Shown one piece after another: positions 1 to 64,000 of a stretch of 64,000 nt of DNA (position 1 is its first letter; each line of letters starts with the position of its first letter). The notes under the pieces are model-generated. The model searched no databases. It was not told where the DNA came from and saw nothing but the letters and a program-made list of their open reading frames with translations. This stretch comes from Ascidia mentula (taxonomy: Eukaryota; Chordata; Ascidiacea; Phlebobranchia; Ascidiidae). The stretch spans positions 2,609,001 to 2,673,000 of the forward strand of contig OX387204.1 of assembly GCA_947561715.1 (NCBI GenBank), written 5' to 3'. The translations under genes were made by a program, and so were the position numbers.

Positions 1-30
1 TTATTTGTTTACATGTTACACTCTGTGCAG

Positions 31-3000
31 ATTGTATATGCAAAAGCCAACACATCATTTGAAGTTGTGTTCCTAGCGCGTGTAATTGGGAATGTTGAAA
101 ACACATTATTTATAAACACAGCGATAGGCACATTTTCATATCAAGTAAGTGACTTGTTTTTCTTTTAAGTTGGCACAAGGCCTATTTTCGGTGTAACAAA
201 ACCGAATTCCTGAGGCAAACAATTGGTCAGAGCTTATTAAAACTGCTTCACACAGTATCGTGTTACCAAGCACTATTGTTGTTGTACCTAGTTAATGAAG
301 CCCTTATTGTTATATCCTGAAACTGTTTAAACCCATTAGGTACGATAAAACCTTACTTTGTGAAACCACATCAGTGGAGAAAAATGCATTTGCTCAAACT
401 CATGCATAAAACAACAGGAGATGTTTACTAACAGATTTTGCAAAGCATAATTGGGTATTCTAAATTACAATTAGGTGTGCATTTGGAAGCAACGCATAAT
501 GCATGTTTTTATCAATGCTACAACTTTTGTCCTTACCTGTGGTTAGAGTAAAGCATGTACTTTAATCCTTGCACATCATTTAGGTTTTTGGTGTGGGTAA
601 TGCAAACCCATACCGACTACGACCTTACCTAAATGCCAAGGTCTCATTAAACAGCACATTTTCACCATTAATCAGTATGCACAACCCCACTGGGACACCT
701 TTGCAGGTAGGTGTATGTTGGAAATAATTCAATACCAAATCTAGTTTACTGAATACTATTTGTTATCAATATTTCAACAGTTGTGGTATAAAGCCTTTTC
801 ATAGTAACTGCACTTAAAACATCACAAATCTTTGCACAAACATTTTTGTTTGCCAGGTAACCGAAATATATACGTCAAGCGGGTACCTGCACTTACAGTT
901 ACCCACCGGTCATTATGAGACTGAGAAGAAGGCATGGGTATGTTGCATTCCTTGTGCATTCAACTTAAAACCCTGTGCACCCTTTTGTACAATTGCAATT
1001 AACAATTAGCTTTGTAGCTTGCAGTGTTCAGGAGATTTTGTGTGTAAATGTGCCTGACGACTGCTTTGCTCAATTGTGCACTGGGTGTCCTTACTCAAAG
1101 TCATAGGGTTGGAAATCCTATACACTTGTTTACTATGGCTTGCCATGTGGGCTTTCGTTTGTTATGGTAGCTTTATTAAAGTTTGTGGCCATTTTCAGCT
1201 ATTTTACCAGTTACTTTTCCTGTTATTGATACATAAATGTGACTAAGAGTTTGCTTTTAATAATAGCGTATGAATCATTTTGTTCACCAGGAAATTCCTC
1301 CTTATGAAACGAAACCTTTGATGAGGGCAAGTTTCCTAGGTCGTGTGGCTGACAATCACACAGCGTACATAAGGATTAAAACCAACAACACAGACACCAC
1401 ACAGTACTTAATCCTCCCTGTGGAAGTTGAAGTTTCATCAAGTAAGTTGTGAAACACTACTTCCTAATGTAACAGCATATGGTTTTCATGTTTGTGCTTG
1501 AAAGTTCTTTGCACAGACATTTTTTGTACCAAGTTTGCACAAAGACTGACTTGATACTTTTCTAAAAGCATAAGATTGTTTTATTTTTGTGCTTTTGTTT
1601 CTTTGATACGTCTTCACCATAGTAAAATTAAAAAACGCTTCATAAAGGTTGAAGTATTCCTTTTAAAGACCTTGGTGTTTAAAAGACAATTGGTAATTTG
1701 CTTGTAAGTGGGTATTTGCCTGAACACACAAGAGCTTGTGATCAAAATGAATTGAGTGCATCTCTCTGAGTGTATGTAGTGCTCTTTAAGAGACAACCAT
1801 CAATGATTGGCATTCTTAATATCCAACACTCCAAATTTTAATGTGCCAAATGTGCACAATCTCTATTGAATTAAAAAATGACAAATTCCAGTATTACAGC
1901 CCCACAAAAACAGTCTTAATTAATTTCCACATTGATTTTAACCCTCTGTCAACACTCTAGCTTTGTTTGGAAAACAATAAAGTAGGACCTGCTCGGGCCT
2001 CTTTATGCTAAAGCACATACAATCTAATGTGTATGTTAATCATGTTAGCATTAGGTTGGTTCTAAGTACTTGTTATTACCTTTAGCGCCTGGAATTTACT
2101 CATCCCTAGATCTGCTGGATTTCGGTACTCTGCGAACTAAAGGTCAGTGAAGTTGAAAAACTTCTATCCTCCGACATCCTTTTGTCATATATGTTGTCAA
2201 TATACACTCTAACTGACTTTGCCATTAAACCAGTGCATGTCCTTCCAGCATACTAGTATTGCATTTGAGTCTGCTTTTGTTAAAAAAATTACTTATAAAA
2301 GTGGGTAAAATTGTTTGTTTTTTGAAGTTTATTTTTCAGTTGAACATACATTTTAGACTGAGATTATATACCACAAAAAATGGTCTCTTCATGTTCACAC
2401 AAAAAATGGTCGCTTTATCCTTCGCTTCTGTTTGTTTCCCGCTTAACAATCATTAACCCTGCGCTGAAGTAGTTGTGTTATTTCAATTTGCATTTTACAG
2501 ATCACAAACACATTTATTCTCTTTTTTTCTTTTAAATATTGATTTGTTTTTCTTTGTTAAGATGAACCAAAGACTCTCAACCTGTTTCTGTTGAATTCGG
2601 GCAAGAAAGAAGTTCAAATATCATCAATACAAGCCCAGCCTGAGAACTCAGCAATACAAATAGACTTCAAACCAGTAAAGTTAAAGCCATCAGAAGCCGT
2701 GTACACCAGGGTGGCCAATGTATCTTTTGATGGTAAGCTATTATTGATGATCATATTTAGAATTTAGAAACTGTCCAGCATTACATTTAAGCTATTGACA
2801 ATGTAATGTAATGTACTGTCCAGTACAAAGAACAAAACAGAAAAAGTATTTTTGCATTTACACATTGCTTTCAGTTCAACAGCCAGAAGGACAGATTATT
2901 AAAATAAAATATTCCTGGCAGCAACACCTACACATAATAGTACCCTGTTGTGCATTTTTTCCAAATTTTACCCTTTTAGCATTCAGAATTCAGTTTAAAT

Positions 3001-5767
3001 TTACATTTTGTGAAAAATCCAGACTGTTTCATACTATAGGAAATTTAATGGAATTAGCAGGGAACTAGCCACGTAACCATGTTACCTAATCTTGCATAAT
3101 GTCTCCTGTTGATGTAATGACTAAAGCAGGTCTTTTAAAACAAGTTCGTTTGTTTTATATTCTCATCAATGTGGTTGTTGCATTATTTTAATTAATTCTA
3201 ACTTCCATTGCTTGTGATTGACAAGTAAATAAACGGTGCTTTGTGCAAAAATACCTGGAGTAAAATACTAGACCTTTAAATGTGTGTTAAGAAATCTTTA
3301 TTGCGATAAAACTTTACAGCCAATATCAGTATCACTTGTGCAATCTTTTACAATAATAACGTTTTTATGTGTATATATATAAGCAGTGGAGTTAATAATA
3401 TGAGTTCTTTAAGCTGCAGTTGTTTTTTGGTACCAAAGTTTGTGTCTTGTGTGGAATTTAAACAAAAGCAAACATTATTTACCCTTTTTGCAGTTCGACG
3501 AGTGAAAGACGAAGATCAATGGAGTGGTAAAATAGTTATCAGAGCAAAAGAGAAGATTTATGCTAAAGTTTTGATTCCATACAGCGCAAACATATTAAAT
3601 GGGTGAGCCACTTATGGTGTGAACCTAAAAACGTGAGAAAGTAGTGTGTGGCTTGATGCCACCATCCATTCTGCCTTGTTTAACTTGGTCGAACCCATGT
3701 TTAATTTGGCCATTAGCGAAGTTGTTTGTCCATAAACATTGGTCCACTTTGATAGTTTTCAACTGTAAAAGGAACTGCTTTATGCTGTTCGATGGACTGT
3801 TACACATCAACACATATAACTTTAACAGGGTTTGCAAACAAAGTCAAAATGACCCACATTTTATTAATGCACTGCAACGAATTTAACTTGAAAGTTATTT
3901 GTGATTTGTGCAACCAGGAATATACAGTTCTTTATCGTCAATTATATCTTTCACTTCGAAATGCACAGTAACTTGTTTATGAACACATAATTGTGTGTAT
4001 TTGATTCATGTTAAACATTTTAATAACATGATACATACCTCACTGTTATGTAATACACAACATATCAACCTAAACGAACTGTCATGGATATCCTAACTTT
4101 GCCACGTTTCATAACGTGTGAAATGCATGCGCAGAACTCTGGGGTACAACGAAACGGACACGTTCTTTCACATCCCATCTTCCAAGCCACAAGGAGCGCT
4201 ACGAAGGGCGGTGTCGCTCACCAACACTTTTTCCTTCCCTGTCATTTTACACAAACTTGTGATTCCGGACGAGGCTGCTTCGTTTTATAAGGTATTCGTG
4301 TGTGTGTCGGCTTTATCCTTTCTGTTTGTTTCCCGCTTAACAATCATTAACCCTGCGCTGAAGTAGTTGGGTTATTTTTTGGGTTTCTACTGTGTGTTGT
4401 AGTTTGTGGTTGACCTTTCATTGGGAGCAACCCCGCTGTAGATTTGTCCATTCAGTATGTTAAGTTTTTAAAAAAAGTTTTTTTGTAGACAAAGTTGAAA
4501 CTGAATCTTGCTAAAGATAATTTCAAGTTGATCGCATATATAGATAAGTGTATAAATTGTATTAGATAAGTGCAAAATTCCCTGCGATTTAAGTTAGCCG
4601 TCACCACATGCTGTTTAAACAAGTAGTACACAACTACAAGGCCTGTGTCAAAATTCGCACCTAATTTAATGTATTGCGCTTCGATTGTTATTTTTCCTTT
4701 AAGCGCAAGACATTTGCAAAAGGTATACTACCTAGCCTGTCAACACAGATCCAGCTTCTCATTGCACGTTTTATTTCAATTCATGTAACAAGAAAATCTT
4801 TACCCTTGCAGATCGACAACTTTACCGAGCCGATTCTCATTCCAACACAAGAAACAGTGACGTGTTTTACACTGGAATGCAATCCCACAGCCATACAGTC
4901 ACTGGGACAACAGATAACTATGATCCATCAAATGGTCCTACACACCAACGCTTCCACATTTTCTCTGCCGCTGCAGGCATTCACCGGTTTCCTAAAGGTT
5001 AGAATTTACTGTTTCATGTTGTTACAATATATGTAGCATGCTTAGCTGAATAACTGTTAACCGCAACTTGCAATGTTAATTAGTTTTTGTTAGATTCTGT
5101 GATATGCGGCATATGTTTTGTTTGTATTGTGACGTTACACGGGCTATTTTTAAAAAGTGAATGCTTTGTGTTTTCAGAACTATTTGATTGTTTCGGCAAT
5201 AAAAACATTTGCATTGAAAAAAAAAACACTAAAAAACGGGCCTAAACTATCGTGTTTATTGTGACGCAGTACCAAGTGGAAGAGGACAACATACAGGAAA
5301 TAAATTTCGGTACAATGGGTACGTCAGATCAACGACAAATGCATCTGGAGGTGTACAACCATAACCCGTTGTCGGTAAGCTGGCTTATTACTGTCTAATC
5401 CGTTTCGTGTAGCTGGAACAGTAATCTACCTCAATTTGACTGCGACAGTCTTTGATTAGCCACAGCAACTTTTTCTTTCATATATGCGAAATCCTCTGAT
5501 TTGTATTTGGTCAGGGCAGGTACTTGGCGCATTTCACCCAATGGGGCCCCCGCCCTTTACCAAAAAGACCAATAAAAGGTCATATCTCTAAAGTAAACGT
5601 ATCTTTACCCGCATTTTCCTGCAAAAGGCTTCAATATCATAATGCGGTATTTGCAGATATCGCTGGTAGATTGCAACTGTACTGTGCCGGGTGTATCAGT
5701 CAATGTGTTATCGGTTACACGGAATGGAGAAGACACAGAACCTACGGTGAATTCCCCGTTTCGAAAC
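31..5767 (+). CDS. TMEM131: TMEM131 luminal PapD-like/Ig-like repeats, first visible part
   Basis: Eleven exons (31-5767) encode serial beta-sandwich modules. Recurrent sequence landmarks are the strand pairs ending in hydrophobic-x-hydrophobic and N-glycosylation sites such as NTS, NST, NHT, NNT and NFT. The exon at 1291-1441 contains EIPPYETK and IRIKTN, among the most conserved TMEM131 blocks. The exon at 2562-2732 carries LNLFLLNSGKKEVQISSI, typical of the repeated NSG motif where a module begins. The exon at 4135-4291 carries LTNTFSFPVILHKLVIP. In characterised homologues this luminal region includes the collagen-binding PapD-like domain; here that function is inferred. Introns are about 150-1000 bp and include the diverged repeats usual for this genome. 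Confidence 0.88.
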
Positions 5768-8700
5768 GTAAGTCTTCAAATACTTGATTAAAACCGACTA
5801 TATTTAGACATTAACATGTCAAACCACTCACGGTTGACCGGAGTAACAATAATATGTTTTCGATGGCGTCGTAATCGACTACAATGTTGTTTTGCCGCGC
5901 GCATGAAGATCTTGTTTACACACTTATGTGGTTTAAACGGTTCGTCATCGGGGTGGTCGGCTGACTCATATTCCAGTAAGAACTCCGGTCGTAAAATTCA
6001 ATCCCATCATGGGATGAACTGTTTCCTTGCTATTGTTTGATCGCCCTCTACGTTGAAACGCCAACTGCATTTCCGTTGAAAGTCGACTTGATGCTGTTTT
6101 TTTTTCTTTACCTCAGTTACTTGATTATTACTAAAATATTACAGGCAGCTTAAGCAGATTATGCGCTTATGGTAATGTAAGTGTATTTTGCTTGGTAAGA
6201 AATTTGCGCATTAATTTTGAAATCAACACTAAACGCGTTTTTATCGTTGTGAATCAAAGATCAAAATGTAGCCGTATCCTTGTGTCAGATCCATTTGAAT
6301 TACTCAAATATAAGGTGCGAAGCCTTGGTTTAACATATAGTATCATATGTTTGTTGTTTCGCCAAAGCGGTCTCAGATAGCGTTATCCCTATTAAACAAA
6401 CACAACAAGCAGAAACATGTTTCCCAAACTCTGCATCGTCAGGACTACACATAAATAAATAATTTCATCACGTAACAGGTGCTAAAACGGAACAATGTAT
6501 TCACCGCACTCTATAAATGTGTGGTTTCTAACCTTAACACCGTGCGAAAAGCAGCCTGATAATGCAATTATTATTGACTGTGACAATTCTTCTACTGTTA
6601 TTGTCTTGGTCTGAACGTCAACATGTTATTGTTGTTGTTGGATTTTAACGTAAACATCCCCGCAACATGTGTTATTGTTACAACTACAGATCGTTCTCCC
6701 GCCCAATTCGCGCATTACTTTTCAAGTGACGATAGCGGCACCGCAAGATGAAGCCTCCCTCAACGGTACACTTAACATCTACACACATTTTGAGGTAAGA
6801 CTTTTTTTTGAGCAGTATATTGATCACATCAGCATTTCTATCAAATTAAAGCTCGGTGGGCCGTTGATTACGATCGGTAAAAACCTGACAAATGTTTTGA
6901 AATAGTCGTCCGAGTTTATGCTCTGTATGAAGCATGCGAAAAGTTTTGAAAGGTAACGTTTTTTTGTGACAAATTGGTGTCAACTTGCCATAGTTCATCC
7001 TGGCAGTCCAACCTATCGTAAACAAGGCATTGACAGAAGCTTACATAAGACACGAGTTTCGAGCGCTCCTGTCGAACAGTGGGACTGTAAACGTGGTGTC
7101 GCCGATTAAAATCGATTTCACTCGACAGCAGGAACGACAATTTGATAGTGTTGTTTACCGACTAAATCAAATAAATGTAAAATTGTAGGTAAAAGGTTTA
7201 CAGCTTTCCAAGCTCGTTCGTCAGTGTTTTCTGCCAATGAAAGCGAAAAACCGGCGGCAGTTAGACAAGCTCCACGTGCCTCACTACTTATAGTTCTGTC
7301 GAGTTGAAAACTGATCTTAGTGTTTAAACAAATGCAACCAAACTTAACATCTCTATATATTAGCAAAAGAGATAATAATGTTTTTTTGGCGGACATGGCC
7401 GCTGTTTCAAACTTTAGGTCTCATCTGTTTAACTTTGGTGACTTGCAATGATCTTGTGTAGCTTTAAAGATTTCTCCCCCCCGCTTTACCTCTTATGAAT
7501 GAAAATCCATGCTGTCGTCTTAAACGGTCACCGATAGTCGATAGAATTTAATAGCCAGCCAAATATCCAACAAGACTTCCACTTTGTAGTGACTGTCAAG
7601 TCGCAGTCAACCGTTTGGCTACCATGCTAATTACGTTCAATTAAGGCTCTGTATTTTCTTCCACTCAAGGTGCTGAAAATCTCCGTTAAAGCAAAGGTGG
7701 CGGTCGGTTCGTTGACGATCAAACCGAACAAAATCAAGTTCACCCCTTCCTTCCCTGTAAGTGAACACAACCAGCTTTTATTACTTAAACGTCTAAATAG
7801 CGCGGTGTTTGCAAGCGAAAGGTCTTGGCAATAGAACCCATTGCCGCGTCGTTAGCTGGATTTTGAAACGTATTGATTATTTCGCACTGTTAGGAAAGCA
7901 CTGACCAAATATCGATATGTGGTATTTGCACTGTGTGCTCTAGTGTGTTGGGTGAAAAGTGTAATAATGCCACACATTGCACCGTAATATTTGTAATATG
8001 CATATTTGGATGTTGTGCTTACCCAGGGATGTCAAACATTCATAATTTCCTGAATTTATCCTTATTTTAAATGTCCATGTCATGGAAAATACTCTTGTCT
8101 TTATTCCTAACTAAAATCTTTATATTATATTTTTACTGGGTGCTCTTATTTTGACGCATTTTAAAGCTCCATGGCGTCCTTGTGTTTGACATGGTTTAGC
8201 TCCAACAATGTAAGATGCAAGACGTGCTTCTAGTTGTTGTTTTTTTCATTTCTAGATAGTAAGCAACCTCACCAATGTAGCATAAATATTAGGTTAATTT
8301 GGTTATACGCAGGTTGTATTGCCAACAATTGATCCTGATGTAAAAATAGCGCACATTAAATCTGCTTCGATATCATTTAGCAAGAAAATTATGCACCGAC
8401 GAACCGCCCGTCGGCACGTTATTAGTGCTCTGCAATAATAACTCAAATCGTGCCTTTATAATGACAGGGTATGGTTGTCCATCAAGTCCTCACTGTCACC
8501 AGTTCCTTTTCGCAAAACGCCAAAATCGATTCGCTCGTCACCAACGACAAACGTTTTCACTACAGGTATGATGATGCTGTTGTTGTTTGGTTCGACACCC
8601 GGCGCCATGCATTTGTGACGACATAACGGAAATGTTACGCCGTGTTTTTTTGCGTTGTCTAGATGTTTTTGAGAGATATACCGCCGTGTTGCTCTGCCTC

Positions 8701-11700
8701 TGTGCTTATTTGTGCATGTTAGATGTGATAGTTTGGCCATTCAAAATTTCTTTAACTAAAGTCAAATACCTAAGAAAACATTGCTTGTTAGTATTTTTGA
8801 TTGTCTGGTTACGTTCCCTTTCTCTTCTTCATTTACCCGCGTTTAAGGTTAAACCTTGAGTAGTTTTAATCGGCTTATTGGTCGTGGCGCGATTTACCTA
8901 TTAATAAACCGAAAGTCGTCGAAAAGCGCGATGCGGTCCCGGAACGAATGCGTGGAATCCGATGCGACAGCTATGTTTTTCAAGTGCGGGTTAGTGATAA
9001 AAAAAAATTGCGAACGCGTCCTTTTTCCTAACTCCCCCCTTGACAATGGCTATTATGACGTCACAGGAAGCTGAAGAACGTCGGACAGGAGTTGGAACCG
9101 AACAAAGAGACCAAGATCGGAAAACTGTATTTCGACCCGAGGCAGGATTGCAAACCGGATCGTTGTTATGTTGGGTTGCCCACGTCCACCACAGGTACGT
9201 TTCTAGCGTACATGCAGGAAGTGTCTGAAAAAGTGGAGAAATTGGACATAATGATAGAGACCTTGTCACTAAATCTTTTCATGAAACAATAGTCCATACG
9301 CCTAATTATAAACGTCGATTGCATGTATGACGAGTATTATTCATACCAACGACCATTCAGTCCATTTGTCATGAACTCTTGAGTATTCTAGCGTAGGAGG
9401 GCTACTATCACAACAAGCCACCCGCGCCAAGCCGATTGTTTACGTTTTTATATGAACGCGTCATAATGCAAAACCGGAAGCGCAAAGGCACCTACCCACA
9501 ATGCACCTCTGTTACACGTAGTCGGACACCATTGGCTGACCACGCTCAGCCTGGGCAAGGAGGCGCCGGACGTCGATGCGCGGATGTACAAGACGTTGCT
9601 TGAAAGGTGGAGCGCCATTGAGAATAACAATGCAACGAGGTAAGTGTTTTTCAAACCAAACTGCACCAACCAGTAAAAACTTCCTTTTTTTTATAACGCA
9701 CGAATACTGATAATAAAGATTACAGGCTGTTCTGCTTAGTGGTGACCGACGGGTCTCTGTCCTTACTTGTCAGAAATCCAAAATTACTCACAAAATTTAA
9801 TTATAAAAAGATCGCATTGGCGCTAGTTTTCTGCTAATTATAAGTAATGTTAGACACCATACGCAAATATTGTTTGTGACTGAAACAGCATTGTGTGTAT
9901 TTGCTTGATGGATCTGTAAGTAGTCACAGTTCGTGTGGCGACCCTTTTCAATTTGCATTTCATTGCCAACTCCCCAAATTACCACCTTACCTTATTATCT
10001 GTAAACATGGCCATTATTGTGAAACCCATATAGGTTGTTATAAAAGTAGGGGATGTAATTGTTTAAAACCTGTTTGGCCTGGCTTACTTCCTGCCACAAA
10101 TAGCAAATCAGCAAGATATGTTTTTATCAGTGTTAGGGTTGTAGTGGGTGCTGGTACTCAGATGTGTGCTGGATTTCCGCACCCCTATGTGTTATTCCAC
10201 AACTGACTGTGTTTATTGCGCGAATGTCGCGTATTTTGGTGCGGTTTATTAGCTTATAAAGGTCAAGTTAAAGTTCGTGGTGTACCGCCAAATATCGCTC
10301 CGATTACGATTTGCTGAAAAGTTGAATATTACGCTACACTTCACAAGTTGAACTATCCTACTCACAGCCGTGATTTTGTTTTAGTTTTTTCAACATTTAT
10401 TCGTAATTTTATCTAAACAAGATGCAAAAAGAGAATAATGACTATGTTTGGTAACGTTAGGTGTTGACTTGGATACTTTATTCGTTTTTTTCTTGACAGA
10501 CAACGACTCAAAAAATATTTTTGCGAATAAATTTTAACCAACTATGTTAGAATGGTGTGATAAGTATATATATGTGTGGATATATTTATTTACACCCGAT
10601 GAAGTCCGAAAATGTGATTTAAAAATTAAAATCAGTCTCTTCACCCTGTGTCAAACCAACAAGGTACCCATAAATATATAGATTAACACATATTTAGCAG
10701 TCGTCAGTAGTTTCGGTTGTGGACCTGGGGTAGACTTGACTATAGCTTTGACATTTATCTTTCGATACAAACGTTGCATGAAAACAACCCTCGTCAGGAT
10801 TAAAGGTTTAAATTTGCCTACAAACACCACATTGCCCAGGGCAATCCGCACGATCGTGGCGGTATGTATTGTCAGGTGTTTTGTTTCCATCCTGTAATAA
10901 GTTCACAACAATTTTCGCCGAAACTTGCGCTGAATTAACGCCTATAGGATATATGCCCGTGGTTTTTCTCTTTTGAAAAAAAAGCCGTGCGCCTTGAAAG
11001 GTTACCGATAGACGCTCGAGTTTAACAGGATTTTTTTGTCTCTGTGGTTAATGTAGGTGGTGGATGCGTGGTGTTTGTTATGAACCGTTGTGAGTATAGG
11101 AACATTTGTGTCGAATGTTGTGCGTTTTTTTTTCTTCCTTCGCTTGGTCGTGCTTTACTCCTTGTTTTGCATACAGCATTTCCACGCTTTACGCGAATGC
11201 ATCTTTTGCTTTGAACTGCACTTTTTTCGATGTGAACCAAGTTAATCTTGGTTTTATTTTGTGATCTTGAGAATTCACGGGACAAATTTTAAATGAAATA
11301 TGTCCAGTTTTGTCGAAATAAACTTACTTTTGCGCGACTTGAACAATATTGACCTGTAACAGTTTGCCTTTAAAACGCTTTTCGTAAAACCAAAGCGTTC
11401 TTTCTTTGCTTGTTTTTGTTCGAGATCTTTGTGCGACCATTTCTTGCGCCTAATTTTAAACAAAATTTCCTCCACTGCACAACCAGCCTTAACGTTCGGA
11501 ATTTATCCGCAGGGTCACGACCACCTTCCGACTGAGCACCAGCCTCATGCGGGAGTTCGATTTTTCTGTGCAAGGCTCCCTCTACTGGCCGTCTTTGATC
11601 GAAACGGATGAGGAGAAAGAAATATACACGTTCCCACTTACCCACGTTGGCAAAAAGACGGTATGACGTCCTTATTATCACGTGTATAACCCTATACGGT

Positions 11701-14700
11701 GGCGTACATAATCCATGCAACTTCATAAAATAAATGTTAAATTGTATTTCCATAAACTGCTATTATTTTGTTTTCCCCAACCCTACAATCATCCTTCCTG
11801 GCAATATGCAGTGTTATTTCGTTTTAACTATATTCTAATTGTTGATAAATTATTGAAAGTGAAACATGACCATGATATATTCGGACCATTGTTTTTGTCA
11901 CGCCGAAAATTCAATTGTCTAAAATTTATAAACGTTTCTCTACTCTGTCGTTGACCCCCGCTTTAAGTTGACAGTTACTACTATATATAACGTCGCTTAT
12001 TCAACGATTTTGTTTTTGCATTTCAGGCGCGCGAAATTGTCCTTTTCAACCCTTCAGACGCACCAGTAATACTTCAAATTCTGCCTGTGGCATTATACCC
12101 GAACGCCAAGGCGGTCTTAAACGCTTTAAACTTAATACATCTTTTTGAAACCGAAGATTTCACCATCAAGAACAGAAACGTCTTCACTATTTCCTTGCCA
12201 CCAAACACTGTAAGCAGACGTGCGTTTATATTAAATCCATGCAAGATTTGAGATTAAAATTTTCTTTTCCGCGTTCAGAAGTTAAAGACTGGAACTGTGA
12301 CCAAATCATTTATAATGTTTAAGTCAATCTACGCCACTTAAGCGTTGTTGTTTCTTAATCAATGACAATCCTAATGGCAAAAGTACGTTTATATTGACAT
12401 TTTCTCTGCAACAGTGCAGCAAATTGGCCTTTTCGTACATGACATGTTCATGTATTTCGTGTTTGCAGTCCTCGCAAGATGGTTTATCACAAATGACGTG
12501 GCTGGATTACAAACTTAACGGCAAAGCGAACAGATCTTGCATCAACATGTTTCTTAATCCTGGCCAACGACAAAACATCGAAATCATATTCTCGCCAGAG
12601 AACGCCACTCGGGTCACCACTGTGATTTTAATTCGGTGAGCAACCCGTTTGTAATTCTTCCTGTATTCGGATAAAAACGTTTTATAAAAAGCTGTTTGTC
12701 CCGTAAAGTTTAAAAAGTTTTGGAATGTGATTTGACGTTTTTAAACGTAAAGTTTTAGTTTTATTACTCAACGATAACAAATTCCACGATAAAACTTGCA
12801 TGTCTTCTGTAAAACTGCCCCTTCCCATTATTAAATCACGCCACTTTCCTTTAAGTTTTCAAAATATTCGCGAGGTTTTCCTTTAAATTTATCAACGTAT
12901 TTTTTCTACTTTTTGCAGCAACAATTTGACTGTCCTCGATTCGCTCCTCGTGAGAGGAGTTGGAGTAAAAGAAGAATTAAAGCTCGGAGGAAAACTCTCC
13001 AACAACCGGGAGTCGCTCAGATTCAAACTCACCGAAAGTCTGTTGCGCGATTGCTTACGTAAGTGATTACGTCATCGGCGTATAGCCTGTTAAAATGAAG
13101 TAAATGCTTGGAACGTCCCACAAATAAAAGTTTTTTTACCAAATCAATCAAATTCCTCACATAATCCGACAAAATCTGTTTCTTTACCTTTCAAATACCT
13201 TCGAATTTGGAAACCGCACGTTCATTTCTTTGCAGCTGAAAACAGGAAAGAGTCTCCGACGTTCACGGTCCGCAAGTCGTTCACGGCGAAAAACCTGGGA
13301 CCACTTCCCCTGCAGGTGTTGTACACCATGGTAGATAATTACCCGTGCGAAGGTTACGGATTCCGAGTACTGGAATGTGAACGCTATCTGCTGCAACCCA
13401 ACGAAACGCGTGACATCATCATAGCGTGAGTAGCCTGCAGTAGTTCCTAATTTTGTTGATTAGTGGCCTAAAATGTGTTTTTATGGCGGCTTGTGGTCCG
13501 CTACCATGGCCAGAATCAGTTATGCAAAATCTCGGTGGTGACCTTCATTTGATCTCTATGATAAACAGCAGGCCATTTTTTAAGCGCGGGGCTATTTTTA
13601 TCAAAGCAGGCGAGTGCTGAAGAAATTAGAAAAAAAATAGTTCAATCTATTCAAAAAGCGCTGTGAAAATGCTTAGTGGTTCACCACTAGTTAAAATAAA
13701 TAGATTGCCGGTGTAAGAATAACCCGGGGTCAAACATGAATGGCAAGTAATCAACAGAACCTTTCTATCCATACAAAATGCATTTTTAGATTCACGCCCG
13801 ACTTCACAACGTCACAAGTGCACCGCACACTCCGCATTGTGACGCAACAAGGCAACGTGTTGACGTTTAACCTCAACGTGACCTTGCCTCACCGAATGCT
13901 GACGGCATGTCAGCAAGCCATGCCACGCCCCACGTGGGAAAAAAACCTTTACTATGTAGTCACAATGGTGATGGTGGTGCTTTTCGTTGGCACCATGCTG
14001 GCATCGTACTTAGAAGTAAGTTATACTGGTGTTAAAATATTTTACAACCTTTAACATTTTAACTTAAAAAAACTGCTGAATTTCTTAAAAGCGATTGCCT
14101 AGATTAAACGAACGTGTATTTGGTACTGTAAATGCCGATGACCCAAACTTGCTTCTACCCAACAGGCGATGAATATATGGGAGCCGTTTGTGCGTCTCTA
14201 CGAACTCGACAAAACTGTTACGTCACAGAGTAATGGGACGGGCTCAGAAGCGACACCTAGCGGTAAAATCAAGCCCTTCAACCTCCAGCATATCGCAACC
14301 AACTATATCAGCACTGCGCAGGGTACTGAGCGACCGAAAAGGTGTGTACGTATTCAGTGACTGGTGGTATAGGTCTTTCTTGGTGAAACTGGCTGCTGCG
14401 TGTGTGTTACTTGAATCGAAAGATTGTGGTGATATGTGTTAAAGTTTTTGAATTTGGCGATCTCGGTGAGTTATAATTTATATGTTACCACCCTGATCCT
14501 AAAGTCAACTGACCGTTAAAAAACACAAGCAGTTTATGCAATTACCACAAAACCACCAGAATGGAAGTTAGTTGTAAATTCCAGGACAGACAAAATTTGA
14601 AAAGTTCGATGTTTTATTTGCTGTTGTTGCGTCTGATGACCTTCCAGCTGGTGTGCAACCAACAGCGTGCAGAAGCTTCCTCGTGCTTCATGCTCTGCAA

Positions 14701-17700
14701 ATCACAACGTGAAATGATTGCGCGCTAGTCGTGTAATGTTTAGGCCACACCATTCTCGTGCAGTAAATTGATCCGTCCATGGCAACTGCAGTGATCTTTT
14801 ATACCACCATGGCAGAAATGATACTTAGTTTTATCACCCTGTTTAAGACAAAACTTCTGTGTCTTAAACAGGATTCTTTCAGTACGTTGGCCCTTGACTC
14901 GGTTTGACTGTCGGTGCGATGTTTAGTCGCCTTCAGATGTGTTTTTTGTGCAAAAAAGGACTGCCTTTTTATGTTAATATCTGTGTAGCAATTATAACTT
15001 TTTGTTCGTTTTCGATATGACCAGCTGTTGCATGTGCATGGGTTTTACTTACTTCAAATAAGCGATTCAAATATCTTAAAGGCAGTAAAATACTTGTTCC
15101 TTTGCAGTCCAAGACGTCTTAAATCCGTTCCATCGCGACCCAAGCCAAACAGCTGGTTTTCACCACTACGTGGCGCCTACGAGAAGATGCTGTCGTTGGA
15201 TCTCATTCAGCTTATGCGCACTTGGCGGAGGAGCGCACCGAACGTTCACGACAAGGAATCTGGATCCGACGAAGATCCCGAAAATATCTTCAAGGACATT
15301 AAGCCGGCCCCGGCGGTTACTGAACAGCTTCTGCGGGATCTAAGTGTCTCAAACGTCGCCAACACAGTCGCAAACTCCAAAGTACGTCATAGAACTGGAG
15401 GGCGCAACAAGGCGAAGGGAAGAAGAGATTCAAAACCCAACAAGAATTTTACCAACGATTTCGAAAGCAAGGACAGTGTAGAGGTCGAAGACATTCCGTG
15501 GTCCCCGCCAGAAAATTTGCAATACGAAAAGAAATCATCTGCAAGAGTGAAGAAGTCACCGGAACGCGTGTCGAGCAGCTCAAGTTTTGGAAGTTCGCGA
15601 AGCCGAGGTTCAAGTCTCAGTAGCGCCCCAAGCGAGAGCGAAAAGATAAAACCCAACGATAAAAACGAAGGTGAGTGCAAGGTCATAAAGTTTCTTAATG
15701 GAAAGCAATCAGCGTCCACTAAATTTACCCCCCTAGAAAACACTGTAAATTAGGCTGGCATTATTTTGCTGCAATCTTTGCGACAGTTTACCAAGTTTAA
15801 TTTTCTTACTGTTCTACATATAGACACCTTTGAATTAAGTTCTTACCGATTCTGAACCCCGCATTTGCCTGTTCCCTGAATCACGTTTCTGTTGATGCAA
15901 CGACTGCTGTTCATAACAATAACTGGTAAATGTTGAAATTTGTTTGCAGGAAAACGACGACGCAAAACGAAACTAGTACGCCACCAAGCGGTGACCAATG
16001 AAAACGACGACACGTCATCAACCACGACGGAAAAATCGAGCGAAGATTTCGAGGACAAGGTTGGTTTTTATGGCAACGTACCGCGTTCTAACTGCAAAAT
16101 AATTACTAAAGTACAACGAAAAAATCAGTGCAAACGGCCTGTTGGTATCTTACTGGAAAAATAATAAAAAAAAACAGTTAAAATTTGGAAAGTTTAGAAA
16201 CTGGTCCAACAAACCCCTGTTGCAAAATTTCATTTGGCGAAAGCACGTTGTAATTTTTCGACTGACAACTGATAATTATCTCATCGAGGTTTACAACATA
16301 TTTTTATTTCCTAGTCGTCGTTTCTCGTCGATTCATGGAAACAAGATTCACCCGTGCGAACCGCTATCTCCCAGGGAAAGCCCCTCAAAAACAAGAAAAC
16401 AGATGAGAGCAGCGCGATCGTCAACAGCAGGTTCGACTTTTGGCTCAACCCTGGCTTGTGTAAAACCGCACACGCGCGTAACCGGAAATTGTGCTTGCGC
16501 TCCTGCAGTGACACGCCGTCGTACACAACAGCGAATGAGAGCAGCGTGCGTCGACGTCACACACGACCGACATCCACCAGCTCCGTTAAGAACACGAAAC
16601 CGACCCCGCCTAAACCGCTTAAAGTAAACATTTTTTTCAATTATTTATTTTTTATATGACGTAAACATGTAAAGGTGCAAACGACTTTCAAATTTAAATC
16701 CTTGGTTCCAACGAAATAAAAGGAAATTACAGGAAATAATTATTCCATCACTGCAACCAACTACAATGTGGGAGTTGCATTTATCGTATGACGTTTTTAA
16801 AGTGTCTTATTCACAACAGAAATCGAAGTCCACAGTTCATCATTACTATGATACGAGCAGTACTGACGAACCGGTTTACTGGGACGACCCCAAGATCACG
16901 TTTAACAGAAAAGGTACCATTGGATAAAAGACCAAGTAGATTGTTAAATTTAGCAACATTTTCACATAATTTGTTGTTGAACAGACGCCGACGAACGCAT
17001 GAAAGCTCTGGCCGATAACGCCCAAAAAGCGGAAAGCAGAATCCGGTCAAAGGGACCAGCTAAGAAAAAGGTGAACTAAAAATTGACTTCAGAACCAAAA
17101 CTCATCACAATGCCAATTGTGACGTGTTAATTGGTCTTGCCTGAACTGATGAAAAACGCAGTGAAGCTTGCCAGTAATTCTGTATTACAAAACTGTCATA
17201 TTTTGCGTAGATTCAACCACGCCCTGCGAGCGACGAAAAAAGAAACGGCTTTGTTGCTATGGCAACACCGACCACAATAATGACCGCTAGCGGCGCCACA
17301 TCTTCGGAGATTCCCCCCAGGAGAAGCAAACCGCAGCTTATCAAGGCCCAAAGCGTCCCAAATGAGCCATCGCCGAAGCCACGAACGCCTGTAACCTCTC
17401 GTCCATCACCTCAAAACGTTTCTGCGAACTCGCACAGCCCGACTGACTCCACCTTCTCCATATTTTCATCTCCAGGTGAGATTGGCAGCCAAATATCTCA
17501 AGGAAAATCAGTTTTTTTGATACAAAATATGTATGTGTCAACTTAGTATTGAACTGATCTTAAAACTGTAATGTGATTTGCAAAATGTTGGTTTGGTGTC
17601 CTTAATCGGATCCAGATTCGGCAAACGAATCGCAATTACCCCACGAAAAATTCCTTTTTGTGTTGCTAATCGATTGTGTTTGGAATCCAGGAACTCAGGA

Positions 17701-19034
17701 ATCGAATCACGTTACTCAGGTGCAGCCAATAATCAACCGCAGGATGCCGATTTGGAACAACTTCGGACAGAATTCTTTCAACATAACTGAAGGTAACACA
17801 GCAATGTTTAGTGGAATCGCCTGATTGGCAAGATCGTCTCACTGCGCAACCTTACTTGGCGATCACAACTATCGTATGGATATCATTAGGTTTATAGGCT
17901 TCCCAACCCAAGCATTGCGGCCTAGCTGGATCTGCCACGTTTTGGTAATTCTCTATTTCAATGAAACAAACAGGCGATGTTTTTACCAGGCGACATTATT
18001 ATTTTAAATTCGTCAAAATTTCTGTTGTCTTTTAAAGACCGTTTGGCCATAGTGCGCTCCACAGTGGTTCGTCGTCTCTGTTGTTCGGTACCTAGTATAG
18101 GGTACCCTGCAGATCGACGTTGGCCAAAAGGTACCACAAAGTGGAGACTAGTGTGCCTGCTAGTGTGAAAGCTAGCACAGTGCCACACAACAGCTGCACT
18201 GATGAGACCTTACAGGTCGAAACACACCCTGTCTGCAGCTTTGCAATATTATGGCTTTTTTTGCACATATAAAGACGTTGTCATTTGCCAAATTTATTCG
18301 TTAACAATAATCCTTACTGCTACAAACTAATGCACTAAATAATTGCAATAACAAAACAAGGCTTTATAAAAGTTGATAAACTTTCCGAACAATAGCAAAT
18401 AACCTTGAAAACGTTTCAGGTCTATACCCACAAGCACCCCAGCGGATAGTGACTCACCCATCTCCAGTTGGGTCCCCGGTCCAGTGGTCCCCGCCTTGGG
18501 TCGCCCAGAGTGGGGCTCTTCTTAACGTTACATCGCCACCACCGGGTTCTCCGACAACACCAACAGTGAACGTAATGGCTCCAGCCCAAAAAATTTGGTC
18601 ACCAGCGGCGGGAAACCACTCGCCGGGTGCCCGCACCACGCACGAGATATGGTCGGTCAGCAACGCGGTGACCATGGATGAGGATCGTAACACAGCCGGG
18701 GTGCGTTTTGTATGTAGTTGTATGAAGGTATCGTGTTGCTACAATGCAATCTTTGGTGATTTCGTAAAATTTACGAAATCTTATGATAAAATACCCATAT
18801 CCATTCCGCCGTTTCCATATAAAAAAAATTTGCAATGTTAAAAGTACATTTTACTTGGTAAACAGAAATGCCAAATCTAATCATTTTCACATTAGACGTG
18901 TTAAGCACAGGTTCGCTAATCCTTCGCTAAAACAAGTATTTGATTTTCAGGCTGACCCTCTTGGTCTGAAAAGCATCTGGTCGTCGAACGAATCTATTCA
19001 ACGACGAAACAACGAAAATACCCATTTCTTTTGA
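31..19034 (+). CDS. TMEM131: TMEM131 family protein, 3' part of gene (32 exons)
   Basis: Exons read at 31-144, 584-706, 857-937, 1291-1441, 2086-2142, 2562-2732, 3494-3602, 4135-4291, 4812-4997, 5270-5374, 5657-5767, 6690-6794, 7670-7756, 8468-8565, 9067-9194, 9522-9639, 11513-11660, 12027-12209, 12469-12635, 12919-13058, 13236-13425, 13790-14015, 14166-14341, 15108-15670, 15950-16059, 16315-16623, 16820-16913, 16985-17070, 17211-17475, 17691-17792, 18420-18700 and 18951-19034 (TGA). All have AG/GT borders and compatible phases, giving about 1674 codons. Diagnostic matches to vertebrate TMEM131 include FEVVFLARVIGNVENTLFIN, EIPPYETK, ADNHTAYIRIKTN, NNLTVLDSLLVRG and IWEPF just after the membrane helix. 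TMEM131 proteins are ER/Golgi type I membrane proteins that help collagen assembly and secretory cargo traffic; the luminal PapD-like part binds procollagen and the tail binds TRAPPC8 (family knowledge). The N-terminus is off the window. TMEM131L is the alternative; tunicates may hold one ancestral gene. Confidence 0.93.
6690..14015 (+). CDS. TMEM131: TMEM131 luminal C-half and transmembrane helix
   Basis: Exons 6690-6794, 7670-7756, 8468-8565, 9067-9194, 9522-9639, 11513-11660, 12027-12209, 12469-12635, 12919-13058, 13236-13425 and 13790-14015. Landmarks are KIGKLYFDPRQDCKPDRCYVGLP (9067-9194), where the family has an IYFDP..C...CYVGLP block; the RWSAIENN exon; ILILP-like beta strands; NNLTVLDSLLVRGVGV (12919 exon); CEGYGFRVLEC (13236 exon); and FTPDFTTSQVHRTLRIVT leading into PRPTWEKNLYYVV. 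The last exon holds the only clear membrane segment, a Val/Met/Leu-rich stretch ending LASYLE. The Cys residues in the CxPDRCY and CEGYGF blocks are conserved and could form disulfides. Phases are continuous across all eleven exons. Confidence 0.9.
14166..19034 (+). CDS. TMEM131: TMEM131 cytoplasmic tail
   Basis: Nine exons (14166-14341, 15108-15670, 15950-16059, 16315-16623, 16820-16913, 16985-17070, 17211-17475, 17691-17792, 18420-18700) plus the terminal exon 18951-19034. The tail opens with NIWEPF after the helix, then is low-complexity and probably disordered, rich in Ser, Lys, Asp and Pro. It keeps the acidic Ser/Thr run DDTSSTTTEKSSEDFED, the late FGQNSFNITEG block (vertebrate FGNSFNLTGE) and repeated W motifs such as QWSPPW, KIWSPA and SIWSS. 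The vertebrate tail also has repeated W-S-P/W motifs and binds TRAPPC8. In exon 16315-16623, bases 16432-16506 look like a 75-bp in-frame intron (GTTCGA to CTGCAG) that would remove an odd Cys/Trp-rich stretch; both versions stay in frame. Stop TGA at 19032-19034. Confidence 0.88.
17829..17945. repeat. Fragment of the 57695-57866 repeat family
   Basis: Shares GATC-CACTGCGCA, CTTGGCGATCACA, GTATNGNGATCAT and GCATTGCGGCCTAGCTGGATCTGCCAC-like blocks with 57695-57866. It lies in the same TMEM131 intron as the ribozyme element at 18040. No flanking duplication found. Confidence 0.6.
18040..18269 (+). mobile_element. Hammerhead-carrying SINE-like retroelement, near full length
   Basis: About 230 bp, bounded by a short direct repeat TAAAGAC (18033-18039 and 18270-18276). 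The 5' part starts CGTTTGGCCATAGTGCGCTC and contains nested GGTACC palindromes. The middle has ACCACAAAGTGGAGAC, also found in the copy at 36607-36829. Then comes the ribozyme (18192-18240) and the tail TTTGCAATATTATGGC followed by T-run and GCACATA. The same tail occurs at 31164-31196 and 49926-49956. There is no open reading frame, so movement must depend on enzymes from another element (inference). The direct repeat is short, so the exact ends are uncertain. Confidence 0.7.
18192..18240 (+). ncRNA. Type I hammerhead ribozyme, intact core (sense in TMEM131 intron)
   Basis: Order of parts seen: stem I 5' strand AGCTGCA (18192-18198), core CTGATGA (18199-18205), stem II GACC-TTACA-GGTC (18206-18218), GAAA beginning at 18219, stem III ACA/TGT with a 5-nt loop CACCC (18222-18232), cleavage-site C at 18233, then stem I 3' strand TGCAGCT (18234-18240), perfectly complementary over 7 bp. 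All invariant hammerhead bases (CUGANGA, GAA, A15.1-U16.1, H17) are present. Stem III is only 3 bp, which is normal for retroelement type I hammerheads but weakens a monomer. Predicted cleavage is after C18233. Confidence 0.88.
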
Positions 19035-19552
19035 TACGAAACGCGAACGCGACTTCGAATTTCTTCGTTCAATTTTTAACCACATAACAACGCGCGTGAC
19101 AGCGGTTCGACTTGCTTCTAAAACTCTTAAATCTCCCATCTGCGTTCCATTTTTCAGTTTATGTTGACACCGTAACAGTGGACGCTCCTTTTTTTGGTGA
19201 TTGTGTTTCAATTCTATCTGGTTGACATCGCTGTTATCGCGTGGTCCGTTTATTGTTCACTTCCCCAACTCCGCTTTACGCCTCCCCCCTTCCCTCCCCA
19301 AGCATCCTTCTTTAAGTTTACTTTCAATGCCTGGTGCGAACTTTACTTACTGGTCTTCTTTGGCTCGGTAATAAAACCGCGAACATTCGAAACAAGTCTG
19401 CGATTTTGCTTGTTTGTTTCGTAACAATGGTAAAGTATGCAAATTAGAACGCCACGCAAAACCAGTGGATTATCTCCAACATCTCTCCAAAGATCTTCCG
19501 AAAAACCCCTTACTGTTTTTAACGAATATGCGGTGACCGATTCAAAAATATC
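19035..19552. other. TMEM131 3' flank
   Basis: No gene seen. A possible polyadenylation signal AATAAA occurs at 19370-19375, about 340 bp after the stop codon. The satellite array begins right after this stretch. Confidence 0.4.
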
Positions 19553-22500
19553 CGGTTTTAGGCGGAATTGATCAGAATGTGCCGGTTTCAAACAGGTTTC
19601 AGCAGCCCCTCGAACCTCCAAACCGGTTTATACCGGAATTGGTGACGTGATACTTTCGGTCGATTTTCGAAAAAACACCAAGGCTAACCCCTTTCCGTTT
19701 TTTCGGATTTGGGCCAAAACAAAATTGTCCGGTTTCACCCGGAAATTGCCGGAATATTCCTGTTTCAAACCGGTTGGGGCCGGTTTCAGCAGCCTCTCGA
19801 ACCCCCAAACCGGTTTAAACCGGAGTTGGTGACGTGAAACTTTCGGTCGATTTTCGAAAAAACACCAAGGCTAACCCCTTTCCGTTTTTTCGGATTTGGG
19901 CCAAAACAAAATTGTCCGGTTTCCCCCGGAAATTGCCGGAATATTCCTATTTCAAACCGGTTGGGGCCGGTTTCGGCAGCCTCTCGAACCCCCAAACCGG
20001 TTTAAACCGGAATTGGTGACGTGAAACTTTCGGTCGATTTTCGAAAAAACACCAAGGCTACCTTTCCGTTTTTTCGGATTTGGGCCAAAACAAAATTGTC
20101 CGGTTTCACCCGGAAATTGCCGGAATATTCCTCTTTCAAACCGGTTGGGGCCGGTTTCGGCAGCCTCTCGAACCCCCAAACCGGTTTATACCGGAATTGG
20201 TGACGTGAAACTTTCGGTCGATTTTCGAAAAAACACCAAGGCTAACTCCTTTCCGTTTTTTCGGATTTGGGCCAAAACAAAATTGTCCGGTTTCACCCGG
20301 AAATTGCCGGAATATTCCTGTTTCAAACCGGTTGGGCCGGTTTCAGCAGCCTCTCGAACCCCCAAACCGGTTTAAACCGGAATTGGTGACGTGAAACTTT
20401 CGGTCGATTTTCGAAAAATCCGTTTTTTCGGATTTGGGCCAAAACAAAATTATCCGGTTTCACCCGGAAATTGCCGGAATATTCCTGTTTCAAACCGGTT
20501 GGGGCCGGTTTCAGCAGCCTCTCGAACCCCCAAACCGGTTTATACCGGAATTGGTGACGTGAAACTTTCGGTCGATTTTCGAAAAAACACCAAGGCTAAC
20601 CCCTTTCCGTTTTTTCGGATTTGGGCCAAAACAAAATTGCCCGGTTTCACCCGGAAATCGCCGGAATATTCCTTTTCCAAACCGGTTGGGGCCGGTTTCG
20701 GCAGCCTCTCGAAGCCCTAAACCGGTTTAAACCGGAATTGGTGACGTGAAACTTTCGGTCGATTTTCGAAAAAACACCAAGGCTAACCCCTTTCCGTTTT
20801 TTCGGATTTGGGCCAAAACAAAATTGCCCGGTTTCACCCGGAAATTACCGGAATATTCCCGTTTCAAACCGGTTGGGGCCGGTTGCAGCAGCCTCTCGAA
20901 CCCCCAAACCGGTTTAAACCGGAATTGGTGACGTGAAACTTTCGGTCGATTTTCGAAAAAACACCAAGGCTAACCCCTTTTCGTTTTTTCGGATTTGGGC
21001 CAAAACAAAATTGCCCGGTTTAACCCGGAAATTGCCGGAATATTCCTTTTCCAAACCGGTTGGGGCCGGTTTCAGCAGCCTCTCGAACCCCCAAACCGGT
21101 TTAAACCGGAATTGGTGACGTGAAACTTTCGGTCGATTTTCGAAAAAACACCAAGGCTACCTTTCCGTTTTTTCGGATTTGGGCCAAAACAAAAATGTCC
21201 GGTTTCCCCCGGAAATTGCCGGAATATTCCTGTTTCAAACCGGTTGGGGCCGGTTTCAGCAGCCTCTCGAACCCCCAAACCGGTTTATACCGGAATTGGT
21301 GACGTGAAACTTTCGGTCGATTTTCGAAAAAACACCAAGGCTAACCCCTTTCCGTTTTTTCGGATTTGGGCCAAAACAAAATTGCCCGGTTTCACCCGGA
21401 AATTACCGGAATATTCCCGTTTCAAACCGGTTGGGGCCGGTTGCAGCAGCCTCTCGAACCCCCAAACCGGTTTAAACCGGAATTGGTGACGTGAAACTTT
21501 CGGTCGATTTTCGAAAAAACACCAAGGCTAACCCCTTTTCGTTTTTTCGGATTTGGGCCAAAACAAAATTGCCCGGTTTAACCCGGAAATCGCCGGAATA
21601 TTCCTTTTCCAAACCGGTTGGGGCCGGTTTCAGCAGCCTCTCGAACCCCCAAACCGGTTTAAACCGGAATTGGTGACGTGAAACTTTCGGTCGATTTTCG
21701 AAAAAACACCAAGGCTAACCCCTTTTCGTTTTTTCGGATTTGGGCCAAAACAAAATTGTCCGGTTTCACCCGGAAATTGCCGGAATATTCCTGTTTCAAA
21801 CCGGTTGGGGCCGGTTTCAGCAGCCTCTCGAACCCCCAAACCGGTTTATACCGGAATTGGTGACGTGAAACTTTCGGTCGATTTTCGAAAAAACACCAAG
21901 GCTAACCCCTTTCCGTTTTTTCGGATTTGGGCCAAAACAAAATTGTCCGGTTTCACCCGGAAATTGCCGGAATATTCCTGTTTCAAACCGGTTGGGGCCG
22001 GTTTCAGCAGCCTCTCGAACCCCCAAACCGGTTTAAACCGGAATTGGTGACGTGAAACTTTCGGTCGATTTTCGAAAAAACACCAAGGCTACCTTTCCGT
22101 TTTTTCGGATTTGGGCCAAAACAAAATTGTCCGGTTTCACCCGGAAATTGCCGGAATATTCCTGTTTCAAACCGGTTGGGGCCGGTTTCAGCAGCCTCTC
22201 GAACCCCCAAACCGGTTTATACCGGAATTGGTGACGTGAAACTTTCGGTCGATTTTCGAAAAAACACCAAGGCTACCTTTCCGTTTTTTCGGATTTGGGC
22301 CAAAACAAAATTGTCCGGTTTCCCCCGGAAATTGCCGGAATATTCCTGTTTCAAACCGGTTGGGGCCGGTTTCCGCAGCCTCTCGAACCCCCAAACCGGT
22401 TTAAACCGGAATTGGTGACGTGAAACTTTCGGTCGATTTTCGAAAAAACACCAAGGCTATAACCCCTTTCCGTTTTTTCGGATTTGGGCCAAAACAAAAT

Positions 22501-23391
22501 TGTCCGGTTTCACCCGGAAATTGCCGGAATATTCCTGTTTCAAACCGGTTGGGGCCGGTTTCAGCAGCCTCTCGAACCCCCAAACCGGTTTATACCGGAA
22601 TTGGTGACGTGAAACTTTCGGTCGATTTTCGAAAAAACACCAAGGCTAACCCCTTTCCGTTTTTTCGGATTTGGGCCAAAACAAAATTGTCCGGTTTCAC
22701 CCGGAAATTGCCGGAATATTCCTGTTTCAAACCGGTTGGGGCCGGTTTCAGCACCCTCTCGAACCCCCAAACCGCTTTAAACCGGAATTGGTGACGTGAA
22801 ACTTTCGGTCGATTTTCGAAAAAACACCAAGGCTACCTTTCCGTTTTTTCGGATTTGGGCCAAAACAAAAATGTCCGGTTTCCCCCGGAAATTGCCGGAA
22901 TATTCCTGTTTCAAACCGGTTGGGGCCGGTTTCAGCAGCCTCTCGAACCCCCAAACCGGTTTATACCGGAATTGGTGACGTGAAACTTTCGGTCGATTTT
23001 CGAAAAAACACCAAGGCTAACCCCTTTCCGTTTTTTCGGATTTGGGCCAAAACAAAATTGCCCGGTTTCACCCGGAAATTGCCGGAATATTCCCGTTTCA
23101 AACCGGTTGGGGCCGGTTGCAGGAGCCTCTCGAACCCCCAAACCGGTTCAAACCGGAATTGGTGACGTGAAACTTTCGGTCGATTTTCGAAAAAACACCA
23201 AGGCTAAAAATTGCCCGGTTTCACCCGGATATCGCCGGAATATTCCCGTTTCAAACCGGTTGGGGCCGGTTTCAGCAGCCTCTCGAACCCCTAAACCGGT
23301 TTAAACCGGAATTGGTGACGTGAAACTTTCGGTCGATTTTCGAAAAAACTCCCTTCCTGTTTTTTCGGATTATGGCCAAAACATAATTGAA
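19553..23391. repeat. Satellite array, ~21 units of ~187 bp
   Basis: The anchor sequence AAACTTTCGGTCGATTTTCG recurs at about 19648, 19835, 20022, 20206, 20392, 20560, 20747, 20934, 21121, 21305, 21492, 21679, 21866, 22053, 22237, 22421, 22610, 22797, 22981, 23168 and 23322. Most steps are 187 or 184 bp; the 3-bp difference is GCTAACCCC versus GCTACC before TTTCCG. One unit (from 20392) is shortened to 168 bp and the unit at 23168 to about 154 bp. Units are nearly identical inside the array and diverge at both edges. Each unit holds seven CCGG motifs, several inside ACCGGT or paired AAACCGG/CCGGTTT dyads. Long open frames on both strands are a by-product of the repeat and are not called as genes. 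Confidence 0.97.
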
Positions 23392-25068
23392 GACGTGCCA
23401 TAGTTCTGTTTGTTAATCTTGTGCTGGTGCCTTGTTTGACATAAAGTAATTTCGTTGTTGTAAATTATAACAACGTTGCCATTTTTGTACTGTTACTGTG
23501 TGGTAGAAAAATTTGGGGTGTCGTCATGCTATAGTATGTTTTCACATGTGCTGTATTTATCCACACACACACGTTTTCATATGTGGCATGTTCATGCATT
23601 ACCAAACTAGGACACTCATAGTTGCTGTACGTTTTATCCTGTTCTACTACATCTCCTGTTGCAACAATTTCTAATTACATCATTGTAAGAAAAGTGTTGA
23701 TATGTTTGCAGCACTTGCTTGATGGATCATATCTCGTGATCAATGAAAATCGTTTGCCTTTTTCTCGCAAAGTTACTGATAAATCTTCCATATAAAACTT
23801 TTAAGATAAAACTAAAAGGTAAAATCAGTTTTTTTCAAAACATTGCAAGCTTGTATGTTTGTTTCCCATAACAGCCACTATAGTAAATAAAGTATGGACC
23901 AGTTGCTTGGTTCGTCCCTGTGTAATATTGCCACTGGTATGATTTTTTTGGCATAAAACCTATGATTTGGACCTCGGTAGGTCCTGCGGTAAAATTTACA
24001 CATGCCGTCGATAACTCTGCCCCTTGTATCCGCCTGACGACTGATGTTTTGTCCGAATATGTTTGCAGAAATATTTTAGTAGTTGTGCCAACGTCCAAAA
24101 TAAAATTAAAAAGGCTACAAAACAGCCGAGATCACCACTTTCTCCGATGCATTTCCTTGAAACTGCGGCGAAGTTACCAGGTACATTCAAGCGAAACCAA
24201 TCTTCATCTCATAGTCCGCCCAATGTGAGAGTAATTTTTCGCATCTGACCAAAAATATGTCGGTATCACCAGGCTTACTGTATTTTTATGTTGTTTTTCC
24301 CTCAGCCCCTTTCTTTACTGGTTTTCGTTGGATGATAGTTTGGCAGCCTTTATTATTACTACAAGGTCGGCAACCTTTGGCAAGAGCCAGTCACACTCGG
24401 ACACTGCTCTAAGTAAACAGGTTGGGAGCCACAAAAACAAAAGTTGGTTAATATTATTTTCACCTTTTCGCGCTATAATTAACGTCACACACACGTTCTT
24501 ACAAAACATACAGAAACAGCCAAGAATGGTTTCTTATTTGTTATTATTTAACGAAGAACCAATGATCAGAAATAATGGCACATTGCTGCGTAATAAACGT
24601 TTTCTGTGAACTTGCAAAACCTGCAAGAACAGCCAAGTGCAATATATCTTTGAAGTGTTCCTTATATAAACTTACATTAAAGTTTTTTTCAGAATGTGCT
24701 GGCCGTCTTAACGGAGCCATAAGAAAGTGTTAAAGACTCACATGTGGCTCATGTGACTGCCGTATTTTTGTCTAAAACAGTCACTGTGTTTAACAGTATA
24801 TTCACTGTCTTAGCGGCGAAAACTAATCAACTATAAGTATCTCAAACAACATGTACTATCATCAAGGATATATTGATCGACTTGAGAGCACAGATACATG
24901 TGTACATGCAAATGCGTACATGCGTTTTCTGTAAGAAACAGAAAAAGAGTTTATAACAAAAACACACTGAAGTAATGAGACGTCATTGCAAACACTCACC
25001 GAATACTTGTGACTTTAAGAAACTTCACCGCGTGTTATAAATTGTTCGGTTAATTTAACTCCTAATTC

Positions 25069-25084
25069 CTTATTCAAATAGAAT
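25069..25084 (-). other. Exact match to Ciona trans-spliced leader sequence
   Basis: The minus strand reads ATTCTATTTGAATAAG, the 16-nt spliced leader reported for Ciona as I recall it. It is followed by GAATTAGG, not by the GT expected for the donor site of an SL RNA gene, so it is not a standard SL RNA gene. It could be the 5' end of a retrocopied trans-spliced mRNA or a mutated SL RNA pseudogene. No poly(A) tract or flanking duplication was found to settle this. Confidence 0.5.
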
Positions 25085-25480
25085 ATAATAAGGATTGTTG
25101 CTACTTGAAACAGATACAAATTGTTACTAGTTTGACACATACGAGGGGCCAAACGGATCGTTTAAATGTCGTGTTAACACGTGCAAGATTTCTATTGGCA
25201 AAAAATATTAAATAAATGTTAGGGGGCAACTTTTCGCTGTTACAGCTCCTATTAATATAGTCTGCCCAACCAAACATGAATCCTCTGCATAGGCCGTATG
25301 TATCTGAGAAATAAAAATGCGCTCCCAAAATCTAATCCAAAGTACCTACTCCCGCCATTGTTAACAATCAAAACTACAAAAAAAAGAAATGGTCCCAGGA
25401 AGTTCAGTCCTCAAAAGTGACTAACCAAACAAATAAATTGAGTTTTAGGAAAATGAAAGTGAAACCTAGGTCATTTAGAC

Positions 25481-25874
25481 CAGGGGTACCCAAACCGGCG
25501 TGCGTGGTCCGTAAAAATATCTCAAAAACAATTGGTACGCTTCATACAGTGCGTAAGCAGCACTCACTGCAGTGATTCATAACTAGAGTGGTTTCGTAAG
25601 CTTTACAAACACTTTAGGAATTCATACTTATCGACGGTGAAGTTGCTGCTCTAATAAGGTTAAGGTCGTATTTGCCAGAGTTACAGGTGATTGTGCGATT
25701 ACACCAAACTAAATTGAGTGCCGAGTTGTTGAACATTAAACTATAAAGTAGATTGTAGAGAAATTTGTGAAACGCAAGAGCAAGTCGAGTAATTCGGAAT
25801 CTTTGGGCCAACAAACTCTGCCCAAAATAAATGAGTAAAAATTTTCCGCTGCCCAAAAAGTTTGTGAAACCCTG
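25481..25874. mobile_element. Non-autonomous hAT-like element (MITE)
   Basis: Left end CAGGGGTACCCAAACC and right end, read on the minus strand, CAGGGTTTCACAAACT form imperfect terminal inverted repeats of hAT type. The flanking octamers are ATTTAGAC (25473-25480) and ATTTTGAG (25875-25882), 6 of 8 identical, consistent with an old 8-bp target duplication. No transposase reading frame lies between the ends. Confidence 0.5.
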
Positions 25875-28670
25875 ATTTTGAGCATTTAGGGAAATTTCAA
25901 AACCTTTTAATTCGAATAAATCTTTAATAGTTGTAACATCGTCGCAAAAAAAACACAATTTCTTCCCGGAGCCGTGCCCAGCATATTTTTACGTTTAACT
26001 GCAAGGATTTGGTAATTACCACCATAAATGTGTGCAAGATAGCCATGCTACGTCACTAGGGACGACCGTGCTAATGCTGGCGACAACGTATCAGTGTGGT
26101 GACTCTGTTCACAAACTCCGCTTGCTTTGTCATTTCATTTCATTTCTGACCAATCGCTTTTGCAAGTGCTCTGTTCTCTTCAACCACGAGGTGAATAAAA
26201 GAAAAGTTATCGTGTCTGCTTTAGAAACAATAAAATTGTACATAGAATTTGGAAGACTGGGATCACTTAAGTGAAACGTCATCTACTGCAGGGTTTCTCA
26301 AACTTTGAGCCGTGAGGCGGGTTCTGGTGTAACGCGAGAAATGTTATTTAATATGTCAAAAATTTCCACTGCAATTGTCGGTTTCCTTGGCGACACAAAC
26401 ACACCACTTTTGTTGTACCATTCGGTAATAAAAATTCCTACTTTTACCACAGATTTAAATCTCAAAACCGTCTTCCAGCGCAATCCCTCTACATGCGTTT
26501 CTGTTCGTTTGATTCAAACCAAATGCAAGCACGCGAAAGTCGCGCCAGCTTCACAGCTGGACATCTTGTGGCAACGTTCGCAATCCCAGGTTGCGTTCAA
26601 AATATTTAAAAAATTATGGCTGGAGGAGTGACTACTTCGCATTGGTACTGGTTTATTATTTGGTTCTGCGGAGTTGGACTTGGTTTAAAAGCCACCGCAC
26701 CACGTCAAGGTACCAACCCTCGCGGTGGGTCTCCTCTAAGTCAGTAGAGAGACCCTCGTTCGGCGCAGAACCACGGCCGAAACGAGGAAAACAGACTGGC
26801 CCGGATTGGGCGTCATATATTGGTGGGTATTCAAAGCCCACGTAACGAAGTCTGCAAAACAAAACAAGTCGTTAATTTTGAGCTAACTTAATAAAACAAG
26901 GAACAGATTGTTTACACAAAATGAACACGTAGCCAACGTTTTAAACAAACCACATTCTGAAAACCTGCCAGCCTGTCTCTACTTCTAAATGCTTTTCTGT
27001 AAATCTCGTAACACTGACGACGGCGGTCCACTACGTTAGAAACGCGTATATAGTATCACAACCCAAACAACACAACAAAGTAACCACTCTGTTCGGCTGA
27101 TCTAGTAAGGTACAACACCCCCCGAGAACTGGTCTGAATATTCATGGAAGTGAAAAGGATAGAAATGATGTATCAGTAATTTGCTTGGAGAGGAAAACGA
27201 CAAAGAAACGTAAATACGAACACAACAAGCACATATTTTACTTTGGCGGGTTCATTAGGTTTGTTTTGATAAATTATTACATCCAAGAATCTTTGGACTC
27301 ATTTTTTCTCCATGTTTCTCAACGGTTATTAGGTATTGGTAACCCACAAAAAAATACAATTTTAATTATGCGTAATTTTATACGAAGCTTGAGGAAAATC
27401 CAGTCTTCTGATATATGGTCGAAAACGGCTTCTGTAACATAAATTTTAGTGGAACCGCCGACGTCCCTGAGGGGGCGCGAAGTAAACAATAGTAATAGAA
27501 TCTTGCCTCGAACTGACTGATCTGGATATTAGCGTCACTTAGGCCTAGCAACAAAGTAAAAGTTGAGTCGGTGTGCTTTTAACCACAGAATACTTGGACA
27601 AACGGGAGTTCTTACAGAACGTCGCCCGCCCAGTTGTTCAGTGGTGATTCCCCCAAAGCGACAAAACCGAAAATCGAAGATTGATTAGAACTAAGTTAAG
27701 TTAAGCTAAAAATAAGTGAGGGGCAAAAATACAAACAAGGGCATGACCAGATCAAGAAGGACATGTACACACATTAAAATTCGTTAAAAAATGTTTGAAA
27801 TGAAAACAAAAAATACTTTACACCCTTATCCCCTTTATACAAAGTCGCTTCCCACATGTACACGCCTCCAGAAAAATGATCTGGCCAAAACCCGAACGCT
27901 CAAACACCGCTCCCTATTTTTACGTTTAACATAGGCGCAACAGAGGTTTAAAAAGGGCCAGCGACTTTAAAAGCGTATAACTGAAAATCACCCAAATCAC
28001 TGACCCTTGCCCATCGAGACCCCCCTCCCGACGCAAGGATTGACAACGCTGTGGTGGTGGAATAACAATTTTATCTAATGGAAATTGCGTCCTAAAATGG
28101 TGGCTCGCCAACCGTTCGGGAGCAATGCTATGCCGGCCCCTTCTACACTACGTGCCAAAACTGAACGCCGTTGCAATAACGTTAATGGCATTTCATGCAG
28201 TCGGAGTAGCGGGTGTCCCTACTTGGTCAGCCTGCACCGCGGCCAGTGCAATGCGGTGGAAGGCCGTGCCAAGTGGTTCTAAGCGCCACCTACATTTAAA
28301 ACTAAGGCCATTTAACAACGCGCCACGCTTAGCTAAGAGATCGAAATAAACTAAGGTCCCTAGTGGCGCGCGAACCCAAAAATGTAACCTACTTTATCTA
28401 CGTTACCCTTAATTAAAAGAGCGCCATCGTAGTTGTAAACCTAGGGCAATAACTGAATGGTGGCACTCCTAGCGACTTGGACCCGCTCCGCCGCCCAATT
28501 ATTGTGTGAAGGACTTTAGTAGGGGGAGAGAAAAGTTTTTAGAGACCCGGGAGAATTGGGGGAGAGCAGGTCACTCACCCTATGCGAGTTAGCCTAAGTT
28601 AAGCCTAAATTTTGCCACCCCGGGAGAATCACACGGCCGACTCTTAGTAACAGACTGGTAAATAATTGAA

Positions 28671-28779
28671 GTTGTGGATGGTTGGTGAAGGATGGTTAGT
28701 TGGTTGGTTGATGTGGTGAAGGATGGTTGGTTGGTGAAGGATGGTTGGTTGGTGAAGGATGGTTAGTTGGTTGGTTGGG
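28671..28779. repeat. GGTGAAGGATGGTTGGTT minisatellite
   Basis: An 18-bp unit GGTGAAGGATGGTTGGTT recurs with variants containing extra TTGG or TAGT blocks over about 109 bp. No coding content is visible. Confidence 0.85.
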
Positions 28780-30060
28780 ATAATTTACTTTGCCTTCCAC
28801 GATATGAATCTGCATGAAAACAACTAATCCCAAAATGTGTACAAGACGTCACAAAAACCATCACAACAAAACAAAACGTGTGCTGACATGGCGTTAAATA
28901 TTTTATTGAATTTACTGTGTCACCAGGACCAACGACAAAAAACTACCAAGCTTTTTTATTATAAATATTTAATTGAACTGTTTGTAAATTACCAACATAC
29001 CTTGGACCACTTGAAGTCGTTTCATCCACTTTGTAGCTTCTTTCTTTACTTCAGGACTTTGTATATTGGCTTGGCGATGATGTCAGAGTGGATGACGTTC
29101 CTTGTACGTTTGAAGGGGCGCAGTGTTGTTCGTGACGTCGATTAGAACAGCGATCAGTTGATTGTGACGTCACATACGTTGCGCAAAAGTCCTTCCCGTC
29201 GCGCGCGTTTACAATTTGTAAAAATGAGTGAGAAGAGACACAAAAGGGCGGTTGCAGACGAACTCCTTGTATCACCTCTGTGACTACATGCTAATTAGTT
29301 TCACTTTGCAAACGACTTGCTAAGTTTCGTGTCAACCATTAACTAACCTGACATTTTTAGGCTGTAAAGTCTGCTCAGAAACTGCCTTGTTGATAAATAT
29401 TTTACCTTGTGGCAGCTTGAAATGGCTTGAATATATGTTTAAAAGCCCGTGCACTGACTTATAAACATATTTTATGCATTCAACCAACATCAACGACCAC
29501 CGTTTAAAGACTTACAACTGACTTAAATGTGTTTGTAGTTTAACTATAAACTGCGCTAACTGTTCTGCTATAAACCTTTCATCATGCAACCGCATGGAGG
29601 CGCAAAGCGCGCATTGACAATAAATGTCAAAACGTCAAATGTCCGAATGGTTTTCCCAGCGTAAAGTCCCAGCGTAGTAAAGTTCCAGTGCTGTTCCCAT
29701 CCCCGTTTGGTGACGAAACTGAAGGTCTGCTGCAAAAAAACAATCATTCACAAATTGCTTCACCGCACTGATCTCAACAAGATAAATTATAAAAATGCCA
29801 ATTGCCCGAATTACAACCACGTGGCTGAACAGCTCTGCAGGCGTGCCACAGAAGCGCTGATTGTTACGCCACAAAAGCGCTTCTTGTTGCGACACACGCG
29901 CTATAGCGGCTCTACACAGCAATCAAACTACTACAAGTGCCCGAGTATTTAGTATTATATCGCGCTTTACCAAGACGTTGTTTGCAGCTATTTGGAAAAC
30001 ACGGGAGCTCAAATTGGAGAAACATGAAAATTGATAATTCACTATTTTGACAAAATTACC

Positions 30061-32733
30061 TCAATTTGCAGAATATTTTCTTGTGGGCGTGGATTGTCTG
30101 AAGTCTTTCCACAAAGCAGTGGAAATTCCTGCTTCGATCCGAGAGATCTGATAAAAAAAATACATTAAATAACAATTTATTTCATACGTAGTAACACGCT
30201 TTGCATTGGGATTATTCAGCTCTTCCTCACACATTAGTAACTTTGCCACGTAACATAGATAACGATAAATACAGAGTCTATGACTATGTTCATTAAATAT
30301 ATCAAACAAAATACTGTTAAATTAAGCCTAGTTTCTTATTTGAAAATAGGATGCTTACCTTTTGCCACACAACCTCCACCTCCGTTCGCTAACAACGTAA
30401 CCTTCAAATGTCTTTGTTCGAGAACTCCACGAGATTTCGAAAGAACGCTGATTGGACGTGACGTCATAACAATTTACCGCGCGCGTCAAAGTTACGGATG
30501 AGTAGTCGAATTGAGTTACTTTTACCAACATAACTATGGTCCCATAAAACGTATGGAAATTGTTGGAATATTTTTACAATATTTATTCTTTCTTTCACTC
30601 GCGATAGATTTAAAAAACTTCACTTATGTTTTGTTATAAAATTTTATTGGTGAATGAATAGGGTTGCCCTAAAAACGAAGGATTTTACCTGGCAACACAG
30701 GGAATTTTAGTGTGCAAGTGTGGCGTTGGTTGAACTTTGGCAAAAAAGTCCCTTTATGCCATTCCTGTGTGTTTTTTAGATCTTAGCCTGGGCCGACACA
30801 AAAATTTCCGGTTCCACGTCAAATTTAACAGAATATTTACTCAAACCGGTTGGAGCAAGTTTCAGCAACCTATAGAACCTCTAAATCGGTTTTAGACATT
30901 AAATTTGTGTTGTATTTTTGAAGAAAACACCTTTCTCTGTTATTTCTGATTTCAATTTGGGCTGGCACAGATTTCAACTTTCGGCCAATCGTCTATGTTG
31001 GGTACCAAACTAGGTACCAGTCAACATAGACGAACCACGTGGAGCGCACTATGGCCAAATAACTGTTTGGGACCCAGTAGCGCTATCGGCTCGGCTTTCA
31101 CCCAAATCAGCTGCACTGATGAGACCATACAGGTCGAAACAGTGTGTACACCTGTCTGCAGCTCTTAATGACTATTATGGCTCTTTTGCACATATAAGAC
31201 TTCAATTTGTGTGGTGAGTTTTGGAGAAATAATGTCTTTCTTTTTTCCCCATGTTTGGCAGAACGAAAAATTCATTGTTTTTGGCAGAAGTAATCTTAAC
31301 AATCCGTTTAAATGAACTTCCAATCCGGTTTTAGCTGTCTATCAGTTTTGCGATGCTTTTGGTATTAGTTTTCCGAATGAAACCTTTCTGTTTTCTCAAG
31401 CTATTGTTTTGTTGTTTTTTCCTAAAGTCTTGGAAATAGCAAACCGTCATATTGAACAACAATAACTGCTTCTTTATTCAGAACAAATATTTTTTTTTCA
31501 CAAGTACAACACCACGAATACATTCTTTTTCAAAGTTATTTTACGTTAATGTTGGATTGGTTTGTGCGGCCATTCTTAACGATTTGATGGTTTACTTCCA
31601 AAATAAATCGTTTTGTCGGATTTACCGCAAACATATTCAATACACCTTTTTACAGGTTAATTACAACACAAAGCACATGTATGACGAAATACGATTATAA
31701 CACTTCTTCTCATCTTTGCCCTCCACCAATCGTACTACGTGACTTCATATTACGTCGACGATGCGGATCTGCACATGATGAGCAATTAGTAAAATGTATG
31801 TTTCCACGCCTACATTTTAAAACCATAAACACAATCATAATTTTATTCTCCTGCCATAAGCAGATTACACTTGATGTTAACGGGGTGGGCGGGAGCTTAG
31901 AACCAAAAATGTTTATCGTGAAGCTGACCACAGGAACGAACTTTATTTTGTTTTTACTCACTGTTCTGAGCTCCGTCCGGTATTTTTGACATCTGAAACA
32001 AGTATTGTTGTTAGTTTATAAACTATGGTGTCTTTGGGGATAAAGGGGTTGCTGAGTGTTTTTTTCGAAAAAAATCTGATTTTTAAAATCTAATCTTCAT
32101 ATTTTATGCTTTTCTAGTAAAGTACTTTTCCCGTGTGATTCTTGACTATAATTAAGCTAAAAACACATATGGTTTCCATTTGGGCAATTGTCATTAATTC
32201 AATGCTAAGATTCCCGCACAAAAGCAGTCAATCTCACCTCTCCCACGACCTCATCCCGTAACTCTTCAACCGTGACATATTTGCTGTACTTCGTTTCTAA
32301 GGCGTAAAGATATTTGTCGAGTTGCTTCTGCACGTTCAGTATTTGTTGGTTTTCGCTGGTTTCGATCTTGTCTGCACACATGTGAATTATACATTACGAG
32401 TTAAACGAAACAAATAAAATAACATTGGAGACGTAAACATTTTTTCGGGTTATTTTAGGTCTATCGTACCATGCGAACATTATGCAATGTTAATTTGCAT
32501 TGCTTTATTTTGCAAATTAATTGCTTTAATTTGGTAATTTATTGTCATGAAACCCTTCTAGAGATTAACGTCTTTTCATACAAACGTCTTAAGATTAAAC
32601 TTTCATAAATTTACTGGTTTCAATATTTCGAAATCGAAGCACATAAATTATTTTCAAACCAATGCATTCTTACATGGCAGGGGTGGGAGCGGTGCATCTT
32701 CTCCAGAAACTCGAGGTGGTTTTACCTTTTTCT
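30061..32733 (-). CDS. Polycystin-like: C-terminal tail with coiled coil and last exon
   Basis: Exon 32674-32733 is proline-rich (KPPRVSGEDAPLPPLPC). Exon 32238-32371 encodes a heptad-rich helix (QQILNVQKQLDKYLYALETK) fitting the coiled coil with which polycystin-1 family members contact PKD2. The last exon, 30061-30147, encodes ISRIEAGISTALWKDFRQS and ends TPTRKYSAN with TGA. The 2.1-kb intron before it (30148-32237) carries a diverged satellite unit and a ribozyme retroelement. No AATAAA was noted close downstream of the stop. Confidence 0.78.
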
Positions 32734-35700
32734 CTGGAAAGCAACAGAATACTTTAAAATTAGAAACGTATATTTAGACTAATACAGTAAAAACGGCGTT
32801 TCAAAAAAAAACGAACCAACCTTTTTGTGAATGAAACATCGAGATTCCTGTCCACTTCGCAAATCTTTTCAGCATGAAATCGATCATCTCGTATTCGTTT
32901 TTGGTTTGGGAAACCCCCTCCAGGGTAATCCCGTACGACTCGTTTATGATGGCTATGAGGACGTTGAGAATAACGAATGATGACGTGAAGCAGAAGATGA
33001 AGTAGAAGGTGGGGCCGAACACGCGGTAGAGATTCCGCAAGTCCTTGTAAATGGGTCGACCTGTGGAAATATGGGATTAGAATTGTTATGCTGATGATGA
33101 GTAAGGCTTGGATTTGACGTCAAATGATAACGAAGATATTTTTACCCATCATGGTTGAGAACATCGTTTCCACGGTGGTGACGATATTTCTGAAATCGTC
33201 CAAATATGGGCAGAAGATCAGGTACCTACACAATTAAAACATGACGTTTAACTCACTTTTGGTCATCTAATTAGTGACAACAAGAAACGACACCAATGTA
33301 ACCTTAATAACTTCGTCTGGAGAGTTCAGTGAGATTACAAAATAACGCTTAAAATACACCAGTCCAGTTACGTCGGTTCAAACAACATGAACCAAATATA
33401 TACACAGGGCCGGTAAGTAGAAAATGTGCCGAGCGAGAACCTTTCTTAAAGAGATCACGCGAGATTGTTGAAAGCAAACAAGGACATTTCTCCTTTTGAA
33501 TTTCATGAGTCCCTTGGACTGTTATGGGCCCAGGTGGGGCCGCGCATACATGATACGTTACAACGGATTTAATGCGTGCAAACTCATACCCACCCTATGT
33601 GTGCAAACGCAATGAAGAATACAAGAGCCAGCAGAAGGAATCCTGGCCACTGCTTGGCGCTGTTGCGCATCACTGCCGCGAGCATTCCTGTTTTTCTATT
33701 GAAGCGTAGCAGCTTGAGAAACCGAACAATTCCGAAAAATGCCGAAAGTGCGAGAGCGTTTGCCACCATGGAGTCGACGGTCATCACTTGTTGAAAATTC
33801 ACGAACTTTCCTGAAAACAAAAAGTTCGATATTTTCGTACCTGTACGTGATAGGTGGCAAATTAGCTTGTGATAAACAAAATTGGTAAAGTAATTTAATT
33901 TGTGGACCGTTTATTGTACAAAAAAGCACTAAACGTTTCAAACGTAACTAAATAAATGCTGTTTTCTAGTATCTGGGCATTAGCTGTAGTCAAACCTAAG
34001 CTATGAGTACCTCCCCAGAAAGCTTGTGTTACAAAAGTTTGGAAAAGCAATTTTTCTCAATTTAGGAAGGAGCAGTTAAATAAGAAGAGTTACGGCTTTA
34101 CTGTTTATTACTGTATACAACGAGAATTAATACGGAAGCGTTATGGACTGAAATTAGTGACGTAAAAACGTTTTGGCGGTAAATTTCACCATATAACAAA
34201 TAAACAACACATCATTTCATACATCATGATTTCATGAACAACTTTACAAATCTTTATAGTAGAGGACACCAATTGCCAGATGAAGTTACAGAAAAAGGAA
34301 GAAGTTCACCATACCTAGGCTTTTCACCGGGTGCGGTGAAAGCAGAAGACTTACGTTTATTTTCGTGGAAGGCATTGATGGTTATGTTGGTGAGTACGAC
34401 GCGAAACACGTACAACGATGCGATCGCCCAATCCATGCACGTGATCATGACGTCAAAGAAATCCCACGGATCTTCGAAAAAGTGTCGCCTCTTGCGCACC
34501 ACCGTGCGGATGCTGGTGTAAGTCGAGTGGAAAAGATGGAGGACGAATATTATCTGAGAAAAACAACTTACAATTTACCGAAATTGCCTTCTATATTTTT
34601 TCACGCCAAATTCTTGGCCTTAAATATGTCAAACAAAAAGTCCCGATGAGTATTTTTATCAAGATAGTTACACATACAAATTACTGCTTTAACGAAATTC
34701 TATTTAAGCCATGATTACAAAAAACATAGTGTATTTTGCCTCGCCTGTGCTATCACCATCACAGTTCCGTAAGCCCCCAAGTACTGATAAAGCCTGAACG
34801 TAACGATCGACGTGAATGTCACAGCGGCGCCCACTGGCGGAAATTCAGTGACGAGTTGCACGCATGTGAATAGGTTGACATTGGGGTTGTACGCAGTGAA
34901 CTCTGTAAAAACGGCCCGGGTCTGATGGTCGATCCAAGCATCGCGGAAGAGCGAGTCGACAACTTGTACTCCGGACTGTTTGTGGACAGAAAGGGATTGT
35001 TTTGGCAACTTGAACTGTGTTTATTGAGAGTCAAAAATTCACATAATATTCGATAAAGAAATAGTTTTACTAAAAGTTCGGCAATTGTTTTTTGATATAG
35101 TGGATAAAAAAACTATAGGTTTGGGAATTATTTCAATGTACTGACTCTGTAGTGATGTTACAAAAACTATGCAGAAGCGATTGATCTAATAATGTTTAGT
35201 TGACAAGATCGTTGTAAGTCGCACCATAGCGGCACTAAAAAGAGACCTATTGGGTCGAAACAGTGGCCCTGTCCGCAGTTCACCATTATGATATAAAATA
35301 TTTGGCTAACTTAACGTTGAGAGGTCGAACATAAACATTCACATGCGCGTTGTGACAAAATAAACGAAACATCTACAAATTTCCCCAAGCACCACTTGGC
35401 GTGTCAGTAAAACTCTACCTCGTAATTTACGCCAAGTTCAGCGGAATATCCGCCGCCAGGATAAACGGCGATTTCCCCCATAAACGGTACCCCTTTCAGT
35501 TCCCGCCAATTCCTATGTTTCCATGCAATCACAGCGGGATCCGCGGGATCGATGTCCTCCAAATCCCCCGCAAAGTTGGAGTCATTCTTCTTCCAACCTG
35601 GAAGGTAATCTCCCCTTTCCTCCAAACGCATGGAGAAGGAGCCATGACACGGCTTCTGACTTGTTCCCACAACTGGACAGTTGTCTGCACGAAATCATAC

Positions 35701-38700
35701 GGATTGTTATTTTTATGGCTCTTCTCATCAGGGATTTCATGTAGCCTTCGTTTCTAACTTTGATAATTTAACTTACGCCTGCGGTTCGAATGCAGCACCT
35801 CAATGAGTACTGATTATTTTAAACTGATTATTAACTGATTGGTGGTTTTATATTGGATGATCGATTGCCGATTTTATATAAAAGTTCCATGTAACATAAA
35901 TATTAGGATAAGAAGTTACGTGACACACACCATGTGATTAGATAATACTCATCATGCCATATACATCACATAATACGCGTCATTTGATATACACTATACT
36001 ACTACACTTAACAGATACCTATCACAAGTATATAAATGCTGATAATCACAATTTTCTTATAACCGTGTTTGGTCATTTATACAAGCGTCGAATGCCTTTC
36101 ACATTTAGGTATATTATATAATAACCACGTAATAGTGGTTTATTAAAACGATACAATACCACTTTTCAAGCGCAGTTGCCGCAGTCGCGCAGGTCCGACC
36201 CTAAACGATTGTTCGTCGGTGAGGAAACTTCTGTCCCTCCAACTTTTTCTCTGACCGTTGTACCACTCATTCGAGTAGAGATTGGGAAGGACCGTATGAC
36301 GCACGAACCGCCAGAAGTGTTCCACTGTATTGGCCTGTATTCGTTAAGCAGAAGTTATTTTCGGCCAAGAGGAGATTTGTATTTTATGCGTTTGTTTACA
36401 TGGCGGTAAGGAACGAAAAAGAAAACCATTGGAAACCAGAAAATGTGACTCGGATTTGATGAGAAATGTAGTCAACACACGTTCTAAGGTAATCTTGGTT
36501 CAAGCATAGATCCGGTGCTGTATAATCGTAGTATATATTGTATATTTTTTCCATATTTAAATATATGTTTAACAAGAAAGTATGTGATTCAAACGAGTTT
36601 TACTAATGATAAGCAATGTGGAGCCAATATTATGAATTGTGTATAAGCTGCAGACAGATGGCCACTGTTTCGACCTAAAATGTCTCAAAGGATGACGGTG
36701 ATTGCATAGTCACCACAAAGTGGAAGTCTTTGCTTGGCCGTTTGGTTAGCAAAGTCGTCTGAAAGTCACACCAGTTGCACTGATGAGACCTTTTAGTCGA
36801 AACAGTGGCCATCTGTCTGCAGCTTATACACGAGTTTTACTAAGCCAGAATCAAATTACGTTGCGTACAATCAGTGTAAACCCCAGACTACATATCTCGA
36901 CAATGACAAAACCCAAGTAATAGAAATTATATAAGCAAAAATAAACGAAACAAACCGATTTGAGCCCAAAAGTCGAATCCACGAAAGTTTTCTTCATCTG
37001 TTCGTTGATGAGCTGTCCAACCGAATCCCTGGTTCCGTGACACAAGAAGAGGAGAACCATGATGTAGAAGAAGTAGGAGATCACCTCCCAAATGATCTGA
37101 GACATCTTCTTCTCCTTCTCCCGGAGCTTCCGGGCCTTGCGAAGTTTTCTCTTGCTTGGAGGTTTGGGAGCCGCCAGGTTGTCCGCCTCTTTTGATTGGA
37201 GTTCAGCCTCTGCGAAAAGACTTGTGTGAAAACAAGACTAAATAGGCAAATTTAAGTACGTAGGCAATAAATCTTAAAATGGTAAGAAAAAAAGTTGGAA
37301 ACAAAATAATTCTGGCAAAAAAAGCGCGTTATCGCTATCGTAAGTTGAAAAATGGGTGTCAATTTAGTAAAAAAAAAACATTTACATTTCCGAAATTACT
37401 TCGGACTTTTGAAAAGCATGAGCCTGTATATATTCACACTGACGCGAGAAATAAAGAATTTTGAACTTCAACAAGATAAAGATGTATACATAGCGACCCC
37501 TTTAACTAAATAATGAAACCAACGTATTTCAACAACACAACGCAACAGGGATAAAACGCACCAATGTTGTCGGCGCACAAATTCACGAATTTTCTTTCAG
37601 CTTCTTTCACTTCCCTGGGGTCGACGCTGTCCAGAGCGTTCTGGTCAGGTTTCTTCAGAACAGCGGCCACGAACATTGCGAGTATGATAACCTGCAAAGT
37701 AGTTAGAATTCCCATCGTGCAATCTGGTACAGCCGTTCGTAATATTTTGTGTGTTAATAAAAATTTCCCTACAAAATAAAAAAATTAACAAAAAAACGTT
37801 TTTATCATCTCAACGTGATATTTAAAATAAATTAAATTGATGAAATTCACACAAGTAAAAGATTCAACGCTCCGCGCATCAAAACGGTGCATTCCACTTG
37901 TACCTTAATTGGTTGCACGATTAGTACGGACTGCCAGAAGGACAACATCATGTTTGCAAGCCACCTGTTCGCCTTTTCTCTTCCCCACTCAAAACTAAAA
38001 GGAAAATAAATTGTCATTTTATTCCCATAATTAAATAAAAAAAGTGTCAATATGTGCAAACTAAAATATGGATTGATATTGCGAGTGTGATATATGAAAT
38101 CTACAACATGTGGAAATGAAACCAAAAGCATGTATGCTTTCACGGCATATTTATATAAATTAAAGATCTCTTCGAACAGAGGAATTTCCCAATTCCGATT
38201 GCCCAGTACCTAACATTACCAGACGCAAACCTTCACTACCTGTAGAGAATTGCAAAGAAACCGGATAGAATGACGGCAACCCATGTTAGGAACCAGGCGA
38301 TATAAACCACCCAGTGGGGCCACTGCGCCACCCTGTTCCGCACACCGACACCACCGGTATTTGGTTGCGTGTTGATCGTCCCATCAGCGTTTATGGTGTA
38401 AACTGCGTCACAACCTCTGATGTCAGATGGGTCGGGAAGGGAGGACGCGTGTTGATGACGTTTATCTGCGACGTGCATGGGAGGAGAATGTAATGGTGCT
38501 GTTGAAAGATGCTTCAAACGCATCAACGAAACAAGAATATTTAGAGATACTGCATCAGAAAAATAGTCAGGTTGAATTTTTTGAAATTGTTTTGAACATT
38601 TGGTGTTAATATGGAAGTTTTTTGTCCAATTTATAACGCGCAGCCTTAAGATTTTAAACATGGTTGGAACTTCTGAATTAAGCACAACTAAATATGTCAA

Positions 38701-41700
38701 ATGATCAGCACTTTAATTCTTAGACTAACTTTTCTGCATCAAAAGGTTCACAGGCTTCGCAGCCAAGGCATTGCAGCCAAGCTGAATCAGCCACTTTTCC
38801 CGACAAGTCGGAGCGAGATCTGAAAAATCAAGCTCCCGGTGAGGTTTGAACTCACGACCCCGGGCTAACCAGGCCCAACGCTCTACCAACTGAGCTACAG
38901 GAGCTCAGTGGTTTCACGGGGTATATTGTGGTCAAGGTACACTGGTGCGCAAGCGCACAACTTGTCAGGCGACCTTCACAACGTAGAGGATCTCCACCAC
39001 CGTAATCAGACAACGCAGAAGTAATACCTTGATGCTATGCGAAAGCGTGGTATTACTTCTGCGTTTTCTGCATCAATTTTTTTTTTCGAAAAATTTGCCT
39101 CTGCCATACATTTGCAATTCAGGGTATGTTTTACCGCACAGTGCAAGTATTATCTCTAAATTTGGGCCTTTGTCGTCAAACTCTTTGAACCAAATTTAAC
39201 GTCATCCACATACTTATTCTATTGAACTTTCGAACAGCGTTAGCAATCGTTTCCTTCTCTTCCTCATCAATCTTCTCTTGTTCGTTAGTCTTCGCCTTTT
39301 TGAAGAGCGTCATGATAGTGGTTGTTATTGGAACCACCATCAACGTGCTACAGAAGCTGGTCCACAACTGGAGAGGGGACACGCTAAAACATGATGAACC
39401 GAGGTCGTGAAAATAGATCAGGATTGTTGTGTGTTTTTGTGTGAAAACATAGTGTGTTGCAGTTAAACCAGTCAATTCAAACGAATTATGTTTGATATTT
39501 TTGTGTAGGTGAGCGGGCGATAACACACTGCTTCAAAATCTTGTGGCTTTTGGAAATTTTTTCGTACAAAAACTAGGTCAGTACGATGGCCAATTTTTTT
39601 CTCCGTACAGCTTGAGTGACTGTGATTATTTTCAGGTAACATTATAATGAATTTGTTCCATGACAGAATTTGGCAAAATTAAAACCCGCTATATACTGCA
39701 ACCAAGTGTTTGGGAATTACAATAAACAGAACTAATTTACAGCTTGCGTAGAAAGAGGTTTGGACTTACGTAAAAGGACCCACACTTAAACTTGCAGTTC
39801 CACTTTTATCCGAGCTGGCCCCGCGTTCAAAAAACATGGCGTTGGCGATCATAGTGACGAAAAGGAGACAGATACAACACGAGAGTCTCTGCATTCGGGT
39901 GAAGTTGCTTTTCGTCGGCCGATAAAACAACTGGAAATAAAAATAACATTTTTGCAAACCAGTTAACAAATTGATTGATGTTTAGGTTCAAAGCATTTCG
40001 ATTCATACAAAAATAGCTTTTGATTCATGTGGTTGCGACAATTTGATCACTGGCCGACATTTTGGTTGATTGTGAGAACAAAAAATAAAATAAATTGTTT
40101 AAATGTGTGATCTGCATGAACAGACACTGATAAACCGTTTTCTATTAAAACATATTAGTGCTGTAAGATCCTGGTAAGTTTCGCAATCTCGACTCACTGA
40201 TATCCAGAGATGATCTTCGGTGAATTTCTGGGTTGTGGTTGAGACGAATAACCTGTGGAAAGCAGACATGTTTTCCGGGGTCGCAACGGGAAGAATGCGA
40301 TCAACCTTCCCATCGCCGTGATCAACCGCAAGCCATTCATCACATATGAAGAAGTACCTACAGAAGAATGCCGTGCGGTTTACTTGTATTGGAAATAAGT
40401 AACCTTTGTGAAAAAGATAGACTACACTATTTTCAACACATCGGGGGTTTCCAAAATGGGAGCAGAGACCCAGCGCGGGGCCGCACGTCGCCTTTTATAC
40501 GTTTTACTGCAATTAACTGTTGCATTGAAATATCTAAATAGAACTGTCAAACACGAGGGATCACAGAACATTGTTCGCGAGCGTAAAAGTTTGGGAATCC
40601 CTAAAATACATGAACATTTTTCCATTCAAGCGTAAATTCCATGATGCGGTTTTGAACTGTTATCGCTGTTTCGATTTAAACGTCAAATTTTTCAAAAACA
40701 ACTTGTCTTCCATCGCCATACGTTAAAGTGACTTTGGCAAGACAATGAACGGTTCGGTTTAACAAGAGTTTCCATGGGAACACTGAGCTATTGCATCGTA
40801 AAATAAAATCCTACAAACCCAAACTTAACCACCAACATTCTCACCGCTTTCCCAGTCTGACGTTTTGCACGACGACCTGATCGAGATACCAGCTTCTGTT
40901 TTCTCCCTTGCCGGAATTATCGTGCCACACGTGGGCGTGCGTGAGCTCTCCGAGGTCCTTCGATTCTCGTATGAGAAAGTGGACGACGCTGCTGCGCGCG
41001 AAAGGGTTCAGGTCCTCTTTAATTTTTAGCTGTCGGACGCGACTTTTTCCGTTTGCGCCGAAAATGACACAGGACACTTTGGAGGTGGTGGCTGCGTACC
41101 TTCCGTGGCCAGTGAACACTGTTACTTGGTACAAGTGCTTGTCTTCCTTCCTGTTGTCGAGGGTCGATTTGAGAGCCCACTACGAAATTAAAAATCGTAT
41201 TTTATTGATTTGTGTAACAACCCCAGTCCCCAGGCCAAAATAAAATTTGCTCTTTTAGTGACTCGGTAAATTTTGCCGTCGTTCTGAACATTAACACAAC
41301 ATTAAATAGTTAATAAAATTAAACGTGTTTTGACGGACACCAAGCTAATAACAACAAATATGTCGTATTATATCTTGAGTAAGCATTAAGATCAGCCAGC
41401 TTGACAAGTTTTCTGTCAGAACTTATTCACAAAACAAGGAAAACCACCTTCTTTGCATCTAGAACGTCCATCCTGTTCGCCCACACCAACATGATCACAT
41501 ACAGAATGATGAAGGATATTACGGTGGAGAAGACAGCCGGGTTGTCGGCGATATCCACTTTTGCCCACACAGTGGCGAAGTTGATTGTGTTTGGAGGGAC
41601 GAAAAATTCGGCGCTGAAAACGGAAGTCGCAGACAGTTTGCTGCAAATGCACTCCGTCACTTCCGGTGTACTTCGAGTGTCGACCTGAGATTGCGAAACT

Positions 41701-44700
41701 GTTTATTTTTTTTTGCACGCGCTTTTTGTTAATTTCACGTGTTTTCCATGCAAGGCATTTATAAGAAAAAGCTGTCGATAAGATATTATGATAAGCATGG
41801 TACTAATGCAAACGTTTTAGATACTAAACAGTGTTCTTCATCTGTGCGGTTACCTACTGGCCTGCTAGCTATATAACACGTGAAACAGCAGATTTATAGC
41901 TTCGAAATTTATATTCAAGATGAAACAAAAACGTTTGGCGGCAAAAATGACATGGTGATTTGTGGTAGCAGCCTTTATAAAACTCACACAACGTCACATA
42001 CAGTACCAAAGTTGCCCTGCAGTTTACCTTAAAAACCCGCACTTACAACGTGCATCCACGTTCCAACTGACTTTTAATACATGGTGTATTTACTTATTAG
42101 CAGCATTAGTAAGAATATGCTTACCCTGCATCCGCCCCTCGCCCACGATTTTTTCTTCTGATCGAATTTCCTGCATCCGGGAGTAGCGATGAGGAGGTGG
42201 TAGATGGTGGTGTTCTTCATCCCAACTGAGCGCCGTCTTCTCACACGAGCTCCCGGGGAAGTTTGTGTTACGTTCACTGAAAAAAAGAAGGGACAGAAAC
42301 TATTTAACAAACTTGCTCTATTTGCCATTTACAAATCTCGCTTTATGACGCGTTTATTTGAATTTAGGGTTTTTGCATTCGTTCCCCTACGTTGTGAAAT
42401 ATATGTTTGAGTTGAGAGTAGTATGTCGTTGGTCATATAGTTCGCCTCATGGCCCCGAATCTTCTCCTAATTCGTGGCAAGCTTCTACTGCGCATTTGCA
42501 CTATGATAGCGCAGTTCCGGGTTTGTCAGTTGACCTGGGTTATTCTTAATCACCTTTTTTGTTTCGCAAATTAACTTCAAGTTAATTTCAAAGGCGTGCA
42601 GTATTTAAAATAAACAACTAATGTCATACCACCCCTAATAAGACATCAAACACAGGTTTTCAAAAGACTTCCAACACATATTATGACGTCACACCGCTTA
42701 CATTTGTCCTTGATCCCGATGAAGAAAACTCCCTTCTTCGTCACTTCCTTTTCGGGGATGAAAATCTTGAAAAGATCCGTGTCGCTATCCACCTTCCACA
42801 GCTTGTGGGGGAGGGAGAATTGGTAATCGTGCAATTCCTCAGTCGGCTTCAACTGATGCCGAATGAAAACTTGGAATTCTGCCCTGTTGTGTAAAGTCTG
42901 TCGTTACAGTGTTCCCAGGTGCCAGCAATGGTGTAGTCAGATTTATGGGTTATTTGTGGGTTTAAGCGAGTTTTTAGTTCGAAACGCTTCCACAGGAAAG
43001 AAAATGCGTAATTGCAAATTATTTTTTGATTGAAAATAAACAGAAATTGGATAATCGGAAACACCTGAACTTAAGAATCTTTAACTTAGATATGCACCAG
43101 TAACAATTGTATAATGATACTAACATCTATTCTTTTTGAAATGAAGAACCCCATTCCGTTTAATTTTTGATAGTTTACATTTTCAGGCAAAAACCATGAA
43201 ATTTCAAACGATACAATGCAAAAATAACAAGAATCTTACCTCTCGTCCTCCGGTTCGACGACGATTAGAATCGCGTTGTTGGTTGAAATCACTTCGAATT
43301 TGCTGATGGAGAGTCCAGTATCGTTAATGCTTCTAACCACCGTCACCATGTCACGTTGAGAGTCGAACTTATTCGGAATCGAAACTCCGATGCCTGGTTT
43401 TTCGTCAGCTTCAAAGTAAAAATGCTACCTCTTTTCAAACTGTTGTTAAGCACCCAATACAACTGATCAAATTACCAAGTAGCAGTCTTTTGTGGATATA
43501 AATCCTTATAATCATGTAACAGTGTTGGCAACGCAGCCACTGCTGGATCGAAACCGCTTTTATATACGACAAATTTGCAAGATATACTATAATCTGTAAG
43601 ACGAATCGCCAAGAAAATGGTCGATCCGACTTTAAAAAGGAACTGTGCTCACTGTCGTCATCCGTATCATTCACAGATTCCATGTGGTTTCCATCGTTTC
43701 CTCCGATCCGGAGCATAGTAACTGGTGAGTTGATTAAAGCTGCATCCTCACCAAAGCCGAACGGGTTTTCTTTGAAGGCAGTCACCTGAACAGAACGTAA
43801 CTACTTACTTGTTGAACATTCGCATAAACTAACATTGGAGAAAATTAACGTGAAACCATCCAGAAGTAACTTCAAAACATCACCAAGAAAAAGCAATAAT
43901 AATTAGATTAGTAACAACAAGCTGCACTGATAAAAACAGATTGAAACATTGTTCATCTGTTTAAAGCTAACATCATAAGTAGAGAAGTTTAGTAATATTT
44001 CGTCAATGATAATCGAGAATTAGAAGTAGTGGCGACAAGTTGGATTGACTTCTTTGAACATTTTAACACTACACTGAAATAACGACGTGTTAAACCTGCA
44101 TATCAACTGGTTCTGTGAGGTTAGTGGCGTTGTTGCCGAGCAAGGTGTTGGCGTCGGGAAGTTTTATCGATGTTCCGCTGTTCGTTGAAAGATCGCGATT
44201 GGAAAGTTCTCTCGGCGAAGTCTTCTCAACCTGTACAGAAAAATAGCATACAGGGGCCGGTCCTTGGCAGATTGGGCCGATTTCACCAAATCGGGTACCA
44301 CGGTGTTAGGGAGTCCCAAAATTTATCAGGAAAAACAAAAACGGTAAAATCGAATTGAGATCTTTTATAGGTGAAATACAGATCACGCATTTCCTGGGCC
44401 TTATAGCATAGTATGTGGGGGACACACCTTCTGTTACAAACAACAGGTACGGTATTACAGAATACAGCATTAGGCGGTGCACGTAAAAGAAGCTAACCAG
44501 TCAGGCTTTCAAGAATTTATTTCTCAAACCTTCATTTCTAGTTGGTTCGAGCTGACGTCAACCGGTGGTTCCCCTTCCATCTGTTTGTTAAGTAAAGCGG
44601 TTGCCGTGCTTTCCATCGCTTCCACCGCATTCTCCACAACGTCCTGCGACTGTAGGAAGCAAGTGGGTGTTATTAGAGAGCGATTAAACAACAGAAAATC

Positions 44701-47700
44701 TTAAGCCTTCGCGTTCAAAAATACCCAACAATTTTTCTAAAAATGTCAGTTGTTTGCCAGGATCGGCCAAAAAAATATGGCTCACCATTTCGTAATCCAT
44801 CGTATAATCGTACATATGCCAATGCATTTTCAGGCTATTTGTGCTATATGTATTAGCATTTGCAAGTTTTTGCTGCCAATTGTTTTTGTATTTACTTTCG
44901 GGGTCTTTATATTAACTAAGGTGTTACCTTAATCCTGTAAGGAAATTTTGCATCAAAATAATGTTCCAGGAACGGGTTTTACGAAATTTCGTTCCTCAGA
45001 ACGGTCTTGTAACAAAATTTCGAAACAAAGGCAAATAATGTATTATGACTTTCCCTATGTTACCCACAAGGTCACAACATGACTTACCCCAAGGGCGCTT
45101 CTCCTAACTCGCCGCTTTTCGTCTTTTAGTTTCTTCTTGTTGTAATACTCGTACTCATCAGGTGACAAATCTCGCTGATCCAACACACCGTAGTCGATTT
45201 CGGTTCTCTCCATTAGTTGGGACTTCAGCTGTCCCATATCTGTCTCGGAGGCCTGCCGTTCAGGACGAAATGGAAGTAAATTACGGATAGGAAGAAAATC
45301 ACGAGACTTTTTTGTGGCACAAGTGCACTTATGGCGGTGACAGCGACTCACAAAATAATTATTGCTTTGATAATTGTCGGCCTAAAATACATTGGAACGT
45401 GATTGTGAAACGCTGACGAAACCGGTATTAACAAGACGTTAAATGCATACATGACATTTTGGCCAACAAACATGGGAGCGCCACTTTAAAGTATTCTCGC
45501 ATAAAATTATTCAGGGAACACAAAGTTCATAATCATAGTAATAATAATGTCACCTTGGCAACGCTTCCAAGCGAGCCGACAATATCAGAAGCAGCTGACG
45601 TCACATCTTCCTTGTTTGATTCGCCGGCAAACTGACTGAGGGACCCAGCCATACGTTTGACTGTGCTTGCCGCCTGTTTCTGTGGAAACCAAACTAGGGG
45701 TTATCAACGATGCAATCGGCTGAAACATTTCAACAGTATCATATTTGTTTATTTATTAGGGGCGTATACATTAGCATACTTTGCACACTATTTTTTATTA
45801 GCTTTAGTTGGATCCACAATACATGTCCAACGATGTTTGCAGACTACGTCATTTTACATTTTATTACGTAACAAGTTACCTGAGCTCCCTCATCAACTTC
45901 GTCAGTTTTCCGCGTGATGGCGCTCATGGCACTCGTCATTTGTTGCAGGTTGTCGATCGACGTCATACCGCTAGTGGCAGCAGAGAGCGCCGTAACCACA
46001 TCGGAGCGAAGCTAAACATAAACTACGTTATAGCTTGGGGATGAGGGGGGAGAGATTTTACGGTCGCGTCATTTAGTAAAAACAATACGGCTGTTTATTT
46101 TGTTATACGACAGGTGACCTAAGAACATCCAAGCGCTAGAAATGGACGCTTTAACAATGGATGCATTAACAATTGACGGTTTACTGATGGACGCTTTACC
46201 GCTTTGATGATTTACCAACTAACTAAAACTCAAAAACCTCAAAAAGAGAACACGTTGTAAAACCCACATTTTTCTTTTCGTTTTTGGCGATCAGTGAGCC
46301 GTTGTTCGAAGCGTTGCGAGGAGTGGCGGCTGTTGTCACGGCAACGGTGGTGGGCGCCTGCGTGGTTGTCCACGCTTGGGTCGTTGTGAGGTTAGTTGCG
46401 GTTTGATTACCAAGCACTGCAACCTCGTCTTCCTCGTCCATGTTTATCAACGAGGCTGACGGAAGAAGGAATACCGTTGGAGCACAAGGGCAAAAGTCGT
46501 GTTTGAATGCGGGTGTGTAAGACAGGGTTGAACGTGAAAAAAGTAAAAAAATCTTAAACCGGAATAAAAACCGGATTGAATAATTAACCAGAGTGTTTTG
46601 GTAACATTCTTTTGCCGGTGTTCCGGACCGTTCCGACTTGCTTTCGGCACTGGTTTAAGCGGCAAATTTCACAAAGGAAATATAATCAAGCCTTAACGTT
46701 TCTTGCACAACAGTTTGTCATGATCGCATGTGACAAGTAAACGTTTGCACGATTACGACAAATTGGCATCAAAATTGCAGTGGCGCTCTGTAAATAACTA
46801 AATAAAACAGCAGATCTCTACTCACATATGGACTGCACCAATTGAGCGGCCGCTTTGCTGTTCCCAGTGTTGGAAAGGATTGCTAGTTTACTCGCATTTC
46901 CGCTTGTTATCCCGGATAAAGTCGATCCCATGTGTTTGGAGTCGGGAGGAACGATCTATCAATAACATAACTTACGTATTTATAAACCTTCAGCACAGAT
47001 AAATCCGCCCCGTTGGGTCTTATACAATTTGGCAAGCCAGAGGTATAAATCAAAATTTTAGTATCGTATAAGATTAAAAATTATACTGTAGTTTCATGTA
47101 ATTCTAATGCACGTTTTTCGGCTTTTCTATTGCAAATTCAAACATTAATTATTGTAATTAGTTTACTTCATAAATACTAGTGTATATGTAAACATTTAGT
47201 CTGCTTGATACACGCATATGCTTCATATTGACCCGTCTGTCCATTTTTTTGTAATTTCTGATCCGAAAATGGAAAATTATGCCCACCCCTGATTTAGCAT
47301 TTTTTTAAAGGTTTTACTTAATACCGACCTGCAAGTAAATGACATTGGATAGAGCACATTCACCGTACATATCGCATACTTGGGCGATTACAGTGACACC
47401 ATAGTCTTCCGACGGGTCGCCCAAAGCCATGGATATACCTGTAAAGAGGTATTTTATGGTAAAGTTGAATACACAGTTAATAAGGACATATATGTTTTAA
47501 AACAGAATCAAATTACACAGCATTATCCATATATTAACAAGGTGTAGGGAATCGCATTTCCTCATTTATTTTTAAAATTTTTGTTGTTGATGCAAAAACA
47601 GATATATATATATGATATGTACCGGGTGTAAGCAGCACATTGCCAAAGTACAGCAGCAAGCGCTGAGTTTTATTGGTCTGAGGGACTGTAGTAAATTTGT

Positions 47701-50700
47701 AAGTGAGAGTAGATTTTGGCAACCTCTCTCCTTCTTTGGGATACGTCCTCATTTGACCTTCATCTTTCCAGTTCCGGCATTCAAATATTACCTGTGTGTT
47801 CAAAGTTATTTACACCAATGCACATATCTCGTAGCCTTTATTTTCTATAAGATTCAGTCATTGGCAACCTAACATCTTTTTGGAGTTAAGTTAGGCCAAA
47901 AATCTTGATAAGGAAGTTAGTTTTTGTTGTTTATTAGAAGCCCAGAAAATGCGAAAACACACAAAATAAAATTATATTTTCCATAACAATACCTCATCAA
48001 CTACAGCCCCTCCCTTGTAAAATAACCTCTGATAATGATCAACATAGGGGTGATATTGTAATGCACGCTTGGCTGATTCCTTGTTATGGTCGAACAATAA
48101 ACATTGTGACGTACGTCGGTCGAATGAGATGGAGAGGCACATGAACACCCTGCAATAAAACAAACATTAAATTTTCAGATAAATATATCTTTATTCAGTT
48201 GAAAAGGTTATTATTAGACAATTTTCTTTAGAATATACGTATTGTATTTTTACAGTGTGTCCAAATGCCACTAAATGTACGACACACGGTAATACAGAAT
48301 ATAACATTTTTCTTGCAACTATACTTTTGTATCTTTTGGTGCCCACTAATTACCCACCTGTTAAGAACCACTGTAATACATCATCGCATATAAACGTTTT
48401 TATGCGTAACAAACGTCTGTGTTACATCACAAAAACTTGTAACTACAGTAATTTGTGTTTTTGTCAACAATCCAGTAGAAGTTATTTGGTAGAGCGCTGG
48501 CAAAATGGAAGAATTCAATTCAAAGTTGCAAGACGACGCGAAGTCGTTATTCGAAATGCAGTTGCCGAATCTATGCCGGCGATTCCACAATATGTTAGAC
48601 AGTGAACAGTTCAATCAAACAGCAGCTGAACGAGTAAGAGTGGCGGCGCGTTCCAGTTGTCAGAAACTGGCCGAAATCAAACAGGCAAAGTTAGGAATTT
48701 GGCGGGAATTAACAAAGAAGGCAAATGTTGGTTCAAACAGCAGTGACGAAGACGAATTTCACACACCTATGACTTCAGACTCAGAGTTAGAGGTTAGCGA
48801 ACCTCCCCGAAAGCGACTGAAAAAGGAGTTTTTCAAACGCAAGAACGCCCCCAAAACCAAGACCGATGACAGCGATAAAAGCGACAGCGATGGCGAAGCC
48901 GACAACGATGCAGTACTGGAATGTAATCCACACATATGCGCTATGATGGAAGTGTTGAAGCCAGAACTAAGGGCTGTTACCGAGTGCTGTAACACTGTGC
49001 GGGCGTGGGTGCAGTTACAGGTTAGTACCAAGCACAACAGTACCAAGTATACCCAATATTAATGCTGGAATAAAAAATTAATTGCCACACACTTTGTATA
49101 ATAGAACAAAGTACCTTTATTTGTCGCTTGTTTAATATTTGATCACTTATACAGAATTTTAAAAATGTGTTAAATGTTTCGTTTGGAACTGGTACATGTA
49201 CTGCTAATAACTGCCAATATTAATAAAGTACTTTATTTCCAACTTATACTTATTATGGATAGTTGCAGCAGTACTTTAAATGTAAATAAAACAAAATTCA
49301 TTTTGAACTACTACCAAGCTTTACACCTTTCGCCTCAACACAAGTGTCAATTTTTTTTTGCTAAATCGCCACAGGTACCGGCTATGCAAGACGGTAACAA
49401 CTTTGGTGTCGAAGTACAAGGTGACGTGATAGAAGAAATAAGACGAGTGGAAGGCGAAAGTTCAGCATTTCTGCAAGCGCTTTCCCTGTACCACCTCACC
49501 AGGGCTGACCTTGCGAGCAAATACGCTAAAAACACTGGTGTACTAGACTACAGACGAGCTATTGAGGAGCTGGACAGCAAAGAGGTCACCAGCCTTCGGC
49601 TGATAGCACGGGAAGTCAGGAATTCGTGCGTTACGTTACTGGATACGATTGTGAAGAATATGGACAAAGTGCTTTGTCCCCGCGCGAACAACGAAAACAT
49701 GCTTGTGTGCTGATGCACGTGGTACTTTTGCGATTTTTTGGTGGGTAAAAGGAGATTTTTGGCGGTCTTGCTAAAAATGTTAGCGGATTTTCAAACAAAC
49801 AATTTGGTGGGTTTTAAAATCTATGTGAGGTGAGTACACGCACTGTTTCGACCTGTAAGGTCTCATCAGTGCAGCTGTTGAGTGGCACTGTGCAAGCTTT
49901 TACACTTGCAGGCATACTTTGCTAGCTTTGCAATAATATGGCTTTTTTTGCACATATATGTGAGGTGAGTTTTCACTAAATCTGACAGACGAAATTTGAC
50001 ATCTATCTCGAAAAGAGTTGGCAGTCACATTTAGGATAGATGTAGCCTAGATGCGTGTACCCTTCAGCGCAAACTTTCTGTGAAGCTGTCTGCTGCTGTG
50101 TTATGAAAAAACATTACCGTGTAAGGCAGCAGTGTTGGGAACATTTCTCAAACGTGGAATTATCCAGAACTTTTTTCGGTTCCACTCCAGTTAAATGCAG
50201 CTCTTTGAACGGGATGAACTCTTTGCAGTTTCCTGTAATTATAAAAAAAAACATCGAGTTCTTTCGCGTATTTTCAGGTGTTGCTGAGAACTCAAAACTT
50301 TCGTTTATTCCTACTATCACGACTTTTGTTTTCTGCTAAAGGAGCAACATAGGGCCGCCTGACCGTATTTTAAATTTTTTATCAAACCACGTTTGAAAAG
50401 TCTATGGTTTCTAGAAAATCTTCACTGCTTTCTTTGAGGCAACTGTGGTCATTTTCACATATTTTTTTATTTATATAAAATAAGTGTCCATCTTTTTCCC
50501 AATTAACTGCGATCACAACCAGGAAGAATCAAACTTTAAACGCCTCTGTTCACACCTATGGAGGCTGCTGTGGTGCATTCTCCACCGTACGGTGGAAGAT
50601 TAGTGAGAAATTCGAAATCCGAGAAGCTGAAGACTCTGTCGTCGAGTCCGTCCATGGAGATGTTGATCCTCATTACATACTTCCTTCCTCCAACCAGAGC

Positions 50701-53700
50701 GTTCTTGTTGAGGACTACGATTGGTCGGGAGGAGTTAGTGGTGGAATTTTTTTCCCATCCAAGCTGTAAAACAAAGGTAAGGAAGACCTTTTAGGTCGAA
50801 ACAGTTGCCATCTGTGTGCAGCCTATACACAATTCATGTTATTGGCTCCACATTGCTTATCAAAGGTAAGGAAAACCGTAAACCGGTCGTCTTAAAGTTT
50901 GAAACAAAATCAGTTTGGTTGCTGAGAGCCAACTGGAAGTAACAACATTTTTCTAGCAGTTTTTCTATGTTGAAAAACAGTAAAATATACATCTTTTTGT
51001 CTTGCTGATGTACACGTACGGTTTCATCACTATCTGCAAAACTCCAGTGGTTTATTTAAACTGGGGCACAAACCTATAGAATTCTCCAGACCTTAAAACG
51101 CTACAGGATTACTCACGATTTCAACATATATTTCTTTCTGCTTTTTCCCATCTGCAGATGCTGCAAAACAATTTCAGATAATTAAAAAAAATATCCAGTC
51201 GAAACGGGAAATATTCAGTTGAAAAGGGTCAAATTCAGTTAAACCAGAAAGCTGCAATGCGGCAACTAACCTTCGGACATCAAACTGTGGTTGTTTGTGT
51301 GCGTTCCGTTGCTCACAAGAGCCACCTCGTACAACGTCCACTTATATCTGGGTCTCCGTATCTCCTTGCAGTTGTAACAGATCGCCTGGAGGCCGAGAGA
51401 TTGCGTTGGATTCATCTTGGTCTTGCAGTTCTCAGCACATCTGCAGGTTATGAAATATGTTTATATTTATATCACCTGTCGGGGTTGCATGTACATAATT
51501 TTCACATTATGCAACAGGAAATAATAATTGATTTTAGTTGCGATATAACTAATGTGGTAAGGTAGAAAATTTAGCTATTACTATAGGTTTTTTTTAAACA
51601 GGCGTGCGCTACACCAACGGCTTGCGGATAGGTTATCTAATCCTGTTTTTAAGAAAAGGCTAAGACCGGGTCCACACTCACGCTTTGCACCGGCGGAATC
51701 TTTGTTTGTTTCAATGTCCCGAGCGTACGCCCGCACGCCGGCGTATAATGAAACAAACAAAGAATCCGCCGGCGCAAAGCGTGAGTGTGGACCCGGCCTA
51801 AGGTATTTTGGAAACCCATCCACAAAATTACACAGATTTAAATCATGGACTCTGAAGTCGAAAACGTGTTGGGACAGAGAATAATGCATTCAGGTGAAAA
51901 TAAACAACATGTCGGGATTCCTAAGTTAAACCACACATACTTGATTTGAAAGTCAGGGGGGTCGCCCTCTTTCACGATGATCTGTTGCCTGAACGAGTTG
52001 GTTCGATCACCCTTACTGACCAGAACGCGGAACTGGTATTCCACATACAAATGCATGAGACTGGTGTTGAGGCTGAACTTGCCTGGGCCGGAAAAGTGAA
52101 TGTCTTCCATGTTTTTGAAGCAACTTCCGGAATTCAGCAGAAGCATCCTGAAATACGAAAAACGTTTGATTTGTTTTGCCAACAAATATTAAATTGGCAG
52201 TTGGTATTCACAGAATTCTCAACCAAATATTCAATAAGAAAGAATGAAATTATGAGAGGCAAAACACGTATTTATTGGGCTGCTGTTGCAGGCATGCCGC
52301 AATTTACAATAAAGCTGATTTTCTGGCAAAAATATCTCAGTTTATTTCTCCGACGTTTCGTCTGCCATACAGCCACACTTAAACAGAGTTTAACACTGCA
52401 ATTCAAACGTAAACCACGCCATATTCAAAAGAACCATAAGAAAAATAGGGAAATTCTAACACATGTTTCTGTTACGTGAAGATCTGTTTTAAATTTGCGT
52501 TGCCACGATGCAATACTACCAGTGTATCACTTTGTGACAAAATTAATCCAACAACGGCTCCTAAATGTTGAGAGTTTATCAAAATGTTGAGGGTTTATTA
52601 TGATAATGTAAACATGGGTGCAAAGAGCCAGCAAAGTAATGTTTACTTGTCGTCTGTGTAGTTCTGGCAGAACCAGTTATAAGATAGACCTTCCCCTCTT
52701 CCACTAACAAGATCGGGGTCGTAAGAAACGGACTCCGCATCCCACGTGACTATCCGGTTTGCTCCTACGGTCCTCATCGTTCCTCCCCTTCAAAAAACAA
52801 ACAAAGAATAAAATATGTCACTTTTCGTTGGACTCAGAGATGAACCAAATAATGAATGAATTGTTTTGATAAAAGCTATGAGTACTTTGGTAGCCTCTTT
52901 TTCCTACTGTTTGTTTCGGCCACAATGGGAATCGAACCCACTTTATCCTGGCTTTCAACGGTAAGTTTTTTCCACATGACTGTTCTTCTTAAGATTTTAA
53001 TCTAATAACTCTGTTTGGATGCATTTCACTACAAACGAATCTCGAAGAATCGTCAGCAAATGACGTACTTTATCTGTGCCACTAATGGCGATGCTTCTAC
53101 AAGCAGATAGATTGCATCCACGGCAGTGAGATCATGTTGTTCGTCCAGCACTGTGATAGCGACCGATACCCGGTACAATCCAAGTGGAAATGTTAGAGCT
53201 GGAACCATGATTTCAGATCCCAGAGCTTGGAGCGGAAAGCTGTTGATTGCGGTCCGTTTGTCCTCTAGTGAAGCAAACGTTGGTTAGCCCTCTAAAACGT
53301 CTAAAATATTAACAAATGCAAAAGGAGGCATGGAAACGTTTCGACAGGTAGACCTTGGCATCGCAAGTTTAAGGTTTCTTACCTTTTCGGAAATTAAAAG
53401 TACATACATATACCGATTTTGGCAAAATATTTTAAATGATCTACGTGCAGCAAGTATTGAAACCGTGACAATGCCACACAATTTGTGGGCATGTTTCCGC
53501 CAATGACGCAATGCAAAAATACTGATATGAACAAGGCTTGGACATAAAATTGTTTCACCGGCAAAACTGATTGCTCCCCATAGAAACTGGACGCCAGGAA
53601 AGTTGTTACAAATGATTGTGGGAGTTGCCGACATGAGAAGTTTGTGAGATCGGAACATTCGCTTCGGGTCGTTGATGTTCTGTAAATATTGCAAGAAAAA

Positions 53701-56700
53701 CGTATACTCAGAGTGGATTATTTTTGTGTTTTGTTGCTTCAAAGTAGAAACAAGAATATGATTATGGTTTAGAAGAAAAAGAGTCATAATGATCATGGAC
53801 CTGCAGTACAGCACGAACTAGCTTTTAAACTGGCACAGAATTCTCCCGATTTGCGGTACTTTTTAGACATCATAGATTAGTTGGGAACCTTGCTGTCTGT
53901 ATGTCATTGTTGTTCGTATTTTTCTATTTTGACATAACTAATTTTTTTTTGAAAGAAATCATCTGAGGATAGGCACGTGCCAGAAAAAAACATTACGATA
54001 AACATCCAAATCGTAAAATACCTTGCCCTCCTCCTCTATAGTGATAGCCGGATAAATACATCCCCGCTCATTGATTGCAACATTCACCGACGATATCTCG
54101 TACGTATCAGAGTCGGAGACGTTTACGATAACTTCGAACACAGTTTCCATGTCGTAATCGTGCCTGAAAACATGTGGATTAATCAGAGTTTGTAAAGTGG
54201 ATTAGGACTTGTCGGCGATTGAATCGAAGGGATCCATTCTAAAAGTTCATTTATTCAGTTGATCCTTATTTTTTGAGGAAATTTTTGTCTAATTAATGGG
54301 GCATTTTTTTAGTTTAAGTTATGTTAATTTAAATCAATGCACGATCAAACTGGTAAGACTTGTATACTAGAATTAATACCAGAATCTGGCCTTGGTTGGG
54401 CGTTGATCTCTATTTAAATAACTTTTGATGCTTTTAAAGCATATAATTAAGCCAAAACGTTTTTCTTATAAATCTGCTGACATCTATTAGAGGCTTATTA
54501 CTTCATTAATACACGTACTATCCAACTGTCCAGGTGCTGTTTATTAAGTATACGACCTGTCACACTCACCTCACTTTGATCTGGTTCGAGTTGCTGTTCG
54601 GGTTGGTATCAATCACAGTACAATTGACGTCATCGCTATCACGACAGAAGTGGGAACAGTTGCTTCCTAATATGGAATGATAAGCTACCCCACCATCACC
54701 GAAATCCCAGTGTACGCATCCACCGCCACCCAAATACACAAACTGGAAAATGTAAAGGATGAGATATGGTGAAGTATATAAAGATAAACGGCTTACATCT
54801 GAGAAAGATTTGAATAAACAACGCTCGAGTTTTATGCTTAAATACGGCACTTGCGACCACGGGAAAGTATCACTACCTTCTCAGTGTTTAAGCTGGTTTG
54901 AATTGGTTCAAACTATTTCGACGTTCAAATTACAACGTCTATATGCTTGCTTGTGCACTGCTTTTATAAGAGACTGACTATGAAACCATTTTCATAGCAC
55001 GAGCTTTCGCGAGATTGATCTCGCTTCTTCAGGTGCAGCAAATAACGTGTCAAATAAAATGCGGAAACAGCGCTAAAAACAAGAAAGAAAAAAAAGAAAA
55101 ACGCACGAAGAGGTGATCATTGTTGGTCACTGAGTGCCCGTGGCATCTTGGTGCGTATAATGACTCATAAAGCCCCAGTCTCTATTGAGACCGTGGTTGA
55201 TAGAGTCAAATAGTCAGTCTCTTATAAAAGCAGTGCACAAGCAAGCATATAGTCATAGATCAGAGGCTGACACGACAAATTAAAGAAATTAAATTACAAC
55301 GTGTTCAGGTAGGTACACAAAATAAGTAAATCCCAGTTTTTTGGACGGCGTCTTACTGTAAGTGTGAGTTCGACAGTTTCGTTCATGACCGCCACGTTGT
55401 TGTGAGTAATGGAACGAATCTGAAAGCCGGAAACCTCCTGCCAGAACTTGCGCTCGTAGTGATCGTACGTCTGAGCACAGCAGAAGAAAATATGTTAGAT
55501 TTTGGCAGGGTAACTTATTTTTGGACTTGCATGGGCAAGTGTACATTGGGTTGAACGTTCAAGCGAAGCAAAGCTTTTGTCTGCATGTCTGTACAATCAA
55601 CAGCTAGCCCAAACATTTTTCATCCCTCATAAAATTTGTGTAATTTCCCAAAATTCACCTCCTTTTTGTACCGTCACTCTTTTTTTAATTTTAAACCGTT
55701 TCTTAACCGGATCATATTTTGCATTTGTCCTCAACATTCACTTATTCATCTACCGCAAGAAATGACGTCAGACCAACTAAAATGACGCAGTAAAAATCAT
55801 TCGCTCGTCATCATTCTCCGTTGAAATATCGCTCGATCTCACCCTGCTTATAGTAAGAGGAGGAGCAGTGTTCCGATCTTCTTCGTACAGGAGGCAAGCG
55901 GATGTATTGTGGTGGACGGAGACCGAGAGACATTGAAAGGATCGTTCCTCACAGCAGATCTGTAAACACTCTCCCACTGTTTCCGTGGTGACAGATTTTC
56001 TCGGGATGGAGTTGGCGAGGTGGGTGTTCGGAAAAAGGTAGAAGTCGCCCGAGCAAGGAGCTGGAATGAGCGAGTGTTAATTATAACTTTCGGCTTGTGG
56101 TAAACTTGTTTTTCTTATCGCGAATCCTTGTTCCTTTGTATTTAAGAAACAACAAAAAAGGAATTCGGCAACATCGTAACTCTAAACTCTTATTGGCCAG
56201 GAAAACCAAGGTTTGTATCCCGGTGTGGTAAAAATATTTAGGTATTTAGTATAAAAGTAAGTTCTCAGAAGGACACACCAAGTATGGTTGTTACGTTAGT
56301 TTTAAATATAATATTTTTTTAGGCATTGCAATTGCTCTTTGCATATTTCCCGCTACGAAAGGTACCTACTTTTGGTTATAAAGTCCAACTTTGATTGACT
56401 GCTGTAGGTGTCTTTGTTGATTGCCTGGACCATGGCTTGATAAGTCGTTACCGGCTTCAATCCCTTCACTAAGTTGTAGGGCTTTGCTTCTGCCAAATCG
56501 TCGCTTATCTGGTCTACGTGTTTCGTTTCCTGAAAAACGCAGGTTTGTAACGAATACTAAAAGTATGATTGCCAGTGTAGAGCATGTGAATAAATGTATG
56601 GGAGACTGATTCGGATTGGAAGTAACCAACGCAGCGTCACTGATCCGACTTTCTAGGTCAGTGATTTGTGGTTGCGTACCACTAGGAGGTAAAACAATTT

Positions 56701-59700
56701 CGACGCGTACCACCTGGTTGAGTGTTACAAAGTAATCTAGGGGATGAAGTAACAAACATTTTGAGCTCACTTACGATTTTTCAAACTCGAACTATATCAG
56801 CAAATTACGAAAAGGTGCTCGCGTACCACCTGGGATACCGTCGCGTGCCACCCTTTGGGAAACACTGTTCTATGTTGTGACTGGATACTTTTAGGCCACC
56901 AGACCAGCAGCACGATTGTCTCAAAAGTTCATGCGCAAAAACCAGTGGTGACAACTTAACGAGAAATACATTCTTATATATATATATACAATATAAACTT
57001 GAGATCCGTCGCCCTCTAAAAGGTGACTGCTGCCCAAGATAACTCAAGGGATTCATCTATAAAGCTTTGAATTGCGTACGAACATACCACCAATGTTAAG
57101 TTGAGCGTGGGAAAAACCTTTCCATCATCGTAATCTTCCTCCTCTCCTCCATCTGCCATCCCGTACTCTGCTCCTTGATCTCCATTTGTTATTTGCGTCT
57201 CGTTTAGGATGCGGACCTCATAAATCTTCCCAAACAAAGGAGTATGTGTTTTGACGTATAAGTTATCATTTTTTTGAAGGAATGTTTTAAGTGTTTTTTT
57301 AGTTTTGTAATTCAATGATGATTTATTGCTTAGACATCTGTTTTAGTAACACACAAAATAAACCATACGTCACAGGGCGTATTGATACGTAGTCACTGAA
57401 AAATGCATTTCGTTTCCACCAAGTACAGTAAAACCAATAATTTTCCGATTTTGAATTTTTGTAGATTTACTAAATTTGTAGATTGGTTTCGCAGAGAAGA
57501 AGGTTCTCAGCCTTTAAATTGCGTCGTAATTTCAATATCATAGGATGTTTCTATACCTGCACCCGGTAATACTCGGCGTGCTGAACAACCTTCCATTCAA
57601 TCTCCGCCTCCGTATCCATGTAAGGTTGAGTCACCAACGTCACATTTCGTGGTGAAGGGAGTTCTGCAAATAACATCTACATTCATTTGGGGTTCCGCAG
57701 TAATATTACATGCAATGGCATGACAGGCAGGATCACCCCACTGCGCAGGTCCTTGCTTGGCGATCACAGCTAACGTATCGCGATCATGAGGTTTTCAGGC
57801 TTGGCAGCCCAGGCAATGCAGCCCAGCTGGATCAGCCACATAAAGTGGCTGCCAAGCCTGAAAACCTTCATTTGGGGTTTTTACAATTTGCTTACGTGTA
57901 AATTTACACACAAACATAAATATGGTCCAGAAATGTTGGTTTTAACATTCAAAAATTTGTAGCAGTGTTAAATTGATACGGAGACTTCTGGTAGATACTG
58001 CAGGCGGAGTTTTACTTGATACCATGAACTGAATTTGAGGAAATTTGAAGACTTACTTGTAAAGCGCTTGAGCGATACGGTGAAGCTCTCTGTGTTCCGG
58101 TTGATTGCCTTCATTTCGACTTTGTAGAAAGAGGCGGGATGCAGGTTTCTCACGGACACGGAAGTGAACGGAACCCGGAAGTTTTGCTTTTGCAAGTGTA
58201 GAACGACTCTACAACGAACAAGTAAAATTCTAAGTTACAACAACAACAATAGTTTAGACTTAGCGTGTGAAAAGAAAGGACCCGACTTACAGAATGTGAT
58301 CGTCTTCGCGCGTTTCAATACCAACTTTAACCAGATATTCATGCGCCAAGGGTACGGGATCCCACGTGATCAGCATTGAACGATCCGTTATGCTCAAATC
58401 GGGAATGGAAAAATTTGTTGGTGTTTGTAGCTCTGATCAAAAAACTCAAATCAATAAAACTCAAAACTTCTTTAAGAAAAACAAAATTATATATTACTGT
58501 ACGTTATTAGTATTGCTTGTTTTTAGTAAAATAATGAAATCTAGTCTGCCCAAAAACATTATGTTCGTCCCATTCCGGATGGCTGAAGTTGTGTTTTAAC
58601 TCACATCATCAGTAAGATGTATTGCCCACCGATACCGTTTTATAGTCTTGAGAATGGGGCGACATCTTGCGGCAAACAATTAATACATAAGATTGGCAAC
58701 AGACAATACTCACTTGTGTAACTTTTTACTGTCACTGACTCGCTGTAAGTTTTAAGCGTAAGGTTTTGAGCCGTTATGGTCGCGTTGTAAAGTTCTCCGG
58801 AGCTCAGCCCATCGATAAGGGCAGCTGGTCTGTAATAGAAAAAATACATGTGCTTTTTGGTGAATAATGACTGCACGCTTCAGGTTATCAGTTTCTAGAA
58901 ATAAGGACGACATGGTTTCACCCGTATTTTCCAATTGTTTCTTAGGATTTTACAAGAAGGCGAAATTGGTTAAAACTGGCAATACCGAAAACATGCTTGA
59001 TTGAAATCAATTTACTCCACTAATATTTTTAATTTTATTCGCTCAATTTCTAAAAATTATTGTCATATCAACATTTTATCGAAAAAATTTCGGAATTCAA
59101 AGAAAAAAGGAAAAACACTCATTCCTTTAAACCCACGTTTTAACCCTCGTGACTCGGAAGAAGGCGTCAGTTCGGTTGCCAATGACGACCGAGTACTCGT
59201 CGGCGCTCGGAACAGGGAGCCAGCGTAGTTCGAAGCTGGACGATGTCACGGAGTCTTTCACGATGATTACGTCATCCGGAGTAAGAAGTTCTGCACACAA
59301 TGTAAAATGGCATCAGTGAAAATGGGACGATCTACTAAACGGCGGTGAGCATAAGTACATTGGCGATTCGCACAAGGAATTTTTTGTTTAACCACCAGTG
59401 TTTGGGAGGGTGTTTGTATCTTCAAATTTGATTTCAGTATGGATAAAGTCTTGTTGCCAAGGATTCCTGTACACAATTACGTTTAATACCCAGGAATTTG
59501 TGAATAAAGTTATGCAGAATAAAGAATACAATATTACGTCACTAAATTTCACACTCACTGGTGTATTGCATGATGGATCTCTCCACCCCTTCAGTGCGAG
59601 CGTTCTGACCACTCACGATCACGTGGTACAAAGTGCCGTCCCTTAGTCTCGTAACAGTCGCCTCGGTAGCCGCACTGCTAAACTCGAATATACTCTTGTG

Positions 59701-62700
59701 GTCTCTTGTCGGTGGTCTGCAAAAAGCGTTGATGATTTGTAAAACTTTAAAACAAACAGTAAAGCACATGTAACTGCTAAGAAATTGAGTTTTCGGACGG
59801 TTTCATTGCAACTACAATGATTGTAGTTAGCATGAGCTTTACTGTTTGATTTGAAGATTTCTAAAATCGTGAATTATGTTCCCAAATTTGTAAAACGTCA
59901 AGAGTTTACTGTGCATTCTAAAAGCAGTGAAATCTGTTCTTCAATTCCTAACGCTAACCCTCGTTATTATAAGCTGGGGTATAACCACTGTACAAATAAA
60001 GTTGTTGTCCACGGGACTTTTTTCAGATGTACCGCAAAGATGCACAACCGTCCCATTACAAGATAATACAAATAAATAGTTTACCGAGGTTCGTATGCGC
60101 ACCAATTTCTCCACTGATGTTAAAAAACATGTTTTTCCATGCAAGAAAAAATTATTTAAGCTTTAGAAATCTAGGTACACCAATCGACGAAAAAAACGGG
60201 GCAGTTTATTGTTTCCAGCTAACATGGGACAAATAACATCCTCAAGCACGCCTGGGAACAATACTGACGTGATAATGATGACATATTTGCTAGCAAACGT
60301 CACAGTATTCCATTTCAGGTGAAATCGGTCGTGCTTCACGCTTGACCGCACAACTCGCAGATTCTCAGTCGGCGACAACTCTGGGCAAATAACAGTTATT
60401 TATTGACGTCTTTTGCAATGTAATAATATTTATCATCAATGCAATTATCAATTGGGGTTGCTCTACATGTAAGAGTTAATTTTCGCACATTGCACAGTGC
60501 AAGGGAGAGGACTCACTAGTTATTTTCCAAATAGCGGTCTTCTTGCTGACCACGTGGTCGTTTCCCGCCATCACAGTGATCGTGTAGTTGGTGTTTGGGT
60601 GAAGTCCCTTTACTGTAACCTGTATTTAAATTAAAAACTAAATAGTATGTTGACCAAACTGAAATATTAACCATCAAAGTGATTTAATTCGATCAGCTAA
60701 TACAGAAGAGAAATTTAGCGCAATCTTAGTCGTATTAAAACGCATAATTTTTACCTTGGGAATTGATGTTCAAAAATACATTTCTTTGAAGCACTTGTAC
60801 ATGCTTGGTATTTACAATACGTGACAGTGAGTTTACTGGTGGTTTAAATTCTTGTTTTTTCGTTCCCTACCTCAGTGCTGGATGTGTTTCCGATGCCAGA
60901 AGGTTCTGGAACATTGGACCAGAACTTGGCTTCGGGTCTTATCCGAACTTGGTAGTAATTCGCCTTCTCCACGGCAAGCCAACGTATCAACATCGTATCG
61001 TTCGTCACATCTTTAACCTCGACCGACCGCGGTTTCTCCAGTTCTGCCACACGTAAAAGGTAAAATTATAAAAAGTAAAACCTATTTTTTGACTATGGAT
61101 ATTAGGCAAGTTAGACTGAATAGGTTTGAAATATTATTTATTTTGGCCACAGAAAATATTTCAGTTACGTATATACTTGTTCAAAACCAAAATACTTTAA
61201 TAAAAATATTTTTTTAACATTTTGCTAATAAATTGCTATAGTTTGCATTGCAAACATTTCGAACACTGTTCCGCGTTACAATCATCAGAGCAAAAGGGTA
61301 ACTGATTGTACAGGCAATTCCAAGCAACGGGCATTGACTTTTTTATCAAAGAAAAATAAAAAAACTCGAATCCTATCGTTCAGTTTTGTTAAATACACTT
61401 CGGAGATGAACAATTTTACCACTGACCATTTGTCGAATATTCTTCATTCTGAATCACAGATTAGCACTTACCGGTAAACGTTTGCAAAACGACGGGAAGA
61501 CTGTCCGTGTTCCTGTTAATCGCCCTTAAGAAGACCTTGTATTTGACCGATGGCTCCAAATGGTTAAAAACCACCTCAGAAGCGGTCACGTTGATGTAGT
61601 AAGTGTTCTGAAGATCTGCGTACGAACGGTTGGATTCCACCACTTCGTACCTGCGACCGTTGCGCTTCAGGCTGATGAAGGTTATGAAGCTGATGTCCCC
61701 TCCACCCGGCTCTCCATGGGCTGTCCTCCTTGTTCGTTTGCTTCTCCTGTAAAAATTGCACGGACATTTGTGTTTAGAAATGCTTTTTCAAAAGATGTTA
61801 TAGTTTCGATTGAATTTGGTGACAATTGCGAAACACCAAGTTTGTGAAATAAAATTTTAATTTCAATGGTTTGTGAAATGGGTGGGACACAAGCATTTAA
61901 AACAGAGCGGTTTTAATTCTTTCCACGTCCTAATGTAAAACGACGTTTGCCCTCATGTAAAAATTTAACAATACAAATAGCATAAAATTCCTGGCATATT
62001 TCTTATAATGCACTTCACTGATACCATTATTGGCTCTGTTGCTATTGCATAAATCTATAATCAAAATTAAGATATCTAAAACACGTTCCATCAACAAAGG
62101 CAAAAAATAACAAATTTTATGTTCATTCGTCCGTCCCACCTGGCTCTGTTCGTGGTCCCCGAGCTCCCGAGCTGGATGACGTCAGTAAACGTTGTTTGAT
62201 CCAAAGAATCGGAAGCTGTTGGCTGAGACTCGTTGAAAAGGGGGTATACTATGAGGCTGTAACACAAATTGGGTCGCCTGTTAGATATAAGGATAAATGG
62301 AGTGCCAATAAAAAGCATTTTGTTTCAGTAACAAGCGACATCCACGTATGTTTGCGACGTAAGGAACAACACCCAAATGCTGTTTTTACCACTATCGGTT
62401 TGTGTACTTTACCCATGTTCAAGCGTTGGAGGTTTGAAAAAGCTTCATATCACTGTCACACAACATTGCTTATAATTATCGACCTTTATAATGTGAGGTA
62501 CAACACCTAAACACTTAATAATGTGAGGTACAACACCTAAACATTTAGATAGCTTATTTGTTCTAACCTGTACAAATCTGCGTTCTCCACAGCTTGCCAC
62601 CGAATCCTCAACCTGCTGTTGCTCACCTCCCGAACCACGACTTGCTGCGGACGAGGTAGCTCTGGAAAAAAATTGGTAAAGTTATCATGAGGTAATTTTG

Positions 62701-63787
62701 TGCAAGGTTTTATCTCAGGAAAACTGGTTACGTAACAATTTGGAACAGGGTTCAAACAGTGTTTTATTATATAAATTCGCAATACGAAATATTTAATATA
62801 TTTTTTTTTAATCTAACCAGAATATTATAAAACAAAAAAACAAAAATATTAAAAGCAGTTTGTAATACAGCAAACTTCTTCAGTGGGAATCGTAACGGGA
62901 AAAGGTTAAGAGGGATTGGGATGGATAAATCTGACTACATGAACACGGAAATCGAAATTAAACTTCAGCTTATAGACTTACTTGTGTATTGGATAATCTC
63001 CGAAACTTTACTTTCCGTGTTCGGGTTCCAAGCTTTCATCAGAATTCGGTACGGAGTGTTGGCTGTGAGGAACTCAAACACCTTGGATGGTTTGTCCGAT
63101 CTTTCTCGTAATGTTTCGGGAATTCTCGGGTATATCACCTTAGCCAACCTAAAATCATTCAATTTATTGTGTTTGAATGGAAAAGAATATACACCCAGGA
63201 ACTCCAAAGGCAATATTCATTACTTCTGAGAATAAAGCGATTGGCCCATATTGTTGAAAACATTAACATGTTTTATATATTCAAAACGTTTCGGCTAGAA
63301 CTTATGCCGTCATCTAACTTGAAAATGACGCGGCTGGTCTGGCTCCAGGATTATATGATACATGACGTCACCATCCACGCGAGCCTTATCAACAATCTGT
63401 GATGTCATCAGGTCAGCCCCATATATTCCTGGAGCTATGGGCCAGTCTTTTTATTTTCAGAATTATGAGTAAATCCGTTAATAGTGTTCATAATATTAAT
63501 TAAATTGGTGACAAAGTCAGCAGTCTCGTCCCGCGGTCTACTGGCACACCGGCTGAGAAGCACTATAGGATGAATTTATCCAATACCCAGTTAACCTCGA
63601 CCTAAGTGATCTACAGGAAATTATCTGTAACACTTTACGCAAGAGCAAGAAAAAGGGAAGTTTTCGAATTGATAGCAAGCTGCTGGGTCATACTTGAAAG
63701 ATTGCCGTCCTTCTACGTCAGACCACGTGAGATGAATTGTCGAATCTGTGACGTCAACCACGGTAAAGTTTGCTGGAACAGGAAGTT
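30061..63787 (-). CDS. Polycystin-1-like receptor-channel (PKD1-like), 3' part, about 59 exons
   Basis: A minus-strand exon chain runs right to left with consistent splice signals and domain content. The stop TGA is at 30063-30061. Domains in order: about seven FN3 repeats (57088-63787), apple/PAN (55843-56060), PKD (54022-55470), REJ (46826-53679) split by a second apple/PAN (47993-50232), Thr-rich linker, GPS (41448-42276), PLAT (40845-41179), 11 predicted helices in all, and a polycystin channel (32821-37209). PKD1-family proteins are large membrane receptors, often ciliary or on sperm, that pair with PKD2-type channels (family knowledge). FN3 repeats and two apple domains are not in human PKD1, PKD1L1-3 or PKDREJ as I recall them, so I give no symbol. 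The N-terminus and promoter are off the window. Several ribozyme retroelements and the PSME3 gene sit in its introns. Confidence 0.92.
30785..30965. repeat. Single diverged satellite monomer in last polycystin intron
   Basis: The order of blocks is that of the 19553-23391 unit: GGGCCGACACAAAAATTTCCGG, then GAATATT, CAAACCGGTTGGAGC, TTTCAGCAACC, GAACCTCTAAATCGG, and TTTTTGAAGAAAACACC. Only part of the CCGG motifs remain. It lies about 7 kb from the array and right upstream of the ribozyme element at 30982. Confidence 0.75.
30982..31196 (+). mobile_element. Hammerhead-carrying SINE-like retroelement, full-length-like
   Basis: Begins CGGCCAATCG, includes an 11-bp hairpin stem (CGTCTATGTTG at 30990-31000 with its complement at 31022-31032) around GGTACC sites, then the ribozyme (31109-31163) and the tail ATTATGGCTCTTTTGCACATA. 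Flanks AGATTTCAACTT and AGACTTCAATTT (10 of 12 identical) may be an old target duplication. It is antisense to the polycystin gene, in its last intron. Confidence 0.65.
31109..31163 (+). ncRNA. Type I hammerhead ribozyme, intact core
   Basis: Stem I AGCTGCA (31109-31115) pairs perfectly with TGCAGCT (31157-31163). Core CTGATGA is at 31116-31122, stem II GACC-ATACA-GGTC at 31123-31135, GAAA from 31136, stem III ACAG/CTGT closing a 9-nt loop, and the cleavage-site C at 31156. All invariant residues are present; stem III has 4 bp, one more than in the copy at 18192. Confidence 0.9.
32821..37209 (-). CDS. Polycystin-like: polycystin channel domain (S1-S6)
   Basis: Exons: 36956-37209 (basic linker then S1 YFFYIMVLLFLCHGTRDS), 36163-36324 (FWRFVRHTVLPNLYSNEWYN, VGPARLRQLRL), 35431-35684 (extracellular TOP domain, PGGGYSAELG), 34757-35014 (DHQTRAVFTEFTAYNPNVNL), 34355-34553 (S2-S3, WDFFDVMITC), 33590-33810 (S4-S5, FGIVRFLKLLRFNRKTGM), 33146-33225 (pore region DFRNIVTTVETMFSTMM), 32821-33060 (S6, FVILNVLIAIINESY). 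These match the PKD_channel family closely. S4 keeps two to three basic residues. The pore filter lacks the acidic residues of PKD2 in this stretch, so a PKD1-type subunit pairing with PKD2 is plausible (inference). Confidence 0.93.
35220..35290 (+). ncRNA. Decayed hammerhead ribozyme copy
   Basis: The 3' half is well kept: GACC-TATTG-GGTC-GAAA-CAGTGGCC-CTGTC at about 35244-35273. The CTGATGA core is replaced by CTAAAAAGA and stem I no longer pairs well, so it should be inactive. It lies in a polycystin intron (35015-35430). Confidence 0.65.
36646..36692 (-). ncRNA. Hammerhead ribozyme remnant, core mutated
   Basis: On the minus strand GGTC-GAAA-CAGTGGCCATCTGTC-TGCAGCT is intact, but the CTGATGA core reads CCTTTGA, losing the invariant G5, and stem I lacks its 5' strand. 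It should be inactive. It is sense to the polycystin gene. Confidence 0.7.
36773..36824 (+). ncRNA. Type I hammerhead ribozyme, intact core
   Basis: Stem I AGTTGCA (36773-36779) pairs with TGCAGCT (36818-36824) with one U-G wobble. Core CTGATGA at 36780-36786; stem II GACC-TTTT-AGTC at 36787-36798, three pairs plus a C-A mismatch; GAAA from 36799; stem III ACAG/CTGT with loop TGGCCAT; cleavage-site C at 36817. It is antisense to the polycystin gene. Activity may be lower than the copy at 31109 because stem II is weaker. Confidence 0.85.
37562..40357 (-). CDS. Polycystin-like: membrane helices 2-5 and loops
   Basis: Exons: 40198-40357 (FICDEWLAVDHGDGKVDRIL), 39770-39930, 39214-39383, 38240-38465, 37904-37994, 37562-37691. 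Helices: CICLLFVTMIANAMFF, LQLWTSFCSTLMVVPITTTI, WVVYIAWFLTWVAVILSGFF, and SFWQSVLIVQPI followed by VIILAMFVAAV. The blocks WLAVD.GDG.VDR, RMQRLSC and EWGREKANRWLA are characteristic of the PKD1 family between PLAT and channel. The start of exon 38240-38465 (acceptor at 38466) is the least certain border. Intron 38466-39213 holds a composite retroelement with a tRNA-like segment. Confidence 0.85.
38743..39063. mobile_element. Composite retroelement with tRNA-like segment, 13-bp TSD
   Basis: The direct repeat TTTTCTGCATCAA (38730-38742 and 39064-39076) flanks the insert. Inside are a block related to the 57695-57866 element (GGCATTGCAGCCAAGCTGAATC), a tRNA-like unit on the minus strand (38832-38904), and near the right end a 17-bp perfect inverted repeat (39012-39028 with 39049-39065). 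The right arm of that hairpin runs 2 bp into the duplication. No coding frame. A composite SINE has been described in Ciona; I cannot say from memory whether this is that family. Confidence 0.65.
38832..38904 (-). tRNA. tRNA-like sequence, apparent anticodon GGU (Thr); probably SINE-derived or pseudogene
   Basis: The minus strand folds as a cloverleaf: acceptor GCTCCTG/CGGGAGC, D arm GCTC-AGTTGGTA-GAGC, anticodon arm TGGGC-CTGGTTA-GCCCG, T arm GTGAG-TTCAAAC-CTCAC. A box and B box look intact, and TTTTT follows within about 5 nt. Oddities: two bases rather than one lie between D and anticodon stems, and anticodon GGU is rarely used for eukaryotic tRNA-Thr. It lies in a repeat flanked by a target duplication. 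A working gene is possible but less likely than a retroposed copy. Confidence 0.55.
40845..41179 (-). CDS. Polycystin-like: PLAT/LH2 domain
   Basis: One exon of 335 bp encodes YQVTVFTGHGRYAATTSKV, then FGANGKSRVRQL, FARSSVVHFLI, DLGELTHAHVWHDNSGKGENR and SWYLDQVVV. This is the PLAT (polycystin-1, lipoxygenase, alpha-toxin) beta-sandwich found just inside TM1 of all polycystin-1-like proteins. It sits at the membrane and binds lipids or regulators in PKD1 (family knowledge). The WHDNSG..... SWYL.QV pattern is the most conserved part. The exon is unbroken, with an acceptor at 41180 and donor at 40844. Confidence 0.93.
41448..42276 (-). CDS. Polycystin-like: GPS autoproteolysis motif and TM1
   Basis: Exon 42125-42276 ends with C-x2-FD-x5-SW-x3-GC, and exon 41448-41684 continues with ECICSKLSATSVFSAEFFVP, the second half of a GPS. 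The four Cys and the Trp expected of the motif are present. The usual HL-T/S cleavage tripeptide reads KLS here, so the His general base is replaced by Lys. A hydrophobic segment, FSTVISFIILYVIMLVW, follows as TM1, then basic residues. In other family members the GPS self-cleaves during ER maturation; whether this one does is open. Confidence 0.85.
42125..46455 (-). CDS. Polycystin-like: Thr-rich linker and pre-GPS (GAIN-like) region
   Basis: Exons: 46267-46455, 45880-46011, 45554-45679, 45087-45252, 44530-44649, 44096-44230, 43653-43785, 43240-43408, 42702-42883, 42125-42276. The first encodes a Thr/Ala-rich, likely O-glycosylated stretch (TTTQAWTTTQAPTTVAVTT). Following exons resemble the helical and beta part that precedes GPS in polycystins (LRSDVVTALSAATSGM, EGEPPVDVSS, DEKPGIGVSIPN). 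Two exons contain dibasic runs that look like furin sites: KRRVRRSALG (45087-45252) and RVRRRRSVGM (42125-42276). The last exon ends at FDQKKKSWARGGCR, the first half of the GPS. Confidence 0.78.
43920..43968 (+). ncRNA. Possible hammerhead fossil
   Basis: AGCTGCACTGATAA followed by GATTGAAACA and a TTCATCTGT segment matches the order of ribozyme parts, but G8 is A, stem II is gone and stem I lacks its partner. Considered a decayed copy or chance match. Confidence 0.3.
46826..53679 (-). CDS. Polycystin-like: REJ module interrupted by a second apple/PAN domain
   Basis: REJ exons: 53559-53679, 53068-53264, 52647-52787, 51941-52147, 51271-51440, 50556-50763, then 47623-47791, 47339-47438 and 46826-46955. 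Landmarks are SPLVAQI after a LPLGLYRVSVAITV-type strand, SYDPD with LSYNWFC, CAENCKTKMNP and ICYNC, NLPPYGGEC, and ECRNWKDEG. Between NLPPYGGECTTAASIG and VIFECRNWKDE sit two exons (50117-50232 and 47993-48149) encoding an apple/PAN-like unit with KCSQHCCLTR, VFMCLSISFD and SQCLLFDHN. The REJ module was first named for sea urchin receptor for egg jelly and is shared by PKD1, PKDREJ and relatives. The interrupted arrangement is deduced from exon order and should be confirmed on cDNA. Confidence 0.82.
48461..48475 (+). promoter_or_regulatory. Unpaired 3' splice site upstream of PSME3 start
   Basis: TTTTGTCAACAATCCAG ends at 48475 and leaves 29 bases before the ATG at 48505. In tunicates with spliced-leader trans-splicing such a site can receive the leader. 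A cis-spliced non-coding exon is the alternative. Confidence 0.35.
48505..49713 (+). CDS. PSME3: Proteasome activator PA28-gamma (REG-gamma)
   Basis: Exon 1 is 48505-49020 (172 codons), exon 2 is 49375-49713 (stop TGA), joined in phase 0 for 284 residues; human PSME3 is about 254. Matches to PA28 include MEVLKPELRAVTECCNTVRA, WVQLQ, then QDGNNFGVEVQ (the activation-loop region, DGNNFG kept), YHLTRADLASKYAKNTG, DYRRAIEELDSKE and RLIAREVRNSCVTLLDTIVK. PA28-gamma forms a ring that caps the 20S proteasome in the nucleus and opens its gate without ATP (family knowledge). Residues about 74-137 form a Ser/Asp/Lys-rich linker with a strong nuclear-import-like run, PRKRLKKEFFKRK. A 3' splice site at 48475 lies 30 bp upstream of the start with no obvious donor, so the gene may be trans-spliced or have an upstream non-coding exon. 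PA28 alpha/beta lack this basic linker, so gamma is preferred. Confidence 0.93.
49836..49956. mobile_element. Ribozyme retroelement with inverted 5' part and 14-bp TSD
   Basis: TATGTGAGGTGAGT is duplicated at 49822-49835 and 49957-49970. The left part, read on the minus strand, ends with the ribozyme core CTGATGAGACCTTACAGGTC and GAAACAG; the right part on the plus strand is the family tail TTTGCAATAATATGGC, T-run, GCACATA. The ribozyme lacks its cleavage site, the 3' strand of stem III and of stem I, lost at the junction, so it cannot self-cleave. Confidence 0.82.
50785..50860 (+). mobile_element. 5'-truncated ribozyme retroelement, 13-bp TSD
   Basis: CAAAGGTAAGGAA is duplicated exactly at 50772-50784 and 50861-50873. 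The 76-bp insert starts inside stem II (GACCTTTTAGGTCGAAACAG), runs through the cleavage-site region and ends with the tail variant TTGGCTCCACATTGCTTAT, which defines the element's 3' end. It lies 8 bp outside polycystin exon 50556-50763, in the intron on the acceptor side. Confidence 0.82.
51661..51802. mobile_element. Foldback element
   Basis: Arms at about 51661-51714 and 51749-51802 are near-complementary over more than 50 bp, sharing GGGTCCACACTCACGCTTTG and CTTTGTTTGTTTCA. The 34-bp centre is CG-rich (GTACGCCCGCACGCCGGCG). It lies in a polycystin intron (51441-51940). No target duplication was identified. Confidence 0.75.
54022..56060 (-). CDS. Polycystin-like: first apple/PAN module and PKD domain
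   Basis: Exon 55843-56060 encodes a Cys-rich apple/PAN-like module with ECLQICCEERSFQCLSVSVH and ACLLYEEDR; the pattern C..C....FQC.S....C.LY is typical of the family and suggests carbohydrate or protein binding. Exons 55357-55470, 54570-54742 and 54022-54163 then form a PKD domain: the centre carries the hallmark WDFGDG, and the end carries FEVIVNVSD. PKD domains are Ig-like beta sandwiches found in polycystin ectodomains. The PKD exon also has four extra Cys (GCVHWDFGDG, NCSHFC, NCTV), perhaps a disulfide-bonded loop. The apple module next to a PKD domain is unusual. Confidence 0.82.
54939..55290. mobile_element. Retroelement with 43-bp inverted repeats and 12-bp TSD
   Basis: A perfect 43-bp inverted repeat links 54939-54981 with 55210-55252. 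The 12-mer AAATTACAACGT is repeated at 54927-54938 and 55291-55302. The interior has AGCTTTCGCGAG and CTCGCTTCTTCAGG, a CGCGAGAT/ATCTCGC hairpin reminiscent of the ends of Penelope-like elements. No open reading frame of note. Polycystin intron 54743-55356. Confidence 0.65.
56659..56867. mobile_element. hAT-like MITE with 8-bp TSD
   Basis: The ends are CAGTGATTTGTGGTTGCG on the plus strand and, on the minus strand, CAGTGTTTCCCAAAGGGTGG. Both are followed by GTACC/GGCACGCG motifs typical of hAT ends. Flanking octamers are TTCTAGGT (56651-56658) and TTCTATGT (56868-56875), 7 of 8 identical. A minus-strand open stretch inside it at 56680-56736 resembles an exon but is explained by the element. 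Confidence 0.7.
57088..63787 (-). CDS. Polycystin-like: fibronectin type III repeat block
   Basis: Exons: 63694-63787, 62982-63148, 62568-62661, 62140-62256, 61472-61746, 60871-61043, 60517-60620, 60265-60380, 59559-59716, 59155-59290, 58714-58829, 58291-58432, 58057-58208, 57557-57663, 57088-57225. Each FN3 starts with a proline-rich lead (ELPVPANFTVVDVTDSTIHL, ELPRPQQVVVREVSNSRLRI, ELEKPRSVEVKDV, ELQTPTNFSIPDL, ELPSPRNVTLV), has a core Trp (TW, RW, KW or EW) and, in the next exon, an L.P/Y motif (LTANTPYRI, LEPSVKYKVF, LHPNTNYTI, LHPASFYKV). Most repeats are two exons, split at the same place. The second repeat has a large insertion. The last, 57088-57225, has an acidic loop GGEEEDYDDG. No transmembrane segment occurs here, as expected for an ectodomain. 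Confidence 0.88.
57695..57866. mobile_element. SINE-like element with terminal hairpin, 13-bp TSD
   Basis: TTCATTTGGGGTT is duplicated exactly at 57682-57694 and 57867-57879. Inside, a 21-bp perfect inverted repeat links 57789-57809 and 57847-57867. Blocks CTTGGCGATCACAGC and GCAATGCAGCCCAGCTGGAT are shared with the fragment at 17829-17945 and in part with 38743-39063. The insert starts within 20 bp of the splice acceptor of polycystin exon 57557-57663. Confidence 0.75.
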
Positions 63788-64000
63788 CTGCAACAAAAAC
63801 ATAATTATTTGCTTTGAACCTCGCCGCATGGCAGACCAAAGGGTCGTGGTTGAATATAACCTACGTTAATTTACCAGAAGTTTTTTTTTAGTTATTTAAC
63901 AATATAGTTGATCAGTTATCGTAGATTCCACCTTGCCTGGCAGCAACAGCAACATGGTAATTATTTATTATTGTTGTCGGTCTTAATTTGTTTGAAACGA
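63788..64000. other. Polycystin intron reaching the window edge
   Basis: The acceptor for exon 63694-63787 is at 63788-63790 (CAG on the minus strand). Nothing beyond it reads as a further exon, so the upstream exons must lie outside. Confidence 0.5.

Follow-up and report, generated by a model that had tools for sequence, protein, structure and literature searches.

The hammerhead motif at positions 18192-18240 of a 64,000-nucleotide stretch of the Ascidia mentula genome (the window) is very probably the ribozyme of a 5'-truncated, non-autonomous and non-coding retroelement copy, which lies in sense orientation in an intron of a TMEM131-family gene. The element appears to be of the metazoan non-LTR retrozyme kind, an assignment that rests on anatomy and not on a homologue among the named retrozymes. 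This anatomy comprises a type I hammerhead, arrays with a spacing of 284-293 bp, target-site duplications, divergent composites, and Penelope-like elements (PLEs) with GIY-YIG matches in a like layout, all of them read from the genome sequence.

The hammerhead motif

The preliminary description of this DNA reported a complete hammerhead at 18192..18240, and every catalytic base and stem was found there, base for base. The parts of the motif are as follows.

18192..18198, plus strand: stem I, 5' strand, AGCTGCA (sequence check)
18199..18205, plus strand: catalytic core CUGAUGA, CTGATGA in the DNA (sequence check, Rfam alignment)
18206..18218, plus strand: stem II, GACC-UUACA-GGUC, arms 18206-18209 and 18215-18218, 4 bp, or 5 if U-A is counted
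18219..18221, plus strand: catalytic GAA (sequence check, Rfam alignment)
18222..18232, plus strand: stem III, ACA-CACCC-UGU, 3 bp; the family form is ACAG-14 nt-CUGU
18233..18233, plus strand: C17, with cleavage predicted 3' of C18233 from its place in the hammerhead scheme
18234..18240, plus strand: stem I, 3' strand, TGCAGCT, 7 bp with the 5' strand

The A15.1-U16.1 closing pair of stem III is formed by A18222 and U18232. On its primary structure the motif is a canonical type I hammerhead with an intact core and three stems. Hammerhead_1 (RF00163) was the top Rfam family by E-value (22.3 bits, E 0.0087, span 18193-18239), a score that does not reach the gathering score of 34 bits, and RAGATH-1-hammerhead gave 23.3 bits (E 0.19), also under the cut-off. 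The Hammerhead_1 cut-off was passed by none of the 73 genome candidates that were scored, the best of which reached 26.7 bits.

The host gene

The motif was also said to lie in sense within a TMEM131 intron, and this placement agrees with the gene model: the motif is on the coding strand, there are Pfam Ig_TMEM131L matches upstream, and the reading frame is open through the junctions.

17793..18419, plus strand: intron of the TMEM131-family gene, 627 bp, GT...AG borders, frame open through both junctions
17691-17792 and 18420 onward, plus strand: coding exons bordering the intron, exon model inferred from sequence

The Pfam domains Ig_TMEM131L_4 and Ig_TMEM131L_5 match four upstream plus-strand frames at 11991-14054, two of them above the cut-off; a Pfam search of the nearer frames at 14998-15753 and 17211-17475 gave no match. 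We infer that the exons bordering the intron are part of a TMEM131-family gene. From the predicted cleavage site to the 3' splice site of the intron there are 186 nt. A tandem array with a 187-bp unit (4.4 + 15 copies, 96% matches) follows closely on the TMEM131 exon region, at 19595-23349, and its period is unrelated to the retrozyme period. Elsewhere in the window ARAGORN predicts a tRNA-Thr (GGT) at 38830-38905 on the minus strand, and Rfam agrees that it is a tRNA (54.5 bits).

The repeat copy in the intron

The motif is carried by a copy of a dispersed repeat, and a similarity search with positions 18030-18300 found 86 or more matches genome-wide, that of the window included.

18040..18269, plus strand: 5'-truncated copy of a 291-bp retrozyme-type repeat, 94% identity to the tandem unit with gaps counted
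18033..18039: left target-site duplication TAAAGAC, 7 bp
18270..18276: right target-site duplication TAAAGAC, 7 bp

TAAAGAC is found only twice in the intron, at the two borders of the copy. A flanking repeat of 7 nt is weak by itself and could be due to chance, as 19.5% of mismatched flank pairs reach this length. The copy is single, not tandem, and non-coding. Compared with the majority sequence of 50 copies it has three substitutions in 233 aligned bases (1.3%), one falling on a position that is variable within the family, and one deletion of 11 nt, which lies inside stem III and reduces it from 4 bp to 3 bp. The resulting 49-nt version of the hammerhead occurs once in the genome. The copy seems to have landed in the intron fairly recently, as a young copy of a mobile element.

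The conserved intronic hammerheads of amniotes are single-copy and are kept between species. The window motif is like them in being in sense and in an intron, and unlike them in being a copy of a mobile element that differs by 1.3% from its family. The preliminary description had likened it to intronic hammerheads of vertebrates; its slight divergence from a mobile repeat and the direct repeat on its flanks argue against membership of the conserved group, and the stem III deletion, which makes the window copy less representative than the family, weakens the likeness further.

The hammerhead repeat families

The pattern made of the core, stem II and GAAACA has 831 + 829 exact matches (1,660) in the 196-Mb genome and the reversed pattern has 0 + 0, which excludes chance as the source of the hammerhead family. 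Two families were distinguished. Family A has a tandem unit of 291 bp with a G+C content of 47.8%, and identical 291-bp units are present at locus L025; family B has a different body and spacings of 284-286 bp. Exact matches to the full hammerhead number 75 + 69 in the genome for family A and 236 + 231 for family B. Among the matches listed, all 32 pairs of same-strand neighbours within 1 kb have a spacing of 284-293 bp. In the same assembly mitochondrial COX1 has AGA/AGG at glycine sites, which is the ascidian code, and a polyA RNA-seq run (ERR10378036) is listed for the published A. mentula assembly (PMC11109543).

The window holds three further insertions with hammerheads.

31109..31163 (core 31116), plus strand: second hammerhead of the window, complete, with a 4-bp stem III
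36593..36843: third insertion, an antisense fragment and then a sense copy, with a 14-bp flanking repeat ACGAGTTTTACTAA
36773-36824 (core 36780), plus strand: hammerhead of the third insertion, stem II one base short
49822..49970: fourth insertion, an antisense arm and then a short sense arm, with a 14-bp flanking repeat TATGTGAGGTGAGT
49846-49876 (core 49846-49869), minus strand: hammerhead of the fourth insertion, truncated ahead of the 3' strand of stem III

The third and fourth insertions are head-to-head. The predicted hammerhead fold is the minimum for family A and for the copy at 31109 (both 0 kcal/mol), and lies 0.9 kcal/mol above the minimum for the copy in the intron, 1.4 kcal/mol above it for family B and 2.4 kcal/mol above it for the copy at 36773. 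A 90-nt sequence of family A has a predicted minimum-energy fold other than the hammerhead. Prediction also extends stem I, with an internal loop, in the intron copy and not in this 90-nt sequence. In four sequences compared with shuffles the motif was not markedly more stable (z -0.5 to -1.7).

Covariation was scored on an alignment of 32 of the 34 distinct rows, without those of L029 and L075, which have insertions, and hammerheads lacking a recognisable 3' strand of stem I were skipped; 95.7% of the cells can pair, yet no measure rose above the shuffles. Because the pattern that found most rows of this alignment fixes the core, conservation of the core in it carries no weight. In 50 copies retrieved by similarity over the whole repeat, none of 443 core bases varies, and variable sites make up 3 of 60 in the hammerhead and 29 of 231 elsewhere (p = 0.11); this is suggestive of purifying selection on the hammerhead, is not significant and comes from copies that are not independent.

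Four similar loci (L058, L059, L063 and L064) each contain a sense and an antisense hammerhead 42 bp apart. These hammerheads were apparently duplicated together with a neighbouring gene, a nearby exon of which presumably resembles a TRP-type ion channel.

Insertion scars

The duplications flanking the repeats were examined in 20 of 29 insertions, leaving aside L011-L013 (near copies of L010), L032 (the twin of L031), one fragment of L037, and L058, L059, L063 and L064, the ends of which are undefined. Comparison of the two flanks gave a longest direct repeat of at least 7 nt in 18 of the 20, against 19.5% of 380 mismatched flank pairs; this count takes in unclean cases, namely L014, where the repeat is inside the element, and L031 and L040, where it is away from the border, and the control does so alike. 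A repeat of at least 9 nt was found in 11 of the 20, against 1.3% of the 380 control pairs. At L050 and L071 the longest repeat is only 5 nt. The duplications are up to 15 bp long, and thirteen selected ones are 78% A+T, compared with 60% for the window. What lies within one duplication may be just one copy, copies arrayed head to tail, or a pair of opposite-strand arms.

The order of the opposite-strand arms is strongly biased. Neighbours within 1 kb are in minus-plus order, with their 3' ends outward, in 22 of 23 pairs among the matches listed, and in plus-minus order in one. The set of pairs consists of 100 listed places of the core pattern, all of which were entered, and of exact-hammerhead places of families A and B with a neighbour within 1 kb, which were chosen by eye. 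Two pairs have an identical spacing of 411 bp and two have spacings of 332 and 329 bp, so some pairs of equal spacing may be later duplicates and not separate insertions.

Thirteen composites, with twins counted once, have at most 14 nt between their arms. In ten of them the unit positions at which the arms join differ by 25-221 (195/170, 1/121, 67/122, 105/234 and 158/256 are examples), and in three, the L010, L031 and L052/L054 groups, they differ by 7-18. In the L058/L059/L063/L064 group the aligned parts start at the same position on either side of the 42-nt spacer, and other composites have unaligned spacers that are longer, at 18-110 nt. The ten composites fit two separate syntheses better than one that folded back on itself; the three that meet closely and the L058 group do not decide between these models.

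Penelope-like elements

There are 121 GIY-YIG matches above the cut-off in the genome. Fifteen GIY-YIG loci were scanned for reverse transcriptase as pieces of 2-3 kb, and five contain one, in the same frame as the GIY-YIG match at L084, L091, L093 and L094 and in a neighbouring frame at L088; the match at L084 is weak and under the Pfam cut-off. The other loci may have lost their reverse transcriptase or may hide it. The GIY-YIG match of L079 adjoins a MOZART2 gene and may itself be a host gene. Since a reverse transcriptase is found in only five of the 15 loci and L079 lies beside MOZART2, some GIY-YIG matches may belong to something other than PLEs. On their coding content, PLEs are present in the same genome as the hammerhead repeat.

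Opposite-strand GIY-YIG neighbours within 6 kb are in minus-plus order in 17 of 17 pairs. Three of these pairs are tied to the PLEs identified here, L093 and L094 being the plus arms of two and L091 belonging to the array of the third. In L091, L093 and L094 the reverse transcriptase precedes the GIY-YIG match, so that minus-plus order means 3' ends outward. The locus G000:C67:6134028-6146916 contains five GIY-YIG matches in the order --+++, with a same-strand spacing of exactly 2,870 bp and open frames of up to 892 aa, and probably represents complete PLEs in a divergent tandem array.

The hammerhead of the 291-bp repeat was sought in 13 GIY-YIG loci, about 1.5 kb to each side, and was found in none, and the 291-bp unit has no significant similarity to these loci. 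A loose pattern found hammerhead-like motifs in five of the 13 (L080, L083, L084, L087 and L091), with sequences unlike that of the repeat. The motifs near the GIY-YIG frames of L080/L083/L087/L084/L091 read CTGATGATGAAC...GTTCGAAAC, CTGAGGAAGTC...GACGAAAC and CTGAAGAAGCCT...AGGCGAAAC. At L084 two hammerhead-like motifs form an inverted pair that flanks the GIY-YIG frame.

Comparison with known elements

Metazoan non-LTR retrozymes are described by Cervera and de la Pena 2020 (PMC7229834) as having a type I hammerhead, tandem repeats of 150-450 bp and a G+C content below 50%, with target-site duplications, when present, of more than 4 bp, and with PLEs in the same genomes. Further criteria for retrozymes are the absence of an LTR, a primer-binding site and a polypurine tract, a contact between loop 1 and loop 2, and linear and circular RNAs of unit length. 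The Ascidia family is like the metazoan retrozymes of that paper in its type I hammerhead, its 284-293-bp arrays, its G+C content of 47.8%, its duplications of more than 4 bp and the presence of PLEs; it is unlike them in its tunicate host, and the copy in the window is a monomer, truncated and short of part of stem III. The main text of PMC7229834 does not contain tunicat-, ascidia- or inverted, and divergent composites are not described there under the last of these words. No retrozyme in a tunicate was reported in the titles and abstract openings that the literature search covered, most subscription papers being outside it; nine loci of type I hammerhead were counted in the genome of Didemnum vexillum (PMC8704543).

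Endonuclease-bearing Penelope elements have been described with head-to-head arms, partial tandems and duplications of 8-10 bp (PMC3846280). A PLE protein has been shown to cut and extend both DNA strands in vitro, with a preference for AT-rich DNA (PMC11167929). The repeat family resembles these elements in its head-to-head arms, partial tandems, duplications and hammerhead, as far as they are described in these two sources. It differs from PLEs in that a 291-bp unit is too small for a frame with reverse transcriptase and GIY-YIG, and its hammerhead, which has a proper stem III, differs from the minimal PLE hammerhead type set out in PMC7761336.

Discussion

The window copy contains one ribozyme, so that no circle can be released from it, and as a monomer it is a dead end, although it may still make one cut in the TMEM131 intron. 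Some features would suit a functional hammerhead in the intron, cutting TMEM131 pre-mRNA and tuning its splicing: the motif is in sense, its core is intact, the intron is 627 bp long with 186 nt between the cleavage site and its 3' splice site, and the hammerhead fold is just 0.9 kcal/mol above the predicted minimum. This reading is very improbable: the copy is young, at 1.3% divergence, its stem III deletion of 11 nt is unique in the genome, and nothing in the analysis points to selection on it. A role of the ribozyme for TMEM131 is thus unsupported, and it was probably not built as a switch for the host gene. That the repeat is satellite DNA or a DNA transposon with a chance hammerhead is scarcely credible, as its copies are dispersed and vary in the length of their duplications and in their 5' ends, although tandem arrays and inverted arms are what such elements would offer. 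It is also improbable that the 291-bp repeat is a fragment of the terminal repeat (pLTR) of an autonomous PLE and not an independent retrozyme. PLEs are present, GIY-YIG matches have the same divergent layout, and the terminal repeats of PLEs carry hammerhead motifs according to PMC7761336; however, the unit lacks significant similarity to the 13 GIY-YIG loci, the hammerhead-like motifs at five of these differ in sequence, and the 291-bp unit repeats directly on itself, head to tail.

The retrozyme reading suggests how the insertions may arise. On the scheme drawn from PMC7229834, transcripts of tandem copies would cut themselves into RNAs of unit length, a host RNA ligase would close these into circles, and a PLE-type enzyme with reverse transcriptase and GIY-YIG would copy the circles into staggered breaks by target priming. 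If priming took place on both strands of the break, two arms facing outward would result, and more than one round of copying along the circle would give tandem arrays. Hammerhead cleavage is reported to be dispensable when the anole PLE inserts RNA in vitro (PMC11167929), so circles are not proven as the template. The scars suggest one two-sided, target-primed mechanism of insertion behind both the retrozyme-type repeats and the GIY-YIG/PLE elements; both follow the rule of outward 3' ends, which suggests the same machinery without proving it. The arms might instead have diverged through self-priming of the cDNA (snap-back) or a later inversion, and not through priming on two strands. Self-priming has been proposed for the inverted repeats of PLEs in PMC3846280, the arms of the L010, L031 and L052/L054 groups meet within 20 positions, and the aligned parts of L058/L059/L063/L064 start alike across their 42-nt spacer. 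We consider this origin unlikely, since the ten composites whose arms meet 25-221 unit positions apart, with at most 14 nt between them, form no palindrome, and an inversion would not yield the 22:1 order.

We therefore propose, tentatively and with somewhat less than even confidence, that retrozyme circles of tunicates are inserted by the GIY-YIG machinery of PLEs, which would prime both strands of one staggered break simultaneously and independently. The scar would consist of outward-facing, separately truncated and often multimeric arms within one target-site duplication, and would be common to retrozymes and autonomous PLEs.

Taken as an intronic ribozyme the motif is ordinary, being a single copy of an abundant mobile element. 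With no fewer than 1,660 hammerhead cores, this compact chordate genome is well suited to the study of retrozymes. The metazoan repeats are described in PMC7761336 as lacking a conserved motif from which the autonomous element that moves them could be deduced, and a scar common to the repeats and PLEs, if true, would be such a link to an autonomous element.
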